A program made the translations under genes and the position numbers. A stretch of 64,000 bases of DNA, from assembly GCF_003261175.1 (NCBI RefSeq), contig NZ_QLNP01000078.1, positions 1 through 64,000 of the forward strand, given 5' to 3'. The notes under the pieces were generated by a model. It had not been told where the DNA came from and did no database searches. It saw only the letters and a program-made list of their open reading frames with translations. Source of the stretch: Arthrobacter globiformis. GTDB lineage: Bacteria; Actinomycetota; Actinomycetes; Actinomycetales; Micrococcaceae. This document shows, one piece after another, positions 1 to 64,000 of the stretch (the first letter of the stretch is position 1; each line of letters starts with the position of its first letter).

Positions 1-384
1 TGTCTCCATGGTCTGGGGCATGCCCTTGATGGCTTTGAGTTCCTTGCGTCCGATGGAGGCGAGGATCGCGGCGATGATGCCCCAGAGGACGGCGACGACG
101 ACGGCGGACCAGCCCAGGCCCATGAGTTCGCCGAGGGCGTACCAGAGGGCGATGGAGAGGAACAGGAGCACGAAGTGCCCGGCGACGCCGGCGCCGGCGA
201 GCATGCCGCCGCCTTTGCCGGCGCGGGTCCCGGACTGTCTGAGTTCGGCTTTGGCGAGTTCGATTTCCTGCCGGATCAGGGTGGACAGGTCCCGGGTGAC
301 CTCGCCGAGGAGGTCACCGAGGGAAGTGGTGTCGGCCTTCGCGTGCGCCTCCGTGGGAGGGAGATCAGGTATCTGGCTGCTCAC
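1..384 (-). CDS. Holin-X (Phage_holin_3_6) family membrane protein, 3' end cut by window
   Basis: The visible 128 codons begin at a GTG preceded by a G-rich Shine-Dalgarno stretch. The GTG overlaps the TGA of the upstream gene (GTGA), so the two are translationally coupled. After a polar N-terminus (about residues 1-50, with an amphipathic ...RDLSTLIRQEIELAKAEL segment) come two hydrophobic helices, about residues 62-82 and 88-108. This is the usual plan of the actinobacterial putative Holin-X family, roughly 130-150 aa. Such genes commonly sit with other envelope-stress proteins. No phage lysis genes are nearby, so a lysis role is unlikely; the true function is unknown. The C-terminus lies outside the window. 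Confidence 0.85.
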   Translation of the reverse strand, partial: MSSQIPDLPPTEAHAKADTTSLGDLLGEVTRDLSTLIRQEIELAKAELRQSGTRAGKGGGMLAGAGVAGHFVLLFLSIALWYALGELMGLGWSAVVVAVLWGIIAAILASIGRKELKAIKGMPQTMET

Positions 385-1196
385 AGGGGACGACCCCCAC
401 CCTCAACGTAGGGATCGTCAATGTCCCGCAGTGCCCCTGCCGACGAACCGGTCGGAAGTGACTGCGTGGAAGCGGGTCCCGTGCCCGAGATGCTCGGCTC
501 CCCGAAGGCGGGTTCGCCGAGGCTGGCCTGGTCAAAGAAGGGGTCGCGTACTCCGGCCGTGACGGTGTTCTCCGTTGCGGCGGGCCGGCCCGGTCGCGGC
601 GAAGCGGTGCCAGCTGCGGTTCCCGTCGCGGGGGGACCGGCCTGCAGGCTGCGGCCCAGGCGCCCGGCAAGCAGGCCCGCGCCGGCTGCCAGGAGCAGGA
701 AGGTGCCGGGGCGCTGGCGGGCGAAGGACTTCACTTCGTCCAGCAGTGAGCCCGGGTCCCGGTTGTCCAGCCACGAGGCCACCGACTCGGAGCGGTCCGC
801 GGCCTGCCGGATCAGGTCCGAGGCCACGCCCTGCTGGTCCGGCGCGTCGGCCATGGTGCGCAACTGCGAGGAGATGGTGCGGATGCCCTCGGCGGCCTTC
901 GTCTGCTGCGTGCCCGCCTGGCTGGTCAGGTCCGACTTCGCCTGGTGCAGCAGGTCCTTGGCGCTGTTCTTCGCCTCATGCGCGACGTTCTTCGCCTCCG
1001 CCTTCGCAGTGCCGGCCACGTTCTGGGCAGCGCCGGCAGCCTGCCCCGCAACATTCGCGGCCTCATCCTTGGCCACGTCCTTCTTCGAGGCGTCGCCCCG
1101 GTAGTCGTCGGCGGTGCCTGTGTAGTCGATGGTGCCCGCGCCGGTGGTGCCCAGGCCGGGAGCGGGCACGCCAGTGCCGTATGCGTTCTCGGTCAT
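381..1196 (-). CDS. Ala/Lys-rich LEA-like protein with one membrane segment
   Basis: 271 aa from an ATG with AAGGAAAGAG upstream; an in-frame upstream extension is possible but lacks a ribosome site. Residues about 38-95 are a repetitive Ala/Lys/Glu/Asn stretch (KDVAKDEAANVAGQAAGAAQ, then AKAEAKNVAHEAKNSAKDLL) resembling LEA or CsbD-like helical stress proteins. Residues 105-160 are amphipathic and residues about 164-180 form a single hydrophobic helix. The tail is Pro/Gly/Ser-rich and disordered. Proteins of this build commonly precede Holin-X genes in Micrococcaceae; together they may form a membrane-stress module. It is divergent from the PRC-barrel gene. The exact function is unknown. Confidence 0.75.
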   Translation of the reverse strand: MTENAYGTGVPAPGLGTTGAGTIDYTGTADDYRGDASKKDVAKDEAANVAGQAAGAAQNVAGTAKAEAKNVAHEAKNSAKDLLHQAKSDLTSQAGTQQTKAAEGIRTISSQLRTMADAPDQQGVASDLIRQAADRSESVASWLDNRDPGSLLDEVKSFARQRPGTFLLLAAGAGLLAGRLGRSLQAGPPATGTAAGTASPRPGRPAATENTVTAGVRDPFFDQASLGEPAFGEPSISGTGPASTQSLPTGSSAGALRDIDDPYVEGGGRPL

Positions 1197-1267
1197 CGTT
1201 GCTCTCTTTCCTTGAGGATGAAGAACCAGCGGTGCTGGATCGGCAGCAATCCTGATTACCCGGAAAT

Positions 1268-1361
1268 AGTAAGCACACTTGCTATTTCCTCCGCAAGGCC
1301 GCACGCCATAATGCAGAAAATTGATAAGCATACTTGCCAATGCACTGCTAAGCATGCTTAT
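1268..1361. promoter_or_regulatory. Three copies of a TAAGCAYRCTTR palindromic element in a divergent intergenic region
   Basis: The 234-bp gap between the LEA-like gene (minus) and PRC-barrel gene (plus) is AT-richer than its surroundings. It holds TAAGCACACTTG (1270-1281), TAAGCATACTTG (1325-1336) and the perfect palindrome TAAGCATGCTTA (1349-1360). Centres are 55 and 24 bp apart. The last copy lies about 70 bp before the plus-strand ATG. A further copy occurs at 44708-44719, again upstream of a gene start. Repetition and placement suggest a regulator or alternative sigma site; the binding factor is unknown. Confidence 0.6.
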
Positions 1362-1430
1362 CGTATGGGGGTGCAGCGTCCTGCAGGGAGGCGCTGCGAA
1401 CCCCAAGCATCTAAGATCCAAGGAGACTTC

Positions 1431-2261
1431 ATGCTCACCACGGAACACATTGATGACCTGCTGCAGGGCAACGGAAACGTTCTTTCCGCGGACGGGGACA
1501 AGATCGGGTCAGTGGGCCAGGTCTATGCCAACGACACGGATGGCCAGCCGACCTGGGTCACGGTCAAGACCGGACTGTTCGGCACCTCCGAGTCCTTTGT
1601 CCCGTTGCAGGGCGCACGTCTTGAAGGCAGCGACGTTGTGGTTCCCTACACCAAGGACCAGGTCAAGGACGCGCCCAGGGTGGACACGGACGGCCACCTT
1701 GAGCCGTCGGAAGAGGACCGGCTCTTCGGCCACTATGGCCTCGACGACCACCAGAACTACGGGGGTACGGGAACCCGAGGAGACGCAGGGTATGCCGATA
1801 CGGGCAGTGCCGCATACAGCGACACCCGGACCGGGACGGCTGACGCCACCGGGACGGTTGGACGTGACACGTCCGGGCCCACCACGGATGACGCCATGAC
1901 CCGCTCGGAGGAGCGCCTGAACGTCGGCACGGAAACGCAGGCCGCCGGGCGGGCCAGGCTTCGTAAGTACGTGACCACGGAGAACGTCACCAAGACTGTC
2001 CCGGTCCAGCGCGAAGAGGTCCGGATCGAGCGCGAACCCATCACGGAGGCCAACCGCGGTGCCGCCTTGTCAGGGCCGGACATCAGCGAGGAGGAGCACG
2101 AGGTGACCCTCCACGAGGAGCGCCCCGTGATCGAGAAGGAAACCGTACCGGTCGAGCGGGTCCGCCTCGACAAGGAGACGGTCACCGATGAAGTCACCGT
2201 CGAGGAAGAGGTCCGAAAGGAACACATCGAAACCGACGGCATCGACGACGCGCGGCAGTAG
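1431..2261 (+). CDS. PRC-barrel and DUF2382 domain stress protein
   Basis: 276 aa from an ATG preceded by AAGGAG at ideal spacing. Residues about 5-80 form a PRC-barrel-like domain (ADGDKIGSVGQVYAND, then TWVTVKTGLFG). Residues about 80-160 are a Gly/Thr/Asp-rich linker with GHYGLDDH. Residues about 165-270 are a charged DUF2382 (YsnF/AvaK-type) region with short strand repeats such as VPVQREEVRIEREP and VTLHEERPVIEKE. This PRC-DUF2382 arrangement is common in actinobacterial general-stress genes, but its biochemical role is unsettled. The longer open frame upstream runs across the intergenic elements and has no ribosome site, so it was not used. Confidence 0.88.
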   Translation: MLTTEHIDDLLQGNGNVLSADGDKIGSVGQVYANDTDGQPTWVTVKTGLFGTSESFVPLQGARLEGSDVVVPYTKDQVKDAPRVDTDGHLEPSEEDRLFGHYGLDDHQNYGGTGTRGDAGYADTGSAAYSDTRTGTADATGTVGRDTSGPTTDDAMTRSEERLNVGTETQAAGRARLRKYVTTENVTKTVPVQREEVRIEREPITEANRGAALSGPDISEEEHEVTLHEERPVIEKETVPVERVRLDKETVTDEVTVEEEVRKEHIETDGIDDARQ

Positions 2262-2289
2262 CAGATAACACGTAGCAGGAAACCGTGAA

Positions 2290-2316
2290 AGCCAGGGCCG
2301 GATGCCGGCCCTGGCT
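2290..2316. terminator. Hairpin between convergent genes
   Basis: A perfect 12-bp stem (AGCCAGGGCCGG / CCGGCCCTGGCT) with a 3-nt ATG loop lies between the stops of the PRC-barrel gene and the convergent membrane protein gene. No T-run follows, as is usual for high-GC actinobacterial terminators. It could serve both strands. Confidence 0.8.
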
Positions 2317-2332
2317 CTCACGCTGCTTCCCC

Positions 2333-3046
2333 CTAGGGCAGGTTAATGTTCGTGAGTTCTGAGCGTTTGCCGCCTGGTTCCTCGACCAGGACCAGCGAGC
2401 TGACCTCAGGGCAGTAGTACTTGTGCTCCCGCGAGTTGGACTCCAGCGGCGTCCAGTCGTCCACCTTCACGCAGTCCTTGTAGGTGCCCATCTTCGTTGT
2501 GACGGTCTGGCCTGTGGCGATGGTGTCGCGCATATCTTCCGCATGCCCCAGGTAGTACTCCTGCCGGTAGGTGTCGCCCACGCGCTGTTCGGCCTTCATC
2601 CAGATGCCGGCCTTTGCCCCATCCTGCCCGTGGATGAAGCTGCCGGCATGATCCTGCAGTTTGCCGTCCTTGTAGTTGTCCACGTCCTCGCCGAAATACC
2701 ACACATCGCCGTTCTTGTGCTGTGCCAGGTAGTCCCTGGTCTCCTCGACGAGCTGCCCGCCCTTGAATACCCTGTCCAGATAGATGACGGTTTCGACGCC
2801 CTCAATGACCCTCGTCTCCGGCAGGATCTCAATTTGAACCCTTTCGCCGCCGGCCTCGTAGGTCATTTTCTTGCCGACCGGAAGTGCGAAGTACTTATTG
2901 GTTATTTTCGTTGTGAAATCCGCCGGCGTAATCTGCGGGTTGTAGTCGGCGGCCTGGCTTCTCAAATTGTTGAAGTAAAGGAATGCCGCCCCGCCAGCGA
3001 CCAGCAGCAAAACGATGATCCCCACAATTATGGTTCGTGGCTTCAT
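2333..3046 (-). CDS. Uncharacterised membrane-anchored extracytoplasmic protein
   Basis: 237 aa beginning with a positively charged start and one hydrophobic helix (about residues 6-26, IIVGIIVLLLVAGGAAFLYF), then a soluble domain. No lipobox is present, so it is probably an N-terminally anchored outer-face protein. The domain is rich in beta-forming segments with conserved-looking phrases such as ITNKYFALPVGKKMTYE and GDVWYFGEDVDNY, followed by HKYYCPEV near the C-terminus. It resembles hypothetical proteins found across bacteria, but I do not know a function. It stands alone, convergent with the PRC-barrel gene. Confidence 0.75.
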   Translation of the reverse strand: MKPRTIIVGIIVLLLVAGGAAFLYFNNLRSQAADYNPQITPADFTTKITNKYFALPVGKKMTYEAGGERVQIEILPETRVIEGVETVIYLDRVFKGGQLVEETRDYLAQHKNGDVWYFGEDVDNYKDGKLQDHAGSFIHGQDGAKAGIWMKAEQRVGDTYRQEYYLGHAEDMRDTIATGQTVTTKMGTYKDCVKVDDWTPLESNSREHKYYCPEVSSLVLVEEPGGKRSELTNINLP

Positions 3047-3169
3047 ATCCCGGCCCCACTCCTCGTTGAGTAGAAACTCTTTGCCGGTCCAGAGCGCCTT
3101 TGCTCACCCGGCCCATAGGAGAAAGGTAGTCCTGTCGGGCCCCCGGGGACAGAGACAGCAGCAATTTTC

Positions 3170-3754
3170 CTAGCTGCGGGCCGCCTCCACTACCCGCTCG
3201 CCGTTGAAGTACTCGAGCTCCCAGCCGTCGACGGTGTGGTGGTGGGCGAGGTTGAGTACCGCGTTGTCGATGCTTGCCAGGGTGCTCCCGATGGCACGGC
3301 TCAGGGTCAGGCGGAGGAGCGTGCCGTGGGCGACGACCAAAACGCGGCGTCCGCGGAACTCCTCGGCCAGCGCCTCCAGGGCGGCCAGGCCCCGGGAGCC
3401 CGCTTCGTCGTCGCTTTCCGCCCCGCGGAAGCCGCCGGGGATGCGCAGTGCCTCCAGTTCCGGGCCTGCCTGCAGACCCTCCGCGGGCCCGAAGCTGCGC
3501 TCGGCGAGCTCCGGCACATGCCGGGCCACCCTGAGGCCGAGGCCGGCGGCGATCAGGTCTGCGGTTTCCGCAGCACGGCTCAGCGGTGAGGACACCACCG
3601 TGTCCCACGCCTGCCCGGACAAAACGGCGACGGCGTCGCGCGCCTGGCCGCGGCCGACGTCGTTCAGCGGAATATCGCTGGATCCCTGCAGCCGGCGCTG
3701 CGCATTCCAGTCTGTCTGGCCATGGCGGATGAGGGCGAAAGTCGTGAGGGTCAT
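3170..3754 (-). CDS. Histidine phosphatase superfamily protein (phosphoglycerate-mutase-like)
   Basis: 194 aa from ATG (MTLTTFALIRHG). The phosphohistidine motif RHGQTDWN is at residues 9-16. The paired catalytic features follow: SSPLSRAAETA, the acid in the mid-region (ELAERSFGPAEG) and the second histidine in VVAHGTLLRL. These are the branch-1 histidine phosphatase hallmarks; size matches the family (about 190-210 aa). It probably dephosphorylates a small metabolite, but the substrate cannot be read from sequence. An upstream in-frame ATG at 3763 (MEGMTL) is an alternative start. It is transcribed away from katG. Confidence 0.88.
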   Translation of the reverse strand: MTLTTFALIRHGQTDWNAQRRLQGSSDIPLNDVGRGQARDAVAVLSGQAWDTVVSSPLSRAAETADLIAAGLGLRVARHVPELAERSFGPAEGLQAGPELEALRIPGGFRGAESDDEAGSRGLAALEALAEEFRGRRVLVVAHGTLLRLTLSRAIGSTLASIDNAVLNLAHHHTVDGWELEYFNGERVVEAARS

Positions 3755-3814
3755 GCCTTCCATTGTGCCCGAGAGGGGCAGGACCTTTCCCCTCCGCGCC
3801 GTACAGGAGTTTGA

Positions 3815-6211
<2,397 letters not shown>

Positions 6212-6242
6212 CCCAGCGACCGCGCTCGGCTCTGGCTAAGAC

Positions 6243-6845
6243 CTATTCCGGCAGGCTCTTGGGCCGGTGGTCGGCAATCAGTCCGCTGGCCATGTGCCGG
6301 GCACGGCCAGCCGCCCCCCTGTCACCTTCGGCGGCGGCAATGATCGAGCCCTTCATGAGGATGTGCCAGGACAGGGCGAATGACTCGGAGTCCTCCAGGC
6401 CTGCTTCGTCGGCGAGGAGCCGCACCTGTTGCCGGATCCGGCCCAGGTACTCGATGCTCGCCTGCCCCAGGGGATGCGTTGCCCCCATTTCCAGCAGCAC
6501 CTTCACAAAGGAACACGCTTCGAAATCATCGTCCCGGAACCACTCGTCATAAACATCGAAGATGGCCAGCAACTGGTCCTCAGGGTTATCGGCCCTGCTT
6601 CGGGCTTCCGGGACCACGGACCCGAGCATCCACAGCTCGTCGCGGCGCTTCAAAAAAGCCAACGCCACGTCGTCCTTCGACGGGAAATGCCGGTAAAATG
6701 TCGCCTTGGCGACGCCTGATACACGGATCAGCTCATCGACGCCGACATCACGGATTCCCCGGTGGGAAAACAAGTCGTAAGCGGCGACCACAATACGGGT
6801 ACGGACATCATCAGGATTCTCAAGCTTATCTGCGACTGTCCTCAT
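6243..6845 (-). CDS. TetR/AcrR-family transcriptional regulator
   Basis: 200 aa from MRTVADKLENPDD. Residues about 14-60 are the TetR helix-turn-helix, including GVDELIRVSGVAKATFYRHFPSKDDV. The C-terminal helical ligand domain is full length (ends ...HMASGLIADHRPKSLPE). It converges on katG and has no obvious co-transcribed partner, so its target is not evident. The open frame extends 27 codons upstream, but the residues there look non-conserved and no better ribosome site is seen. Confidence 0.88.
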   Translation of the reverse strand: MRTVADKLENPDDVRTRIVVAAYDLFSHRGIRDVGVDELIRVSGVAKATFYRHFPSKDDVALAFLKRRDELWMLGSVVPEARSRADNPEDQLLAIFDVYDEWFRDDDFEACSFVKVLLEMGATHPLGQASIEYLGRIRQQVRLLADEAGLEDSESFALSWHILMKGSIIAAAEGDRGAAGRARHMASGLIADHRPKSLPE

Positions 6846-6991
6846 GCCAGGAAATTCTACCTTTTCGGTGCCACATTTCGGCCGGGGAGGGCCGGCGGTC
6901 GTCGAAGTTCGGAGTTTTTTGTCCACGTATCGCGGCTTGCGGGCCGTTTGGCGCCCATCATCTGCACAAAAACTCCGGCGGCGAGCCCCGC

Positions 6992-7501
6992 CTAGGCCGT
7001 TGCTTCGTCTTCCAGGTTGGAGTCTGCTTCCACGTTGGGGTCAACGGGCGTGTGGTCCGTCTGGGCTGATTCGATGAGCTGCGTCATGGCCACGTGGATG
7101 TTTTCGGCCTGGGCGCGGGTGAGGCCGAGCTTGGCGAGCATGGTGCCGGGCACGCCTAACGCCTTGCCGCGGAGAGCGGTTCCTTCGGGGGTCAGGCCGA
7201 CGGCGAGGGAGCGTTCATCGCCGGGAACGCGGCGGCGGGTCACATATCCCAAGGCTTCGAGCCGCTTGAGCAGCGGCGACAGGGTGGCCGGGACCAGGAG
7301 AAGGGTGTCGCTGATTTCCTTGACGGAACGCGGGCTCTTCTCCCACAGCGCGAGCATCACCAGGTACTGCGGGTGGGTCAGGTTCAGCTCCTGCAACACG
7401 GGCCGGTAGGCGCCGATGACGGTGCGCGAAGCGACGGCCAGCGCGAAGCAGAGCTGCCGCTCGAGCAGGAGGTCTTCGTCGCTCCCTGAAGAGGAAGTCA
7501 T
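6992..7501 (-). CDS. MarR-family regulator, OhrR-like
   Basis: 169 aa. Residues about 30-135 form the MarR winged helix (QYLVMLALWEKSPRSVKEIS, then LSPLLKRLEALGYVTRRR and GDERS). Cys18 in LERQLCFALAVASR is placed like the peroxide-sensing cysteine of OhrR, so redox sensing of organic peroxide or hypochlorite is likely. No ohr gene is adjacent; the gene follows chaA by 21 bp on the same strand, suggesting co-transcription. The acidic tail after residue 145 is unusual. Family assignment is firm; the OhrR sub-assignment is inferred from the cysteine context. Confidence 0.85.
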   Translation of the reverse strand: MTSSSGSDEDLLLERQLCFALAVASRTVIGAYRPVLQELNLTHPQYLVMLALWEKSPRSVKEISDTLLLVPATLSPLLKRLEALGYVTRRRVPGDERSLAVGLTPEGTALRGKALGVPGTMLAKLGLTRAQAENIHVAMTQLIESAQTDHTPVDPNVEADSNLEDEATA

Positions 7502-7522
7502 GAAGCCATGATATCGAAGTGC

Positions 7523-8611
7523 CTACGGGAACATGGCGAGGAAGAGGAACGCGGCGAACAGCACCAGGTGGATCGCTCCCTGCAGCCGGGTGGCGCGGCC
7601 GGGCACAACCGTGAGTGTTCCCACGATGACAGTCAGCAGGAACAGGACTATCTGCGTGCCGCCAAGCCCCAGCGTCAGCGGTCCAGGAAGCCAGATGCTG
7701 GCGATGGCGATGGCGGGAATCGTCAGGCCGATGCTGGCTATAGCCGAGCCGTAGGCCAGGTTAAGGCTGATCTGGATCCTGTTCCGCGAGGCGGCCCGGG
7801 AAGCAGCGAGGCCCTCCGGCAGCAGGACCAGGAGGGCGATGATCACGCCCACGAAGGACTCCGGGATCCCGGCGCGGCTGACGCCCGCTTCGATCACCGG
7901 GGAAACAGTTTTGGCCAGTCCGACGACGGCGACCAGCGCCGCGCACAGCAACGCCAGGCTGGTGTAGGTGGCGCGGTTGGTGGGTGTGGGGCCGTGCAGG
8001 TCGTCGTCGCCGTCCCCGGGTGACAGCACAGGAAGGAAAAAATGGCGGTGGCGGACGGTCTGGGTCAGCACAAACACGCCGTAAAGCGACAGCGAGGCCA
8101 CGGCCGCGAAGCCCAGCTGCAGGGGTGAAAACTCAGGTCCGGGCCGCGATGACGTGAAGGTCGGCAGGACCAGCGTCAGTGTAGCCAGCGTGGTGACCAC
8201 GGCCAGGGCGGCACCCGCTCCCTCCGGGTTGAACCGAGGGATGCCGTATCTGCGGGCGCCCACCAGCAGCGCAATACCGACGATGCCGTTGGCCGTGATC
8301 ATGACGGCGGCGAAGACAGTGTCCCGTGCCAGCGAATGGCTTCCCTCGCCGCCGGACGCGATCAGCGTGACGATGAGGGCCACCTCGATGACGGTGACGG
8401 CGACCGCAAGCACGAGGGAACCGAAGGGTTCGCCGACGCGCTCAGCCACGACTTCGGCGTGATGCACCGCCGCTAGGACGGCTCCCATCAGTACCGCCGC
8501 GATGGCGGTGGCCAATACCGGCCCGGGAGAAACTCCCCAGGTCACGGCCAGCACGATCAGGCCGACGACGGGAACGACGGCGGTCCAGGACGATCGGAGC
8601 CGGGCCAGCAC
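7523..8611 (-). CDS. chaA: Calcium/proton antiporter, ChaA-like (CaCA superfamily)
   Basis: 362 aa, close to E. coli ChaA (366). About eleven hydrophobic helices carry the two CaCA alpha repeats: VGEPFGSLVLAVAVTVIEVA near residue 60 and PEGLAASRAASRNRIQISLN near residue 265, the latter with GSAIASIGLTIP. A short acidic cytoplasmic loop (SPGDGDDDLHGP) separates the halves. The role is export of Ca2+/Na+/K+ in exchange for protons across the cytoplasmic membrane. The OhrR-like gene follows closely and may be in the same transcript. Confidence 0.9.
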   Translation of the reverse strand: MLARLRSSWTAVVPVVGLIVLAVTWGVSPGPVLATAIAAVLMGAVLAAVHHAEVVAERVGEPFGSLVLAVAVTVIEVALIVTLIASGGEGSHSLARDTVFAAVMITANGIVGIALLVGARRYGIPRFNPEGAGAALAVVTTLATLTLVLPTFTSSRPGPEFSPLQLGFAAVASLSLYGVFVLTQTVRHRHFFLPVLSPGDGDDDLHGPTPTNRATYTSLALLCAALVAVVGLAKTVSPVIEAGVSRAGIPESFVGVIIALLVLLPEGLAASRAASRNRIQISLNLAYGSAIASIGLTIPAIAIASIWLPGPLTLGLGGTQIVLFLLTVIVGTLTVVPGRATRLQGAIHLVLFAAFLFLAMFP

Positions 8612-8657
8612 AGCGCTATCTTCTCAGTGCTGGCCCTGGAGTACTAGTCCTCCAGAA

Positions 8658-8960
8658 CTAGCCCTCGCACTCCGAGCAGTACTTCTTGCCGTCCTTCTCC
8701 CGCGCGAGCTGGCTGCGGTGGTGGACCAGGAAGCAGGACATGCAGGTGAACTCGTCCTCCTGCACCGGAACGACCTGGATCAGCAGCTCTTCGTGGGACA
8801 GGTCGGCGCCGGGAAGGTCGATGCCTTCGGCGGTGTCGGCCTCTTCGACATCAAGCAGGGCAGTCTGGGATCCGCCCTGCCGGGACTGGATGGCCTCCAG
8901 GGATTCGTTGGCCGACTGGTCCTCTTGGGCTACGCGAGGGGCGTCGTAGTCAGTTGCCAT
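8658..8960 (-). CDS. DUF4193 family protein
   Basis: 100 aa from an ATG with GAAGGAG upstream. The N-terminal half is acidic (VEEADTAEGIDLPGADL). The C-terminus has a CxxC...CxxC zinc-ribbon-like pair: CMSC and CSEC in EFTCMSCFLVHHRSQLA ... KYCSECEG. This matches the actinobacteria-specific DUF4193 family of about 100 aa, whose function is unknown. A weak 6-bp hairpin (CTGGAG/CTCCAG, 8636-8655) just after the stop could act as terminator before chaA. Confidence 0.92.
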   Translation of the reverse strand: MATDYDAPRVAQEDQSANESLEAIQSRQGGSQTALLDVEEADTAEGIDLPGADLSHEELLIQVVPVQEDEFTCMSCFLVHHRSQLAREKDGKKYCSECEG

Positions 8961-9070
8961 GGTTTTTACTCCTTCGGCTGCGCGCCGGACGGCGCACATT
9001 TCGCAGGACTCAACGAATGGGCGCCGCCAGGTATTCCCGGTAACCGGGGACGGGTTAAGGTCCCCAAAGT

Positions 9071-9277
9071 TTAGAGGATAATTTCGCGGGTCATGCCGAA
9101 TGGAACCTGCTCGGAAAGCGTGGCGGTGTAGCTCCCGGGCCTGTTGCGCGTGACGATGATGCCGTGCGTTCCGGTGAGCATGGCCGCTTCCTGGAGATCC
9201 TTGACGGCTGCATCGAGCCTTTCGTCGAGGATCTGGCGGTCTTCTACATGGATGTCGATGGTGGTGGTGCTGGGCAT
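9071..9277 (-). CDS. Small conserved-looking protein, 68 aa
   Basis: 68 aa with a good ribosome site (AAAGGACATCC-ATG). Predicted alpha-beta fold: a beta start (TTTIDIHVED), a helix (RQILDERLDAAVKDLQEAAM), then strands (GIIVTRNRPGSYTATLS). The coding pattern has GC-rich third positions like its neighbours, so it is probably a real gene. I do not recognise the family. It has its own promoter at 9501-9529 and an unusually long leader (see 9278-9494), suggesting post-transcriptional control. Confidence 0.65.
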   Translation of the reverse strand: MPSTTTIDIHVEDRQILDERLDAAVKDLQEAAMLTGTHGIIVTRNRPGSYTATLSEQVPFGMTREIIL

Positions 9278-9494
9278 GGATGTCCTTTGGCATTTGAAAA
9301 ATTACTGGGCTGCTCAGAGTTTTGGGCCGCGAGCGAATCGGCGGCAAGGAGCGCTCCGGAATCGCTGCGTACGCAGCGTCCAATCGGACGACGCCTGCAT
9401 GGGCGGCCTGTAGGCCGCTGGTGCACCGCCCCCACGGGCTCTGATGGAAGCCTCTCCACGCGCATGGTCTCGCGTGCATCATGTTCGGTGCTCT
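9278..9494 (-). other. Long hairpin-rich 5' leader of the 68-aa gene
   Basis: Roughly 217 nt separate the inferred transcription start from the ATG at 9277. On the transcript, hairpin or palindrome units are: GCGGCCT-AC-AGGCCGC (9403-9418 in + coordinates), CGCTGCGTACGCAGCG (9363-9378, 16-bp perfect palindrome) and GGAGCGCTCC (9348-9357). No open frame explains these. It could be a structured regulatory leader or a set of protein-binding sites. It does not match any riboswitch class I can recognise. Confidence 0.45.
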
Positions 9495-9500
9495 GCGAAA

Positions 9501-9529
9501 ATTAGACCTTGAGGTCAAATCTCTGTCAA
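9501..9529 (-). promoter_or_regulatory. Promoter with palindrome in its spacer and -10 edge
   Basis: Read on the minus strand: TTGACA (9529-9524), a 17-bp spacer, then TCTAAT (9506-9501), a near-consensus housekeeping promoter. The inverted repeat GACCT-CA-AGGTC (9505-9516) covers the spacer and the edge of the -10 box, a position suited to a repressor or MerR-like regulator. It points to the 68-aa gene; the IclR-like gene stop lies just upstream. Confidence 0.6.
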
Positions 9530-9539
9530 GCCTCGGAAC

Positions 9540-10193
9540 CTAGCCCCCTTCCCGCACTGCCTCTGCAATCCTCCGTGCTGCCTGCACAACGACGGCGCCG
9601 TGGTCCTGGCCTGGCGAGCCGGTGACCCGGGCCAGGGGCATGGCGAGGCAGACCGCAGCGATGATTCCTTCCTCTGTCTGCACGGGTGCGCTGATGGACC
9701 CGAGGCCGGGCGTGCGGGAGCCGACCGATTCGATCCAGCCCGCCGAAGCCAGCTCCGCCAGCACTTCGTCATCGGCGGCGAGGAGCCGGCCGCTGGAGCC
9801 AGCGGGCAGGGGGAGCCGCGAACCCGGCGGCAGGGTGGCGCGCAGTTCGTGCCGGCTGTCCGCGCTGAGGAGGCAGACCCTTTCGTCACCCCGCCGGACC
9901 CAGAGTTGTGCACTTTCGCCGGTGGTGTCACGGAGTTCGTGGAGTACGGGCAGGGCGGCGTTCTCCAGGGCCGAGCGGACGAACCGCTGCCCCAGGCGGA
10001 AGGTGCCGCTCTCAGTCCTGCGGAGGAAGCCGTAATCTACCATCTGCAGGGCCAGCCGGTGTGCGGTGGACAGGGACAGGCCGGTCCGCCGGGACAGCTC
10101 ACTGGCTGATACAGCGGACCGGCCCACCGCGTCTAGGATCGCGGCGGCACGCTCCAGCGTGCGGTTGTTTCCGTTCTGTTCAGTAGGCGGCAT
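9540..10193 (-). CDS. IclR-family transcriptional regulator
   Basis: 217 aa. Residues about 10-75 are the IclR winged helix (RTLERAAAILDAVG, SASELSRRTGLSLSTAHRLALQM, GFLRRTESGTFRLG). Residues about 75-215 are the effector domain with ALPVLHELRDTTGESAQLWV and SAPVQTEEGIIAAVCLAMP. It is slightly shorter than typical (about 250 aa). It is the last gene of the six-gene minus-strand operon (22 bp after the TPP enzyme) and probably controls it, perhaps through the inverted repeat at 16076-16092. The effector is presumably the operon's hydroxy-acid substrate or an intermediate. Confidence 0.9.
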   Translation of the reverse strand: MPPTEQNGNNRTLERAAAILDAVGRSAVSASELSRRTGLSLSTAHRLALQMVDYGFLRRTESGTFRLGQRFVRSALENAALPVLHELRDTTGESAQLWVRRGDERVCLLSADSRHELRATLPPGSRLPLPAGSSGRLLAADDEVLAELASAGWIESVGSRTPGLGSISAPVQTEEGIIAAVCLAMPLARVTGSPGQDHGAVVVQAARRIAEAVREGG

Positions 10194-10215
10194 GTGGCCA
10201 GCTTATGACGCGGGC

Positions 10216-11910
10216 TCAGCCCTTGGCGGCCAGCGACTCCGTCATGAACTCGGCAATCACCTTCTGCGATATCGCCACGTCCAGAACGAACACGCCGTCG
10301 TCGTGCGTGGCCAGCCAGCTCTCAAGCTGCCCCAGGTCGGCAAGGGTGTGGGCCTTGATACCGTCGGCACCCAGTGCACGTCCGACGGCGGCAAAGTCCA
10401 CTTCGTCGATCAGCATCGCCTGGCTGTGCAGCCCCTTTGCGGCGTACTGATGCAGTTCGGCCCCGTACGCCGAGTCATTGAGCACGACGACGACACCCCT
10501 GCGGGTGGCCCGGAGGAACGTCTCGAAGTCGGACAGCCCCATCAGGCCGCCGCCGTCACCGCTGACCAGGACCGTGGTGCGTTCGGGGCGGGCAACGGAG
10601 ACGCCCGCGGCAGAGCCGAAGCCGAGCCCGATGGACTGGAAGGCGGTCCCCACCAGTACCATGGCGTGCGGGTCCGGGACGGAGAGGTACATCGGCGCCC
10701 AGCCGATGAAGTGCCCGCCGTCCATGACCACGGATCGTTCGGCCGGCAGGATCCGGTCCAGGGCAGCGACGACGGCGCGCGGGTTAAGCCGACCGTCCGC
10801 CCCGAACTCGACAGGGTCCTCCACCGGGCTGGACGAACGGAAATCCGGTCCCGACACTTCGGGGACAGCATCCCGCCAGGTCCGCGATGCGGCGGCCGGC
10901 ACCCTTTCCAGCAGTCCCTCAGCGAACGGCAGGATGTCCGCCCGGATGTATTCGGCGCCGGCGTTCTGCCCGGCGTCGGGTCCGTTGTCGAGGCGGATGA
11001 TCCTGGCGTCTGCCGGGAACAGTGTTCCGTAACGGGTCTGGAAAGTGTTGAGGCTTGCCCCGACCACCAGGATGAGGTCCGCCTGGCGGGCGACGTCGAG
11101 GCGGTGGCTGCGGGTGAAGCCGCCGGCGATGCCGAGGTCCCACTCACTGCGGAACGCGTTGGCGGCCATCACGGAGGTCATGAAGAGGGCGCCGAGCCGG
11201 TCGCCCACTTCCCGCAGCAGGGCTGTTGCACCGGCCAGAAGCACGCCACGCCCGGCCAGGATGAGCGGCCGCTGGGCCGAGGCGAGCTGTTCCGCCACCC
11301 GGTCCAGATCGCCGGCTGCCGCCGGCCACGCGGGTTTGGCCGGAAGGGGTTCAAGCGGCACCGGGGCCTGCAGGGGAGCGGTGGCGAGGTCGTAGGGAAT
11401 GGCGAGGACTACCGGCTGGACGGTCTGCAAAGCGAGGTCGAAGGCTCGGTGGGTTATTGCGGCGGCGTTGTCCGGATGCGCCACCAGCGTGGTGACGCCG
11501 GCGGCTTCGGCCGCCTTGGCCTGGTCGATGTCGAACGGCCGGCGGCCCCTGGCCGGGGCATCTCCGACGACGAACACCAGCGGAATGCGGGCCAGCCGGG
11601 CTTCGGCGAGCGTTGTGTAGGCATTGGTGAAGCCGGCGCCGTAGGTGGTGGTGGCCGCCGCCACGCCTCCGGTGGCGCGATGGTAGGCATCGGCCATGGC
11701 AACGGTGGCGGCCTCGTGGCGCGCCGACGTGAAGGGGAAGCCGCGGCGTGTGAGCCGGCTGATGAGGTGGGCGTTGCCGTTGCCCATCAGCCCGAACAGG
11801 TGTCCCGCGCGTTCCGCCAGGACATCGGCGACGGCCGCCGAGACGTGACCCTCATCAGGAAGTGTGGGCGCCGCGGTGCTTTGCCGGGAGGTGGTTGAGG
11901 TGGTGGTCAT
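10216..11910 (-). CDS. Thiamine-pyrophosphate-dependent enzyme, acetolactate-synthase/2-oxoacid-decarboxylase-like
   Basis: 564 aa with the three-domain plan of the acetolactate synthase superfamily. The N-terminal PYR domain has the cofactor-activating glutamate Glu66 (SARHEAATVAMADAYHRATG). The central domain spans about residues 200-335. The C-terminal PP domain has the Mg-TPP motif GDG (451-453) with Asn478 (VVLNDSAYG), the usual 25-residue spacing. The reaction is a 2-oxo acid decarboxylation or carboligation in the cytoplasm; the substrate cannot be told. It is not in an ilv context (no ilvN/ilvC nearby), so branched-chain amino-acid synthesis is unlikely. It lies between gamma-CA-like and IclR genes, fifth in the operon. 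Confidence 0.87.
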   Translation of the reverse strand: MTTTSTTSRQSTAAPTLPDEGHVSAAVADVLAERAGHLFGLMGNGNAHLISRLTRRGFPFTSARHEAATVAMADAYHRATGGVAAATTTYGAGFTNAYTTLAEARLARIPLVFVVGDAPARGRRPFDIDQAKAAEAAGVTTLVAHPDNAAAITHRAFDLALQTVQPVVLAIPYDLATAPLQAPVPLEPLPAKPAWPAAAGDLDRVAEQLASAQRPLILAGRGVLLAGATALLREVGDRLGALFMTSVMAANAFRSEWDLGIAGGFTRSHRLDVARQADLILVVGASLNTFQTRYGTLFPADARIIRLDNGPDAGQNAGAEYIRADILPFAEGLLERVPAAASRTWRDAVPEVSGPDFRSSSPVEDPVEFGADGRLNPRAVVAALDRILPAERSVVMDGGHFIGWAPMYLSVPDPHAMVLVGTAFQSIGLGFGSAAGVSVARPERTTVLVSGDGGGLMGLSDFETFLRATRRGVVVVLNDSAYGAELHQYAAKGLHSQAMLIDEVDFAAVGRALGADGIKAHTLADLGQLESWLATHDDGVFVLDVAISQKVIAEFMTESLAAKG

Positions 11911-11943
11911 TGGCAGTCCTTGCGCTCGTGGGGTGGGAACTGG

Positions 11944-12480
11944 TCAGGCCGGATGCGCCACGGTGGTGGCGTCCCGGTGCCTCAGCGTAAGTGCGGCGTA
12001 CGTTGCGGCGTTCTGCCGGCAATGCTCGATCTCCTCCGGGGTGAGGGCCCGGCGCACCTTGGCCGGCACGCCCGCCACGAGCGAGCCCGGCGGCACCTCG
12101 GTGCCCTCGAGGACCAGCGCGTTGGCCGCCACCAGGGCGCCGGCGCCGATGATGGCGCCGTTCAGGACCGTGGCATTCATGCCGACGAGTGCCCCGTCGC
12201 CCACCGTGCAGCCGTGCAGCACCGCGCCGTGCCCCACGCTGACGTGGCTGCCCACGCGTGCAGGGTAGCCGGGGTCCGCGTGCACGACGGCGGTGTCCTG
12301 GACGTTGCTGCCCTCGCCAAGGCTGATGTCCTCCATGTCCGCCCGGATGACGGCGCCGTAAAAGATACCCGTTTCGGCGCCGATGCTGGCGGATCCGACG
12401 ACCGTGGCGGTGGGCGCCACCCACGCGTCGCCAGAGATCTGCGGGGAGCGGCCGCCGACGGCCAGGATGTTGTCTGTCAC
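11944..12480 (-). CDS. Gamma-carbonic-anhydrase-like hexapeptide-repeat protein (CaiE/PaaY type)
   Basis: 178 aa made of left-handed beta-helix hexapeptide repeats (about residues 15-135, e.g. VVGSASIGAETG, GAVLHGCTVGDGALVGMNAT) followed by a C-terminal helix (LTPEEIEHCRQNAATYAAL). The histidines of the metal site are visible in AVVHADPG and HVSVGHGAVLHGC. Members include true gamma-carbonic anhydrases and the CaiE/PaaY subgroup. CaiE sits with the CoA-transferase CaiB in carnitine operons, so the pairing here with a CaiB/BaiF enzyme fits that subgroup. Fourth gene of the operon, 12 bp after the transporter gene. Confidence 0.88.
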   Translation of the reverse strand: MTDNILAVGGRSPQISGDAWVAPTATVVGSASIGAETGIFYGAVIRADMEDISLGEGSNVQDTAVVHADPGYPARVGSHVSVGHGAVLHGCTVGDGALVGMNATVLNGAIIGAGALVAANALVLEGTEVPPGSLVAGVPAKVRRALTPEEIEHCRQNAATYAALTLRHRDATTVAHPA

Positions 12481-12492
12481 GATGGACCTTTC

Positions 12493-13857
12493 TTAGGTGA
12501 GGAAGGGAACGATCAGCGACGTCACGAAGAGCACCAGCGCCCCGCCGAGGCGGTTGGTGAGCGCCGCAAACGGCATCAGGTGCATGCGGTTCGCCGCGCT
12601 CAGGACGGAGACGTCGCCGCTGCCCCCGGTGTCCGCCATGACCAGACCGGGCGTGATGGAGGCTTCGACGAAGTTGAACTTCACGAGCCAGCCGAGAACG
12701 CCGGAGGTCAGGGTCGCGATGACGACGGTGCAGATGGTCAGGAGGATGAACAGGGGGTTGCTCAGCGAGGCGAGGACATCGGTGATGTCGATGTAGGTCA
12801 GGCTGACGCCCACCAGGAGGGCGGGGACCAGCACGGCGCCGATCAGGTCACCCCAGTCCGCCGTGGAGTCCTCCACGTCCTGGGGGAGCAGCCCGAAGAT
12901 CTTGACGGCGGCTGCCGCAATGATGGCCCAGGCGTAGGGGTGCAGGCCGGGGAGGAATGCGGCCATCAGGTTGCCGAAGACGAAGAGGCTGCCGGCGATG
13001 AGAAGGCCCTTGCCGAGGGCGATGAACGAGGAGGCGTCGCGCTTGGGCGGCAGGGTGAGCTTGTCGGAGCGGCCCTTGATCCGCATGAGCTGGCCGTGGC
13101 CGTTGAAGCCGACGAAGAGCTGCTTCTTGCGCTTGCCCAGGCCGTTGTAGATGCCAGCGATGAGGATGCATACAACGTTGGCCATGACGACGGCGGACAT
13201 CAGGTCGCCCATGAAGGTGGCGGAGTCACCGCCAGTGGCCGAGGCGTACATCTCGGACATGGGCAGGGCCCCGACGCCCAGGCCGCCGGCCATGATGGGC
13301 GCGGCGACAAAGAGGATGCCTTCGATAAATCCGAACCCCGTGAGGGCCGCGATGAGCCCGACCAGGACGAAGGTGGCGATCAGGCAGCCCACGACGGGGA
13401 CCGCGAAGCGCGGGCCGGCCTTCAGCAGGAGGGCGCGGGGCATGCCGAGGATGGAGCCTGCGATGATGCCGACGACGAAGAAGTCCAGGAATCCGTGTCC
13501 GTCGATGAAGTTCTGCACCACGGTGACGAGGTTCCCGGGCATCAGTCCGAGGAAAGCCAGCGTGGCCGGAGCGAACGTGCACAGGATTGTGGGCAGCCCG
13601 AAGTCGCGGACCACCGGGAACAGGTTGCCGATCCAGATGAAGAGCCCGCCGAGCAGGATGGTGGTGGCGAAGCCAACCACCATGGTGTCCGGAAGGTTGC
13701 CCGTGATTGCCGCTGTCAGGACCAGCCCGGCGAGGACGAGGTAGAGCGGGGCCGGAATGCTGGCGATCCTGAGCCGCACACGATCGTGGCTCTTCTCGCG
13801 CATTGGCCGGTCCGTAGGTTCGATGGTGAGGTCGGTGGTACGTGAATTTGTAGACAT
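12493..13857 (-). CDS. 2-hydroxycarboxylate transporter (2-HCT/CitS family)
   Basis: 454 aa from the second of two adjacent ATGs, best placed after GGGGAC. About 11-12 hydrophobic segments start near residue 35. The two 2-HCT signature loops are present: SATGGDSATFMGD in the N-terminal half and MADTGGSGDVSVLSAANRM in the C-terminal half (GGxG re-entrant motif with the substrate-binding region). The family moves citrate, malate, citramalate or lactate with Na+ or H+ or by exchange. Its place beside CoA-transferase and lyase genes points to import of the operon's substrate. The upstream frame to 14133 overlaps the lyase gene and was not used. Confidence 0.9.
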   Translation of the reverse strand: MSTNSRTTDLTIEPTDRPMREKSHDRVRLRIASIPAPLYLVLAGLVLTAAITGNLPDTMVVGFATTILLGGLFIWIGNLFPVVRDFGLPTILCTFAPATLAFLGLMPGNLVTVVQNFIDGHGFLDFFVVGIIAGSILGMPRALLLKAGPRFAVPVVGCLIATFVLVGLIAALTGFGFIEGILFVAAPIMAGGLGVGALPMSEMYASATGGDSATFMGDLMSAVVMANVVCILIAGIYNGLGKRKKQLFVGFNGHGQLMRIKGRSDKLTLPPKRDASSFIALGKGLLIAGSLFVFGNLMAAFLPGLHPYAWAIIAAAAVKIFGLLPQDVEDSTADWGDLIGAVLVPALLVGVSLTYIDITDVLASLSNPLFILLTICTVVIATLTSGVLGWLVKFNFVEASITPGLVMADTGGSGDVSVLSAANRMHLMPFAALTNRLGGALVLFVTSLIVPFLT

Positions 13858-13930
13858 CATTGTCCCCAAAACGTTTGGTGGGAAGACCGCCGCGGCGGCC
13901 TCTGGACGGGAGTTGAAGCAGGAAAAGGGT

Positions 13931-14806
13931 TTAGCGGGCGGGATCGAGAACGCCGGCCGCCGGGGAATGGGCGACGACGTCGCGGGCGAGCCGTACAGCC
14001 TCGGCGAGTCGGTCCTCGTCGATGCCGGTCTGGTGTCCGGCGTCGTGGAGGTGCCGGACAAGCTCCTCCGTGGCGATGTTGCCGTGTGCCCCGGGGGCGA
14101 ACGGGCAACCGCCGTAGCCGCCGAGGGCGGCATCGAAACGCACGACGCCGGTCTCCACTGCGGCGCTCGCGGTGGCCAGCGCCTGGCTGTGAGCGTTATG
14201 CAGGTGCAGGTAGTACGTGAGGTCCGGTTCGGCGTCGCTGACGTGGTGCAGGCTGGCCATCACCTGTTCGGTGGGCGTGGTGCCCAGCGTGTCGGCCAGC
14301 CCGACGTCGGTGATGCCCATGCCCATGAACGCACGCACCACGCGCAGCAGGTAGGCCGGGTCGATTGCGCCCTCGAACGGGCACGTGAAGGCGGTGGAGA
14401 TGCCGGCGAAGAACCGGATTTCCGGGAACCCGGCCACGGCCGCGCCGAGGCTGGCCAGCGCGTCCTCGATGGCCTGGCCGGCGTTGGCGTTGCTGTGCGC
14501 CTGACTTGCGGAGGTAACCACCTGAATGTCGGTGGCTCCCGCCTCGACAGCCCGCTGAATGCCGCGGCCGTTGAGCGCCAGGCTGGTGTACGTGACACCC
14601 GGAACTGCCGGCAGCGACGCGACTACCTCGGCGGCGTCGGCCATCTGCGGAACCCGCTTGGGGTTCACGAAGGAGGCGACCTCGATGCGCTTCAGGCCGG
14701 CGTCGACGAGCGCCTCGGCGATCTCGAGTTTGTGCGCCGTCGAAACGATGACAGGCTCGTCCTGGAGTCCGTCCCGCAGAAACACGTCAGTGATTTCGAC
14801 CTTCAT
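13931..14806 (-). CDS. Hydroxymethylglutaryl-CoA-lyase-like enzyme
   Basis: 291 aa from an ATG with AGGAGG inside the end of the preceding gene (2-bp gap). DRE-TIM/HMGL family: catalytic loop RDGLQ (residues 11-15), ASFVNPKRVPQMAD, metal ligands HLH (201-203) and the lid cysteine Cys234 in GGYGGCPFAPGA, all diagnostic of HMG-CoA lyases. It would cleave a 3-hydroxy-3-methyl-type acyl-CoA, classically HMG-CoA to acetyl-CoA plus acetoacetate; citramalyl-CoA-like substrates are also possible. The adjacent CoA-transferase would supply the thioester. Confidence 0.92.
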   Translation of the reverse strand: MKVEITDVFLRDGLQDEPVIVSTAHKLEIAEALVDAGLKRIEVASFVNPKRVPQMADAAEVVASLPAVPGVTYTSLALNGRGIQRAVEAGATDIQVVTSASQAHSNANAGQAIEDALASLGAAVAGFPEIRFFAGISTAFTCPFEGAIDPAYLLRVVRAFMGMGITDVGLADTLGTTPTEQVMASLHHVSDAEPDLTYYLHLHNAHSQALATASAAVETGVVRFDAALGGYGGCPFAPGAHGNIATEELVRHLHDAGHQTGIDEDRLAEAVRLARDVVAHSPAAGVLDPAR

Positions 14807-14808
14807 GT

Positions 14809-16044
14809 TCAGCGTGCCTCCTGCAGTCCGAGGCCGGCGATCTCGTCTGCATTCATGCCGGCGAGCTCCTGCAGGACCTCGGCGGTGTGCTGGCCGAGTT
14901 CGGGGCCGACCCATTTGACGCGGCCCTCGTGACCCGGGATCTTCGGCACGACGCCGGGGAACCGGATCAGTTCGGGCTCGTCCTCGATGACCACCTCGTG
15001 GGTCTGGATCATGTCGCGGGCCAGGTAGTGGCGGTCGACGGCGATGCTGGGGGCGTCGTAGACGGGACCGGCGGGCACGCCGGCGTCGTCCAGCTTGTCG
15101 AGGACCTCGGTGAGGGGCATGCTGCCGGTCCAGGCGGAGATGGCTCCGTTGAGCTCTTCCTCCCGGGCGCCGCGCGCCTGTGTGGCGAGCAGGGTGGCGT
15201 CCTCGGCGAGGTCGTCGCGGCCGATGGCCCGCATGAGCCGGACGAAGACGGAATTGGAGTTGCCGCCGATGACCACCTCGAGTTCGTCCTGGCAGAGGTA
15301 GGAGCCGGTAGGTACGACGCCGGGCAGCGCGCCGCCGGTGCGCTGCCGGATCATGCCGTAAGCGTCATAGTCCGGGACCAGCGATTCGAGCAGGCTGAAG
15401 ACCCCTTCATAGAGGGCGACGTCGACCACCTGGGAAGTTCCGGCCTCCAGTCCGCGGGCCTTCTGGAGCATGAGCATGAGGGCACCGATGACGCCGTAGA
15501 GCCCGGCGACGGTGTCACCCATGCTGGCCGCCGCACGGCCGGCCGGGCGGTCCGGCTCACCCGTGATGTAGCGCAGGCCGGCAAACGACTCAGCGGAGCT
15601 GCCGAATCCGGCCCGGTTTTTGTATGGTCCGGTCTGGCCGTAGCCGGAGATCCGGACCATGACCACCTCGGGGTTGAGTTCCTGCAGCACATCCGGGCCG
15701 AGGCCCCACTTCTCAAGGGTGCCGGGGCGGAAGTTCTCGATGACCACGTCGCACTGGGCGGCAATCTTCTTGACCGCCTCGCGGCCCGCCTCGGAGCGGA
15801 GGTCCAGGGCCACGGACTTCTTGTTGCGGCCGATGGTGCGGAACAGCATGGAGGTGGTGCCGCGGGTCTTGCGCCAGTCGCGCAGTTCGTCGCCGCCCCG
15901 GGGCTTTTCGATCTTGATGACCTCAGCACCGAAGTCACCGAAGAGGCGGGCGGCAAACGGGGCGGCGATAAAGCTGCCCAGTTCGAGCACGCGGATGCCG
16001 CGGAGGGGGAGGGCGTTGCCCTCGATGTGTAGTTCGTCAGTCAT
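14809..16044 (-). CDS. CaiB/BaiF family (class III) CoA-transferase
   Basis: 411 aa from ATG with AGGAAG upstream. N-terminal LRGIRVLELGSFIAAPFAAR and FGDFGAEVIKIEKP are the family CoA-binding signatures; the nucleophilic aspartate is Asp177 in AASMGDTVAG. Full length (about 400 aa). It moves CoA, usually from succinyl-CoA, to a carboxylic acid. With the HMG-CoA-lyase-like gene 2 bp downstream, hydroxymethylglutarate or a related hydroxy acid is the likely acceptor (inference). First gene of the operon, behind the promoter at 16115-16143. Confidence 0.93.
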   Translation of the reverse strand: MTDELHIEGNALPLRGIRVLELGSFIAAPFAARLFGDFGAEVIKIEKPRGGDELRDWRKTRGTTSMLFRTIGRNKKSVALDLRSEAGREAVKKIAAQCDVVIENFRPGTLEKWGLGPDVLQELNPEVVMVRISGYGQTGPYKNRAGFGSSAESFAGLRYITGEPDRPAGRAAASMGDTVAGLYGVIGALMLMLQKARGLEAGTSQVVDVALYEGVFSLLESLVPDYDAYGMIRQRTGGALPGVVPTGSYLCQDELEVVIGGNSNSVFVRLMRAIGRDDLAEDATLLATQARGAREEELNGAISAWTGSMPLTEVLDKLDDAGVPAGPVYDAPSIAVDRHYLARDMIQTHEVVIEDEPELIRFPGVVPKIPGHEGRVKWVGPELGQHTAEVLQELAGMNADEIAGLGLQEAR

Positions 16045-16075
16045 GTTCTTCCTGCCTGCGCATCGCGCGCCGATT

Positions 16076-16143
16076 TTCCCATTCCGTGGGAAGTGCTTGC
16101 CATTAGGCGGAGACACGATAGCAGTGCGGTGTGACGTGCGCAA
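16076..16143 (-). promoter_or_regulatory. Promoter and inverted repeat for the hydroxy-acid operon
   Basis: Read on the minus strand, TTGCGC (16143-16138), a 17-bp spacer and TATCGT (16120-16115) form a plausible promoter. Downstream of the likely start, TTCCCA-TTCCG-TGGGAA (16076-16092) is a 17-bp interrupted palindrome located between promoter and the ATG at 16044. This suits repression by the operon's own IclR protein. Site assignment is inference. Confidence 0.55.
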
Positions 16144-16209
16144 CAGGGCCGTGGTCCCTCTTTGTCGCGGGTGTGCAAATCGCGGGCCGCCGACGGGTTA
16201 GGCTGTTGC

Positions 16210-16968
16210 GTGCTTCGTCTGAAACGCCTCGCGGTTCTCAGCCTTTTCGCGTTCTGCGCCATCACCGCGGGCGCGTTCTGGCTCCTGGGCGCGACCAATG
16301 CAGGCGCGCCCGGCGCAGGAGTGCGCGCGGCCCTACCGGCTCCGCCGCAGGCGGCGGGGAAGTTCGTGCCGCTGGCAGGGGGCAGTACGCATGCCGTGAA
16401 CATCACCAGGACCGTTGAGCCGGGCTGGCTGGCCCGGGCCGCTGCGCAGGCCGGGATTCCTGCACGAGCCCTTCGGGCGTACGTGGCCGCAGTCAGCATG
16501 GCGAATGCCGATGCGCCGGCGTGCGGGATCGGCTGGAACACGGTAGCCGCCGTCGGGTTTGTCGAATCCGCGCACGGCGCCCTCGGCGGGGGCCATCTCA
16601 CGGCTTCGGGAGACGTGAGCCGTCCGATCGTCGGCCCCGGCCTCAACGGCGACGGCTTCGCCGCCATCGCCGATACCGACGACGGTGCTCTCGACGGCGA
16701 CGCCCTTTGGGACCGCGCCGTGGGGCCCATGCAGTTCATTCCCTCTACGTGGAAGCTGGCAGGGCGGGACGCCAACGGTGACGGGGTGGCCGATCCGCAC
16801 AATATCGACGACGCGGCCCTCAGCGCTGCGGGCTACCTGTGTGCCGGCGGCCGGGACCTCACCTCGAACCAGGGCTGGGCCGATGCTATCTGGTCCTACA
16901 ACCAGTCCGAGGCCTACCTGGCGCAAGTCGGCGAGAAGGCCGTTGAGTATGCGGACCAGGCGGGGTAA
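16210..16968 (+). CDS. Secreted lytic murein transglycosylase (MltB/SLT_2 type)
   Basis: 252 aa from a GTG (VLRLKRLAVLSL...); the frame is open upstream to 16162. Residues about 3-28 are a signal peptide or anchor (LAVLSLFAFCAITAGAFWLL). After a Pro/Ala linker the transglycosylase domain (about residues 75-250) shows VGFVESAHG with the catalytic glutamate, VGPMQFIPSTWKL, DGDGVADPHNIDDAALSAAGYLC-like elements and IWSYNQSEAYL. These are MltB-type motifs. It would cleave glycan strands of peptidoglycan outside the membrane. It is divergent from the CoA-transferase operon. Confidence 0.88.
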   Translation: MLRLKRLAVLSLFAFCAITAGAFWLLGATNAGAPGAGVRAALPAPPQAAGKFVPLAGGSTHAVNITRTVEPGWLARAAAQAGIPARALRAYVAAVSMANADAPACGIGWNTVAAVGFVESAHGALGGGHLTASGDVSRPIVGPGLNGDGFAAIADTDDGALDGDALWDRAVGPMQFIPSTWKLAGRDANGDGVADPHNIDDAALSAAGYLCAGGRDLTSNQGWADAIWSYNQSEAYLAQVGEKAVEYADQAG

Positions 16969-17079
16969 CCCGGACCGGATAGGGCCGGCTCCCGCTTGTG
17001 GGGGTTTGCGTGTCAGAGGCTGAGCTCAGCCCGTCTTCGCAGGGCAGGCCTAGGCGGGTGCCTCAGGCCTCACGCCGGC

Positions 17080-17730
17080 TCACCATCTCTTTGATCCAGC
17101 TCGGCGCGAAGGCGAGGTGCAGTTGGGCGGGGTCGGGTAATCCTTCAGGACTTCCAACCGTTCGCCGATGTCGATGGCCCGGGCCCGGTGGCCTGCGTGC
17201 TCGATGCCGATCTGCGCCAAGGTGTGGTTCATCGCCCACTGCAACCGGTCAGGGGCGTCTTTCATTTCCGCCTCGATGGTGTCCAGCAGCCCTGGCAGGT
17301 TGAGCCCCTCGGGCTTCTTTGCGACCCGCTCCGTGGTCAGGGCCCAGCCGGCACTCGCGACCACCTGGTCGGGATCGTCAGTCCAGGCGGTGCGGAGCTC
17401 TTCGGCGTGCGGGCTCTTCTTCACCACGTAGTTCACCAGCCAGTCATGCACCTTGGGTGCGCGCGCCTGGCGCAGCATGGCGTCCAGTTCCTGCTGCTCG
17501 AAGGCCTTCGGCCGGCAGATCAGCAATGACAGCAACCGGGCGGCGGTGTCATCCGTGGCCCACAATTCACGGGCCAGCTCGTGCTGCGTCTTCAGCCGCT
17601 TCGCGACCGCGCGCAACGCGGACAGGTTCACGCCGTGGTCGTCGCCGCGCCGCTGGTTCGCCTCCCGCATCTTTGGATCCTCGAGCGCGGCCAGTTCGGT
17701 CATCACGGCGTCTTTTGTTGCCTCGGCCAT
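17080..17730 (-). CDS. AlkD-like DNA alkylation repair protein, C-terminus altered by an apparent frameshift
   Basis: 216 aa from ATG (AGGAG 5 nt upstream). The protein is a stack of helices like the HEAT-repeat alkylpurine glycosylase AlkD, including LRAVAKRLKTQHELARELWATDD, KVHDWLVNYVVKKSPHAEEL and LQWAMNHTLAQIG. It ends abnormally: ...YPTPPNCTSPSRRAGSKRW. In the alternative frame the DNA reads FAPSWIKEMVSRREA and stops at 17063-17065, as expected for the family C-terminus. One missing base near 17111 explains this. It may be a recent mutation or a sequencing error; function of the shortened product is uncertain. Confidence 0.85.
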   Translation of the reverse strand: MAEATKDAVMTELAALEDPKMREANQRRGDDHGVNLSALRAVAKRLKTQHELARELWATDDTAARLLSLLICRPKAFEQQELDAMLRQARAPKVHDWLVNYVVKKSPHAEELRTAWTDDPDQVVASAGWALTTERVAKKPEGLNLPGLLDTIEAEMKDAPDRLQWAMNHTLAQIGIEHAGHRARAIDIGERLEVLKDYPTPPNCTSPSRRAGSKRW

Positions 17731-17909
17731 CACTGCTCCTGCTCGCGAAGTGCCTTCGCTCGTATTGTAGGACGGCGGCGGGCGAGGGCTGGAATCACGC
17801 GGCCCAGCGGCGTAGCTTCATTGAACGAGGGTCGGCCGTCGCATCCGAGCGGTTCCATGCGCGGGCAGCCCTTCGATGTGGCGTTCAGGTCAATTCTGTA
17901 GGAGCCCGG

Positions 17910-20054
17910 ATGGCTGGATGGAATGCGGACACTGCTGCAGGGTCGCCGGGGCCGGGCTCGGTCACTCTTGTGGAGGGCTCATCATTTTGCATCTCTGCGG
18001 CTAACGGCGATATTCGCACCGAGTACCCCCACGGCGTTTTTGTCGAGGACACCCGGATACTGTCCTGCTGGCGGGTACTCATTAATGGCGCCCCACTGGA
18101 GCCGCTCGGGGCGAAGACGAAGGAACCCTACCGTGCCGTGTTTGTCGGCCGTGTCCCCCGGCCCGACGGACACGCCGACAGCCCGCTGATCGTCGAACGC
18201 CTCCGTGAGGTAGGCGCCGGCATCCTGGAGCGGATCACCGTCCAAAACTACTCGGCAGCCATTGCCGAGTGCGTCCTTACCCTCCGGGTCGAGGCGGACT
18301 TCGCGGACCTCTTCGAGGTGAAAGAGGCACGCATCCAGCGCCGCTGGAAAGAGTCCCGCAAAGCGCAGGGCGACTCGTTAACCATCCGCGCCGCCTGGGA
18401 GCACGTCCGGAAAGGCGTAGTGGTAACGGCCGAGGGCGCCGACATCGCCCAGGAGGGGCTGGCCTACAACTTCGCGATCCCGCCGCACGCACAGTGGAGC
18501 ACCACCATCAGCGTCGTCCCTACCGACGGCGGAAACGACTACGCCGCACGCTTCGTCCGGCCCAATGAAGGCGAAATATCGCCCCGCGACAGGCGCCGCC
18601 AAGAGTGGGTGGCCAAGATTCCCGTGCTGAAGATGGGGAACCCTTCCATCGAACGAACCCTCCGGCGAAGCTACGACGACCTGGGTGCGCTGCGCATTGA
18701 GGACCCCGACCACCCGGACCGCATCGTCGTCGCCGCTGGCGCCCCATGGTTCATGGCCCTGTTTGGCCGGGACTCGCTCTGGGCGTCCCTCATGGCTCTC
18801 CCCGTTGACCCGTCGCTGGCTTTCGGTACCATTCAAACTCTCGCCGATCGTCAGGGGCGAATTGTGGATGAAATGAGCGAGGAGGAACCGGGGAAGATCC
18901 TCCATGAGGTCAGGCTCGATGTCTCCAGCGGACTGGCTCTCGGCGGAAAGCAGGCCTACTTCGGCAGTGTCGACGCCACCCCGCTGTTCGTGGCCCTGTT
19001 CGGCGAAATCAGCCGCTGGGGATTCGCCGCAGAGACCATCTCCAACCTGCTGCCCCACGTCGACCGTGCGCTGGACTGGATCCGCCATTACGGGGACAAG
19101 GACGGTGACGGCTTCGTCGAGTATGAGCGACTCAACGACCGCGGACTCATCAACCAAGGCTGGAAGGACTCGTGGGACGGCATCAACTTCGCCGACGGCA
19201 GGATGGCGGAGCCGCCAATCGCCCTGTGCGAGGTGCAGGCTTACGTCTACAGCGCGTACATGGCCCGCTCCTGGATAGCCCGCGACGCCGGCGACATGAA
19301 GCTAGCGGGCGAGTACCGGGATCTCGGGGCGCAGTTAAAGAAGCAGTTCAACGAACAGTTTTGGTTGCCCGACCGCGGCTACTACGCCATCGCCCTCGAC
19401 GGGCACAAGCAGCCGGTCGACGCATGCGCATCCAACATGGGCCAATGCCTGTTGTTCGGCATCGTCGACGCGGACAAAGCTCCTTTGGTGGCCGAACGGC
19501 TGATGTCCCCGGAAATGTTCAGCGGCTGGGGCGTAAGAACCCTGGCCAGCGACATGGGCGCCTACAACCCCGCCAGCTACCACAACGGATCCGTGTGGCC
19601 CCACGACAATGCGATCATCGCGGCCGGCCTCCTCCGCTACGGCCTCGTCGAGCAGGCCCAGCGCATCTCCACTGCTCTTTTTGAGGCCGCGGAGTACTCC
19701 GAGGGCCGGTTGCCCGAGTTGTTCTGCGGATTCAGCCGGGAGCAATTCGACGAACCTATCCCCTATCCCACTGCTTGCTCACCACAGGCCTGGGCCGCAA
19801 CCACACCCATTCAGCTCGTGAAGAGTCTCATGGGCTATTACGCCGACGTAGCCCGCGGCGGCCTGTGGCTGGATCCCGTGCTCCCTAAATCCTACGGCGA
19901 CCTGCATATCACCAACGCCCCAATGGCAGACGCCAAAATAACCATAGACATCTCCGGTTCCGTTGCGAGCGTTCAGGGACTGCCCGAGGGCATGCTGTTC
20001 CACCACGGAATCCGGCCATGGGCTGCCGACCTGGCGCAAAAATTCAGGGATTAG
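17910..20054 (+). CDS. Glycogen debranching enzyme, amylo-alpha-1,6-glucosidase type
   Basis: 714 aa from ATG with TAGGAG upstream; the longer open frame overlaps the AlkD-like gene. Residues about 18-215 form the N-terminal debranching domain (SFCISAANGDIRTEYPHGVFVEDTR-like start, split here as EYPHGVFVEDTRILS). Residues about 260-700 form an (alpha/alpha)6 toroid with WFMALFGRDSLWASLMAL, INQGWKDSWDGI, YHNGSVWPHDNAIIAAGLL and PTACSPQAWAA. It would remove alpha-1,6 glucose branches from glycogen or similar polysaccharide in the cytoplasm. It stands alone between convergent and opposite-strand genes. Confidence 0.92.
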   Translation: MAGWNADTAAGSPGPGSVTLVEGSSFCISAANGDIRTEYPHGVFVEDTRILSCWRVLINGAPLEPLGAKTKEPYRAVFVGRVPRPDGHADSPLIVERLREVGAGILERITVQNYSAAIAECVLTLRVEADFADLFEVKEARIQRRWKESRKAQGDSLTIRAAWEHVRKGVVVTAEGADIAQEGLAYNFAIPPHAQWSTTISVVPTDGGNDYAARFVRPNEGEISPRDRRRQEWVAKIPVLKMGNPSIERTLRRSYDDLGALRIEDPDHPDRIVVAAGAPWFMALFGRDSLWASLMALPVDPSLAFGTIQTLADRQGRIVDEMSEEEPGKILHEVRLDVSSGLALGGKQAYFGSVDATPLFVALFGEISRWGFAAETISNLLPHVDRALDWIRHYGDKDGDGFVEYERLNDRGLINQGWKDSWDGINFADGRMAEPPIALCEVQAYVYSAYMARSWIARDAGDMKLAGEYRDLGAQLKKQFNEQFWLPDRGYYAIALDGHKQPVDACASNMGQCLLFGIVDADKAPLVAERLMSPEMFSGWGVRTLASDMGAYNPASYHNGSVWPHDNAIIAAGLLRYGLVEQAQRISTALFEAAEYSEGRLPELFCGFSREQFDEPIPYPTACSPQAWAATTPIQLVKSLMGYYADVARGGLWLDPVLPKSYGDLHITNAPMADAKITIDISGSVASVQGLPEGMLFHHGIRPWAADLAQKFRD

Positions 20055-20069
20055 TGCCGCCGCTTTTCG

Positions 20070-20762
20070 TCACAGCAGCAGGAACACACCGGCTGCCACC
20101 AGCCACAATGACCATGCGATGTAGGTCGCCGGCGTCAGCGCCGCGGCCAGCTTCCAGCCGCCGGGTTCGAACGAGCCCACGAATTCCAGTGAGCACACCG
20201 CCAGCACCGCGCCGGCAATGATGCCCACGATCCCGAGCCAGGCCGGAACGGCAGTGCTCTGGATCATGGCCACGCCGGCCAGGATGCTCCACGCGCCGCT
20301 GAGCAGGTAGCCCAGGTGCTCACCGACGGCTACGCCCAGATAGCGGTTGAAGGACTGGAAGACGACGTCGACGGCTTCTTTGCGGGCTGCGGTGGCGTCA
20401 GGATCGGTGGCCGTGCGGGCAAGGTAGGGCACCAGGAACGGCCAGCGGATGAGCCCCAGGAATTGCACGACGGCGGCCAGCACGCCCACCGCGGAACCCA
20501 GCGCCAGCAGCGTCGTATCCGCGCCGGCCAGTGCACCGGACAGCAGGACCGCGGCCGGCGCCAGCAGCACTGCCGTCAGTGCAAACGACCACCAGAGCAG
20601 CACCAGACCTGGCCCGCCGTCGCGGAAGCGGAGCAGGACTTCCTGTGTGGGCCTGCGGAGGATGTCCGGATAATCGAACTTTGCGGCCAGGGCGGCGAAT
20701 GCTGCATTGAAGGCGACCGGAAGGACAATGAGCATGATGCCGGCCGCGACGGTGGCATTCAC
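20070..20762 (-). CDS. DUF4386-like membrane protein
   Basis: 230 aa, six to seven hydrophobic helices across the whole length, with the family-like region EVLLRFRDGGPGLVLLWWSFALT and FNRYLGVAVGEHLGYLLSGAWS. It begins at a GTG overlapping the previous stop (GTGA), so it is coupled to the upstream membrane gene. DUF4386 proteins are of unknown function. The pair is divergent from a TetR gene and is probably its target. Confidence 0.8.
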   Translation of the reverse strand: MNATVAAGIMLIVLPVAFNAAFAALAAKFDYPDILRRPTQEVLLRFRDGGPGLVLLWWSFALTAVLLAPAAVLLSGALAGADTTLLALGSAVGVLAAVVQFLGLIRWPFLVPYLARTATDPDATAARKEAVDVVFQSFNRYLGVAVGEHLGYLLSGAWSILAGVAMIQSTAVPAWLGIVGIIAGAVLAVCSLEFVGSFEPGGWKLAAALTPATYIAWSLWLVAAGVFLLL

Positions 20763-21349
20763 CGCTGGGTCCCGGCGGCGGAAGGTCCGTCACGCAATCG
20801 TCCGACGGCGGCGCTCACCGCCGGGGTAACCGGCCGCTCGCGTCGGGGGCCGAGAATCCGGCGGAGGGCAAGACCGGTGATGAGAGTGACCGCCAACGCG
20901 CCACTGGAGCCGAATGCGGCGTAGCCCCGGTCGGCGTCGACGATGACATGGGAGGTTACAGTCCAGCCGAGCATCCAGGAGGCGCCTACGGTCACCGTCC
21001 ACAGAACAGCGACTCGCCATCCGCGGCGGAATGCAATGCCCTGGCCCAAACCCACAGCAGCTCCGGCGATGAGGCCGGTCACGGCCAGGGCGCCTACTGT
21101 CGTGGCAGATCCCGTGACGGCGGCAGCGAGGGCACCACCGACGCCCATGCCGATGGTGCTCACGCCTATCCAGTGCCAGCTGACAGCGGGCCGCAGGGCC
21201 AGCCACTGGGCAGTGCCGATGAGGGTGCCGGCAACAGCACCCGCCAGTGCCGCGGTTGGCGGGCTGGTGGCCGAACCTACCAGCTGGAACGCCAGCCAGC
21301 CGCCTACAGGAAAACCAAGGAATGAGGGTAACCAGCGAAACCACGACAT
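20759..21349 (-). CDS. Multi-pass membrane protein of unknown function
   Basis: 196 aa from ATG with TAGGAG upstream. About six hydrophobic segments cover residues 8-160 (e.g. GAVAGTLIGTAQWLALRP, LAVTGLIAGAAVGLGQGIAF), then a basic Pro-rich tail. The glycine-rich repeats with QW/LG phrases resemble small uncharacterised actinobacterial membrane proteins. First gene of a two-gene unit with the DUF4386-like gene. It lies behind paired GTAC-N3-GTAC sites. Confidence 0.75.
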   Translation of the reverse strand: MSWFRWLPSFLGFPVGGWLAFQLVGSATSPPTAALAGAVAGTLIGTAQWLALRPAVSWHWIGVSTIGMGVGGALAAAVTGSATTVGALAVTGLIAGAAVGLGQGIAFRRGWRVAVLWTVTVGASWMLGWTVTSHVIVDADRGYAAFGSSGALAVTLITGLALRRILGPRRERPVTPAVSAAVGRLRDGPSAAGTQR

Positions 21350-21375
21350 CGGAATCTCCTAGGGCAAAGCGGATT

Positions 21376-21412
21376 GTGTACGTTGTACGTTACGTCTAGT
21401 GTACACTGTACG
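21376..21412. promoter_or_regulatory. Paired GTACnnnGTAC operators between divergent TetR and membrane genes
   Basis: GTAC-GTT-GTAC (21378-21388) and GTAC-ACT-GTAC (21401-21411) are two copies of an 11-bp palindrome, centres 23 bp apart (about two helical turns). The second overlaps another palindrome, AGTGTACACT (21398-21407). The region is strikingly AT-richer than its surroundings. It lies in the 89-bp gap between the membrane pair and the TetR gene, the usual place for a TetR operator. Confidence 0.65.
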
Positions 21413-21438
21413 CAATAGCCCGAAAGAAAGCTGGATCC

Positions 21439-22089
21439 GTGCCTTCAAGTTCTACATCCCGCAGCCGGCGGGCCCGCAACTCGCTCACGGTCGAGGAGAT
21501 CCTGGATGTGGCCGAGCGGGTTGCGGCAGGCGGGATCGAGACGCTGACCGTCCGTGCAGTCGCCACAGAGCTCGAGTCCTCGCCCATGGCGCTGTACCGC
21601 TACTTCAGCACGAAGGACGAGCTGGTGGACGCACTGCTGAACCGGGTGCTGGGGCGCATGGAGCCGCCGTCGGACAGCGCCAGCTGGATCGAGGACCTGG
21701 GCGGGTTCGCGCGGAACCACCGGGACATGCTCAGCCGCCACCGGTGGGCAGTGACTGCTCTCTTCGCACATCCGGTGCCGGGACCCAACGCCCTCCCGAT
21801 CGGCGAGTGGGCGCTGCGGATCCTGGCCCGCGGCGGGATCACCGGCGACGCGGCCGTAGCGACCCTCAGCGGCATCCTTGGCCTGAACTACGGCTGGGCG
21901 TCGTTCGTCGTGGCGCGGGCCGGCCGTACGGGGGAGTCGCTTGCCGAGGATCTCGCAGATCCAGGCGTGGCACAGGCGTTCCCCCTTACCGCCTCCGTGG
22001 CCGGGCCGATGAGCCGCTACGGCAGCGCGGAGCACTACGAGCTGGTGCTCGGCCAGCTGCTCGCCGGGATCCCGGTAGGCGCTCGCTAA
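21439..22089 (+). CDS. TetR-family regulator (TetR-type C-terminal domain)
   Basis: 216 aa from a GTG. Residues about 16-65 are the helix-turn-helix (LTVEEILDVAERVAAGGIET, VRAVATELESSPMALYRYFSTKDELVD). The C-terminal part (RHRWAVTALFAHPVPGPNALPIGEW) is like the tetracycline-repressor type ligand domain. Divergent from the two-gene membrane unit, with paired palindromes between, so autoregulation and control of that unit are likely. Confidence 0.9.
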   Translation: MPSSSTSRSRRARNSLTVEEILDVAERVAAGGIETLTVRAVATELESSPMALYRYFSTKDELVDALLNRVLGRMEPPSDSASWIEDLGGFARNHRDMLSRHRWAVTALFAHPVPGPNALPIGEWALRILARGGITGDAAVATLSGILGLNYGWASFVVARAGRTGESLAEDLADPGVAQAFPLTASVAGPMSRYGSAEHYELVLGQLLAGIPVGAR

Positions 22090-22199
22090 GAAACACCCGA
22101 TATAGTTGAGTGCACTATGGACGACCCTCCTTCACATATGCCCTGGCCCCTCACTGATTTGACCGGCACGCCGGTTAGCACAGGAGAGGGGCGCCCCCA

Positions 22200-23561
22200 A
22201 TGAACGAATGGATCATGATCGGGATCGGCCTGATCCTGACAGTCGGCACCGGATTCTTCGTCGCGTCCGAGTTTGCACTGGTCAATCTTGACCGCAACGA
22301 TCTGGAAGCGCGCCAGGCCCGTGGTGAGAAACGCCTTGCCCCCACTATCAGCGCCCTGAAGATGACCTCGACGCACCTTTCCGGTGCGCAGCTGGGCATC
22401 ACCCTCACCACCCTCCTGACCGGTTACACCTTCGAACCTGCCATCAGCAAGCTGCTGAGCGGTCCGCTGACGGCGGCCGGGTTCCCGGAAGGCCTCGTGC
22501 CCGGGGTGGGCGCCGTCGTTGCGATTTTCATCGCCACCATCTTCTCTATGGTGATCGGCGAGCTGGTTCCCAAGAACTTCGCGCTGGCGCTGCCACTGGC
22601 CACCGCCAAGGTGGTGGTTCCGTTCCAGGCCCTGTTCACTGCGGTGTTCAAGCCCGTCATCCTCCTGTTTAACAACACTGCGAACGCCATCATCAGGTCC
22701 TTCGGCATCGAGCCCAAGGAGGAACTCTCAGGTGCCCGCAGCGCTGAGGAACTGAGTTCGCTGGTGCGCCGCTCCGCACTGGAAGGCGTCCTCGACCTGG
22801 ACCATGCCGCCCTGCTGCACCGCACGCTGCGCTTCTCCGAGCACAGCGCCGCCGACGTTCTGACCCCGCGCGTGCGGATGACCGCCGTGAACACGGACGA
22901 CACCGCCGAGCAGATCATCGCACTGGCCAGCTCCACCGGCTATTCGCGGTTTCCCGTTATCGGCCGCGACCGGGACGACGTACTCGGCGTGCTCCACGTC
23001 AAACACGCCTTCGCCGTGGACCTTGAGGAACGCGACAGTGTCCACGCGGCTGACCTGATGATCGAACCGCTCATGGTCCCCGAGTCCATGGGCGTCGACT
23101 CCCTCCTGGTGCTGCTGCGCAAGCAGGGCCTCCAGGTGGCCATCGTGTCCGACGAGCACGGCGGAACGGCCGGCATCGTCACCCTGGAGGATCTGGTGGA
23201 GGAGATCGTCGGCGAGCTGGAGGACGAGCACGACCGCGCCCGCGTGGGCGTGGTCCGGACCGGACGGTCCATTACCTTCGATGCCTCGCTGCGTCCGGAT
23301 GAGCTCCTGGACCGGACCGGCATCGCCGTCCCTGACGGCGAGGATTACGACACCGTGGCCGGTTTCGTCGCGGACCGGCTGGACCGCATCCCGGAGCTCG
23401 GCGACGAGGTGGAGATCGACGGCGGCACGCTCCGTGTGGAGCGGGTGGCCGGCACCCACGTGGGGCGCCTGAAATTCACGCCGGAGGAATCAGCAGAGCC
23501 GCCCAGGAGCGCGCATGACAGGATTATCGACAGCCTCACACAGGAGCTGACCCATGAGTGA
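22200..23561 (+). CDS. CNNM/CorC-type (hemolysin family) membrane protein, long form
   Basis: 453 aa. Residues 1-190 are the DUF21/CNNM membrane domain (ASEFALVNLDRNDLEARQ, GAQLGITLTTLLTGY, IGELVPKNFALA). Then two CBS domains (about 205-330, with LTPRVRMTAV, YSRFPVIGRDRDDVLGVLHVK and EHGGTAGIVTLEDLVEEIVGEL), and the CorC_HlyC domain (about 350-430). Members are linked to Mg2+/divalent cation efflux; the 'hemolysin' name is historical. Its last 8 bp overlap the next gene of the same family, so the two are likely a heteromeric or paired unit. The 110 bp upstream show no clear magnesium riboswitch. Confidence 0.92.
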   Translation: MNEWIMIGIGLILTVGTGFFVASEFALVNLDRNDLEARQARGEKRLAPTISALKMTSTHLSGAQLGITLTTLLTGYTFEPAISKLLSGPLTAAGFPEGLVPGVGAVVAIFIATIFSMVIGELVPKNFALALPLATAKVVVPFQALFTAVFKPVILLFNNTANAIIRSFGIEPKEELSGARSAEELSSLVRRSALEGVLDLDHAALLHRTLRFSEHSAADVLTPRVRMTAVNTDDTAEQIIALASSTGYSRFPVIGRDRDDVLGVLHVKHAFAVDLEERDSVHAADLMIEPLMVPESMGVDSLLVLLRKQGLQVAIVSDEHGGTAGIVTLEDLVEEIVGELEDEHDRARVGVVRTGRSITFDASLRPDELLDRTGIAVPDGEDYDTVAGFVADRLDRIPELGDEVEIDGGTLRVERVAGTHVGRLKFTPEESAEPPRSAHDRIIDSLTQELTHE

Positions 23562-24594
23562 GTATCTTCCGGGCATCATCTGGCTCGCCGTATTGCTGGT
23601 GGTCAACGGCTTCTTCGTCGGCGCCGAGTTCGCCGTCATCTCCGCCCGGCGTTCACAAATCGAGCCGAAGGCGGAGGCGGGCAGCAAGGCGGCGAAAACC
23701 ACTCTGTGGGCGATGGAGCATGCCACGCTCATGCTGGCCACCAGCCAGCTCGGCATCACCGTCTGCTCGCTCGTGATCCTGAACGTCTCCGAACCGGCGA
23801 TCCACCACCTGCTGGAAATCCCTCTGGGCCTGACGTCCCTCTCCGGGGAAGCGATCGGAATCATCGCCTTCGTGGCGGCGCTGCTCTTGGTGACCTTCCT
23901 GCACGTGGTCCTCGGCGAGATGGTCCCCAAGAACATCTCGTTCTCGGTCCCCACCCGCGCGGCGCTCATCCTCGCCCCACCGCTGGTGATGGTGGCGCGC
24001 ATCTTCAAGCCGGTCATCTGGACCCTGAACGGCATCGCCAACTCGATCCTGCGCCTGTTCCGGGTGCAGCCCAAGGACGAGGCCACCAGCGCCTACACCC
24101 TGGACGAGGTGGCCAACATCGTGGAGCAGTCCACCAGGGAAGGCGTCCTGACCGACAACACCGGCGCCCTCACCGCGGCCTTCGAGTTCACCGAAAAGAC
24201 CGTGGCCGACGTCGAGGTCCCCATCGCCGAGATGGTGCTGCTGCCGGCGTCCGCGACGCCGGCAGACATCCAGCGGGCCGTGGCCGAGCACGGCTACTCC
24301 CGGTACATCCTGACCGACGACGACGGCGACCCCTCCGGTTACCTGCACCTGAAGGACGTCCTGGACCTCACCACGGCGGAGAAGTTCACCCGGCCCGTGC
24401 CGGAGAAACGCATCCGCCGGCTGGCCTCGACCTTCCGCGGCAGCGAGCTTGAGGACGCCCTCGCCACCATGCGCCGGACCGGCGCCCACGTTGCCAGGGT
24501 GTTCGACGCGCGGGGCACCACCACCGGTGTGCTGTTCCTCGAGGACATCATCGAGGAACTGGTGGGCGAGGTGCAGGACGCCACCAGCTCCTAG
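23554..24594 (+). CDS. CNNM/CorC-type (hemolysin family) membrane protein, short form
   Basis: 346 aa. DUF21/CNNM domain in residues about 1-190 (GAEFAVISARRSQIEP, TSQLGITVCSLVI, LGEMVPKNISFSVP), then a CBS pair (about 200-340, ending TTTGVLFLEDIIEELVGEVQ). The C-terminal CorC_HlyC transporter-associated domain of its partner is missing, which is the common division in actinobacterial tandem pairs. Start overlaps the previous gene by 8 bp, so translation is probably coupled. Confidence 0.9.
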   Translation: MSEYLPGIIWLAVLLVVNGFFVGAEFAVISARRSQIEPKAEAGSKAAKTTLWAMEHATLMLATSQLGITVCSLVILNVSEPAIHHLLEIPLGLTSLSGEAIGIIAFVAALLLVTFLHVVLGEMVPKNISFSVPTRAALILAPPLVMVARIFKPVIWTLNGIANSILRLFRVQPKDEATSAYTLDEVANIVEQSTREGVLTDNTGALTAAFEFTEKTVADVEVPIAEMVLLPASATPADIQRAVAEHGYSRYILTDDDGDPSGYLHLKDVLDLTTAEKFTRPVPEKRIRRLASTFRGSELEDALATMRRTGAHVARVFDARGTTTGVLFLEDIIEELVGEVQDATSS

Positions 24595-24623
24595 GCCACC
24601 TGGAATCTAGCGAACCCCGAACA

Positions 24624-24675
24624 CACCGAAGTCCGGTGGCAGGTGGCTGATGCCGCCGGCCACCGGACTTCGGTG
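24624..24675. terminator. Long perfect inverted repeat between convergent genes
   Basis: CACCGAAGTCCGGTGGC (24624-24640) and its exact complement (24659-24675) form a 17-bp stem around an 18-nt loop. It lies between the stop of the second CNNM gene and the stop of the opposite-strand Fn3 gene, so it probably ends both transcripts. Confidence 0.8.
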
Positions 24676-24685
24676 GGTTAAGGAC

Positions 24686-26977
24686 CTACTTGTTGGCTAC
24701 CGCTTTGGGGCCTGCGGTGCCGCCGAGCGTGGATTCAATCCACACAGGGCCGGGGTTGGTGGTGCCGGCGGCCGCGTTCCGGAGCCGCAGGGTGTAGACG
24801 CCCCCGGTTGCCGGTGCCGCAGCTGCGGTGACGGCTGCCTGGCCCAGGAGCCGGCCGGTCGGGCCGCCGGCGCGGAGGGTGACGGTTCCGCCGACAACGG
24901 AGCTGGTGCCGTCAATCCTGAGATCGCCGGTCCTCCATTGGGCGACGCCGATGGTCACGCGGTCTGTAACCGGTACAACCTTGACCTCATCCGTTTTGAC
25001 GGTTGTGCCAGCAGTGACCGTCAGCTTGAACGTGAGGGGGCTGTTGGTCATCGGGGACTGGAAGACCGGAAGGCTGAACGTCGGCTTGAGCGTGGTGGCC
25101 CCGGTGAGCGTGACCTTGTCCGGATCGGTTGGCCCGGTCAGGACCTGCGTCCACTGGTAGGTAGCGCCGGCAGCAGTGGATCCTGTGCCGTCCAGGGTGA
25201 CGGTGGTGGCCGTGGTGCGGCGGGCAATGTTCTGGTCCGGGCCGGCCACAGCTACGACGGCGCCCTGTGAGGTGACGGCGGCGGTCTTGGCCGATTCGGG
25301 GCTGCTGCCGTTGGCGTTGCTGGCCTTGATCGTGAACTGGTAGGCAGTGTCGCCCGCGAGTCCGCCGTAGACCATGGACGTTGCGGTGCCGGCTGCCGTC
25401 TTGGCTGCGCCGAATGGTGTGCCGTCAGCGGTGTAGGCCTGAACGGAGTAGCCGGTGATGGTCAGCCCAGCTGCGCCGGGGTTCGGGGCGGTCCAGGACA
25501 GGGTTGCCGTGCCCTGGCCCACGACGGGTGCGCCCGAGAAGGCGGGAGCGGCAGGCACCGGATCGTTGGTGACCTTGAAGATGGCCTCGCTGATGGTGGA
25601 GACGTTGCCGGACGGGTCGAACGCGGCAAACCGCAGCGTTGTGTTCGTGGCGATGTTCATCGGAGCGGTGTAGCGGCTGGCTGTGGTGCCGAGGACGCCG
25701 CCGGAGAGGACCGGATCGGAACCGTCGACGGTGTAGTAGATGTCGCTGCCCGCCTCGTTGGCGGTGAGGGTAACCCGCTGGGCCACGGGGGAAGTGCCGC
25801 CGTTGGGCGTGGCCGATACCGTCGGGGCCGTGCTGTCCGTGACAGGGATGGCATGCGCTGCAGGGTAGGTCTCACCGACGCTGCTGACGCCGACGACGTA
25901 CACGTCGTAATCCTCATTGGCGGAGAGGCCGGTGATCGTGGTGCCGGTGGCTGCCTGGCCCGAGATGCGCTTGCCGATCTCCACCTGCTCATTGCCGGAT
26001 ACGGTCTTGCCGACTGCAATGGCACGGTAGCCGGTGATGGCCGGAGTTCCGGGGGTAGCCGTGGCAGGCTTCCAGTTCAGCTTCAGCCCGCCCGCAACCT
26101 TGGCGGCCGTGATGTCCGTGGGCGCCTGAGGTCCGGACTGCAGCGGGCCGTTGGGGCAGCCGCCCATGCCGGGGCCGCCGGGCTCGCCGTATTCAGCGAT
26201 GGTCAAGCCCTGGCGATTGGCATCGGCGTCCTCGAACTGCCAGGCCATGGCGCGTTCACCGAGGCCGGCGTCCGCAGCGATTTTTGCAGTGGCGGCGTCG
26301 TCGAAGTTGTAGGTGGCGGTGAAGGTGTCCCCGCTGACTACCAGGCTGGAGGAGTAGCCACCCTTGGGGGCCGGCGCGAGCGGGCCGGGGACGGCGCGGA
26401 TGTCTCGGCGTGCCACTGTGGTGTCCTTCAGCGCCGGCTCAATGATCCGCTGTTCCATCTGCGCGGGGTTGACACCGGCTCCGATGTGCCCCTTGACGGT
26501 GAGCGTGGTGCCGTTGAGTACGGCATCCCCTGTGACGTAGGTGTCCTGGACGGTGGTTTCATCGGCGGGGGCGGCGCCGAACTCAATTGAGACGACGTCG
26601 CCGGGGCGGATATCCGGAGTGATGTTCAGCCCGGTTCCTGCGCCCCAGCAGTAGCCGCCGGGGTGGTTGATTTCGAAGGCCACGTCCCCTTCGGCCACGG
26701 TGCCTACAGCGGAGCCGACCACACCGACACCGGGCCGCGTGACTTTCACCGTTGCGGTCTCGCCGATGTGGTCCTGGTAGCCCTCGATCGTGACGAAGTC
26801 GCGGTCGGGGAAGACAACGATGTTGTCCGGGAAAGCGGGCACGGCCGCATTGGCGGCGGGAATGGCGAACATGGAGGTTGAGCAGATGACCGCGGAGACG
26901 GTGGCGAAGACGCCGGCCCTGCGGACGCCGGGAAGGCGAGAAGTGTGCGCTCCCGGCTCGCGTTGTGCTGATTTCAT
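24686..26977 (-). CDS. Secreted multi-domain protein with Fn3-like and chitobiase-type repeats
   Basis: 763 aa from an ATG after GATGAGG. A signal peptide is visible (VFATVSAVICSTSMFAIPAANA, cleavage near residue 45). Later regions: a beta domain with Cys (GGYCWGAGTGLN), an Fn3 domain (about 275-380, APTDITAAKVAGGLKLNW), a chitobiase/beta-hexosaminidase C-terminal-like Ig domain (YYTVDGSDPVLSGG, about 415-470), a second Fn3 (about 490-580), then a PKD/REJ-like Ig region (ATYQWTQVLTGPTDPDKV). There is no sortase motif, catalytic domain or transmembrane anchor. It is likely a released or wall-associated adhesive or binding protein, but the ligand is unknown. Confidence 0.85.
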   Translation of the reverse strand: MKSAQREPGAHTSRLPGVRRAGVFATVSAVICSTSMFAIPAANAAVPAFPDNIVVFPDRDFVTIEGYQDHIGETATVKVTRPGVGVVGSAVGTVAEGDVAFEINHPGGYCWGAGTGLNITPDIRPGDVVSIEFGAAPADETTVQDTYVTGDAVLNGTTLTVKGHIGAGVNPAQMEQRIIEPALKDTTVARRDIRAVPGPLAPAPKGGYSSSLVVSGDTFTATYNFDDAATAKIAADAGLGERAMAWQFEDADANRQGLTIAEYGEPGGPGMGGCPNGPLQSGPQAPTDITAAKVAGGLKLNWKPATATPGTPAITGYRAIAVGKTVSGNEQVEIGKRISGQAATGTTITGLSANEDYDVYVVGVSSVGETYPAAHAIPVTDSTAPTVSATPNGGTSPVAQRVTLTANEAGSDIYYTVDGSDPVLSGGVLGTTASRYTAPMNIATNTTLRFAAFDPSGNVSTISEAIFKVTNDPVPAAPAFSGAPVVGQGTATLSWTAPNPGAAGLTITGYSVQAYTADGTPFGAAKTAAGTATSMVYGGLAGDTAYQFTIKASNANGSSPESAKTAAVTSQGAVVAVAGPDQNIARRTTATTVTLDGTGSTAAGATYQWTQVLTGPTDPDKVTLTGATTLKPTFSLPVFQSPMTNSPLTFKLTVTAGTTVKTDEVKVVPVTDRVTIGVAQWRTGDLRIDGTSSVVGGTVTLRAGGPTGRLLGQAAVTAAAAPATGGVYTLRLRNAAAGTTNPGPVWIESTLGGTAGPKAVANK

Positions 26978-27285
26978 GATGACCTCATCGATCCGAGGTG
27001 CGCGACCTTCACGCACAATCACAGAATCAATAAGGCCCCTTGGGGAAACGCTGTGCGATTCGGCTTGCACCGACGCTCCGCGGCACCGGGTTGGCCGCAC
27101 ATTTCGGGTCCCCCACATGGAGGGGCCCGTGAGGGGGAAGAAGGTGAATTGCCCAAGTCAGGGCTGGCTTTTTCCGGCGGTCACCCATGAGGGGGACGTG
27201 TACCCCGCAGAGGGGTGCATACCCCCAAATGCCCCCAGCAAGGGGGGTTCAGATTTCCGGGTTTCCCCAAGGGTGGGGCCGGAAA
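26978..27285. other. 308-bp intergenic region with G/C tracts
   Basis: This is the upstream region of the Fn3 protein gene and the downstream region of the DUF5997 gene. It contains many runs of four to six G or C on both strands (27118-27150 and 27185-27285), including CCCCAAG/AGGGGG-like pieces. I see no gene or clear promoter. The G-runs could form secondary structure in the DUF5997 mRNA 3' end, but no single strong hairpin stands out. Confidence 0.4.
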
Positions 27286-27684
27286 TCAGCCCTGGCGGGC
27301 GTTCTTTGCTGCCTTCTTGGCGGCCTCGTCCTTGACCCGCTGCGCCTCCGTGCGGACGGCAGCCTGCGTGGCGCGCTCGGCGACCAGCCACGCTGGGGGA
27401 GCCTGCAGCAGCGCGGTGATTTCCGCCGTCGTCAGCGCCTCCTCGACCCCGCCGCGGGCAAGGCCGCTGATGGAGATGTTGAGCTTCTGCGCCACCACCG
27501 GGCGGGGGTGCGGGCCGTTGCGGCGCAGTTCAGCCAGCCACTCCGGCGGGTTGGACTGCAGCTCGGCGAACTCCGCGCGCGTGATGGTTGAATCCTGGAA
27601 CTCCTGGGGCGTCGCCGGCAGGTAGATGCCGAGCTTCTTGGCAACGGTGGCCGGCTTCATGGACTGGGAGTTAGCGGAGGTCAT
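27286..27684 (-). CDS. DUF5997 family protein
   Basis: 132 aa. The N-terminal MKPATVAKKLGIYLPATPQEFQ segment and the middle PPEWLAELRRNGPHPRPVVAQKLNIS (two phrases) fit the actinobacterial DUF5997 family, apparently helical and possibly nucleic-acid- or partner-binding. The C-terminal tail is Lys/Ala-rich. It is divergent from a LysR-substrate-domain-like protein; this pair is frequently found together in Actinobacteria, so the two likely work in one process. The role is unknown. Confidence 0.85.
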   Translation of the reverse strand: MTSANSQSMKPATVAKKLGIYLPATPQEFQDSTITRAEFAELQSNPPEWLAELRRNGPHPRPVVAQKLNISISGLARGGVEEALTTAEITALLQAPPAWLVAERATQAAVRTEAQRVKDEAAKKAAKNARQG

Positions 27685-27720
27685 GCATTAAGGGTATCCG
27701 GCTGTGCCGCCTCCCCTGAC

Positions 27721-27752
27721 CAAGGATGCCCGCAGTCAAGGATGTCCGCAGT
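27721..27752. repeat. Tandem 16-bp duplication before the LysR-like gene
   Basis: CAAGGATGCCCGCAGT (27721-27736) is followed directly by CAAGGATGTCCGCAGT (27737-27752), one mismatch. It lies in the 79-bp divergent gap between the DUF5997 gene and the GTG at 27764, so it may be a doubled regulatory site or a recent slippage duplication. Confidence 0.7.
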
Positions 27753-27763
27753 ACTGTGAAGGT

Positions 27764-28504
27764 GTGCCCGCTGAAGATGAACCCACCCTGGACCCGGCTC
27801 TGCCGGAGTCCCCGCGAGAGCTCCGCTTTGCCTACGTCCCCGGCGTGACGCCAGGGAAGTGGATCCGGCGCTGGGAGGAACGGATGCCGGACGTTCCGCT
27901 GCACTCGTTCATGTCCGACGGCGGCACGCAGCTTTCCGTGTTGCATGACGGTTCGGCGGACCTGAGCTTTGTCCGCCTGCCGGTGGAACGCGAAGGGTTG
28001 AACGTTATCCCCCTTTATGCGGAGCAGCCCGTGGTGGTGGCGCCCAAGGGACACGAAATCACCGTGTTCGAGGACGTGGCGCTGGAGGACCTTGCCGAGG
28101 AAAACTTCCTCGACGCCGATGAACTGGGCGGGCCGGAAATGGCCCTGCAGGTGGTGGCGTCCGGCGCCGGCCTGCTGATACTTCCCATGTCCGTGGCGCG
28201 GCATTTCAACACCAAGGACACGGTGGCCCGCCGCCTCACCGGGGCGCCGGAGACACAGATCGCGCTCGCGTGGCCCAGCGACGCCACGGACGAGGTCATC
28301 GAGGAGTTCATCGGCATTGTCCGCGGCCGCACGGCACAGAGCTCGCGGCAGCCGTCCGCGCAGCAGGAGAAACCGAAGAAGGCGCCCAAGCCGGACCTTC
28401 GCGGCACCGGGGCCGGCGGCAAGAAGCCGAAAGTCGCCCAGCGGTACGCACCCAACCCGGACAAGGGGCGGGGCCGCGGCTCGCGGAAGAAGGGCAAGCG
28501 GTAA
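27764..28504 (+). CDS. LysR-substrate-binding-domain-like protein without HTH
   Basis: 246 aa from GTG (VPAEDEPTLDP). Residues about 15-185 look like a periplasmic-binding/LysR effector domain (LRFAYVPGVTPGKWIRRWEER, LSFVRLPVEREGLNVIPLYAEQPVVVAPKGH, VASGAGLLILPMSVARHF). No N-terminal winged helix is present in frame. The C-terminal 55 residues are strongly basic (KPKKAPKPDLRG, RGRGSRKKGKR), a possible nucleic-acid-binding tail. The start lacks a good ribosome site, so a leaderless transcript is possible. Paired with DUF5997 in many relatives; function unknown. Confidence 0.82.
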   Translation: MPAEDEPTLDPALPESPRELRFAYVPGVTPGKWIRRWEERMPDVPLHSFMSDGGTQLSVLHDGSADLSFVRLPVEREGLNVIPLYAEQPVVVAPKGHEITVFEDVALEDLAEENFLDADELGGPEMALQVVASGAGLLILPMSVARHFNTKDTVARRLTGAPETQIALAWPSDATDEVIEEFIGIVRGRTAQSSRQPSAQQEKPKKAPKPDLRGTGAGGKKPKVAQRYAPNPDKGRGRGSRKKGKR

Positions 28505-28563
28505 CTGCTGCTGCCAAGCTGGCGGTCTTGCAAAACTGTGTTGCGCAGGTTCACAGTGAGGCA

Positions 28564-30018
28564 ATGAGCACCACGTCCCATGAAGTGTTCGACGCAACCC
28601 CCGAAGGCGACGCACCAGAACTGAAGCGGGTCCTCGGGCCAAAGCTCCTGCTCCTCTTCATCGTCGGCGACATCCTCGGCGCGGGCGTGTATGCGGTCAC
28701 CGGTACCATGGCCGGCACGGTGGGCGGCATTGTCTGGCTGCCGTTCCTGCTGGCCTTCGTCGTCGCGACGCTGACCGCTTTCTCCTACCTGGAGCTGGTC
28801 ACGCAATACCCGCAGGCGGCAGGCGCAGCGCTGTATACGCACAAGGCATATGGCATCCACTTCGTCACCTTCCTGGTGGCGTTCGCCGTCGTCTGTTCCG
28901 GCATCACCAGCGCCTCGACTTCCGCCAACGTGCTTGCGCAGAACTTTTTCGGGGGCCTGGAGATCAACGGCTGGATGGGCGACCCCGGACAGGGGGTGAT
29001 CACCGCGGTGGCGCTCGGCTTCATGCTGCTGCTGGCGCTGATCAACCTGCGCGGCGTGGGGGAGAGCGTGAAATTCAACGTGGTGCTCACGCTCGTGGAG
29101 ATGATCGCCCTCTGCATCGTGATCGGCGTCGGGTTCTATGTGATGGCGCAGGGCGGCGGCAACATCGAAGAAATCACTGTCTTCACCGACGGCCAGGACA
29201 AGGGCCTCTTCCTCGCCGTCACGGCGGCCACCTCGATCGCGTTCTTTGCGATGGTGGGCTTCGAGGACTCCGTGAACATGGTTGAGGAGACCCACAACCC
29301 CGAGCGGATCTTCCCGCGGACCATGCTGACCGGGCTGGGCATCGCGGTGATCCTCTACATGCTGGTTGCCGTCTCCGTGGTCAGCGTGCTCTCACCCACG
29401 GAACTCGCAGGGATCAGGGAGGCCGAGGGCGCGGCGCTCCTCGAAGTGGTGCACAAGGGCTCACCGGACTTCCCGATCGACAAGATCTTCCCGTTCCTCG
29501 CCGTCTTCGCCGTCGCGAACACGGCGCTGATCAACATGCTGATGGCCAGCCGCCTCATTTACGGCATGGCCCGGCAGGACGTGCTGCCGCGGCCGCTCGG
29601 CAAGGTGCTGCCGGGCCGCCGCACGCCGTGGGCCGGCATCGCGTTCTCCACCGTCCTCGCTCTGGGGCTGATCTGGTACGTGACCAGCGATCCGGAGAGC
29701 AACATCGTCGCGAACCTGTCCGGTACGACCGCATTCCTGCTGCTGTGCGTGTTCACCGTGGTGAACGTGGCCTGCATTGTCCTCCGCGGCAAACGGGACC
29801 ACACCCGGGAGGTGTTCTTCACCTCGCCCGGACCGCTGCCTATTGTCGCGGCCCTGCTGTGCGCGTTCCTGGCCGGTCCGTGGGTAGGCAGGGATGCCGT
29901 CCAGTACCAGATCGCCGGCGGACTGATGGGGGTCGGCGTGGTGCTGTGGCTGGTCACCTGGCTGATCAACAGGAGGACCAACCGCACGGCGGGGTCGGCC
30001 GCTGACGAGGTCTCATGA
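28564..30018 (+). CDS. APC-superfamily amino acid permease
   Basis: 484 aa with about twelve transmembrane segments. The helix-1 signature LLLLFIVGDILGAGVYAVTG (unwound G-D-I-L-G-A-G region), FSYLELVTQYPQAAGAALY and the helix-6 region SIAFFAMVGFEDSVNMVEE with ERIFPR are typical APC motifs. It would import amino acids or amines with protons across the membrane. The substrate cannot be told. A 70-aa frame on the opposite strand ends 3 bp after the stop. Confidence 0.92.
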   Translation: MSTTSHEVFDATPEGDAPELKRVLGPKLLLLFIVGDILGAGVYAVTGTMAGTVGGIVWLPFLLAFVVATLTAFSYLELVTQYPQAAGAALYTHKAYGIHFVTFLVAFAVVCSGITSASTSANVLAQNFFGGLEINGWMGDPGQGVITAVALGFMLLLALINLRGVGESVKFNVVLTLVEMIALCIVIGVGFYVMAQGGGNIEEITVFTDGQDKGLFLAVTAATSIAFFAMVGFEDSVNMVEETHNPERIFPRTMLTGLGIAVILYMLVAVSVVSVLSPTELAGIREAEGAALLEVVHKGSPDFPIDKIFPFLAVFAVANTALINMLMASRLIYGMARQDVLPRPLGKVLPGRRTPWAGIAFSTVLALGLIWYVTSDPESNIVANLSGTTAFLLLCVFTVVNVACIVLRGKRDHTREVFFTSPGPLPIVAALLCAFLAGPWVGRDAVQYQIAGGLMGVGVVLWLVTWLINRRTNRTAGSAADEVS

Positions 30019-30020
30019 CG

Positions 30021-30233
30021 TCAAACGGGACCTGGAGCGGCTGATCCCTGATCAGGGCCCGTGCCCGGTCGCCTGCAGTCACGGAGGTGTGCCAGCAGGG
30101 CCTGCTCCGGGCTTCCGGGGTTCTCGCCAAGACGCCGCAGCAGCGCCATCCGGACGTCCATGTCCGTGCCCTCGTCACTGAGGACGTGGCTGATCACGCC
30201 CATGATCTGGCGTCTAAAACCTTCCTCCTGCAT
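30021..30233 (-). CDS. Small hypothetical protein, 70 aa
   Basis: 70 codons from an ATG with AAGGAG 9 nt upstream. The first 50 residues look helical (EEGFRRQIMGVISHVLSDEG, VRMALLRRLGENPGSPEQAL); the tail is low-complexity. It fills an otherwise empty gap and converges with the permease gene. The ribosome site supports it, but family membership was not recognised and it could be a chance frame. Confidence 0.45.
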   Translation of the reverse strand: MQEEGFRRQIMGVISHVLSDEGTDMDVRMALLRRLGENPGSPEQALLAHLRDCRRPGTGPDQGSAAPGPV

Positions 30234-30331
30234 GAGACCACGCTCCTTTGCTTCTGGTGGCAGTCTGCCGCCGGGCCGTTGGGAATAGCCGGGAACCGGT
30301 CGGATCCGCGGCGCCTGCGGCGGCCATACTT

Positions 30332-30367
30332 AGGGGGTCCCGCCCCCTCCCACCCATTCAGGTGGGA
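30332..30367. promoter_or_regulatory. Overlapping GC-rich inverted repeats upstream of the multicopper oxidase
   Basis: AGGGGG-TCCCG-CCCCCT (30332-30348) is followed by TCCCACC-CATTCA-GGTGGGA (30348-30367), sharing one base. They lie about 130-160 bp before the ATG at 30494. G/C-tract palindromes like the first resemble copper-responsive CsoR-type operators, but the match is loose. The second could be an early hairpin in the leader. The remaining 30234-30493 sequence shows nothing else I can name. Confidence 0.35.
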
Positions 30368-30493
30368 CAGAAGCCCGAGGACGCCGCTTCCCAAGGTTTT
30401 CTGGAGTCCCGGGGCGCACCATGACTGTGGTTCCACACAAGGCCAGCGCCAACGCTGTCGCTAAAGGCCATCACAACCAGCTGGGAGGACGTC

Positions 30494-32218
30494 ATGGCAG
30501 CAACACGGAGGGACGTGTTGAAACTAAGCCTGTTGGGCGGCGCCGTCGCCGCCACAGCATCAACCGCAGGGCCGGCCATCGCGGGTGTGCCCGGCCGCCG
30601 GGGTGCAGACGACAATGAGACAACGGTTGTCACGCCAAGCAGGCTCGCCCCGGCGAACATGCCGGTTCCGTTCACCACCGTCTTCCGGCGGCCGCCGGAA
30701 CTGCTCCCCTACGCCACGGGCCGGGACGGGGACGGCACGCCGTTTGCGAAATATGCACTGAACCAGAAACTGGGCAAGGCCCAGATCGCACGGGGGCTCA
30801 GCACCACCCTGGCGGGGTACAACGGCGTTTTCCCGGGCCCCACCATCCGCGTGCAGCAGGGCACCCGCTCCGAGCTGAGGATCAGTAACCGCCTGCCCGC
30901 GACGGGCCTGCTCTACCCGAACACCTTCAACACGGTTACCCACTTGCACGGCTCGGCGTCGCTGCCCCAGTATGACGGGTACGCCAACGACCGCACTGCA
31001 CCCGGCAAGGTGAAGAACTACCACTATCCAAACTGGCAGGCGGCGCGGACGCTCTGGTACCACGACCACAACCACATGCTGACCGCTCAGGGCGTGTACT
31101 CGGGGCTCGCGTCCACCTACGCCATCACCAGTGCGGGTGAGCAGGCACAATTGCCGCAGGGCGAGTTCGACGTGCCCATCCTGGTCTCGGACGTGATGCT
31201 CAACGCCGACGGGTCCCTCGGCTACAACGACAACGGTCACGCCGGGCTGTGGGGCGACATCATCATGGTCAACGGGGTTCCGTGGCCCACCATGAAGGTC
31301 AAGCCGCGGATATACCGGTTCCGGTTCCTGGTCGGCTCGATCACCCGCTCCTACCGCTTCGCCCTGTCCAACGGCGATCCGTTCCACGTGGTGGGCACCG
31401 ACGCCGGAATGACCCCGAAGGTGCAGGCGGTGTCCTCCTGGCGGCAGGGGACAGCCGAACGCTACGAGGTGCTGATCGACTTCCGGAAGTACAAGCCGGG
31501 CCAGTCTGTGGAGCTGCGGAACCTGAGCAACAAGAACAACGTGAACTTCGCCAACACCGGCAAGGTCATGAAGTTCCAGGTGGTGGCCGATTCCGCCGCC
31601 CAGCCAGGGTCCCGCTCAATATCCTCCATCCCCACCACGCTGGACCCCGGCCCGCACCCCAGCCGGGCCACCGGCGGGCTGGACACCATGGCCCTGACCC
31701 CGGACATGGCCGTCGCCAAGAGGATCCTCCGGGTTCAGCGGGAGGGCGGCGAATGGACCATCAACGGTGAAACCTGGGACGACGTGGAAAAATCCAACTT
31801 CACCCGGTGCTTCGGCAACCCGCAGCGCAACCAGGTGGAGCAGTGGACCATCGTCAACGAGTCCGGCGGCTGGTTCCATCCGGTCCACATCCATCTGATC
31901 GACGGCAAGATCATCGGCCGCAACACCAACGGCGGCAAACCGTTCGCGTGGGAAGGCGGTCCGAAGGACGTCTTCTACGCGGGCGAGAACGAGTCGGTCA
32001 CGGTCCTCATGCAGTTCGACACCGGCAAGCACCTGGGCGGCCGGTATATGGTCCACTGCCACAACCTCGTCCACGAGGACCACGACATGATGGTCCAGTT
32101 CTCCGTGGGCGACCTGCGGAACAACGACCCCATCAATGCCGACAAGCCCGTGCTGGAAACCCGGCCCGAGGGGTACTACGCGTCGAAGTACAAGCTGGCC
32201 TACCCGGCGGGGACGTGA
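30494..32218 (+). CDS. Tat-exported multicopper oxidase
   Basis: 574 aa from ATG with GGGAGGA upstream. A twin-arginine signal (TRRDVLKLSLLGG, residues about 4-30) indicates folded export. All copper motifs are intact: HLHG and HDHN in the first half, HPVHIHL and the HCHNLVHEDHDMM type-1 site with axial Met near the C-terminus. Three cupredoxin domains are implied by length, as in bilirubin-oxidase/CotA-like enzymes. It oxidises phenols or metal ions with four-electron reduction of oxygen outside the membrane. A lipoprotein gene starts 2 bp after its stop. Confidence 0.93.
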   Translation: MAATRRDVLKLSLLGGAVAATASTAGPAIAGVPGRRGADDNETTVVTPSRLAPANMPVPFTTVFRRPPELLPYATGRDGDGTPFAKYALNQKLGKAQIARGLSTTLAGYNGVFPGPTIRVQQGTRSELRISNRLPATGLLYPNTFNTVTHLHGSASLPQYDGYANDRTAPGKVKNYHYPNWQAARTLWYHDHNHMLTAQGVYSGLASTYAITSAGEQAQLPQGEFDVPILVSDVMLNADGSLGYNDNGHAGLWGDIIMVNGVPWPTMKVKPRIYRFRFLVGSITRSYRFALSNGDPFHVVGTDAGMTPKVQAVSSWRQGTAERYEVLIDFRKYKPGQSVELRNLSNKNNVNFANTGKVMKFQVVADSAAQPGSRSISSIPTTLDPGPHPSRATGGLDTMALTPDMAVAKRILRVQREGGEWTINGETWDDVEKSNFTRCFGNPQRNQVEQWTIVNESGGWFHPVHIHLIDGKIIGRNTNGGKPFAWEGGPKDVFYAGENESVTVLMQFDTGKHLGGRYMVHCHNLVHEDHDMMVQFSVGDLRNNDPINADKPVLETRPEGYYASKYKLAYPAGT

Positions 32219-32219
32219 C

Positions 32220-33044
32220 ATGAGACGGACGCTGCTGATCGCACCGGCGGTGCTGCTGGCCTTCTCCCTGGCCGGCTGCACCGGCGGCGGCCAGGCCAGT
32301 CCGGCAGCCAACCCGGCACCCGCCCCGCCCACGAGCAGCCCCGCCAACACAGCGGACCGGGTCCTCGCACAGGCCGAGGAAGGGCAGGATCTGGGCAACG
32401 GCCGGCCCACCGTCAGCTACGACGGCCTGATGGTCCGGCGCAGGGTGGTGATCGCGGTGCACACCGGGCTGGATGCCGACGTCGCCGGTATCCGCAAGCG
32501 GCTGGACGCGGCCGCCGCGGCACGGGGCACCGCGCTGTCCGCCGTCTCGCCTGACGTGCTCGAGCCCGCCGTGCTGCAGCAGATGGTCCCCGAGGTCATC
32601 GTGGCCCTTCCGTCAACTGCCACTCCCGACGACGGACGCACCATTGTGCGGGCAGTCACCGAGGAGGACACCGGCAAGCTCGGCGTGAAGAACTTCTATG
32701 TCCTGCCCGTCCTGGTGCATGACCTGCGCTTCAACGTTGCCACAGCGGACCCCGGAGCCGTTTCTGCCGCGGTGGACCGGGAGGGCATCGTCTCCGACGC
32801 GCTCGGGAACTACAGCACTCAGGTGCGGGGCGGGCAGCTCAGCATCAGCTACACGGGCCCCCTGCTCGGCGACGAAACTGTCGAGAGTGTCCGCGAGGGC
32901 ATCAGCCGGCCGGCACACATTCCCGCCGCCAACGTGAGCGTCGGGCCCAGGTCCGCGTCCGGAACAGGCGTGGACATGGCCGCCGAACCGCCGTGGGACG
33001 CGGAGCGGCTCGAAGGCCAGGCAATACACCCGCACACGGAGTGA
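32220..33044 (+). CDS. Lipoprotein downstream of multicopper oxidase
   Basis: 274 aa with a lipoprotein signal ending LAFSLAGC (lipid Cys at residue 20), then a Pro/Ala/Ser linker. The rest shows two similar alpha-beta units beginning VRRRVVIAVHTGLDADVAGIRKRLDAAAAARG and later GGQLSISYTGPLLGDE. I do not recognise the family. It starts 2 bp after the oxidase stop, so it is probably co-transcribed and may assist the oxidase at the outer membrane face. The longer frame to 32136 overlaps the oxidase and was rejected. Confidence 0.78.
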   Translation: MRRTLLIAPAVLLAFSLAGCTGGGQASPAANPAPAPPTSSPANTADRVLAQAEEGQDLGNGRPTVSYDGLMVRRRVVIAVHTGLDADVAGIRKRLDAAAAARGTALSAVSPDVLEPAVLQQMVPEVIVALPSTATPDDGRTIVRAVTEEDTGKLGVKNFYVLPVLVHDLRFNVATADPGAVSAAVDREGIVSDALGNYSTQVRGGQLSISYTGPLLGDETVESVREGISRPAHIPAANVSVGPRSASGTGVDMAAEPPWDAERLEGQAIHPHTE

Positions 33045-33092
33045 TACACCACTTCCAAACAGAAGCTGTGCACTGCAAGGACAGGAGAAACA

Positions 33093-33728
33093 GTGAGAAG
33101 CATATCGCCCACCATCCGGGACGTTGCCGAACGGGCCGGGGTCTCACTGACGACGGTGTCCTACGTGCTGTCCGGCAGGAGCGGAGGCACCACGCGGATC
33201 AGCCAGTCCACGCAGGAGCGCGTCATGGCCGCCGTCGACGATCTTGGCTACGTGCCCAATCAGGCAGCGCGCGGCATGCGCCGCGGCCGGACGGATCTGG
33301 TGGCCATCGCCATTGAGGACCTGGAATGGCCGCCGGACCGTGCGCTCGCCGCAGCCGCCGCCGCGATACTTCCGCGGCACGGCTACCAGCCGGTCATCCT
33401 GCTCGGCCAGTCGTGGCGGCAATTCATGCTGGCCGGCGGTGCCGACGGCGTCATCGTGGGCGTCCTCCCCGTCTCGGAGGAAGAGGACCAGGCCATCGCG
33501 GAGCTGGCCAGGCGCGGCATCGCGCAGGTGGTCATCTCCGAATCGGTGAAGGCCGAACAGGCCGTCGCGCTGCTCATCGACCGGATCGCCGGCTATGCCC
33601 AGGCCGCCGGCCAGCCGGCCCCGTGGAAGCGACTCAGCGGGAATGCCCTGTTTGGCTACGGTGCGCTGCTGCTGAACGAGGTGTTGTCCGCCGCCGGTGT
33701 TTTTGCCGAGCAGATCCCGGTCTTCTAG
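33093..33728 (+). CDS. Short LacI-family DNA-binding protein
   Basis: 211 aa from a GTG with AGGAG 6-8 nt upstream. Residues about 6-60 are a full LacI helix-turn-helix and hinge (TIRDVAERAGVSLTTVSYVLSGR, ERVMAAVDDLGYVPNQAARGMR). The effector domain is only about 150 aa (normal about 270) and lacks the second half of the sugar-binding fold. It ends cleanly, without a nearby frameshifted continuation that I could detect. It may be a shortened, ligand-independent regulator. A hairpin (CCCGGT/ACCGGG, 33732-33751) follows the stop. Confidence 0.8.
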   Translation: MRSISPTIRDVAERAGVSLTTVSYVLSGRSGGTTRISQSTQERVMAAVDDLGYVPNQAARGMRRGRTDLVAIAIEDLEWPPDRALAAAAAAILPRHGYQPVILLGQSWRQFMLAGGADGVIVGVLPVSEEEDQAIAELARRGIAQVVISESVKAEQAVALLIDRIAGYAQAAGQPAPWKRLSGNALFGYGALLLNEVLSAAGVFAEQIPVF

Positions 33729-33914
33729 GAGCCCGGTGATCCAGAACCGGGTACCGGCAGCCGCGTAACAATCGGGCCTGGCCCCAGCCCGCCTACCGTG
33801 CACGGCACGGACGACGCCGGTACGTCATGGTCCGTAGCCAGGCGCAACATCAGCCGCCTCCGCGGTCCGTTCCTGCCGCCATGCGTCATCCGATGTCACC
33901 GGAAGACGCCCGCC

Positions 33915-33997
33915 GTTACGCCCTGTTTCCCCGCGAGTCCCCGCGCGTCCCGAAGCCCCAAAACGCGGCCCCCGCGGCAGGTTACGCCCCGTTTCCC
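33915..33997. repeat. 17-bp direct repeat upstream of ABC transporter genes
   Basis: GTTACGCCCTGTTTCCC (33915-33931) and GTTACGCCCCGTTTCCC (33981-33997) are 66 bp apart with one mismatch. They lie in the 359-bp gap before the ABC ATPase gene, which otherwise has no recognised feature apart from the hairpin near 33740. They could be paired operator sites for a sulfur- or nitrogen-type regulator. Confidence 0.55.
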
Positions 33998-34087
33998 TTC
34001 GTGACCGCGCCCTTCAGGCGGTGGTCCATCTCTGCTCTCATGGTGGACAACAAACGCCTTGAACGACCTGATGAAGGGAAGCACACC

Positions 34088-34996
34088 ATGACCTCCGGAA
34101 CCGGGCCGATACCGAAAATCAGCCTTCAAAACATCACCAAGAAGTTTACGGTGCGGCCCAGCAAGGACAACCCGGATGGGGCGGTCATGACCGCCCTGGA
34201 CGGCATCTCCCTCGACGTTTCCGCAGGCGAATTCATCACCCTGGTGGGCCCCAGCGGCTCCGGCAAGACCACACTCCTGGACCTCCTGGCCGGACTCACC
34301 AAGCCGGACACCGGCCAGGTGCTGGTGGACGGCCGGGAAGTGGCAGGCCCGGGCCGGGACCGCGCCGTCGTCTTTCAGCAGTATGCGCTGTTTCCCTGGC
34401 GCACCGCGGCGGCGAACGTGTCCTTCGGGCTGGAAGGCGTGGGCAGCGACGGGAAGCGCTACAGCCGCAAGGAGCGGGCCGAGAAGGCACGCGAATACCT
34501 CGAGCTTGTTGGCCTCGGCGGATTTGGAGACCGTTACCCCCATGAACTGTCCGGCGGCATGAAGCAGCGCGTGGCCATCGCCCGCAGCCTGGCCTATGAG
34601 CCGGACATCCTGCTGATGGATGAACCGTTCGCCGCATTGGACGCCCAAACTCGCGAGCAGCTGCAGACCGAACTGCTCCGGATCTGGGCCGCCACGGGCA
34701 AGACCATCATTTTCATCACCCACGGCATCGACGAGGCCGTGTACCTGGGCCAGCGGGTGGCCGTGCTCAGCTCCCGGCCGGGGCGGCTGAAGGAAATCGT
34801 GGACATCGACCTTGGAGACCGCTCCGGTGACGAGGACGTCCGCTCCAACCCGGCATTCGTGGAACACCGGCACAAGGTTTGGTCCCTGCTGCATGACGAG
34901 GTACGCCGCGCCCAGGAAGCCGGCCACGCGAAGATCCAGCCCGACGGAACGGCACCGGACGAAACCAGGACCATCACCACCGGAAAGGCAGCCTGA
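34088..34996 (+). CDS. ABC transporter ATP-binding protein, nitrate/sulfonate/taurine type
   Basis: 302 aa from ATG with GAAGGGAAG upstream. Walker A GPSGSGKTT, Q-loop VVFQQYALFPWRTA, signature LSGGMKQRVAIARSLAYEPD, Walker B ILLMDEPFAALD and switch FITHGIDEAVYLGQ are all intact. The PWRT Q-loop and GIDEAVYL phrases are typical of the SsuB/TauB/NrtD branch. It drives import with the permease encoded immediately downstream (1-bp overlap of stop and start). The upstream frame (to 33827) lacks conservation and runs over the direct repeats. Confidence 0.93.
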   Translation: MTSGTGPIPKISLQNITKKFTVRPSKDNPDGAVMTALDGISLDVSAGEFITLVGPSGSGKTTLLDLLAGLTKPDTGQVLVDGREVAGPGRDRAVVFQQYALFPWRTAAANVSFGLEGVGSDGKRYSRKERAEKAREYLELVGLGGFGDRYPHELSGGMKQRVAIARSLAYEPDILLMDEPFAALDAQTREQLQTELLRIWAATGKTIIFITHGIDEAVYLGQRVAVLSSRPGRLKEIVDIDLGDRSGDEDVRSNPAFVEHRHKVWSLLHDEVRRAQEAGHAKIQPDGTAPDETRTITTGKAA

Positions 34997-35919
34997 TGAG
35001 CACGCCAACACTGACCAAGGAAACGAAAACGGAAACCCAGTCCGGGTCCGCGGCGGCGGCCGGGGAGGCTACGACGGAGCGAAATCCGGCGCTGCGTCCC
35101 GGTCCCGGCAAGTCCCCGGCGGCCACGCTGCGCAGGTATGCCCTGCAGGGCGGCAAAGCTGTGTGGGGTGCCGGTGCGATCATCCTGTTCCTGCTGCTCT
35201 GGGAACTGGGACCCACCTACCTCGCTCCGGCATCGACGAGGGTTTTCCTTCCACCCCTGCACGAAGTGCTCGAGGCACTGGGCACACTCATCGGAAACGG
35301 CCAGCTGCAAAACCATCTCGCCGCCAGCCTGAGCCGGTCCGCCAGCGGCTTCGGCATCGCCGTCGTCACGGCCGTGGCCCTCGGCCTGCTCGTGGCCTGG
35401 TACGGAGCCCTTGACCGCTTCCTCAACCCGCTGCTGGAAGTCTTCAGGAACACGGCGGCGCTGGCCCTGCTCCCCGTGTTCACGCTGCTGCTCGGCATCG
35501 GCGAGACCTCGAAGATCAGCATCGTGGCCTACGCGGCATTCTTCCCGGTGCTGCTGAACACCATTGCCGGCGTCCGGACGGTCGACCCGCTGCTGATCCG
35601 GGCCGCCCGCTCACTGGGACTGTCCAACTTCCAGCTCTTCCAGAAGGTGATCCTTCCGTCCGCCGTGCCCACCATCTTCACGGGCATCCGGATGGCCGGC
35701 ACATCCTCCATCCTCGTCCTGATCGCAGCCGAGATGGTCGGCGCCAAGGCTGGCCTGGGCTACCTGATCGTCAATTCGCAGATGAGCTTCCTCATCCCGG
35801 ACATGTACGCGGGCATCCTGACCGTGTCCCTCCTCGGCCTGCTGGTCAACTACCTGCTGGTCGGCGTCGAACGCCATTTCTCCCGCTGGCGGACCGCCGT
35901 CGGATCCCGGACCGCTTGA
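34996..35919 (+). CDS. ABC transporter permease, SsuC/TauC type
   Basis: 307 aa; its ATG overlaps the ATPase stop by one base. After a polar N-terminal 50 residues there are about six membrane helices. The EAA cytoplasmic loop is VDPLLIRAARSLGLSNFQLFQKVILPSAVPTI (given in part: ARSLGLSNFQLFQKVILP), and the region FRNTAALALLPVFTLLLGIG matches SsuC-like permeases. It would import an organosulfur-type compound. No substrate-binding protein gene lies in this cluster. Confidence 0.92.
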   Translation: MSTPTLTKETKTETQSGSAAAAGEATTERNPALRPGPGKSPAATLRRYALQGGKAVWGAGAIILFLLLWELGPTYLAPASTRVFLPPLHEVLEALGTLIGNGQLQNHLAASLSRSASGFGIAVVTAVALGLLVAWYGALDRFLNPLLEVFRNTAALALLPVFTLLLGIGETSKISIVAYAAFFPVLLNTIAGVRTVDPLLIRAARSLGLSNFQLFQKVILPSAVPTIFTGIRMAGTSSILVLIAAEMVGAKAGLGYLIVNSQMSFLIPDMYAGILTVSLLGLLVNYLLVGVERHFSRWRTAVGSRTA

Positions 35920-35952
35920 ACCGCCCGCCCTCCCAACCCAAGGAACCAAATC

Positions 35953-37353
35953 ATGCCTGAACGCACCACTGCCAAGGCCGGCGGCGCACGCCAGCTCCAC
36001 CTGAATGCCTTCCTGATGAGCACCGGACACCATGAGGCGTCGTGGCGGCTGCCCGAAAGCGACAGCTTCGCCGGAACGCAGGTGGCCCACTTCCAGCAGC
36101 TCGCCCGTACCGCGGAACGCGGCACTTTCGACTCGATCTTCTTTGCCGACTCGCCCGTGCTGCACGGCGACGTGCGCCAGCGCCCCTACGGGACGCTCGA
36201 GCCGACGGTCCTGCTCAGTGCCATCGCCGCCGTGACCAAACGGATTGGGCTGATCGGCACCGCCTCCACCACCTACAACGATCCCTACAACCTGGCACGC
36301 AGGTTCGCTTCGCTGGACCACATCAGCGGTGGCCGGGCCGGCTGGAACGTGGTGACAACGGCCGGTGAGGCCGCAGCGCGGAACTTCTCGCTGGAGGACC
36401 AGCCAGCACATTGGCGGCGTTACGAGCGCGCCGCCGAGTTCCTGGACGCCGCCAGGAAGCTCTGGGACAGCTGGGAAGACGACGCCGCGGTGGGGGACAA
36501 GGCGGCCGGGGTCTGGGGTGAGAGCTCCCGCGTCCACGCCGTCAACCACTCCGGCCGCTACTTCCAGATTCAGGGTCCCCTGGACGTGCCGCGTTCACCT
36601 CAGGGCCACCCGGTGATCGTGCAGGCCGGCTCTTCCGAAGACGGCAAGGACTTCGCTGCCCGCTATGCCGAGGCGGTGTTCACCGCGCAGCAGACACTGG
36701 CCGAGGCGCAGCGCTTCTATGCCGACCTGAAGCGGAAGACGGCCGCCGTGGGCCGCAACCCGGAACACATCAAGATTCTGCCCGGCATTGTTCCGGTCAT
36801 CGGCTCCACGGAGCACGAGGCGCGGCGGCTGGATAAGCAGCTCGATGAGCTCATCCATCCTGAGCATGCACGGAAGCAGCTGGCCGGAGTCCTCCGCGTC
36901 TCGCCCGAGTCCCTGCCGCTTGATGCGCAACTGCCCGAGGACCTCCCCTCCGAGGATGCGATTGAGGGGGCCAAGAGCCGGTACACCTTGATTGTGGAGC
37001 TCGCCCGGCGCGAGCGGCTCACCGTCCGGCAGCTCATCGGCAGGCTCGGCGGCGGCCGCGGGCACCGCACCTTCTCCGGAACGCCGGAGCAGGTGGCGGA
37101 TGCCATCCAGGAGTGGTTCGAGAAGGGCGCGGCCGACGGCTTCAACATCATGCCGCCGGTGCTGCCTTCGGGCTTGGACGCCTTCGTGGACCACGTCATC
37201 CCGATCCTGCGGTCCCGCGGACTGTTTCGCCGGCAGTACACGGGGCACACCCTGCGTGAGCACTACGGGCTGCCGCGGCCCGCGAGCGGATTTGCCCCTG
37301 CTGACTCCGGTGAACCGGCCGCCAGGGAACTCGCGGTTAACGCTGCGGTTTAG
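35953..37353 (+). CDS. FMN-dependent monooxygenase, NtaA/SnaA/DszA family
   Basis: 466 aa, full length for the class C flavin monooxygenases (about 440-480). Typical phrases: LNAFLMSTGHHEASWRLPES at the N-terminus, RGTFDSIFFADSP, RIGLIGTASTTYNDPYNLARRFASLDH, SGGRAGWNVVTT and HPVIVQAGSSEDGK. Relatives use FMNH2 from a partner reductase to oxidise sulfur or nitrogen compounds (dibenzothiophene sulfone, nitrilotriacetate). With the SsuBC-like transporter it suggests use of an organosulfur or amine source. No flavin reductase is adjacent. It converges with the BASS gene, overlapping by 4 bp. Confidence 0.92.
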   Translation: MPERTTAKAGGARQLHLNAFLMSTGHHEASWRLPESDSFAGTQVAHFQQLARTAERGTFDSIFFADSPVLHGDVRQRPYGTLEPTVLLSAIAAVTKRIGLIGTASTTYNDPYNLARRFASLDHISGGRAGWNVVTTAGEAAARNFSLEDQPAHWRRYERAAEFLDAARKLWDSWEDDAAVGDKAAGVWGESSRVHAVNHSGRYFQIQGPLDVPRSPQGHPVIVQAGSSEDGKDFAARYAEAVFTAQQTLAEAQRFYADLKRKTAAVGRNPEHIKILPGIVPVIGSTEHEARRLDKQLDELIHPEHARKQLAGVLRVSPESLPLDAQLPEDLPSEDAIEGAKSRYTLIVELARRERLTVRQLIGRLGGGRGHRTFSGTPEQVADAIQEWFEKGAADGFNIMPPVLPSGLDAFVDHVIPILRSRGLFRRQYTGHTLREHYGLPRPASGFAPADSGEPAARELAVNAAV

Positions 37354-38369
37354 GCTTCCTGTTTCTCCTGGAGGGGCTTCCGGGCCAGCCAGGCGGCGAC
37401 AATTGCGCCCGAGATGTTGTGCCAGAGCGAGAAAACTGCTGACGGCAGGGCGGCCAGGGGGGTGAAGTGGGCGGTGGCGAGCGTTGCCGCCAGGCCGGAG
37501 TTCTGCATGCCGACCTCGAACGCGAGGGCCCTGCGTGCCTTGTCGTCCAGGCGGCCGAGCTTGCCGGCCAGGTAGCCGAGGCCAAGGCCGAATCCGTTGT
37601 GCAGCACCACGGCCAGGAACACGATGCCGCCGGCCGCCAGGATCTTGCTGGCGCTTCCCGCCACCACCACAGCCACGATCAGGGAGATAACGACGGCGGA
37701 TGCCCAGGGGAGCGCCGGCAGCGCCTTCGCGACGAGCTTCTTGAGGAACAGCCGGGCCAGCAGGCCCGCGATCACCGGCAGCAGCACGGTCTTGACGATG
37801 TCCAGCACCATGCCGCCGGCGTCGATGGTGAGGAAGGAACCGGCCAGGAACAGCACCAGGACGGGGGTGACCACCGGGGCGATGAGCGTGGATACGCTGG
37901 CGACGGCGACGGACAGGGCCACATCGCCCTTGGCCAGGAACGCCATCACGTTGGAGGCGGTGCCGGAGGGCGCGCAGCCCACCAGGATCAGGCCTACTGC
38001 CAGCGAGGGCTCCAGGTGAAGGAGGGTGGCGATCGCCCATCCGGCCCCGGGCATGATCACGTAGTGGGCCACGATGCCCAGCACCACGGCCCAGGGCCTG
38101 CGGGCAACCGCGGCGAAGTCCGGCGGAGTCAGGGTCAGGCCCATGCAGAACATGATGATTCCCAGCAGGTACGGGACCGCCGGGCCAAGCGGCTTGAAGG
38201 CGCCGGGAAGCAGGAACCCGGCGATGCCGGCTGCGAGCACCAGAAGGGGGAAGACGGTCACGGCGACGCGGGCAATTTTCGCTTCCGCAGCGAGGGCCGG
38301 GTTGAGGGATGCATCGCCGGCCTCCGTGGCAGAGGGAGCGGTTGCGGGGTTTTTTGTTGCCTCAAGCAT
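37350..38369 (-). CDS. Bile acid:sodium symporter (BASS) family transporter
   Basis: 339 aa with nine to ten helices. Family phrases: LLGIIMFCMGLTLTPPDFA, VGLILVGCAPSGTASNVMAFLAKGDVALSVA (the crossover region GCAPSGTASN) and ALAFEVGMQNSGLAATLA. The substrate is a Na+-coupled organic anion such as pantoate, pyruvate or a sulfonate; it cannot be named. The ATG lies inside a palindrome (38365-38380) and has no good ribosome site, so a leaderless transcript is possible. It converges with the monooxygenase gene. Confidence 0.92.
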   Translation of the reverse strand: MLEATKNPATAPSATEAGDASLNPALAAEAKIARVAVTVFPLLVLAAGIAGFLLPGAFKPLGPAVPYLLGIIMFCMGLTLTPPDFAAVARRPWAVVLGIVAHYVIMPGAGWAIATLLHLEPSLAVGLILVGCAPSGTASNVMAFLAKGDVALSVAVASVSTLIAPVVTPVLVLFLAGSFLTIDAGGMVLDIVKTVLLPVIAGLLARLFLKKLVAKALPALPWASAVVISLIVAVVVAGSASKILAAGGIVFLAVVLHNGFGLGLGYLAGKLGRLDDKARRALAFEVGMQNSGLAATLATAHFTPLAALPSAVFSLWHNISGAIVAAWLARKPLQEKQEA

Positions 38370-38380
38370 TCAATAATGCT
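38365..38380. promoter_or_regulatory. Palindrome across the BASS gene start
   Basis: AGCATT-CAAT-AATGCT is a perfect 6-bp inverted repeat whose left arm contains the BASS start codon (minus strand). A protein bound here would block initiation of transcription or translation. It could also be an operator for the divergent GGEEF gene, 143 bp away. Confidence 0.4.
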
Positions 38381-38522
38381 GGCACCGGACATCCTCACCG
38401 CCCAATTCATGACTGATGTCAGACAAATGTGTCGTGCTGGCAAATTTCTCAGCGGTACAGCGGGACCCCGGGCGCTCCCGGTGCGATACTGGAGTGCACT
38501 GGATCGGATTCAAGGGGACGGA

Positions 38523-39662
38523 ATGATCCTAGACACGGCAACACTGCGGATTGCCTTCGCGGCGATGGCCCTGGTGCTGGCGCTGCTGTTCTACTTTTCA
38601 ACCTTCCGCAGCACCCGCTCGCCCTACAGCGCGTGGTGGTGTGCCGCCCTGCTCCTGTTCCTCTCGGGATCGGCGTCGTTGCTTCTCAACGGCACGCCCC
38701 ACCAGGTCTGGGCCAATCCGCTGGGCGACTTCCTGCTGGTGTCAGGTGCGGCAGGGGTCTGGGCCGGTGCGCGTTCCCTCCGCAACCTGAAGCACAACAT
38801 CTGGCTGTCCGTCGCGCTGCCGGCCATCACCGTCGCCGCCGCCGCGGCCGACAATCCGGGATCCAATACATGGGCCGGTGGAGCCGTGTTCCTGGCGTCC
38901 ATGGCTGTGCTGATTGGCTTGGCTTCGCACGAGCTGTGGCGGCTGGAACCCGGGTACTCCCGGGTCAGGATCCCCATGGCCATAGCTGCGGGCGGCGTAG
39001 CGGTTTTCTATTTCTGCCGGCTGGTTGTATTCCTCATTCAGGGGCAAGATGGTCCCGTCTTTGTCACATACTTCGGGTCCGCGGTGACGACGATGGTCAC
39101 GATGGTGCTGCTGGTGGTGGTTTCTTTCAGCATGGCGGGGCTGAGCACCGAGCAGCAGACCCGGGCGCTGCGCACGGTAGCCACCCAGGACGGGCTGACT
39201 GGACTCCTGAACCGCGGTGCCTTCTTAGCGGCGGCGGCCGGGGAGTTGGAACGCAGCAAGGCTGCCAACAGCGGCGGGTCGCTGATCCTGGCAGACCTGG
39301 ACCACTTCAAGTCAGTCAACGATACCTTCGGCCACGCGGCGGGCGACCTTGCTCTACGGGCCTTTGCCGAGGCATGCGGCGCATCGGTCCGGTCCACGGA
39401 CCTTGCCGGGCGCTACGGCGGCGAGGAGTTCATCCTCCTGCTCCCTGGCGCAGGCCCCAAGAGCGCGGAAATCATTGCGAGTGAAATCAGCAGGAGGCTG
39501 GCAGAGCAGCACATTCCCGAACTGCTGCGGATGCCGACCGTCAGCTACGGCATTTCCACCTACAATTCGAAAACCGCCGACCTCGACGAGGTCATCGCGG
39601 CTGCCGACGTCGCCCTCTATGAAGCCAAGTCACAGGGGCGGAACCGCACGGTCAGGGGCTGA
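38523..39662 (+). CDS. Membrane-bound diguanylate cyclase (GGEEF)
   Basis: 379 aa from ATG with AGGGGACGGA upstream. Residues about 5-210 hold six to seven membrane helices with no known sensor domain. Residues about 220-375 are a GGDEF domain: TQDGLTGLLNRGAF, LADLDHFKSVNDTFGH and RYGGEEFILLLPG with the active GGEEF signature. The product-binding I-site RxxD (RSTD) lies five residues before GGEEF, so product inhibition is likely. It makes c-di-GMP at the membrane. The open frame starts far upstream antisense to BASS and was trimmed. Confidence 0.93.
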   Translation: MILDTATLRIAFAAMALVLALLFYFSTFRSTRSPYSAWWCAALLLFLSGSASLLLNGTPHQVWANPLGDFLLVSGAAGVWAGARSLRNLKHNIWLSVALPAITVAAAAADNPGSNTWAGGAVFLASMAVLIGLASHELWRLEPGYSRVRIPMAIAAGGVAVFYFCRLVVFLIQGQDGPVFVTYFGSAVTTMVTMVLLVVVSFSMAGLSTEQQTRALRTVATQDGLTGLLNRGAFLAAAAGELERSKAANSGGSLILADLDHFKSVNDTFGHAAGDLALRAFAEACGASVRSTDLAGRYGGEEFILLLPGAGPKSAEIIASEISRRLAEQHIPELLRMPTVSYGISTYNSKTADLDEVIAAADVALYEAKSQGRNRTVRG

Positions 39663-39843
39663 GCCGGAGTTGCTGCCGAAGTTCTGTCGTGTTAAGCCAG
39701 GCACCGGATGTTAAAAGCAGGCACCGGGCCCGGAATGCATGGGGGACAATCCGGACCCGGCGATCCTGACTCGCAGCCGGAGTCTGCGGTCTTCATCAGG
39801 CACAGCCAGTGTGTTCCCTGCTCCTTATAGAAAGGTGGGAGCA

Positions 39844-39873
39844 CCTTGGGGCCGTTTTCCGCCGCCCCCAAGG
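39844..39873. terminator. Hairpin between GGEEF and NlpC/P60 genes
   Basis: CCTTGGGG (39844-39851) and CCCCAAGG (39866-39873) form an 8-bp stem with a 14-nt loop in the 240-bp gap between the convergent GGEEF and NlpC/P60 genes. The rest of the gap (39663-39840) holds only a short direct repeat of CAGGCACCGG and no gene. Confidence 0.6.
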
Positions 39874-39902
39874 CAGCGGAACACGGCGGTCTCTCAGCTC
39901 TG

Positions 39903-40646
39903 CTAGGCCGCGCGCACGAACGTGACGGGACCGGTGGCCGTGAGCCAGGACAGCGGGTGGGCCATGGTGGCGTTGATGCCGTTCATGCCGCCGCTGATGA
40001 CCTTGCCGCCGCCCGCGTAGATGGCCACGTGGCCGGACTGCACAATCATGTCACCGGGCTGCGGGGTGGAGACGACCCTGCCGTGGCTCAGGAACTGCAT
40101 CGGCGCGAGGTCACCAACACGGATGCCGGCGGCACCGAGGGCCTTCTCCACCATGGCGGTGCAGTCCTGCGTGATGCCGATCTGGGCGTAGGCGGAGGCC
40201 AGCATGGTGGCGTTGATGCCTGCGGCGGCCTTGACGGGGGCCTTCGGCGCGGGAGCCGCGGCTTTGACGGTGACCTTCGGTGCAGGTGCGGGTGCGGCGG
40301 CTGCGGCCGGCGCTGCTGCAGTCTTTGCGGGCGCAGCAGCCGGGGCGGCAGTGACAGGTGCCGCGGCAGGTGCCGCAGCCTTCTTCGCGGCCGGCCGTTC
40401 GACGATGGGCGCTGCCACCGGAGCGGGAGCCGACTTGACCGCGGGGCGCTCAAAGGCGATCTTGACGCTGGAGGCGGCGTTCAGGGGAGCCTGGACCTGG
40501 CCGGCCGTCGCGGGGGCGGCGGCGGGAGCCTTGGCCTGCTGGGCCGGAGCGTTGGCGGCGTTGGCTGCGACGCTGCCGGTGAAGGCGAGGCCGGATGCTG
40601 CAAGGATGACCGCAGCACGGCGGCCAGAAATAAAGCGGAACGACAT
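39903..40646 (-). CDS. Secreted NlpC/P60-like cell-wall hydrolase with Ala/Pro linker
   Basis: 247 aa. Residues about 8-32 are a signal peptide (AAVILAASGLAFTGSVAANA). A 100-residue Ala/Pro/Lys linker follows (PAAAPVTAAPAAAPAKTAAA). The C-terminal domain (about residues 143-247) has the NlpC/P60 catalytic Cys in TQDCTAMVEKAL and His in QPGDMIVQSGHVAIYAGGG. It would cut peptide stems of peptidoglycan or related amides. The gene follows a c-di-AMP riboswitch, the usual control of actinobacterial wall hydrolases, so it is turned off when c-di-AMP is high. Confidence 0.9.
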   Translation of the reverse strand: MSFRFISGRRAAVILAASGLAFTGSVAANAANAPAQQAKAPAAAPATAGQVQAPLNAASSVKIAFERPAVKSAPAPVAAPIVERPAAKKAAAPAAAPVTAAPAAAPAKTAAAPAAAAAPAPAPKVTVKAAAPAPKAPVKAAAGINATMLASAYAQIGITQDCTAMVEKALGAAGIRVGDLAPMQFLSHGRVVSTPQPGDMIVQSGHVAIYAGGGKVISGGMNGINATMAHPLSWLTATGPVTFVRAA

Positions 40647-40662
40647 GAAGAAGCCTCTCCCG

Positions 40663-40846
40663 ATGCCTGCGAGGTGAGCTGTCGGATTCGGATGGGAGGC
40701 ACCCGGCCGCGGTCCTGAGCGTGGTCAGGAGCTGTGCGGCTTCACCCCAAGGCCCGCTTCAAGCGGGCCGAAAAGTGGTTTCCCCGTCTCTGCCGGACAT
40801 GGGTCTTCGAATGGTTCCTCGGGCTGCGGCAGAGTTAGGCAATCAG
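40663..40846 (-). ncRNA. c-di-AMP riboswitch (ydaO-yuaA class)
   Basis: Read on the minus strand, the leader shows the class landmarks in order: CTAACTCTGCCGCAGCCCG with GAGGAACCATT, then GACGGGGAAACCAC, a strong hairpin GGCCCGCTT-GA-AGCGGGCC, TTGGGGTGAAGCCGC, CATCCGAATCCGACAGCT and CACCTCGCAGGC. This is the consensus of the ydaO-yuaA RNA in Actinobacteria. It ends about 17 nt before the ATG of the NlpC/P60 gene, where ligand binding can reduce expression. Boundaries are approximate. Confidence 0.92.
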
Positions 40847-40995
40847 CGCGGGAGTGCCTCGTCGGTGAAGAAGGCACGTTTTCCACCGTACGGGAGGGTT
40901 TTCCGAATGTCACATTCAGGTAACGGCTCCGTGTCGCTTCCAGGTGGGCCGATCCGCGTGAGGTAGGGGCAGGGGGCGTCATGAAGTGATAATGC

Positions 40996-42498
40996 TCACT
41001 CCGCCGCGTTGAGCTTCCCCGCCAGACGTTCCCGCATCTGGACGCTGGCGGAGTTAAGGCCAATCAGTTCCACCTCACGGCCGTGCCTGCGGTACTTCTC
41101 CGTGACGGCGTCCAGTACGGCGATGGTGGAGGCATCCCACAGGTGCGAGGCGTGCAGATCGATCACCACCTTGTCGATGTCAGGCTCCGCGTCGCGGGCG
41201 TAGTTGAACTGCGTGTAGAGGTCGTTGGAGGAGGCGAAGAACAGTTCGCCGTCCACCGTGTAGGTGGCTGCAGTCCGGCCGTTCAGCTCCACTTCTGTCC
41301 GCTCCACGGTGGCGAAATGGGCCACCCGGCGGGCGAACATCGCCATCGCCGCCAGCACCCCGACGCCGACGCCGATCGCCAGGTTGTGAGTGACCACCAC
41401 CGTGCCCACGGTGATCAGCATGACGGCGGTCTCCGACTTGGGCATGCGCTTCAGGGTGGCGGGCGCAACCGAGTGCCATTCGAAGGTGATGGCCGAGATG
41501 AAGATCATCACCGCAACGAGGGCGGCCATGGGGATGAGGCCCACGATGTCGCCAAGGGCGACCACCAGGACCAGCAGGAAGACGCCCGCCAGGAACGTGG
41601 ACACCCGGCTCCGCGCGCCGGAACCCTTGACGTTGATCATGGTTTGCCCGATCACGGCGCAGCCACCCATGCCGCCCAGGAACCCGGTGATGATATTTGC
41701 CACGCCCTGTCCCCAGGATTCGCGGGTCTTGTTGGAGCGCGTATCGGTGATGTCGTCCACCAGCTTGGAAGTCAGCAGGGATTCCAGCAGCCCCACGAGC
41801 GCCATGGACAGCGAAAAGGGTGCGATGGTCTGGAAGGTTTCCCACGTCAGAGGCACCTGAGGGATGAACAGCATGGGCAGGCTTTCCGGCAGTTGGCCCT
41901 TGTCCTGGACGGTGGGGACGTTGATCCCGGCGAGCACCGCGAGGACCGTCAGGAGGACGATGGCCACCAAAGGTGACGGCACCGCCGTCGTGATCCGGCG
42001 CAGGCCGACGACGATCAGCAGGCCCGCGGCGACCAGCGGATACACGGGCCAGGGAACCCCGATCAGTTCCGGCAGTTGGGCCATGAACACGAGGATGGCC
42101 AGCGCGTTCACGAAGCCCACCATCACCGAGCGCGGGATGAACCGCATGAGCCGGGTGACGCCCAGGACTGCGAGCAGGATCTGGAAGATCCCGGCGAGGA
42201 TCACCGCGGCGATCAGGTGGTCCAGCCCGTGGCTGCGCATCAGCGGCGCGATCACCAGCGCCACAGCGCCTGTTGCGGCCGAGATCATGGCGGGCCGGCC
42301 GCCAACGAAGGAGATGGTGACGGCCATGGTGAAGGAAGCGAACAGCCCGATCCGGGGGTCCACCCCGGCGATCACGGAGAATGCGATGGCTTCCGGAATG
42401 AGGGCGAGGGCCACCACCAGTCCGGCGAGGGCCTCGGTCTTGAGGCGCCGCGGGGAGCGGAGCGTGGCCCGGACGGACTGGAGCTGTTCGGGCTTCAT
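40996..42498 (-). CDS. SulP-family anion transporter with STAS domain
   Basis: 500 aa. Residues about 15-380 are the SulP transport core (LKTEALAGLVVALALIPEAIAFS, GGMGGCAVIGQTMINVKGSG, RSRVSTFLAG). Residues about 395-495 are a STAS domain (VDGELFFASSNDLYTQF, VVIDLHASHLWDASTIAVLDAV). Relatives carry sulfate, bicarbonate (BicA) or other anions. It begins 6 bp after the alarmone-synthetase-like gene, so the two probably form one transcript. Confidence 0.92.
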   Translation of the reverse strand: MKPEQLQSVRATLRSPRRLKTEALAGLVVALALIPEAIAFSVIAGVDPRIGLFASFTMAVTISFVGGRPAMISAATGAVALVIAPLMRSHGLDHLIAAVILAGIFQILLAVLGVTRLMRFIPRSVMVGFVNALAILVFMAQLPELIGVPWPVYPLVAAGLLIVVGLRRITTAVPSPLVAIVLLTVLAVLAGINVPTVQDKGQLPESLPMLFIPQVPLTWETFQTIAPFSLSMALVGLLESLLTSKLVDDITDTRSNKTRESWGQGVANIITGFLGGMGGCAVIGQTMINVKGSGARSRVSTFLAGVFLLVLVVALGDIVGLIPMAALVAVMIFISAITFEWHSVAPATLKRMPKSETAVMLITVGTVVVTHNLAIGVGVGVLAAMAMFARRVAHFATVERTEVELNGRTAATYTVDGELFFASSNDLYTQFNYARDAEPDIDKVVIDLHASHLWDASTIAVLDAVTEKYRRHGREVELIGLNSASVQMRERLAGKLNAAE

Positions 42499-42504
42499 GG
42501 GACT

Positions 42505-43611
42505 CTATTTCTTGGTCTGGCGGTAGCGCTCGATCTGCTTCAGCCGCCGCAGGAGGCTGTCGCGCCGGGGGTGCGGGACGGCGTCGGGCGCCTCGGCGGT
42601 GAGGTCAATGTGTTTGGTGCCGTACTGCCACAGCAGGAGGTCATCCAGCAGGCGGTCCGGGCCGGGGGAGTAGCGGTGGTCCAGGGCCCTGCGGACCTCG
42701 GTGATCCGGTTGGCGCTGAGCAGTCCGGCAAGCTGGACGGTCTGCCTCAGTCCGTGGGCCGCCAAAAGTTCGGCTGCCCATCCCCAGTCGTCATCCACTT
42801 TACGGTCTACGTGCGGGAGCAGGGTACGCCAGACGTCGCGGATGCGGTTGGGAGTGAGCTGCGCGGCGCCCTCTCCGTCCACGTCCCAGTAGCTGCGGAC
42901 CTCCTCGTAGCGTTCATGCAGGTCGGCGAAGGCGGTCTCCACCGTCTCCAGCATGGCGGCGGTGGCCGTGAACTGGCGGTCGAAGTGCGGCGTCCATGCC
43001 CGCGGGTCCTCGGCCTTGAACCGTATGTCGTGCTCGATCTCGCTCCACGCGTGCGCGAACACGGTGCGTATCTGGCATTCGAAGAAGTAGCTGCCGTTGG
43101 GCGGGGCTTCGGCGTTGAAGACCTGCTGGTAGTTTTTCACGACGTCGTTCTGGATGGTGCGCAGGATCAGGTGCCGGCTGGAGTAGCCGTAGGTTCCGGA
43201 CTCGATCGAGCCAATGTCCTTTTCCCTGTCCCCGCGGCAGTCGAATAGGTGCCGCTGGCGCTTGATCAGGTTGGCCACCAGGGCGTTCTCCGCCGGCAGC
43301 TTGGTGATGACGCGCACGCCCACCATGTCGTTGAGGGTGCGGAACGGGTCCGGGAACTTCAGCAGCCTCGGGCCGCCCTCTTCCAGCGGTTCCTCGGTCC
43401 GGGCGATCTTCTCGCGGAAAGAGTCGACCGACTTGGTCCGGCCTGTGACGAAGAGCGGCGTGACCTCAGTGTCCTTGAGCATGGTCCGCAGTATCTGCAG
43501 GACTTCCCGGGTGACAAGCTTCAGGGCAGGCCGGACGCGCTCATAGAGTTCCACGCTTTCCTGCACGGAGTCGCGCTGAGTGACGTCCAGGCGATCCCAG
43601 TTGCTTGCCAT
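42505..43611 (-). CDS. RelA/SpoT-type (p)ppGpp synthetase domain protein
   Basis: 368 aa. The synthetase domain (about residues 30-210) retains key features: GRTKSVDSFREKI (substrate loop), catalytic Asp95 in NDMVGVRV, GYSSRHLIL (142-150), catalytic Glu178 in ECQIRT and AWSEIEHDIRF. There is no hydrolase (HD) domain and no TGS/ACT region, so it is a small alarmone synthetase type. The C-terminal 150 residues (RHALDHRYSPGP-type helices) are a separate unidentified helical domain. It is paired with the SulP gene. A toxic alarmone synthetase is possible, but no antitoxin is seen. Confidence 0.88.
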   Translation of the reverse strand: MASNWDRLDVTQRDSVQESVELYERVRPALKLVTREVLQILRTMLKDTEVTPLFVTGRTKSVDSFREKIARTEEPLEEGGPRLLKFPDPFRTLNDMVGVRVITKLPAENALVANLIKRQRHLFDCRGDREKDIGSIESGTYGYSSRHLILRTIQNDVVKNYQQVFNAEAPPNGSYFFECQIRTVFAHAWSEIEHDIRFKAEDPRAWTPHFDRQFTATAAMLETVETAFADLHERYEEVRSYWDVDGEGAAQLTPNRIRDVWRTLLPHVDRKVDDDWGWAAELLAAHGLRQTVQLAGLLSANRITEVRRALDHRYSPGPDRLLDDLLLWQYGTKHIDLTAEAPDAVPHPRRDSLLRRLKQIERYRQTKK

Positions 43612-43816
43612 GGATCCAAACTATCAAGGCGGTGTGACAGCGGGGAGGTGACACCCCCGCCACTGCAGTCCCTTCTGCCCCATGGGAGCGGCGTCCATGT
43701 AGGCTCGGAGCATGGCTGTTGTGCGCCGCTGTGCCCTGCTACCCCGGACCCCCGGGCGCGCGGGAGGCGGCAAGGAGGGGCCCGGCGCCCCGTTCGAAGG
43801 ATCCTAGGAGGATGCA

Positions 43817-44638
43817 GTGAAGCGGCAGAAGTACCACTACGGTGACCACCCCAGCCAGTGGGGCGAGCTCTTCCTGCCGGAAACACCCGCCTCACGCAAC
43901 GGCAAGCAGCCATCGACGCGCGGCATCGTTGTGGTGATCCACGGCGGCTACTGGCGCTCACAGTACGGCGCTGAACTGGGCGAACCGCTGGCGAAAGACC
44001 TCGCGGCGCACGGCATCGTGGCCTGGAACCTCGAGTACCGCCGGGCCGGCAACGGCGGCGGGTGGCCACGGACTTTCGAGGATGTCCTCGCCGGGATCGA
44101 CAAGCTCCGTGATGTGGCCGGCGAGCACGACCTCGACCTGAACCGCGTGGTGGCGCTGGGGCACTCCGCTGGCGGGCACCTGGCCGTCTGGGCGGCCGGC
44201 CGGGACCGGCTTGCGGGACTCGGCGCGGCGGACGCCGACCGGCAGGTCGACCGCAACCTTAACGGTGAGGCCGTCCACCTGGCTGGCGTGGTCAGCCAGT
44301 CCGGGCTGCTCCACCTCGCCCAGGCGGAATGGCTCGACCTCAGCAACGGCGCAGTCAGCAACTTCCTGGGCGGTTCCGCCGAGAGGTATCCCAAGCGCCA
44401 TAGGTACGCCGACCCGATGAGCGCCGTGCCGCTCGCCATTCCGGTGTACGCGGTCCACGGGCTTGACGATGACACCGTACCGATGAGCCAGTCGGAGGCC
44501 TACGCCACCGCCGCCCGCGCGGCCGGGGCGCCAGTCCAGGTGGTCAAGGTCCCGGGCGACCACTTCTCGCTGATCGACCCAAAGGCGCCGTCCTACCGCA
44601 AGTGCCGCGAGCTGGTGCAGGAGCTGCTGCAGCTCTAG
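43817..44638 (+). CDS. Alpha/beta hydrolase (kynurenine-formamidase-like)
   Basis: 273 aa from GTG with AGGAGG 6 nt upstream. Oxyanion motif HGGYWR (residues about 42-47), nucleophile elbow GHSAGG, acid in HGLDDDTVP and catalytic His in GDHFSLIDP. The N-terminal HYGDHPSQWGELFLP and HGGYW resemble aryl formamidases and carboxylesterases. It probably hydrolyses an ester or formamide in the cytoplasm. No tryptophan-catabolic genes are nearby, so kynurenine as substrate is only a guess. The 205 bp upstream (43612-43816) show no other feature. Confidence 0.88.
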   Translation: MKRQKYHYGDHPSQWGELFLPETPASRNGKQPSTRGIVVVIHGGYWRSQYGAELGEPLAKDLAAHGIVAWNLEYRRAGNGGGWPRTFEDVLAGIDKLRDVAGEHDLDLNRVVALGHSAGGHLAVWAAGRDRLAGLGAADADRQVDRNLNGEAVHLAGVVSQSGLLHLAQAEWLDLSNGAVSNFLGGSAERYPKRHRYADPMSAVPLAIPVYAVHGLDDDTVPMSQSEAYATAARAAGAPVQVVKVPGDHFSLIDPKAPSYRKCRELVQELLQL

Positions 44639-44686
44639 GGGCGGGAACTACACCGACGTCCGTTCGTTGCATTGACGTGGGCTCAG

Positions 44687-44721
44687 GGAGTGCATGCACT
44701 CCGGCGGTCAGTATGCTTATC
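44687..44721. promoter_or_regulatory. Palindrome and TAAGCATRCT element before the desaturase locus
   Basis: GGAGTGCATGCACTCC (44687-44702) is a perfect 16-bp palindrome, 48 bp after the hydrolase stop. Six bases later AGTATGCTTATC (44710-44721) is the exact complement of a 12-mer at 1323-1334 in the PRC-barrel upstream region. Both lie 50-80 bp before the ATG at 44768. The first may be a terminator or operator, the second a shared stress-promoter element. Confidence 0.5.
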
Positions 44722-44767
44722 ATCTACCGCAAAAGCCCGTAGACGTCACAACGGAGGAATATTGCAC

Positions 44768-44920
44768 ATGGCCCGCAACGAGCCACGCCTGTCCCGCGTG
44801 GTCCAGCGCCCCGCGATGCGGACGCCGGTTGCTAGTGGCACCGGCATGGTGGACTCTTGTAGTTGGGGGATAGTCAACATATTTCGATCATGGGTTTCAC
44901 TAGGAGATACACATGGGTGA
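44768..44920 (+). CDS. Small ORF (50 aa) in the leader of the ferredoxin reductase gene
   Basis: 50 codons from ATG with a very good ribosome site (GGAGGAATATTGCAC-ATG). The first 24 residues (MARNEPRLSRVVQRPAMRTP) have neighbour-like codon use; the second half is AT-rich and non-gene-like. A second mini-frame of 10 codons (ATG 44913, after TAGGAG) ends in ATGA overlapping the reductase start. These may be leader peptides coupling translation to the reductase, or a degraded gene start. Confidence 0.35.
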   Translation: MARNEPRLSRVVQRPAMRTPVASGTGMVDSCSWGIVNIFRSWVSLGDTHG

Positions 44921-44941
44921 GCCCGGCAGGAAGCGGACAGC

Positions 44942-46060
44942 ATGATCCGGCTCCGCAAATTGGCGCGCGCGGCGTCTGTTCTGACCACCCCCCTTGCGCC
45001 TGAGGACATCCTTGCGCTCTTTGACCCGGTGTTCTCCGCCCGGCAGCTGCGCGGGGTGGTCACCAAAGTGGTCCCCGAAACGCCGGACTCAGCCACTATC
45101 CATTTCCGGCCCGGGCGCGGCTGGAAGGCCCATAAAGCCGGCCAGTGGGCACGGATCGGCGTGGAGCTCGACGGCGTCCGGCACTGGCGGTCCTATTCGC
45201 TCAGCGCTCCGGCAGGGGAGGATCCCGCCATCACCGTGAGCGACATGGGTGCCGTGTCCGGCGTCCTGGTCCGCAACACCCGGCCCGGGGACGTGCTGTT
45301 CCTGGCGCCGCCGCAGGGCGACTTCGTCCTCCCCGAACATCCGCGGCCTCTCCTGATGCTCACCGCTGGCAGTGGCATCACCCCCGTGATGTCCATGGTC
45401 CGCACACTGGTGCCGCACCGCCCCGACGCCGATGTGGTGCTGATCCATTCCGCCCGCAGGCCGGAGGACAGCATTTTCCGTGAGGAGCTTTCCGAGCTCG
45501 CGGACCAGTTTCCCAACTTCCGTGTCACCCACTGGTTTACCGGGGAGCGTGGCCGGATGGACTTCGGCTCGGCCGCCGGACTGGACAGCCTGTGCCCCGA
45601 CTGGCGCCGCCGCGCTGCCTACGCCTGCGGCCCGGAAGGGTTCCTCGATGACGCAGAAGCACTGTGGGCCGCCGAAGCGGCTGCCCATCCCAAAGACTCC
45701 AGGTCAGCCCGCGCAGAAGGAGCCACCGGCCCCTTCGCGGCGGACCCGGTCAACCTCATCATCGAACGCTTCAACACCAGCCTGCTGGCCGGGGAGGGGC
45801 ACGACGGCGGTCTGGTCACCTTTGAGGCCTCCGACCGCGAGGTTGAAGCCGACGGCGATACCCCCCTTCTTGACGTCGGCGAAGACGCCGGGGTCCTCAT
45901 GCCCAGCGGCTGCCGCATGGGCATCTGCCACAGCTGCCTGCTGCCCCTGCGCGCAGGGCAGGTCCGGGACCTGCGCACCGGCGAAGTCCACGGTGATCCG
46001 GGCCAACTAATCCAGACGTGCGTTTCGGCAGCCGCCGGACCCGTTAACCTCGACATCTGA
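44942..46060 (+). CDS. Ferredoxin reductase-type flavoprotein with C-terminal 2Fe-2S domain
   Basis: 372 aa. FAD domain (about residues 35-135) with RSYSLSAP; NAD domain (about 135-240) with MLTAGSGITPVMSMVR and YACGPEGFLDDAE; plant-type 2Fe-2S domain (about 280-372) with CRMGICHSC and a fourth Cys in QTCVS. This is the layout of Rv3230c, the electron donor of the Mycobacterium desaturase DesA3. It passes electrons from NADPH to the fatty-acid desaturase encoded 15 bp downstream. Confidence 0.92.
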   Translation: MIRLRKLARAASVLTTPLAPEDILALFDPVFSARQLRGVVTKVVPETPDSATIHFRPGRGWKAHKAGQWARIGVELDGVRHWRSYSLSAPAGEDPAITVSDMGAVSGVLVRNTRPGDVLFLAPPQGDFVLPEHPRPLLMLTAGSGITPVMSMVRTLVPHRPDADVVLIHSARRPEDSIFREELSELADQFPNFRVTHWFTGERGRMDFGSAAGLDSLCPDWRRRAAYACGPEGFLDDAEALWAAEAAAHPKDSRSARAEGATGPFAADPVNLIIERFNTSLLAGEGHDGGLVTFEASDREVEADGDTPLLDVGEDAGVLMPSGCRMGICHSCLLPLRAGQVRDLRTGEVHGDPGQLIQTCVSAAAGPVNLDI

Positions 46061-46074
46061 GGAGCATCACAAGC

Positions 46075-47268
46075 ATGACAGCAATATCCGATCGCACAGC
46101 CGCGACTACGAAGTCCACCGCCGGCGTCTCCACGGACAAGCCGGCTGCCAAACCGCGACCGGGGGCACTGGCCGCCTCCGGCCGGCCCACCGTGCGCCCG
46201 CCCGCCGCCGCACACCTTTCCGACGAGCAGGTGGCAGAGCTCGGCCGCGAGCTGGACGCCATCAAGGATGAGATCCTCGCCAAGCGCGGTGCCTCCGACG
46301 CCGCCTACATCCGGAGGGTGATCAAGATCCAGCGCGGGCTGGAGATCGCGGGACGCGCGACGCTGCTGGTGAGCCGGAACAAGGCCGCCTGGGTCACGGG
46401 AACCAGCCTGCTCAGCCTCGCCAAGATCCTGGAAAACATGGAGATCGGCCACAACATCCTCCACGGCCAGTGGGACTGGATGCGCGATCCGGATATCCAC
46501 TCCACCACGTGGGAATGGGACTTCGTGACCCCGGCGCGTTCGTGGCAGCACACCCACAACGACCTGCATCACCGCTGGACCAACGTGGTGGGCAAGGACA
46601 ACGACGTCGGATACAACCTGCTGCGCATGGACGAGGACCAGCCGTGGACCCCGCGCAACCTGGGTAATCCGCTGTACAACGCGATCCTGGCGCCGATTTT
46701 CGAATGGGGCATCGCGGTCTACGACCTGGAGCTCGTCGAATACCAGGAGGGCAAGAAGTCCAAGGAAGCCATGGTCCGGGACCTGAAGGCCCTCGGCGTC
46801 AAGGCCCTCAAGCAGTTCACCAAGGACTATGCCGCCACCCCGGCCGTGGCCATGCTGACCGGCTCGGGCAAGCAGGCGCTCATGGGGACGCTCACCGCCA
46901 ACGCGGTGCGCAACGTGTGGGCCCACGCCGTGATCTTCTGCGGACACTTCCCCGAAGGGACGGACACCTTCACCGAGGAAATGGTCGAGGGCGAAACCCG
47001 CGGCGACTGGTATGTCCGCCAGATGATCGGCTCGGCCAACATCTCCGGCTCCAAGTTCATGCACATCATGACCGGGAACCTGTCCCACCAGATCGAGCAC
47101 CACCTTTTCCCGGACCTGCCGTCCAACCGATACGGGGAAGTGGCGCCGAAGGTGCAGGAAATCTGCCAGCGCTACGGCCTCCCGTACACCACCGGGCCCC
47201 TGCTGAAGCAGGTGGGATCCTCCTGGGCGAAGGTCTTCAAACTCGCGCTGCCGGGAAAGAAGGCTTAG
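46075..47268 (+). CDS. Membrane fatty acid desaturase (DesA3-like acyl-CoA delta-9 type)
   Basis: 397 aa. Three histidine boxes bind the di-iron centre: GHNILHGQWD (about residue 124), HTHNDLHHRW (about residue 160) and HQIEHHLFPDLPSNR (near residue 343). Membrane segments surround the first box and the stretch near residues 280-310. It introduces a double bond into acyl chains (acyl-CoA or phospholipid) at the membrane, adjusting fluidity. The reductase gene just upstream supplies electrons. The 50-residue Ala/Pro/Thr-rich N-terminus is likely disordered. Confidence 0.92.
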   Translation: MTAISDRTAATTKSTAGVSTDKPAAKPRPGALAASGRPTVRPPAAAHLSDEQVAELGRELDAIKDEILAKRGASDAAYIRRVIKIQRGLEIAGRATLLVSRNKAAWVTGTSLLSLAKILENMEIGHNILHGQWDWMRDPDIHSTTWEWDFVTPARSWQHTHNDLHHRWTNVVGKDNDVGYNLLRMDEDQPWTPRNLGNPLYNAILAPIFEWGIAVYDLELVEYQEGKKSKEAMVRDLKALGVKALKQFTKDYAATPAVAMLTGSGKQALMGTLTANAVRNVWAHAVIFCGHFPEGTDTFTEEMVEGETRGDWYVRQMIGSANISGSKFMHIMTGNLSHQIEHHLFPDLPSNRYGEVAPKVQEICQRYGLPYTTGPLLKQVGSSWAKVFKLALPGKKA

Positions 47269-47333
47269 CAGCCTAGCTTCCGGACAACTTCTTTGGAAGG
47301 ACCCGGGCGCCGGGCGGCGTTCTCTGGCAGAGT

Positions 47334-48305
47334 ATGACCATGCTCACTGTTATCGGCGAGGGCCTCGTTGACGTGGTCCAGCGCAGCTCCGGAATCGAAG
47401 CCCATGTGGGCGGCAGTCCGCTTAACGTCGCCGTCGGGCTCGCCCGCCTGGGGCACCCGGTGCAGTTCGTCGGCCGGTACGGCCGGGACGCCTACGGTGA
47501 GTCCGTTGCCGCCCACCTGCGGGCGAGTTCGGTCATGCTCCCGCAGGCCCCGGACGGACTGCCCACCAGCGTCGCCACCGCGCTGGTGGACGACGACGGC
47601 GCCGCCACCTACACGTTCGACCTCGCCTGGGAGCTCCCCGGCCTGGCGGAACGGCTGCCGTTCATGCTGCAGGGGACCACGCTGCTGCACACCGGCTCCA
47701 TCGCCACCATGCTGGCGCCCGGCGCCGCGGAGGTGCTGGCTGCCGTCGAACATGCCCACCCGGCGGTGACCATCAGTTTCGACCCCAACTGCCGCCCCAG
47801 CATCATTACGGACGCCGAATACGCCCGCCGGCAGGCGGAAAAGTTCGTGACCCTCTCGGACATCGTCAAGGCCTCCGACGAGGACCTCGCCTGGCTCTAT
47901 CCCGGCGTGGACCCGCTGGAGTCCGCGCGGCGCTGGCTACAGCTTGGCGGCGCCGAGGGGCCGGCCATGGTGGTGGTGACGCGCGGCGCTGCCGGGCCGT
48001 GGGGAATCACTGCCGCGGGCGAGGCGGAGTTCGCCGCGCCCCGCGTGGAGGTGGCGGACACCGTTGGCGCAGGGGATTCCTTCATGGCCGCGCTGCTTTC
48101 CGGGGTGGTGGACCGCGGCCTGGCCGGCGCCCAGAACCGGTCGGACCTGCGGGCGCTCCCGGCCGAGGGGCTCACCGCCCTCCTGGCCCACGCCTCCCGC
48201 GCCGCAGCGGTGACCGTGTCGCGTGCCGGCGCCAATCCACCCACGCGGGCGGAGCTCAACCACATCGAAGCAGCAGCAGAGGAAGCCGAAGTTCCCACCA
48301 TCTGA
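47334..48305 (+). CDS. PfkB-family carbohydrate kinase
   Basis: 323 aa. Family signature 1 VGGSPLNVAVGLARLG (residues about 24-39) and signature 2 DTVGAGDSFMAALLSG (about 242-257) with catalytic Asp in GAGD are intact. Fold and length match fructokinase/ribokinase-like enzymes. It phosphorylates a sugar with ATP; fructose is a common substrate but is not proven here. Starts at ATG 47334 or the ATG at 47340. A YbhB-like gene follows after 9 bp. Confidence 0.92.
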   Translation: MTMLTVIGEGLVDVVQRSSGIEAHVGGSPLNVAVGLARLGHPVQFVGRYGRDAYGESVAAHLRASSVMLPQAPDGLPTSVATALVDDDGAATYTFDLAWELPGLAERLPFMLQGTTLLHTGSIATMLAPGAAEVLAAVEHAHPAVTISFDPNCRPSIITDAEYARRQAEKFVTLSDIVKASDEDLAWLYPGVDPLESARRWLQLGGAEGPAMVVVTRGAAGPWGITAAGEAEFAAPRVEVADTVGAGDSFMAALLSGVVDRGLAGAQNRSDLRALPAEGLTALLAHASRAAAVTVSRAGANPPTRAELNHIEAAAEEAEVPTI

Positions 48306-48314
48306 GGAGCATCC

Positions 48315-48845
48315 ATGACAGCGCCAGGCCCGTTTTCAAACCTGCCGGACGTCCCCGCGTTCGGACTCACCAGCCGGTCCTTCGAGGATGGCGGGACCCT
48401 TCCGCCGCCGCAGCGAAGCGGCAGGATGCATGCGGGCGGCGCCGACGAGTCCCCCCAGCTGAGCTGGACCGGGGCGCCGGATGGGACCAGGAGCTACGCC
48501 GTGACCGCGTTTGACCCGGACGCGCCGGGCGCCGGCGGGTTCTGGCACTGGGCGGTCCTCAACATCCCGGCGGATGTCACGTCGCTGGCGGAGGGCGCCG
48601 GGGCCGAGGGCGCCCCGCAGCTCCCGCCCGGCGCGGTGCAGCTGAAGAACGACGGCGGCTTCCGCGGCTACCTGGGGGCGGCCCCGCCGCCCGGGCACGG
48701 CCGGCACCGCTACATCGTCACGGTCTATGCGCTGGATGTGGACGAACTGCCGGGCGCGGCAGGGGCGAAGCCTGCAGGCCTGGGCTCCGAACTCGCCCGT
48801 CACCTGCTGGGCACGGCAACGCTGACCGGCGTCTTCCAGCGGTAG
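48315..48845 (+). CDS. YbhB/YbcL-type PEBP family protein
   Basis: 176 aa with the phosphatidylethanolamine-binding-protein fold: SPQLSWTGAPDGTRSYAVTAFDPDAPG, FWHWAVLNIP and GYLGAAPPPGHGRHRYIVTVYALDV carry the ligand-pocket DPDxP and GxHRY motifs. Full family length. Cytoplasmic, function unsettled. It follows the PfkB gene by 9 bp and precedes the LacI-controlled promoter at 48884. Confidence 0.92.
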   Translation: MTAPGPFSNLPDVPAFGLTSRSFEDGGTLPPPQRSGRMHAGGADESPQLSWTGAPDGTRSYAVTAFDPDAPGAGGFWHWAVLNIPADVTSLAEGAGAEGAPQLPPGAVQLKNDGGFRGYLGAAPPPGHGRHRYIVTVYALDVDELPGAAGAKPAGLGSELARHLLGTATLTGVFQR

Positions 48846-48883
48846 GGGCGGCTACAGGTGCCCGTCCGGGCCGAATAGAACTA

Positions 48884-48931
48884 TTGACAGGACAAACTCC
48901 CGCTCCTATTCTCGAGTAATGGAGCGCTCCA
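48884..48931 (+). promoter_or_regulatory. Strong promoter and LacI-type operator before the sugar-binding protein gene
   Basis: TTGACA (48884-48889), 17-bp spacer, TATTCT (48907-48912) is close to the housekeeping consensus. TGGAGCGCTCCA (48920-48931) is a 12-bp perfect palindrome at the expected transcription start. The same promoter core and palindrome occur at 53398-53443, beside the LacI gene. LacI proteins of this class bind such CG-centred palindromes, so repression without sugar is likely. Confidence 0.85.
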
Positions 48932-49021
48932 AGTGCGCTCGGTCACATCCCTTTTTCCGACCGGAAAGACACGGGGGTGTGGCTTCCCTGATCATCTGGA
49001 CACGATCGAAGGAGATCACCA

Positions 49022-50017
49022 GTGAAGAAGTTTTTTTGGCGCCGCGCAGCGGTGGCCGCGGTTGCAATCCCGATGCTGGCTTTGACGGCATGCTCCACCC
49101 AGGGCGGACGGGCGCCGGAAGCCAACAGCGGGGGCGGCGGGGGCCAGGCCGCCTCGACTCCGCGCATGAAAATTGCCCTGATCACGCACGCTCCGGCAGG
49201 TGACACCTTCTGGGACACCGTGCGGAAGGGCGCCGAGGAGGCCGCCGCCAAGGACAACGTGGAGCTCCTCTACACGAATGATCCCGAGGCGGGCCGCCAG
49301 GCGCAGCTGATCCAGCAGGCAGTGGACCAGAAGGTGGACGGAATCGCCGTCACCCTGGCCACGCCCGGTGCGCTGAAGGATTCCCTCAAGAAGGCCTCTG
49401 ACGCCGGCATCCCCATCGTGAGCCTGAACGCAGGTGAGGACGTCTCCAAGGAGCTCGGGGCCTTCACACACTTCGGCTCCAACGAACAACTGGCCGGCCA
49501 GGCGGTGGGTGAGAAGCTGGCGGCTGAGAACTTCAAGCACCCCATCTGTGTGATCCAGGCCCAGGGGCACGTCGGGCTCGAAGCGCGCTGCGCCGGCGTG
49601 AAGTCCAAGGTCCCGGGGACCGAGATCCTGTACGTGAACGGCGCCGACATGACGTCCGTGGAATCGACTGCAACGGCCAAGCTCCAGGCAGCCAAAGAGG
49701 CCGACGTCATCATCGGCCTGGGGGCACCCGTCACGCTCACCCTGCTGAAGTCCGTCGCAACTGCGGGCAGCCCGGCGAAGGTCGCCTCCTTTGACTTGAA
49801 CAAGGAACTCGCCCAGAAGATCGCGGACGGCACCGTCCTGTTTACGGTGGACCAGCAGCCGTGGCTCCAGGGTTACGGTTCCGTGGACGCCCTGTGGCAG
49901 GCCAAGCGGGGCGGCTTCAAGCTCGGCGGCGGGCAGCCCGTGCTCACCGGGCCCACCATCGTCGACAAGTCCAACGCGGCGGACGTCGTGAAGTTCTCCG
50001 ACCAGGGCATCCGCTAG
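49022..50017 (+). CDS. Sugar ABC transporter substrate-binding lipoprotein (orphan)
   Basis: 331 aa from GTG with AAGGAGATC upstream. Lipoprotein signal ending LALTAC (Cys about residue 24). The fold is Peripla_BP_4 (RbsB-like): KIALITHAPAGDTFWDTVRKG, QKVDGIAVTLATPGALKDSL, IPIVSLNAGED and TVDQQPWLQGYGSVDALW. It captures a sugar or polyol at the outer membrane face. No ATPase or permease genes are within the window near it, so the membrane parts must be elsewhere. Controlled by the promoter and palindrome at 48884-48931, shared with the catabolic pair at 51-53 kb. Confidence 0.92.
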   Translation: MKKFFWRRAAVAAVAIPMLALTACSTQGGRAPEANSGGGGGQAASTPRMKIALITHAPAGDTFWDTVRKGAEEAAAKDNVELLYTNDPEAGRQAQLIQQAVDQKVDGIAVTLATPGALKDSLKKASDAGIPIVSLNAGEDVSKELGAFTHFGSNEQLAGQAVGEKLAAENFKHPICVIQAQGHVGLEARCAGVKSKVPGTEILYVNGADMTSVESTATAKLQAAKEADVIIGLGAPVTLTLLKSVATAGSPAKVASFDLNKELAQKIADGTVLFTVDQQPWLQGYGSVDALWQAKRGGFKLGGGQPVLTGPTIVDKSNAADVVKFSDQGIR

Positions 50018-50020
50018 CCC

Positions 50021-50991
50021 CCGCCCCCGCCACCGCCACGGGCCGCTGTTCGTGCAGCACCGGCCGTGACGGGGTGACGATTTTCATGTCTGCGCCGCCG
50101 AAATCGATATAGGGGCCGATGAGCTCGGGCGGGCCGGACGCGAGTGGCCGCTCATACCAGGTCCTTTCGGTGTAGTCGTAGTAGTTGATGGACGCGGGGT
50201 TGAGACTGTGGGGGATGAACACCAGCTTCCCCCCGACGAGACTCCACCATTGGTGCCACGCGTCGGCCTCGGTGAACAGCCCCGAGGTGACGGACACCCC
50301 GGGGCTGTTCACCAGGCCCGCCTGCTTGAGGACGATGTCCTCGACGACGGGCCTGAGGGACTCGAGTTTGGTCCTCGATGTCCCCGGCGACGCAAGAATG
50401 TCCGTGGTGGCTTCGGCTAGGCGAACACGCTCGCGAGGCTCTGGCCCAACGCCCGGGCCGTCGACTGCAGGACCTCGTTGATGGGATTCACCGCTGGCCG
50501 CCAGGTCCGAGGTGAGGATGGCCAGGCGCTGGTTGCTGATCAGGGCACCTTCCCGTTCGAAGTGTACGATTGCGATGTTCTCTGCTTCGCCGGGCTCCCC
50601 TGCGCGATGGCGTCCAGGAGTGCCTCGTGCACATGTGGGGCTCGGAGCTGGAGGCGAACCGCTGGGCGAGCTTCCGGAGGCGCCGCACGTCCTGCTCATC
50701 GGAGCGCTTGGACGCGAGCCGGGCTGCCGAGCCGGCCGTGGCGGCCGCCAAATCAATGAGGTCCCGCAGGTCGTCGCTCTTGTGCCGGCGCAGTTGCTGG
50801 GCGATCTCCGCCTCCCGGACCGGCAGCACTCCCGCCACATAACTTCCACCGCCGCGCCCGCGGCGGGTGCCAAGGAGCCTCTTGCTCCGCAGCACCGCGA
50901 GGGACTGGCGGAGGGTAAGTGGCGAGACGCCCAGATGCTCGGCAATGACCGATTCCGGCGGAAGCCGCTCGCCCGGGTTGAGCAGCCCCAT
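50021..50991 (-). pseudogene. Decayed GntR regulator with Cache sensor domain
   Basis: Pieces of one protein appear in different frames. From 50991: a GntR winged helix (GLLNPGERLPPESVIAEHLG, VSPLTLRQSLAVLRSKRLLG) to about 50650; then HEALLDAIAQGSPAK in a second frame; AENIAIVHFEREGALISNQR in a third; VNPINEVLQSTARALGQSLA in another, followed by a stop; then LESLRPVVEDIVLKQAGL and a Cache-like sensor (TEADAWHQWWSL, YYDYTERTWYERP, GPYIDFGGADMKIVT) to the 3' end. At least three frameshifts or a stop are implied. The C-terminal part is lost where it meets the stop of the sugar-binding gene. It is probably nonfunctional. Confidence 0.85.
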
Positions 50992-51086
50992 GAAGGCGCC
51001 CTTCCGGGCGTGCGAGACGATCAGCTGGTCATTCTCGAGGCCGTTTCAGTGCGGCCCTGACGGGCCGTGCGGCTCCGGACAGCGGA

Positions 51087-51118
51087 GGAAGCCTGCCGGC
51101 TGGTGCCGGCAGGCTTCC
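51087..51118. terminator. Strong hairpin after the isomerase gene
   Basis: GGAAGCCTGCCGGC (51087-51100) pairs perfectly with GCCGGCAGGCTTCC (51105-51118) around a TGGT loop: 14-bp stem. It lies 30 bp past the isomerase stop (minus strand) and between it and the pseudogene, so it ends the dehydrogenase-isomerase transcript. Confidence 0.85.
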
Positions 51119-51147
51119 GTGGTGGTGCCTGTGTGTTGCGGGTGGGG

Positions 51148-52164
51148 CTAGTGACTGACCAGCGTGGCAGCCAAGGCTGCGTCCGCATCCTTCAGGACCT
51201 TCGAGGCGACTTCGAGCCCTTCGATGCGGCCCAGTTCCACGTCTTCGTGTTCGATGTTGACGAGCATGTCGGGGTCCACCTCGTGGAGGGCGCGCAGGAA
51301 CTCGGTCCAGTAGGCGGTGTCGTGGCCCTTGCCGAGGGCGACGAAGTCCCAGGCTGCCGGCTTGGGCCATTCGTTGGCCCACTCGTCGCCGCCGAGGTTG
51401 GTGCGGTTTTCCCCGGGGGAGAGCCGGCGGAAGCGGTTGTCGAGGACACCGTAGATGGCGGCGGTGTCCTTGTTGACGCGCACGTCTTTGGCGGCTGCGT
51501 GGAAGACCAGTGGGCCGAGTTCGCGGACCACGGCCACCGGGTCCATCTGCTGCCAGAACAGGTGGGAGGCGTCGAGCTCGACGCCCACGTGAGTGGCGCC
51601 GGTCAGTTCGACCAGCTTGTACACGTCGGCGGGGTTGAAGACGAGGTTCTGCGGGTGCAGTTCCAGGGCGACCTTGACGTCGAGGTCGGCGGTGAGCCGG
51701 TCGGTTTCCTTCCAGAACTTGGCGGCGACGCCCCATTGGTAGTCAAGGACGTCCAGCGCCGCGGAGTTCCAGGCGTTGACGATCCAGTTCGGCACGGTGG
51801 CGCCGGGCTCCCCGCCGGGGAGGCCGGACATGGTGACCACGCGGTTCTGTCCGAGGCGGTGGGCCAGGCGGATGGAGCGGCGGATGTCCTCGGCGTGCTT
51901 GTCGCCGATGGCGCGGTTGGGGTGCAGCGGGTTGCCGTTGCAGTTCAGCCCCGCGATGGAGACGCCGGTGCCCTCGAAGATCGCCAGGTAGTCATCGCGC
52001 GCGGCGTCACTTTCGAGGATGTCGTCGAAGGTGGGAACGTGCACCGCCGGCAGGAACCCGCCGGAGTTGATTTCGATGCCGGTCAGGCCCAGGTCTGCGA
52101 CGACCTTCAGGGCCTCGGGCAGGGGGCGGTCGTGCAGGATTGCGTTGTAGACGCCGAGCTTCAT
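51148..52164 (-). CDS. Sugar phosphate isomerase/epimerase (xylose-isomerase-like TIM barrel)
   Basis: 338 aa, AP-endonuclease-2/IolE-like TIM barrel. Metal-site segments: ALELHPQN, GVELDASHLFW, FHAAAKDVRV and VNIEHEDVELGRIEG supply the Glu/Asp/His ligands. Such enzymes isomerise or epimerise keto sugars, often after a Gfo/Idh/MocA dehydrogenase. Start overlaps the dehydrogenase stop by 4 bp, so translation is coupled. Inositol- or 3-keto-sugar-like chemistry is a reasonable guess, not shown. Confidence 0.9.
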   Translation of the reverse strand: MKLGVYNAILHDRPLPEALKVVADLGLTGIEINSGGFLPAVHVPTFDDILESDAARDDYLAIFEGTGVSIAGLNCNGNPLHPNRAIGDKHAEDIRRSIRLAHRLGQNRVVTMSGLPGGEPGATVPNWIVNAWNSAALDVLDYQWGVAAKFWKETDRLTADLDVKVALELHPQNLVFNPADVYKLVELTGATHVGVELDASHLFWQQMDPVAVVRELGPLVFHAAAKDVRVNKDTAAIYGVLDNRFRRLSPGENRTNLGGDEWANEWPKPAAWDFVALGKGHDTAYWTEFLRALHEVDPDMLVNIEHEDVELGRIEGLEVASKVLKDADAALAATLVSH

Positions 52165-53339
52165 AGCGTGATCATCTTTCCGTTGTTCAGGGCGGATTCG
52201 GTGACGGCGGCGAGCAGTTCCATGTTGCGGACGCCTTCGTCGAAGGTGGCGCAGCGCGGCAGGGATTCCGCTTCGCTGAGGCCGGCGACCTCTTCGAGGA
52301 ACGCACGCGACTGGTAGGCGAACGCGTCGTTCTGGCCGAAGCCGACCTCGGGGGCGTCCATGGCAAGGCCGCCGGCGATGTAAGGGTGTCCCGGTCCGAG
52401 GATGACCTGGCGGTAGCCGCTCTCGTGGCCGGAGCCGTCGTTGAGGAAGAGCTGGATCTCGCCGGGGCGGCGCTGGTCGAACTTCGCGGAGCCGTTCTCG
52501 CAGAACACCTCGAAGTTAAGGCTGTTCGCGTGGCCGGCTGCCACGCGGGACACTTCGAAGCTGCCGGCGCCGTTTTCGAACTCGGCGGAAAAGGCTGCGT
52601 AGTCGTCGTTCTCCACGGCCTCATAGGTGTCGCTCACGGCGGCGTGGTCGTGTCCGATGACGGCGCCCAGCGGCAGCGGCCGCTTGTCGATGGCCGTGCT
52701 GAGGCGGCCGCCGCTGATGGACTTGATGTCGCCGCAGAGAAACTCCGAAACGTACGCCAGGTGGCTTCCGACGTCGGCCAGCGCACCCGAGCCGGGGCCG
52801 CCCTTGTAGCGCCAACTCATGGGCGCGTCCGGGCTGAAGCCGTAGTCCGTCCAGTAGCGGCCGCTGAAGTGCAGTACCTTGCCCAGGGTGCCGTACCGGA
52901 TGAGGTCGCGGATGTAGGCGATGCCAGGGGTGCGGCGGAAGGTGAACCCTATGCGGGCGATCGAGGAGGCGCTGCGGGCGGCGTCGGCCATGGCCCGGGC
53001 GTCTTCCAGGGTGTCGCTCAGCGGCTTCTCGCACAATACATGCTTGCCGGCGGCAAGGAGGCCCTCCACCACTTCCCGGTGCAGCGAGTTGGCAATGACG
53101 ACGCTGACTACGTCGATGTCATCGGACTCGGCGATGGCCTGCCAGGAGGTGTCGTTGCGCTCGTAGCCGAAACGCCGTGCCGCGAGCGAACCGAACTCCT
53201 GGTTCACGTCGCCGATGGAAACCAGCCGGATTGGCGGCAGGACCGGGTTGTACAGGGCTGAGGCGGTGCGGAAGGCGGCGGCGTGGGCCTTGCCGGCCAT
53301 GCCCGCCCCGATGACGGCTACGCCGAGATCTTTGGGCAT
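52161..53339 (-). CDS. Gfo/Idh/MocA-family NAD(P)-dependent dehydrogenase
   Basis: 392 aa from ATG with AAAGGAG. Rossmann motif GAGMAGKAHAAAF (residues about 11-23), the EKP motif in HVLCEKPLSDTLEDA (catalytic Lys) and the C-terminal domain with SGALADVGSHLAY (DxGxH). These are diagnostic of the family. It oxidises a sugar or polyol, probably the one bound by the 49022 lipoprotein, and hands the product to the coupled isomerase. Transcribed from a promoter (53415-53443) that nearly duplicates that at 48884. Confidence 0.92.
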   Translation of the reverse strand: MPKDLGVAVIGAGMAGKAHAAAFRTASALYNPVLPPIRLVSIGDVNQEFGSLAARRFGYERNDTSWQAIAESDDIDVVSVVIANSLHREVVEGLLAAGKHVLCEKPLSDTLEDARAMADAARSASSIARIGFTFRRTPGIAYIRDLIRYGTLGKVLHFSGRYWTDYGFSPDAPMSWRYKGGPGSGALADVGSHLAYVSEFLCGDIKSISGGRLSTAIDKRPLPLGAVIGHDHAAVSDTYEAVENDDYAAFSAEFENGAGSFEVSRVAAGHANSLNFEVFCENGSAKFDQRRPGEIQLFLNDGSGHESGYRQVILGPGHPYIAGGLAMDAPEVGFGQNDAFAYQSRAFLEEVAGLSEAESLPRCATFDEGVRNMELLAAVTESALNNGKMITL

Positions 53340-53397
53340 TGGTTTTCTCCTTTGAAACGGGCTTTGCGGGACTGGCCGCTGTGACGTGGGCGCAAAA

Positions 53398-53443
53398 TGG
53401 AGCGCTCCATAAAGACGATAGGGGCGGAACTTTGTCCTGTCAA
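53398..53443 (-). promoter_or_regulatory. Promoter and LacI-type operator for the dehydrogenase-isomerase operon
   Basis: Read on the minus strand: TTGACA (53443-53438), 17-bp spacer, TATCGT (53420-53415), then TGGAGCGCTCCA (53409-53398). The TATTGACAGGACAAA core is identical to that at 48882-48896. The divergent LacI gene starts about 70 bp away, so the same operator may also autoregulate it. Confidence 0.85.
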
Positions 53444-53480
53444 TATCCCTAACGGTCAGTGCATGGGCGACAATTGCAGA

Positions 53481-54485
53481 GTGACCCAGGAGACCAGCAA
53501 GCGCCCGAACATTTACGACGTTGCCTCCGCGGCCGGGGTGTCGAAATCCCTGGTCTCGCTGGTCCTGCGCGGTGCGCCCGGCGTCTCCGCCGCCCGCCGG
53601 GCCGCCGTCGAGGAGGCCATCGAAAGGCTGAACTACCGCCCGAGCCGGGCGGCAGCGACCCTGGCCGGCAACCGGTCCCGGACCATCGGCGTCGTCCTGG
53701 ACGACTACCGGAACCTCTGGTTCGTCGGCCTGCTGGGCGGGCTGCACGACGAACTTGCCCCGCTGGGCTTCCGTGTGGCCGTCGCGGACCCGTCGTTCAA
53801 CGCCCACCTGGACCGGACTCCCGTGGACGGCCTGATGTCTTTGCGGGTGGACGGCATAGTGATCGCCACCGAGCCCACGGAGGAGATGTTCGCTGCCGTC
53901 GACGTTCCTGCGGTGGTGGCGGGCAACCGGGACGTCGTGGTCCCGGGGGCGGATATCGTCGCCAACGACGACGAGGCCGGCGGCCGCCTGGCCACCGAGC
54001 ACTTGATCGGGCTCGGGCACCGGGAAATCGGGCATGTGACCGGCGGGGGCGGCGCCGCCCGTCTGCGGGCGCAGGGGTTTGAGGCCGCGATGCGCGAACA
54101 CGGGCTGCGGCCGCACGCGGTGCAGGGCCACGGGCAGACGATGGAGCCGGACGGCTACGACGGCGCGCTGAGAGTGCTGGACCAGAACCCCGCGATCACG
54201 GCGATTTTTGCGGCCAACGACGTGATGGCGATGGGTGTGGCGGCCGCGGCACGCGACCGGGGGCGGCGCATCCCGGAGGATCTTTCCCTGATCGGCTACG
54301 ACAATTCGCCGCTCGCGTCGACGAACCTGCTGCGCCTGACCACCGTCGACGGCCGAAACGGCGAGGTGGGTGCCGGGGCTGCGAAGGCCCTGCTGGACCG
54401 CATGAAGGATCCGGAACTGCCGGTCCGGACGGAGCTCGTGGACCCCGAGCTGGTGGTCAGGGGATCGACGGCGTCCCCCGCCTGA
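53481..54485 (+). CDS. LacI-family repressor of the sugar-binding/dehydrogenase regulon
   Basis: 334 aa from GTG (VTQETSKRPNIYDVAS); ATG at 53463 is an alternative. Residues about 10-65 are the LacI helix-turn-helix and hinge (IYDVASAAGVSKSLVSLVLRG, RPSRAAATLAGN). The effector domain includes TIGVVLDDYRNLWFVGLLGGL, DDEAGGRLATEHLIGLGHREIGHV and LSLIGYDNSPLAS. The TGGAGCGCTCCA palindrome sits between it and the divergent operon and again before the binding-protein gene, so it likely controls both. Inducer presumably the sugar or a phosphate. Confidence 0.92.
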   Translation: MTQETSKRPNIYDVASAAGVSKSLVSLVLRGAPGVSAARRAAVEEAIERLNYRPSRAAATLAGNRSRTIGVVLDDYRNLWFVGLLGGLHDELAPLGFRVAVADPSFNAHLDRTPVDGLMSLRVDGIVIATEPTEEMFAAVDVPAVVAGNRDVVVPGADIVANDDEAGGRLATEHLIGLGHREIGHVTGGGGAARLRAQGFEAAMREHGLRPHAVQGHGQTMEPDGYDGALRVLDQNPAITAIFAANDVMAMGVAAAARDRGRRIPEDLSLIGYDNSPLASTNLLRLTTVDGRNGEVGAGAAKALLDRMKDPELPVRTELVDPELVVRGSTASPA

Positions 54486-54535
54486 CCTGCGCAGGCAAGG
54501 GGCCGCCGTCGTGTCTTCAGGCCTGAGCCTTCAGG

Positions 54536-54847
54536 TCAGAGCGCGCCTTGCGCGCTGGTGCCGGCGGGGATTGCGGCCAGCCGCGTAACCTCGACCGGTT
54601 CCGCCAGGAGTCCCTCAAGGGAGGCGTTCAGGCGCTTGACGGGGTCGCCGGCGCCATGGGCATCGAGGAGCTCAGCACTTTCCCACTTTTCGATCATGAC
54701 GATCTGGCCGTTCGGGGCTTCGTGGATGGCGTACAGTTCGCAGCCCGGCTCCTCGTGGACCTCCGCGATGGCGGGGGAGAGGGCGGCCACGACGTCGTCG
54801 AAGGCACCTTCCTTGGGCGTGAACATGGCGGTGACAACTACGGTCAT
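54536..54847 (-). CDS. ABM-domain small monooxygenase-like protein
   Basis: 103 aa ferredoxin-like antibiotic-biosynthesis-monooxygenase fold: VVVTAMFTPKEGAFDDVVAA, VHEEPGCELYAIHEAPNG and VMIEKWESAELLDAHGAG are typical of YgiN-like quinol monooxygenases. It is 15 bp after the second LacI gene on the same strand. Members of this family are sometimes isomerase or cleanup enzymes in sugar-acid clusters; role here is unclear. Confidence 0.88.
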   Translation of the reverse strand: MTVVVTAMFTPKEGAFDDVVAALSPAIAEVHEEPGCELYAIHEAPNGQIVMIEKWESAELLDAHGAGDPVKRLNASLEGLLAEPVEVTRLAAIPAGTSAQGAL

Positions 54848-54862
54848 GGGTTTTCCTTTTCC

Positions 54863-55912
54863 TTATCTGGTTGCGGACTTGCTGGTGGCGAGGCGGGCCG
54901 GTGCCGCGCAACTGCTGCGCGGCACGAAGTCCGCCATCACTTCGATGGTCCTGGCGCCGGCGGGAAGCCGGCCCTGCATTCGTCCGAGGACGAGTTCCAG
55001 GGAATGCAGCGCGAGCATGCCGATCGGCTGCCGGATGGCGGTGAGCGGGGGGCTTGTCAGTTCGGTCCACGGGTTGTCGTCAAAGACGATAACCGAGAGG
55101 TCGTCGGGTATCCGCACGCCCATCTGGACGAGGCGCCTGACCGAGCTCTGCACCTGTGCGGTATTGGCGACGATCAGCCCGGTGGGGGCATCCGGGGACG
55201 CTAGGAGGGACCCGACGGCGTCGCCCCCGCCGTCTCCGCGGAAGGGAACGTCCCGGACCAGCATGGGGTCGGGGCTTATTGAAGCGCTTTCGAGGGCAGC
55301 CCGGTAGCCGCCGATCCGGGAACGCCCGGTGGACGTGCTGGCGGGGCCGGTGATGAGGGCGATCCGCTCGTGGCCGAGGGCTATGAGGTGATCCGTTGCC
55401 CGCCGGGCCGAGTCGGAGTTTTCGATGCTGACGACGTCGACGTCGCTGAGTTCCGCAATGGCGCGGTCCACGAAAACCACGTTCACCCCGAGGTCCCGCA
55501 GGCGGTCCCATTTCTCGACGTTTCCGCCGGTTGGCGTGGCGATGACGCCACCCACCGAACGGTCCAGGAGCGTGTCCAGGGATTCGGCCTCAAGGTGCGG
55601 GTCCTCCTGCGTGGTCATGACCACCACCTGCACGCCGTGGCTGCGGGCCTCCCACACCACGCGGTCCGCCAGTTGGGCGAAGAACGGGTTGGCGAGGTCC
55701 GTGACCACCAGGCCGACGGTGAGGGCATGGCCGGCGCTGAGTTCACGGGCCGCGGCGCGGGGACGGTACCCGAGCTCACTGATGACACTCAGCACCTGTT
55801 CGCGCTTGGCCGGTGCGACCGGGCCGGACTCCGGGTTCAGCACCCGCGAAACCACGGACACCGAGACCCCCGCCGCGGCCGCCACGTCGCGGATAGTGGG
55901 CGCCTTCTTCAA
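54863..55912 (-). CDS. LacI-family regulator of the TRAP operon
   Basis: 349 aa from a TTG placed after AAGGAGG; a GTG at 55957 is an alternative without a ribosome site. Helix-turn-helix and hinge: TIRDVAAAAGVSVSVVSRVLN, YRPRAAARELSAG. Effector domain full length, with TVGLVVTDLANPFFAQLADRV and DDLSVIVFDDNPWTELTSPPL. Divergent from the TRAP operon; AGTGGAACCGGTTCCACT lies between and is the likely operator. The ABM gene is downstream in the same unit. Confidence 0.9.
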   Translation of the reverse strand: MKKAPTIRDVAAAAGVSVSVVSRVLNPESGPVAPAKREQVLSVISELGYRPRAAARELSAGHALTVGLVVTDLANPFFAQLADRVVWEARSHGVQVVVMTTQEDPHLEAESLDTLLDRSVGGVIATPTGGNVEKWDRLRDLGVNVVFVDRAIAELSDVDVVSIENSDSARRATDHLIALGHERIALITGPASTSTGRSRIGGYRAALESASISPDPMLVRDVPFRGDGGGDAVGSLLASPDAPTGLIVANTAQVQSSVRRLVQMGVRIPDDLSVIVFDDNPWTELTSPPLTAIRQPIGMLALHSLELVLGRMQGRLPAGARTIEVMADFVPRSSCAAPARLATSKSATR

Positions 55913-55950
55913 TGCTCCTCCTTGCGGCCGGTGGTGTTCACCGACATCTG

Positions 55951-55998
55951 TTGACACAGCCTAACACTGACTGGTACAAAAGTGGAACCGGTTCCACT
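55951..55998 (+). promoter_or_regulatory. Promoter and 18-bp LacI-type palindrome for the TRAP operon
   Basis: TTGACA (55951-55956), 18-bp spacer and TACAAA (55975-55980) form a promoter. The perfect 18-bp palindrome AGTGGAACCGGTTCCACT (55981-55998) directly follows the -10 box. The central CG and flanks are typical of LacI-family operators. It is about 100 bp before the ATG at 56097 and 70 bp from the divergent LacI gene. Confidence 0.85.
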
Positions 55999-56096
55999 CG
56001 GTTACCCAGATCACGTTTAGCTGCGACGAAGAGGTTGGTCCGCCCCCACGGTGGAGGTTGGCCCTCTTCGGTCAGACATCAATCAGAGAGATCCCC

Positions 56097-57449
56097 ATGA
56101 ACCTTCACAAGCTTCTTAGCGACCGCGAGAACCAGGGCCGTCCCATTCGCGTGGGCCTCATCGGGGCCGGCCGGTACGGCACCATGTACCTCGCCCAGGC
56201 AAACAACATCCCCGGCATCCACGTTGTGGCCATCGCTGACATCAATGTGAAGCGGGCCGAGGGCGCCTTCGAGCTGGTTGGCTGGCCCAAGAACCAGATC
56301 GCCCCGGACATCGCCACCGCACTGGAGAACCGCTCCACCACCATCGTGGCAAACGCCGACGAGCTGTTCGACGTCGACATCGACGTCATCGTTGAAGCCA
56401 CCGGCAACCCGATCGTCGGCGTAAAGCACGCGCTGCGGGCGATCGAAACCAGGAAGCACATCATCATGGTCACGGTCGAGGCCGACGCCCTCGCCGGTCC
56501 GGCCCTCGCCAAGCGCGCGGAGGAGGCCGGCGTCGTGTATTCCATGGCGTACGGCGACCAGCCCGCCCTCATCATGGAACTGGTGGACTGGGCACGGACC
56601 AGCGGCTTCGACGTCGTCTGTGCCGGCAAGGGCGCCAAGTACCTCGAGCACTACCACGAGATGAACCCGGACAACGTCTGGGAAAACTGGGAGTTCTCCA
56701 AGGAGCTCACGGACTCCGGCCAGCTCAACCCGTACATGCACACCTCCTTCCGTGACGGCACCAAGGCATCCATCGAGATGGCGGCCGTCGCCAATGGTGC
56801 CGGCCTGGTGCCCTCTGACAACGGGCTGAGCTTCACCCCGGGCGACGTGGAAGAGATCGCCACCATCTGCCGCCCGGCCGACGTCGGGGGTGCCCTGGCG
56901 CACGAGGGAAGCGTGGACGTCATGTCCAGCGTCAACCGGGACGGCAGCTGGATCAGCCACAACACCCAGGAAGGCGTCTTCGTCGTCGTCAAGGCCACGA
57001 ACGGCTACGTCTCCGGCTGCTTCAACGAATACCCGTGGCACCCGGACCCCACCGGCCAGTACGCAGCCCTGTACCGCCCGTACCACTACGTGGGCCTCGA
57101 GCTGAACATGTCGATCGCCAACGCAGCCCTCCGCGGCATTGCAACAGGCTCGCCTGTTGGCTTCTTCGGTGACGTGGTTGCCACCGCCAAGAAGGACCTG
57201 AAGGCGGGCGAATTCCTCGACGGCGAGGGCGGCTTCACTGTTTGGGGCAAGCTCGTCTCGGCCAAGCACTCCGTGGCCATCGGCGCCCTGCCGGTAGCCC
57301 TGGCGCACCACGTGGAGCTACGTGCCGACGTCGCCAAGGGTGCCACCGTCCGCTGGGAAGACGTCATCATGGACGACTCACTCTCGCAGGCCCTCGAGCT
57401 GCGCCGCGAAACAGAGGCGCTTGTTACCGAAGCCGCGCTGACCTCCTAA
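56097..57449 (+). CDS. Homoserine-dehydrogenase-like NAD(P) oxidoreductase with SAF-type C-terminus
   Basis: 450 aa. Rossmann motif GLIGAGRYGTMYLAQ (residues about 20-34) and VIVEATGNPIVGVKHALRAIE resemble homoserine dehydrogenase. A middle domain has EYPWHPDPTGQYAALYRPYHYVGLEL. The last 110 residues (VVATAKKDLKAGEFLDGEGGFTVWG split as KDLKAGEFLDGEGG) resemble an SAF domain. Such fusions occur in sugar-acid catabolic loci, where they act as dehydrogenases, not in threonine synthesis; no hom-pathway genes are nearby. First gene of the TRAP operon. Confidence 0.85.
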   Translation: MNLHKLLSDRENQGRPIRVGLIGAGRYGTMYLAQANNIPGIHVVAIADINVKRAEGAFELVGWPKNQIAPDIATALENRSTTIVANADELFDVDIDVIVEATGNPIVGVKHALRAIETRKHIIMVTVEADALAGPALAKRAEEAGVVYSMAYGDQPALIMELVDWARTSGFDVVCAGKGAKYLEHYHEMNPDNVWENWEFSKELTDSGQLNPYMHTSFRDGTKASIEMAAVANGAGLVPSDNGLSFTPGDVEEIATICRPADVGGALAHEGSVDVMSSVNRDGSWISHNTQEGVFVVVKATNGYVSGCFNEYPWHPDPTGQYAALYRPYHYVGLELNMSIANAALRGIATGSPVGFFGDVVATAKKDLKAGEFLDGEGGFTVWGKLVSAKHSVAIGALPVALAHHVELRADVAKGATVRWEDVIMDDSLSQALELRRETEALVTEAALTS

Positions 57450-57496
57450 TTCATCCAGCAACCCACAAGACTCCTTCCAATGAAGAAAGGCACCAC

Positions 57497-58519
57497 ATGA
57501 AATCGAAGACCCGCGCCCTCACCGGAGTGCTGGCATGCACCCTTGCCGCCTCCGTCCTCGCCGGCTGCGCCTCCGGGGCGCCCGGCGGCGGCTCGCCGGT
57601 GGCCAAGATCCAGCTGTCCATCCCGGACCCGCTGACCTCCTCGGTGGGTGTCTCGGCCCAGCACTTCGCCGACCAGGTGAAGAAGACCTCCAACGGCTCG
57701 GTGGTTGTCACGGTGGTGCCGAACGGTACGAGCTTCAGCGGGGACCAGAACGCCGCCGTCACCAGGCTGCAGGGCGGGTCACTGGACGCGCTGATCCTGT
57801 CGACGTCGGTGTACGCGTCGGTGGTGCCCGAAATGAACGCGATCAGCATCCCCTACCTCTTCGATGACACGAAGGAAGAGGCGGCGTTCCTGGCGGGCAA
57901 GCCCGGCGACGTCCTGAAGGAAAAGCTCAAGGAAAAGAACACCGTTGCCCTGTCCTTCCTCACCCGGACCGGCCGCCAGATCACCAACTCCGAACGCCCC
58001 ATCGAACAGCCCTCGGACCTGAAGGGCCTGAAGATCCGCGTCCCGGGCAACCCGCTGTGGACCGACTTCTTCGGCAAGCTGGGCGCCAGTCCCACCACCA
58101 TGGCGTTCTCCGAGGTCTTCACCGGCCTGCAGACCGGAACCATCGACGGACAGGAAAACCCGATCGAGGTGCCGTGGACGAACAAGTTCTCGGAAGTCCA
58201 GAAGTACGTCTCGCTGACGCACCACATCAACGACGCCTGGGTCCTGGCCCTGTCCTCCAAGAAGTGGGACTCGCTGAACGAGGACCAGAAGAAGATCCTG
58301 ACGGACGCCTCGGTTGAGACCGCCACCTTCAAGACCGGTTACGACACGGAGCAGTCGGAGAAGCAGCTGGCCGAGCTCACCGCCAAGGGCATGAAGGCCA
58401 ACGAGCCCACCGCCGCCGGCCTCGAGCAGTTCAAGGCCGTCTCGAAGAGCCTCTACCCGGACTTCTCGAAGCTGATCGGCAAGGAATTCTTCGACCAGGC
58501 AATCGCCGCAGCCAAGTAA
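57497..58519 (+). CDS. TRAP transporter substrate-binding lipoprotein, DctP family
   Basis: 340 aa from ATG with AAGAAAGG upstream. Lipoprotein signal ending ASVLAGC (Cys about residue 23). DctP motifs: SVGVSAQHFADQVKKTSNG, LKGLKIRVPGNPLWTDFFGKLG (conserved Arg for the carboxylate: KIRVP), FSEVFTGLQTGTIDGQENP. It binds a carboxylate such as a sugar acid outside the membrane and delivers it to the DctQM permease encoded downstream. Confidence 0.93.
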   Translation: MKSKTRALTGVLACTLAASVLAGCASGAPGGGSPVAKIQLSIPDPLTSSVGVSAQHFADQVKKTSNGSVVVTVVPNGTSFSGDQNAAVTRLQGGSLDALILSTSVYASVVPEMNAISIPYLFDDTKEEAAFLAGKPGDVLKEKLKEKNTVALSFLTRTGRQITNSERPIEQPSDLKGLKIRVPGNPLWTDFFGKLGASPTTMAFSEVFTGLQTGTIDGQENPIEVPWTNKFSEVQKYVSLTHHINDAWVLALSSKKWDSLNEDQKKILTDASVETATFKTGYDTEQSEKQLAELTAKGMKANEPTAAGLEQFKAVSKSLYPDFSKLIGKEFFDQAIAAAK

Positions 58520-58524
58520 CCCCC

Positions 58525-58564
58525 TTTCGAGGGCCGGAGCGCCGTCCAGCCCCGGCCCTCGAAA
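58525..58564 (+). terminator. Hairpin between binding-protein and permease genes
   Basis: TTTCGAGGGCCGG (58525-58537) and its exact complement (58552-58564) form a 13-bp stem with a 14-nt loop, 6 bp after the DctP stop. It probably attenuates read-through or protects the upstream mRNA, giving more binding protein than permease. Confidence 0.75.
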
Positions 58565-58612
58565 AACATTTCCCCGAACAACATCCCCGCACTCAGCATC
58601 CCGCTTTCAACG

Positions 58613-60550
58613 ATGACAGTCTGGAAAAACATGGAACATACACTCGCCCCCAAGGAACTCGAAGAGGTCCTTCCGTCTGATGCGGAAGAGATCCTTCACC
58701 ACGGGCACGTCGCGCCGCGCTGGAGCGGAGCGGTTTGGCTGGACAAGGCCCTGGAATGGACAGTAGGCGCGGCGATCCTCGCAGAGCTCGTCGTGATCCT
58801 GCTGAACATCGCGGTCAGGGTCGTCACGGGTGACTCTGTCCTCTGGACCCAGGAAGTGTCTGAAATTGCGCTCCTGACCATTGCCTTCATCGGTGGTGCG
58901 ATCGCCTATCCCAAGGGTGCGCACATGGCCGTCCAGGCCCTGATTATGCGGCTTCCGGCGCACTGGAAGCCGTACCTGGCTGCCCTCGTCGACTGCCTCG
59001 TCTTCGTCATGAGTGCGGGCGCCTTTGCGCTCTTCGTTCCCACCCTGGTCCAGCAGTTCGAGGAAAAGACGCCGATCCTCCAGCTGCCGGTGTTCTGGGT
59101 TTCGCTGCCCTTCTCCATCGGCATGGTGCTCATTGCCTGGTTTGCCGTCCTCAAGCTCTGGCGCCAGCCGCGCCGCGCCGTTCTGGTCGGCGCGGGGATC
59201 ACCGCAGCCCTGGCCGCCGTCGTTGTCCTGTCCCAGCCGCTGTTCTACTACGCCTCGCCCAACCTCCTCCTCGGCGTGGTTCTGGTTGCCCTGTTCGCAC
59301 TGCTGTTCCTTGGCCTGCCCATCGCGTTCGTCCTCGCGCTGGCTTCGGGCATCTACCTCTACCTCGGTGGCATCTCCGAGGTCAGCGCCATCCCGATCGG
59401 CATGGCGTCGGGGGCCAAGGGCTTCGTGCTGCTGGCCATCCCGTTCTTCATCCTCGCGGGAACCGTCATGAACTCCGCCGGCCTGACCCTGCCGCTGGCC
59501 AAGCTGGTGGACGCACTCATCGGCCACCTGCGGGGCGGCCTGCTGCAGGTGGTTGTGGTGACCATGTACATCTTCTCCGGCATCTCCGGCTCCAAGGTTG
59601 CGGACGTCGCCGCCGTGGGCACCACCATGCGCGGCATGCTTGAGGAACGAAAGTACCCGCGCGGCGAGGTGGTGGCGGTGCTGTCCGCCTCGGCCATCAT
59701 GGGTGAGACCATCCCGCCGAGCATCGTCCTGCTCATCATGGGCTCCATCACCACGATCTCCACCACCACGTTGTTCCTCGCCGGCTTCGTTCCGGCCGCC
59801 TTCCTGGCCCTCGTGGTCATGGCGCTCGTCTTCCTCCGCGCAAAGAAGCAAGGCGGCGTCGCCAGCCCGAAGGCCACCTGGCGTGCGCGCGGCTCCGCCA
59901 CGTTCTTCGCCATCCCCACGCTGCTGCTTCCGGTTGGGATGGTGGTGGGCATCCTCAGCGGCTTCGCCACCCCCACCGAGGTGTCCTCGGTCGCCGTCGC
60001 CTACGCCTTCGTGCTCGCCGCCGCCTACCGCCGCGGCAGCAAGCGGCTGCTGGGCGATACCCTTCGGGAAACAACGACGACGGCGGGCATGGTTCTGTTC
60101 ATCATCGCGGCAGCCTCACCGCTCGCCCAGACCCTTGCCCTGGCCGGGGTATCCCAGCAGATCCACGACCTCATGTCCGGCCTGGGCGACTCACCGCTGC
60201 TCTTCATGCTTTTCACCATCGTGCTGCTGATCATCATGGGCCAGCTGCTCGAAGGCCTGCCCGCCGTCCTGATCTTCGCGCCGCTGCTCCTGCCCATCGC
60301 CACCGAGTTCGGCGTCAACCCGGTGCAGTATGCCATGGTGCTGATCATCTCCATGGGCATCGGTTCATTCGCTCCGCCGGCCGGTGTCGGCTTCTACGTT
60401 GCGTGCGCAACCGGCCTCGAGACCGTGGAAAAGAGCCTCAAGCACTTCTGGCCTTACCTCATCGCGGTGTTCATCGGGCTGCTGGTGCTTGCCGCCGTTC
60501 CGTGGTTCAGCACCTTCCTGCCCGCCATGGCCGGCCTGATCCCCTTCTAA
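58613..60550 (+). CDS. TRAP transporter fused small/large permease (DctQM)
   Basis: 645 aa. Residues about 40-200 match the four-helix DctQ subunit (WTQEVSEIALLTIAFIGGAIAYPKGAHMAV split: EVSEIALLTIAFIGGAI). Residues about 215-640 match the twelve-helix DctM subunit, with PFFILAGTVMNSAGLT, SGSKVADVAAVGTTM, GETIPPSIVLLIMGS and FAPPAGVGFYVACA. The two subunits are fused in one chain. Na+-coupled uptake of the DctP ligand across the cytoplasmic membrane. Start at 58613 or the ATG at 58631. Confidence 0.93.
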   Translation: MTVWKNMEHTLAPKELEEVLPSDAEEILHHGHVAPRWSGAVWLDKALEWTVGAAILAELVVILLNIAVRVVTGDSVLWTQEVSEIALLTIAFIGGAIAYPKGAHMAVQALIMRLPAHWKPYLAALVDCLVFVMSAGAFALFVPTLVQQFEEKTPILQLPVFWVSLPFSIGMVLIAWFAVLKLWRQPRRAVLVGAGITAALAAVVVLSQPLFYYASPNLLLGVVLVALFALLFLGLPIAFVLALASGIYLYLGGISEVSAIPIGMASGAKGFVLLAIPFFILAGTVMNSAGLTLPLAKLVDALIGHLRGGLLQVVVVTMYIFSGISGSKVADVAAVGTTMRGMLEERKYPRGEVVAVLSASAIMGETIPPSIVLLIMGSITTISTTTLFLAGFVPAAFLALVVMALVFLRAKKQGGVASPKATWRARGSATFFAIPTLLLPVGMVVGILSGFATPTEVSSVAVAYAFVLAAAYRRGSKRLLGDTLRETTTTAGMVLFIIAAASPLAQTLALAGVSQQIHDLMSGLGDSPLLFMLFTIVLLIIMGQLLEGLPAVLIFAPLLLPIATEFGVNPVQYAMVLIISMGIGSFAPPAGVGFYVACATGLETVEKSLKHFWPYLIAVFIGLLVLAAVPWFSTFLPAMAGLIPF

Positions 60551-60555
60551 CGAAC

Positions 60556-61491
60556 ATGAGCACAGTGACAGGCAAAGCAGTGACAGACGCACAGAACGAG
60601 TTGAAGCCCGGGGTTCCAATGTCCGTCGCCCTGCTGGGCACCGGCCCAATGGGCGCCCCGATCGCCCGCAACATCCTGGCCGCCGGTGTTCCCCTCACGC
60701 TCTGGAACCGCACCGCGGATAAGGCCAGGGCCGTCGGCGGGGGACAGGTGGCCGGCACCCCGGCGGAGGCTGCGGCCGGCGTCGTACTGACCGTCCTGCC
60801 GGACCTGCCGCAGGTCGCTGGCCTTCTGCCCGGCGAAGACGGGCTTCTGGCCGGATGGAAGGCGGCCGGCATCGAGGACCCTGTCTTGGTCATACACGGA
60901 ACAGTGTCCCCGGTGGCCGTGGCCCGGTTCGCCGAAGAGTGCCGGAGCCGGTACGGGGTGACGGTGGTGGACGCGCCGCTCAGCGGCGGAACCATCGGAG
61001 CCGAGGAGGGCCGGCTGAGCACCATGGCCGGAGGACCGCGGGACACCGTGCGGCGCCTCCTGCCGCTCTTCGAGCTCTACAGTTCCACGGTGGTCTGGTT
61101 CGGCGAAGCGGGTGCCGGGTCCACGGTCAAGGCCTGCAACCAGATCGTCGTGTCCGCCACCGTCACGGCACTGGCCGAAGCGATGGCCGTGGCGACCGCC
61201 ACCGGGCTGGACCTTGGGAAGGTGCAGTCCATCCTGGCCGGGGGCCTGGCGAATTCGGAGGTCCTCCGGCAGAAGGGGCAGCGCTGGATCGACGGCGACT
61301 TCGAGGGCGGCGGGTCTGCGAAAAACCAGCTCAAGGACCTGAACTTCATTGCCGAAATCGCCAAGGACAGCGGGCTGAAGCTTCCGCTCTCCGCCAGCGT
61401 CCGCGGCGCCTTCGAGCTCATGGTGGACGCAGGCGACGGCGACCTGGACCACACCGGGATCTACCGGACGGTCCTGGGGCAGTCAGCGTAA
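60556..61491 (+). CDS. 3-hydroxyisobutyrate-dehydrogenase-family oxidoreductase
   Basis: 311 aa. Rossmann motif LLGTGPMGAPIARNILAAG (about residues 26-44), substrate loop VVDAPLSGGTIGAEEGRL and catalytic Lys in GSTVKACNQIVV, with GSAKNQLKDLNF late. These mark the beta-hydroxyacid dehydrogenases (HIBADH, LtnD, GarR). It oxidises a 2- or 3-hydroxy acid with NAD(P). Last gene of the TRAP operon, 5 bp after the permease stop, so it likely acts on the imported sugar acid. Start is uncertain (GTG 60580 or ATG 60619 also possible). Confidence 0.9.
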   Translation: MSTVTGKAVTDAQNELKPGVPMSVALLGTGPMGAPIARNILAAGVPLTLWNRTADKARAVGGGQVAGTPAEAAAGVVLTVLPDLPQVAGLLPGEDGLLAGWKAAGIEDPVLVIHGTVSPVAVARFAEECRSRYGVTVVDAPLSGGTIGAEEGRLSTMAGGPRDTVRRLLPLFELYSSTVVWFGEAGAGSTVKACNQIVVSATVTALAEAMAVATATGLDLGKVQSILAGGLANSEVLRQKGQRWIDGDFEGGGSAKNQLKDLNFIAEIAKDSGLKLPLSASVRGAFELMVDAGDGDLDHTGIYRTVLGQSA

Positions 61492-61497
61492 CGCACG

Positions 61498-61884
61498 CTA
61501 ACCGCCGGTGAGGCGCCGGGCGTGGTCGGCCTCGGAAGGGTCAAGCACGCCCGGGACGCCGCCCAGGAATGCCCACTCGCTGGTACGGCCATCCGGGCCG
61601 GTGAGGCTTCCCCGGCGGAGCGCACTGTCGATGCGGCTGCGGACCAGGGCCTCATTCGCCGGTTCGGTGGCGAAGATGATCCGCAGCGTGACGGTGTCAC
61701 CTTTTTGTTCAGGCCTGGTGTGGTGCGGCGCGAGCGGGCAGGGTGGCGGGTGGTCCCAGCTTCCGCACAGCTCGAGGGTGACCGCCGCACCGAGGGCGGC
61801 AATATCGGGGGCAGGTATGCCGTCCTGGGCGGCGTCCATGGCAACCGTGGCCAGATGCAGGAACGCCGATCTTACCGGCGTCAT
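61498..61884 (-). CDS. Conserved-looking hypothetical protein coupled to a Nudix gene
   Basis: 128 aa from an ATG that overlaps the Nudix stop (ATGA). The N-terminal SAFLHLATVAMDAAQDGIPAPDI and middle VTLRIIFATEPANEALVRSRID segments look like an alpha-beta domain; LEWAFLGG-like end SEWAFLGGVPGV. I do not recognise the family. The coupling with the Nudix gene suggests joint expression. The longer frame upstream lies inside the Nudix gene and is a shadow. Confidence 0.65.
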   Translation of the reverse strand: MTPVRSAFLHLATVAMDAAQDGIPAPDIAALGAAVTLELCGSWDHPPPCPLAPHHTRPEQKGDTVTLRIIFATEPANEALVRSRIDSALRRGSLTGPDGRTSEWAFLGGVPGVLDPSEADHARRLTGG

Positions 61885-62348
61885 GCCCCGAGGTGCTCGA
61901 GCAGTGCGTCGAGGATTTGCAGCTGGCCCTTGACGAGCTTTATTCGTGCTTCGGATTCGCCGATCCACTCGGCGCGGTCGATCTCGGGGAAGTGCTGGAC
62001 TGTTCCTGAGCCCTTGGGCCACTCCAGCGGAAACGTGTTGCTCAGGATTTTTTCGGGCTTGAAGGCGGATTCGGCCGTGAATGCCGTGATGAGCTTGCCC
62101 GAGGGCTGGCGGAAGGTGCCGAGCAGCACGTAGTCCGCGGCCGGCGCCGGGACTCCCATTTCCTCGGCGAACTCACGCTGTGCCGCCGCCAGCGGATCCT
62201 CCCCTTCGGGGTACTCGCCCTTGGGAATCGACCAGGCGCGCTCGTCCTTGCGCGCCCAGAAGGGGCCGCCCATGTGGGCGATCCACACTTCCACTTCCGC
62301 CCCGCTGTTCTGCAGATACAGCAGAAGGCCTGCACTCCTGACCGCCAT
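61881..62348 (-). CDS. Nudix hydrolase
   Basis: 155 aa from ATG with GGCAGGAGG upstream. The Nudix box GEYPEGEDPLAAAQREFAEEMGV (split: AAAQREFAEEMGV) holds the GX5EX7REUXEEXGU catalytic pattern around residues 46-68. The N-terminal SAGLLLYLQNSGAEVEVWIAHMGG and the ERAWSIPKGEY phrase are typical of diadenosine-polyphosphate- or NTP-type Nudix enzymes. It hydrolyses nucleoside-diphosphate-X compounds in the cytoplasm; substrate unknown. Confidence 0.92.
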   Translation of the reverse strand: MAVRSAGLLLYLQNSGAEVEVWIAHMGGPFWARKDERAWSIPKGEYPEGEDPLAAAQREFAEEMGVPAPAADYVLLGTFRQPSGKLITAFTAESAFKPEKILSNTFPLEWPKGSGTVQHFPEIDRAEWIGESEARIKLVKGQLQILDALLEHLGA

Positions 62349-62504
62349 GTTGCCCTCCTGCCCCAAGGCTACCCCCCGGGGCGCCGGCAAAGAGCGTCGC
62401 CTGCAAGGACCGGCTCCTGCTGGGTCCGAGGAGCGAGATCAGCGCTCCTTGCCCAGTTCCCCTCGCAGGGGGACACTGGAAAAACGATGAGAAAGGAGTC
62501 TGCC

Positions 62505-62831
62505 GTGCGCAAGAGAACAGCGTGGATCATCGGAGCAGCGGTCGCTGTGGCGGCTTTGGGGGGCGCGTCGGTGGCTGCGGCTTCCGTGAACCCCTTCGAT
62601 GATGACACAACAGGCAACGGCGGCACCCAGCAGCCGCTGAACCAGACCGACCGCGACAAAGCCGTCGACGCCGCCATGGCCAAAGTGGGCCCCGGACAGG
62701 TCACCGAGGTCGAACGGGGCGACGACGCCGGTTCCTCCTACGAGGTCGAGATCCGCAAGACCGACGGGTCCGAGGTGGAAGTCAACATCGGCCCCAACTT
62801 CCAGGTTCTGAACCAGAGCCCGGACGACTAG
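62505..62831 (+). CDS. Small secreted PepSY-like protein
   Basis: 108 aa from GTG with AAAGGAG 6 nt upstream (ATG 62487 is an alternative). One hydrophobic signal or anchor (residues about 4-27, TAWIIGAAVAVAALGGASVAAA). After an Asn/Gly-rich linker, residues about 48-105 form a PepSY-like unit (KAVDAAMAKVGPGQVTEVERG, SYEVEIRKTDGSEVEVNIG). PepSY domains often inhibit proteases or bind at the wall. It is alone between the Nudix gene and nagA. Confidence 0.8.
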   Translation: MRKRTAWIIGAAVAVAALGGASVAAASVNPFDDDTTGNGGTQQPLNQTDRDKAVDAAMAKVGPGQVTEVERGDDAGSSYEVEIRKTDGSEVEVNIGPNFQVLNQSPDD

Positions 62832-62861
62832 CCACTAGCGCCGCTCAACCAGCAGCAGGGC

Positions 62862-64000
62862 TCAGCCAGCGAGCCATTCGCCTGCCTTCATCACGGCGGC
62901 CACCTCAAGATCCGGCGTGAGGACCACCAGGTCCGCCTTCCGTCCGGCTTCGATGCGCCCGACGTCGGAGAGCCCCAGCATGTCCGCAGGGTTCTGGCTC
63001 GCGGCGCGGACGGCATCGGCGAGCGGGATGCCGGCCTCGTGGACGGCGTGCCGTACCGCCCCGTCCAGCGTGAGGATGCTGCCGGCGATGGTGCCGTCGC
63101 TGACCAGGCGGGCTTCGCCGTCGAACACCTGGACGTCCAGCCCGCCCAACCTGTACCTGCCTTCCTGCGCGCAGGCGGCCGCCATGGCGTCGGTGACGAA
63201 GACGGCGCGCGCCGGGCTGGCGGCAATGAAGCGGACCAGCGACGGGTGGAGGTGGACGCCGTCGGCGATCACCTCGGCAAACACCGCGGGGTCCTCCAGC
63301 AGTGCGAGCGCGGGGCCGGGTTCCCGGTGGTGCAGCGGCCGCATCGCGTTGAACACATGCGTCCCGGCGGTGGCTCCGGCCGCGATCGCCTCGCGGGCCA
63401 GGTCGTAGCCCGCACCCGTGTGGCCAATGGCCGCGACGGCGCCGTAGCCGGTGATCTGCCGGATGGCGGCCAGGCCCCCTTCCAGTTCCGGCGCGATGGT
63501 GACCATCCGGACGGTACCCCGCCCGGCCAGCAGTAGCCGGTCGATGGCCGCCGGTTCCGGTGCGAGCAGAAGCTCCTCGGCGTGGGCGCCCCGGTGGTCG
63601 GGGCTGAGCCAGGGGCCCTCCAGGTGGATCCCGGCCAGCTCGCCCTGCTCCACTAGGGGGGCCAGCGCGGCCACCGCCTTCTCAAGCTGGGTGAGCGGGG
63701 CGGTGACCAGGCTGGCCATCAGGGTGGTGGTGCCGTGGGACCGGTGCACCCCGGCGATCCGAACCGCGGCGGCAACGGGGTCGGCGTCGTTGAAGCTGGA
63801 GCCGCCGCCGCCGTGGATGTGGGCGTCCACAAAGCCGGGGGCGAGGGTGGCGCCCGGAAAGTCGGCGTCGGGCTCCCGGGCGGGCAGCCCGGGACCCGCC
63901 GCGGTGATCCGGCCGCCGTCGGTCTCCACCCAGCCGGGCTCCAGCACTGCGTCGGTTTTAGCGTCACTGGGAAGGATGACCCGGGAAGCAGAAATGAGCG
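62862..64000 (-). CDS. nagA: N-acetylglucosamine-6-phosphate deacetylase, 5' end cut by window
   Basis: The open frame runs past the right edge; the first 17 visible codons (LISASRVILPSDAKTDA) continue upstream, so the start is outside. Amidohydrolase motifs are intact: AHIHGGGGSSFNDADP, GIHLEGPWLSPDHRGAH, AIGHTGAGYD, VFNAMRPLHHREPG and VTDAMAAA with the catalytic Asp. It removes the acetyl group from GlcNAc-6-phosphate in amino-sugar breakdown and wall recycling. nagB is not seen in the window. Confidence 0.95.
   Translation of the reverse strand, partial: LISASRVILPSDAKTDAVLEPGWVETDGGRITAAGPGLPAREPDADFPGATLAPGFVDAHIHGGGGSSFNDADPVAAAVRIAGVHRSHGTTTLMASLVTAPLTQLEKAVAALAPLVEQGELAGIHLEGPWLSPDHRGAHAEELLLAPEPAAIDRLLLAGRGTVRMVTIAPELEGGLAAIRQITGYGAVAAIGHTGAGYDLAREAIAAGATAGTHVFNAMRPLHHREPGPALALLEDPAVFAEVIADGVHLHPSLVRFIAASPARAVFVTDAMAAACAQEGRYRLGGLDVQVFDGEARLVSDGTIAGSILTLDGAVRHAVHEAGIPLADAVRAASQNPADMLGLSDVGRIEAGRKADLVVLTPDLEVAAVMKAGEWLAG

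Follow-up and report, generated by a model that had tools for sequence, protein, structure and literature searches.

Which substrate would call for a 2-hydroxycarboxylate carrier, a CoA-transferase, a lyase and a ThDP (TPP) enzyme in a single operon of Arthrobacter globiformis? Within the window, meaning the whole stretch of 64,000 nucleotides that was analysed, six minus-strand genes lie within positions 9540..16143, with gaps of 2, 73, 12, 33 and 22 bp in gene order. An earlier note on this DNA had described a run with gaps of 2-73 bp and had named its families as CoA-transferase, HMGL, 2-HCT, hexapeptide, TPP and IclR; coordinates and Pfam profiles agree with it on both points. The single promoter that it placed before the genes did not reappear, as a scan of positions 9300-16300 found neither a sigma-70-like promoter nor a minus-strand terminator. 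We propose, at a probability of about one half, that the operon is catabolic and serves plant acids of the 2-benzylmalate/2-benzyltartrate type (eucomic, piscidic, fukiic acid).

The first gene (14809..16044, minus strand) encodes a class III (CaiB/BaiF) CoA-transferase. Its start is the ATG at 16044, and the TTG listed at 16143 is an extension. PF02515 (CoA_transf_3) is covered over profile positions 1-366 of 366 with 349 bits, and the protein matches seven NCBIfam models without reaching the cut-off of any, the best being succinate--glutarate CoA-transferase (221 against 750). Its solved relatives include the succinate--hydroxymethylglutarate CoA-transferase 9br7 (E 2.8e-53). The next gene (13931..14806, minus strand) encodes an HMG-CoA-lyase-like enzyme, a proposed alkylmalyl-CoA lyase, which reaches 147 bits against 29 for PF00682 (HMGL-like) and 277 bits for PRK05692, the HMG-CoA lyase subfamily, above the curated cut-off of 246. 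It resembles the solved HMG-CoA lyases 6nds and 2cw6. Its residues R11, D12, E42, H201, H203, C234 and N243 are invariant among 36 aligned relatives; we take them to be the catalytic Arg-Asp, the Glu, the metal His-x-His, the Asn and the loop Cys, presumably R41, D42, E72, H233, H235, N275 and C266 in the human lyase. Since the CoA-transferase adjoins the HMGL gene in 30 out of 30 loci compared, their pairing is not due to chance.

The PRK05692 score and the kinship of the CoA-transferase with succinate--hydroxymethylglutarate CoA-transferase would both suit the use of hydroxymethylglutarate, one of the substrates suggested in the earlier note, or leucine catabolism through a true HMG-CoA lyase. 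This explanation is nevertheless highly improbable, because hydroxymethylglutarate is not a 2-hydroxycarboxylate and the TPP enzyme, like the 2-HCT carrier and the homoprotocatechuate links described below, would go unexplained; the lyase clade also carries H-L-H-N-A-(H/N/R) where 2cw6 has H-C-H-D-T-Y. With carrier and TPP enzyme left without use and the stretch after the metal histidines altered, it was rejected as the main reading.

Comparison of gene neighbourhoods in relatives, a check that the earlier note had suggested, found the CoA-transferase and HMGL core kept in 27 of 395 genomes of the family, mostly together with the 2-HCT transporter and IclR. A TPP gene is present in half of the core loci (15/30), while the other 15 have none nearby, some of them on cut contigs. 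Homoprotocatechuate genes lie near the operon at four of the 30 loci (L121, L124, L139, L140) in three arrangements, adjacency being counted within the same 16-20 kb piece of the CoA-transferase loci. At L121, the two genes that flank the operon are, in the window's own genome (L146), adjacent to each other and divergent. At the 26 other loci, the window's own operon among them, the fetched piece holds neither FAH nor HpaD; the window's genome encodes its homoprotocatechuate meta-cleavage pathway elsewhere, on contig 32. HpaD occurs in 353 of the 395 genomes, so its co-occurrence with the operon is uninformative and only adjacency counts. By rough arithmetic, chance would bring fewer than 1% of loci close to homoprotocatechuate genes. 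None of 67 non-orthologous HMGL loci (L046-L112) had such genes at ≥50% identity, a control that is only loose because these loci belong mostly to other phyla.

The ThDP (TPP) enzyme (10216..11910, minus strand) carries three TPP domains and is a proposed (4-hydroxy)phenylpyruvate decarboxylase. In its wider family (46 loci, L156-L201, fetched pieces of 14-20 kb), 20 loci have FAH or HpaD nearby at ≥50% identity, five have a phenol-2-monooxygenase-like gene only and five stand beside an aminotransferase and an amino-acid permease; the remaining 16 have none of the aromatic neighbours sought. A link to aromatic amino-acid and homoprotocatechuate genes, as expected of a (4-hydroxy)phenylpyruvate decarboxylase, is thus present, and this genomic tie to homoprotocatechuate (4-hydroxyphenylacetate) genes fits such a predicted activity. 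At one locus (L155), an aldehyde dehydrogenase gene, an aminotransferase stretch (298-residue match, 49%) and the TPP gene (76%) follow in a row; the best model for the aldehyde dehydrogenase is succinate-semialdehyde dehydrogenase, at 571 against a cut-off of 646. In the family tree, the TPP proteins of the operons arise from at least two separate branches.

The AlphaFold model of the enzyme (pLDDT 79) matches AHAS, 2-hydroxyacyl-CoA lyase and benzaldehyde lyase. Foldseek places acetolactate synthase and 2-hydroxyacyl-CoA lyase nearest, and the closest proteins of solved structure found by phmmer also include 2-hydroxyacyl-CoA lyase and benzaldehyde lyase. The CoA ester made by the CoA-transferase might accordingly be the substrate of this enzyme, which would then be a 2-hydroxyacyl-CoA lyase or a carboligase and give formyl-CoA or a C-C coupled product. 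We consider this unlikely: the identities listed by Foldseek are only 19-25%, the score for the 2-hydroxyacyl-CoA lyase model NF058623 is 142 bits against a curated cut-off of 600, and relatives have an aminotransferase gene, in one case also an aldehyde dehydrogenase gene, next to them. The structural comparison itself did not tell a decarboxylase from a lyase. Glyoxylate carboligases lack the catalytic Glu, and this identity was rejected for a family that keeps the residue (E66, invariant in 13 rows).

The CoA-transferase/lyase pair proved interchangeable with a pair made of an isopropylmalate/tartrate-dehydrogenase-like (IPMDH-like) enzyme and a D-2-hydroxyacid dehydrogenase (D2HDH), whose chemistry we guess to be that of an oxidative decarboxylase and a D-2-hydroxyacid dehydrogenase. 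The IPMDH-like gene is found in 11 of 295 genomes, nine of which also have the CoA-transferase. Two genomes (G364, G127) combine the IPMDH-like pair with 2HCT, TPP and IclR genes and without CoA-transferase, and in a third (G260) the pair is divergent from HpaE/HpaD. These replacements bear on whether the operon is a mere catabolic island with two unrelated jobs, the CoA-transferase, lyase and carrier handling an aliphatic hydroxy acid and the TPP enzyme taking part in tyrosine or phenylalanine breakdown. Such a division would account for TPP genes that occur without the operon and for the 15 core loci that lack one. It is rather improbable: the TPP gene is co-directional inside the window's operon, its recruitment involved no fewer than two branches, and 2HCT and IclR still accompany it at loci that have exchanged the CoA-transferase/lyase pair for the other one (L152; divergent in L154).

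The carrier gene (12493..13857, minus strand) encodes a 2-hydroxycarboxylate transporter of the 2HCT family, matched by PF03390 over its full length (1-414 of 415, 410 bits). Its scores against the citrate:cation symporter model TIGR00783 (ccs; 341 bits, cut-off 549) and the CitS model (256 bits, cut-off 600) make it a member of the family without implying citrate specificity. A plasmid search with this protein gave 27 records, all below 60% identity and none of the host group as judged by the first word of the name.

Itaconate and citramalate are degraded by CoA activation followed by cleavage to acetyl-CoA and a 2-oxo acid. The operon resembles that route in both steps and differs from it in its HMGL-type lyase, known citramalyl-CoA lyases being CitE-type, and in the TPP step that follows. 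Under citramalate or citrate catabolism, 2-HCT import and citramalyl-CoA formation would lead by the lyase to acetyl-CoA and pyruvate, with the TPP enzyme as an acetolactate-synthase-like side activity. The nearest models of the carrier are indeed citrate symporters, though below cut-off, half of the loci have no TPP gene nearby, and a passage of PMC3176199 names citramalate as a root exudate of sugar beet. Citramalate, which the earlier note had put forward, is not favoured because its product pyruvate needs no TPP enzyme. This route, which we regard as doubtful, also leaves the repeated recruitment of that enzyme from a homoprotocatechuate-linked family, the homoprotocatechuate adjacency and the IPMDH/D2HDH swap without account.

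The tie of the TPP family, the adjacency of the operon to homoprotocatechuate genes and the IPMDH/tartrate-DH-like swap together point to an aromatic substrate, a benzyl-substituted malate or tartrate. We infer the following reactions for the benzylmalate/benzyltartrate reading. The carrier would import a 2-hydroxy-dicarboxylate, 2-(4-hydroxybenzyl)malate or -tartrate (eucomate, piscidate, fukiate), and the CoA-transferase would form its CoA thioester. By retro-Claisen cleavage, the HMGL-like enzyme would then release acetyl-CoA from the eucomate thioester or glycolyl-CoA from that of piscidate or fukiate, together with 4-hydroxy- or 3,4-dihydroxyphenylpyruvate. Decarboxylation by the TPP enzyme would give an arylacetaldehyde, which would pass through an aldehyde dehydrogenase into the meta-cleavage pathway of contig 32. 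For piscidate, both entry modules would yield equal net products (arylacetaldehyde, CO2 and glycolate). That the product is an arylpyruvate feeding homoprotocatechuate is quite probable, and the assignment of the substrate to the benzylmalate/benzyltartrate class is an even call. The earlier interpretation is hence supported in form, from import of a hydroxy acid through its CoA ester and cleavage to a further 2-oxo-acid step; the substrates that it named are not favoured.

The fourth gene (11944..12480, minus strand, GTG start) encodes a gamma-carbonic-anhydrase/PaaY-like hexapeptide (Hexapep) protein that falls short of the equivalog cut-offs of NF050158 (gamma-carbonic anhydrase, 145 against 250 bits) and PaaY (138 against 320). 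The gene occurs in six of the 30 CoA-transferase loci and is accessory; its product may hydrate the CO2 released or act on a CoA ester.

The last gene (9540..10193, minus strand) encodes a short IclR-family regulator of 217 aa, in which PF09339 (HTH_IclR) and PF01614 (IclR_C) both exceed the gathering score, the latter with a partial match (8-75 of 174). IclR is present at 28 of the 30 loci; at the two exceptions (L122, L143), the contig breaks off next to the cluster. A conserved 17-bp palindrome with perfect 6-bp arms, TTCCCA-CGGAA-TGGGAA (16076..16092), stands 32-48 bp upstream of the start codon of the first gene. The motif TTCCCA-N5-TGGGAA is common to the CoA-transferase/lyase and IPMDH-like modules: within 260 bp upstream and with spacers of 4-6 allowed, a best site with no more than one mismatch is present at 24 of the 30 CoA-transferase loci, against a shuffled mean of 0.08, and at 12 of the 14 IPMDH-like loci, against 0.0 when shuffled. 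The exact palindrome occurs twice in the whole genome of the window, at the operon and on contig 74; four of 16 genomes searched have no exact copy, and four more have their sole exact site elsewhere. The site is a proposed operator through which, as we infer, the IclR protein would repress.

A passage of PMC3534580, which has Sparnins and Chapman 1976 among its references, states that Arthrobacter sp. Rue61a grows on tyrosine and assigns this to 4-hydroxyphenylacetate and homoprotocatechuate. This corresponds to the downstream half of our scheme, from 4-hydroxyphenylacetate to homoprotocatechuate meta cleavage; the entry differs, being a CoA-transferase and lyase acting on an imported hydroxy acid instead of tyrosine transamination. 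For plant benzyltartrates (fukiic and piscidic acid), a section of PMC10978636 proposes synthesis from 4-hydroxyphenylpyruvate-derived and acetyl or glycolyl units and gives no condensation enzyme there; the units are those of the operon scheme, in opposite direction and in different organisms. Pigeon pea exudes piscidic acid, which frees soil phosphate (in part of PMC3176199).

Among the matches listed in open-licence literature, names of eucomic- and piscidic-type acids occur in work on Opuntia, Vicia and other plants, and none describes a bacterial pathway for them; an excerpt of PMC9653959 on gut microbiota has piscidic acid increasing, not lost. The same literature gave no match joining benzylmalate with CoA-transferase, none for hydroxymethylglutaryl-CoA lyase with citramalyl-CoA and CoA transferase, and none for any three of HMG-CoA lyase, CoA-transferase, 2-hydroxycarboxylate and gene cluster. 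We tentatively suggest, at somewhat less than even odds, an undescribed complete benzylmalate/benzyltartrate pathway with two interchangeable entry modules under one IclR operator, the first with an HMGL-type arylmalyl-CoA lyase and the second with the IPMDH-like pair. Its ThDP enzyme would decarboxylate 4-hydroxyphenylpyruvate in the tyrosine catabolism of Gram-positive bacteria. Should the benzylmalate/benzyltartrate reading hold, the six genes would serve as a marker for the use of such plant acids, and the TPP gene would be a candidate for the 4-hydroxyphenylpyruvate decarboxylase step when Arthrobacter-like bacteria break down tyrosine. One group of 'HMG-CoA lyase' and CaiB pairs would also receive a substrate. 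Other bacteria have HMGL-like and CaiB-type CoA-transferase genes side by side as well (L046, L053, L056), with a lyase identity of 37-49%, whereas the operon adds the 2-HCT carrier, the TPP enzyme and IclR. By eye, a further HMGL-like and CaiB-type pair is present in the window's own genome (L116).

The six minus-strand genes that the earlier note had described are present in the window, separated by gaps of 2, 73, 12, 33 and 22 bp, and profile searches upheld their family assignments: CoA-transferase (14809-16044, ATG at 16044), HMG-CoA lyase-like enzyme (13931-14806), 2-hydroxycarboxylate (2-HCT) carrier (12493-13857), hexapeptide protein (11944-12480), TPP enzyme (10216-11910) and IclR regulator (9540-10193). 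The host is an Arthrobacter-type actinobacterium, and the closest named clusters are those of Arthrobacter sp. AFG20 and ISL-65 (lyase identities of 96 and 95%). All operon enzymes belong to known families; neither their combination nor the two-module design described below appears among the matches listed in the open-licence literature on these enzymes and acids. Genomic context gives good support to a link between the operon and arylpyruvate and homoprotocatechuate metabolism (probability about 0.8). The hydroxy-acid pathway proposed previously is retained in form, and the branched aliphatic substrate gives way to an aromatic-substituted malate or tartrate, a candidate to which we give roughly even odds. 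Elsewhere in the window, a large ORF at 3917-6211 resembles by eye a catalase-peroxidase (KatG), with TetR- and MarR-like genes after it on the opposite strand.

At E <= 1e-150 the CoA-transferase occurs in 27 of 395 family genomes, across 10 of 32 genera. We compared 30 loci (the window, 26 other CoA-transferase genomes, genomes G036 and G009, and locus L037). All 30 carry the lyase, 28 an IclR gene (the copy in L136 being a 46% match) and 26 the 2-HCT carrier. The contigs of the two loci counted as lacking IclR, L122 and L143, end beside the cluster. Among the four carrier exceptions, L114 has an MFS carrier in its place, the L126 piece ends early, L142 has an ORF left unnamed by every NCBIfam model, and the genome of L128 holds a 2-HCT gene elsewhere, alongside the second module. 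From these counts, CoA-transferase, lyase, carrier and regulator form the core. The TPP gene, found at 15 loci (in two pieces in L125), often accompanies this core; the hexapeptide protein (6/30) is accessory.

Four CoA-transferase loci (L121, L124, L139, L140) hold the homoprotocatechuate genes FAH and HpaD in the same piece. The operon lies in L121 between FAH and a monooxygenase gene, which are divergent neighbours in the window's own genome (L146), and in L124 it is divergent from FAH; FAH follows the carrier by 0.4 kb in L140 and 2.1 kb in L139. At three further loci (L130, L131, L134) the sole such neighbour is a monooxygenase gene matching at 57%, and neither FAH/HpaD nor the monooxygenase was seen in the fetched pieces of the other 23, the window included. 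The window's genome has its homoprotocatechuate cluster on another contig, C32. The FAD monooxygenase adjoining this cluster (L121 12323-14251; L146 14266-16149) matches profile PRK08294 with 1075 bits (L035 copy) and may serve this group as its 4-hydroxyphenylacetate 3-hydroxylase.

The TPP enzyme has a wider distribution, with homologues at E <= 1e-90 in 54 of 297 genomes of the order, at 55 places. Setting aside the window's own and that of G104 (L155), 53 remain, of which 46 were compared (L156-L201; G527, G473, G647, G506, G689, G096 and G623 were left out). A FAH-family or HpaD gene (>=50% identity, same 14-20 kb piece) accompanies 20 of these; five (L161, L172, L176, L186, L196) have only a phenol-2-monooxygenase-like gene, itself a neighbour of the homoprotocatechuate cluster; and in five (L156, the paralogue of the window's own genome, L162, L166, L167 and L183) a HisC-type aminotransferase and an amino-acid permease adjoin the TPP gene. 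None of the sought aromatic neighbours was found in the fetched pieces of the other 16, seven of which have a more distant aminotransferase match (40-46%) and one, L168, a lone 52% GntR match. Profiles named HpaD (448 bits, cut-off 321), HpaE (669, cut-off 638) and the aminotransferase (PRK03321, 463, cut-off 374). In L155 the TPP gene (76% identical) follows an aldehyde dehydrogenase, whose best profile, succinate-semialdehyde dehydrogenase, is below cut-off, and a stretch coding for an aminotransferase (298 residues matched at 49%) that adjoins a run of N.

Tyrosine breakdown via 4-hydroxyphenylpyruvate and 4-hydroxyphenylacetate would require an aminotransferase, a ThDP enzyme, an aldehyde dehydrogenase and homoprotocatechuate genes. 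Arthrobacter sp. Rue61a is described as growing on tyrosine, 4-hydroxyphenylacetate and homoprotocatechuate (PMC3534580). Since the neighbours match these needs, and in view of this growth, the TPP enzyme is predicted from its genomic context to be an arylpyruvate decarboxylase, and the family, with homoprotocatechuate or aminotransferase links at 30/46 loci, is a candidate for the enzyme that decarboxylates 4-hydroxyphenylpyruvate when Gram-positive bacteria break down tyrosine. Among solved structures, the TPP enzyme comes nearest to acetolactate synthase, 2-hydroxyacyl-CoA lyase and benzaldehyde lyase (19-25% identity). The operon's TPP proteins fall on at least two tree branches, one nested among other family members, so the operon acquired such an enzyme more than once.

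Substrates of 2-HCT carriers are 2-hydroxycarboxylates, and HMG-CoA lyase-type enzymes require a 3-hydroxyacyl-CoA. Combined with an arylpyruvate product, these needs point to a 2-(arylmethyl)malate or -tartrate such as eucomic, piscidic or fukiic acid, which the lyase would cleave to acetyl-CoA or glycolyl-CoA and 4-hydroxy- or 3,4-dihydroxyphenylpyruvate. The active-site residues of the lyase are conserved, and the stretch after its metal histidines is unlike that of the solved HMG-CoA lyase 2cw6. In plants, benzyltartrates are proposed to be built from a unit derived from 4-hydroxyphenylpyruvate together with acetyl or glycolyl units (PMC10978636), a synthesis running opposite to the bacterial cleavage proposed here. 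The window's genome has a second lyase gene (L116 8506-10742, contig C29; 42% identical), which adjoins a CaiB-like gene and has IclR-like genes as well as a transporter-like ORF around it (neighbours named by eye); this set probably handles a different hydroxy acid in a parallel pathway.

Nine of the 30 CoA-transferase loci also contain an isopropylmalate dehydrogenase (IPMDH)/tartrate-dehydrogenase-like gene, in eight beside a D-2-hydroxyacid dehydrogenase (D2HDH) gene; the ninth, L122, ends early. Their profiles, all below cut-off, are of the IPMDH/tartrate dehydrogenase and glyoxylate/hydroxypyruvate reductase types. The IPMDH-like gene occurs in 11 of 295 family genomes, nine of which also have the CoA-transferase. 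In G364 (L152) and G127 (L154, TPP gene divergent) the pair accompanies 2-HCT, TPP and IclR genes without CoA-transferase or lyase; in G260 (L150) the pair, together with a 2-HCT gene, is divergent from HpaE/HpaD, and it lies about 9 kb from HpaD in G209 (L151) and about 14 kb in G172 (L141, L147). These arrangements suggest that the CoA-transferase/lyase and IPMDH-like/D2HDH pairs are alternative entries to a single pathway. If the substrate is of the tartrate type, the second pair could act on its CH(OH) half by oxidation and decarboxylation; ThDP cleavage and glyoxylate reduction might then, at a guess, yield the same net products as the first pair. At L038 1459-5319, near the pair, a tartrate dehydrogenase (TTC, 515 bits, cut-off 470) followed by a DctA-like carrier and a glycerate kinase (both by eye) suggests tartrate-like chemistry nearby. 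In L136, three ORFs resembling by eye a tripartite tricarboxylate transporter (2472-5673) separate the pair from the operon.

Both modules share a palindrome, TTCCCA-N5-TGGGAA, which we propose as the putative operator of the operon's IclR protein. Scoring the best site within 260 bp upstream (spacers 4-6 allowed), it precedes the CoA-transferase with at most one mismatch at 24/30 loci and at most two at 29/30 (shuffled means 0.08 and 0.76), and the IPMDH-like gene at 12/14 and 13/14 (0.0 and 0.24); these counts are not independent, because of the relatedness of the loci and because L122, L123 and L144 hold divergent pairs in which a single site is seen from both genes. Exact sites are rare, with any present in 12 of 16 genomes searched. 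The two in G216 belong to the two modules, and all three in G127 lie in the cluster; G009, G036, G453 and G464 each have a single exact site, located elsewhere and distinct from that of the operon. The window's genome has two, one at 16076-16092 and the other at G000:C74:229339-229355. Sites starting TTCCCAAT, as at this second position, also occur in G009, G036, G453 and G464, a recurrence by which the C74-type site may be a separate conserved element.
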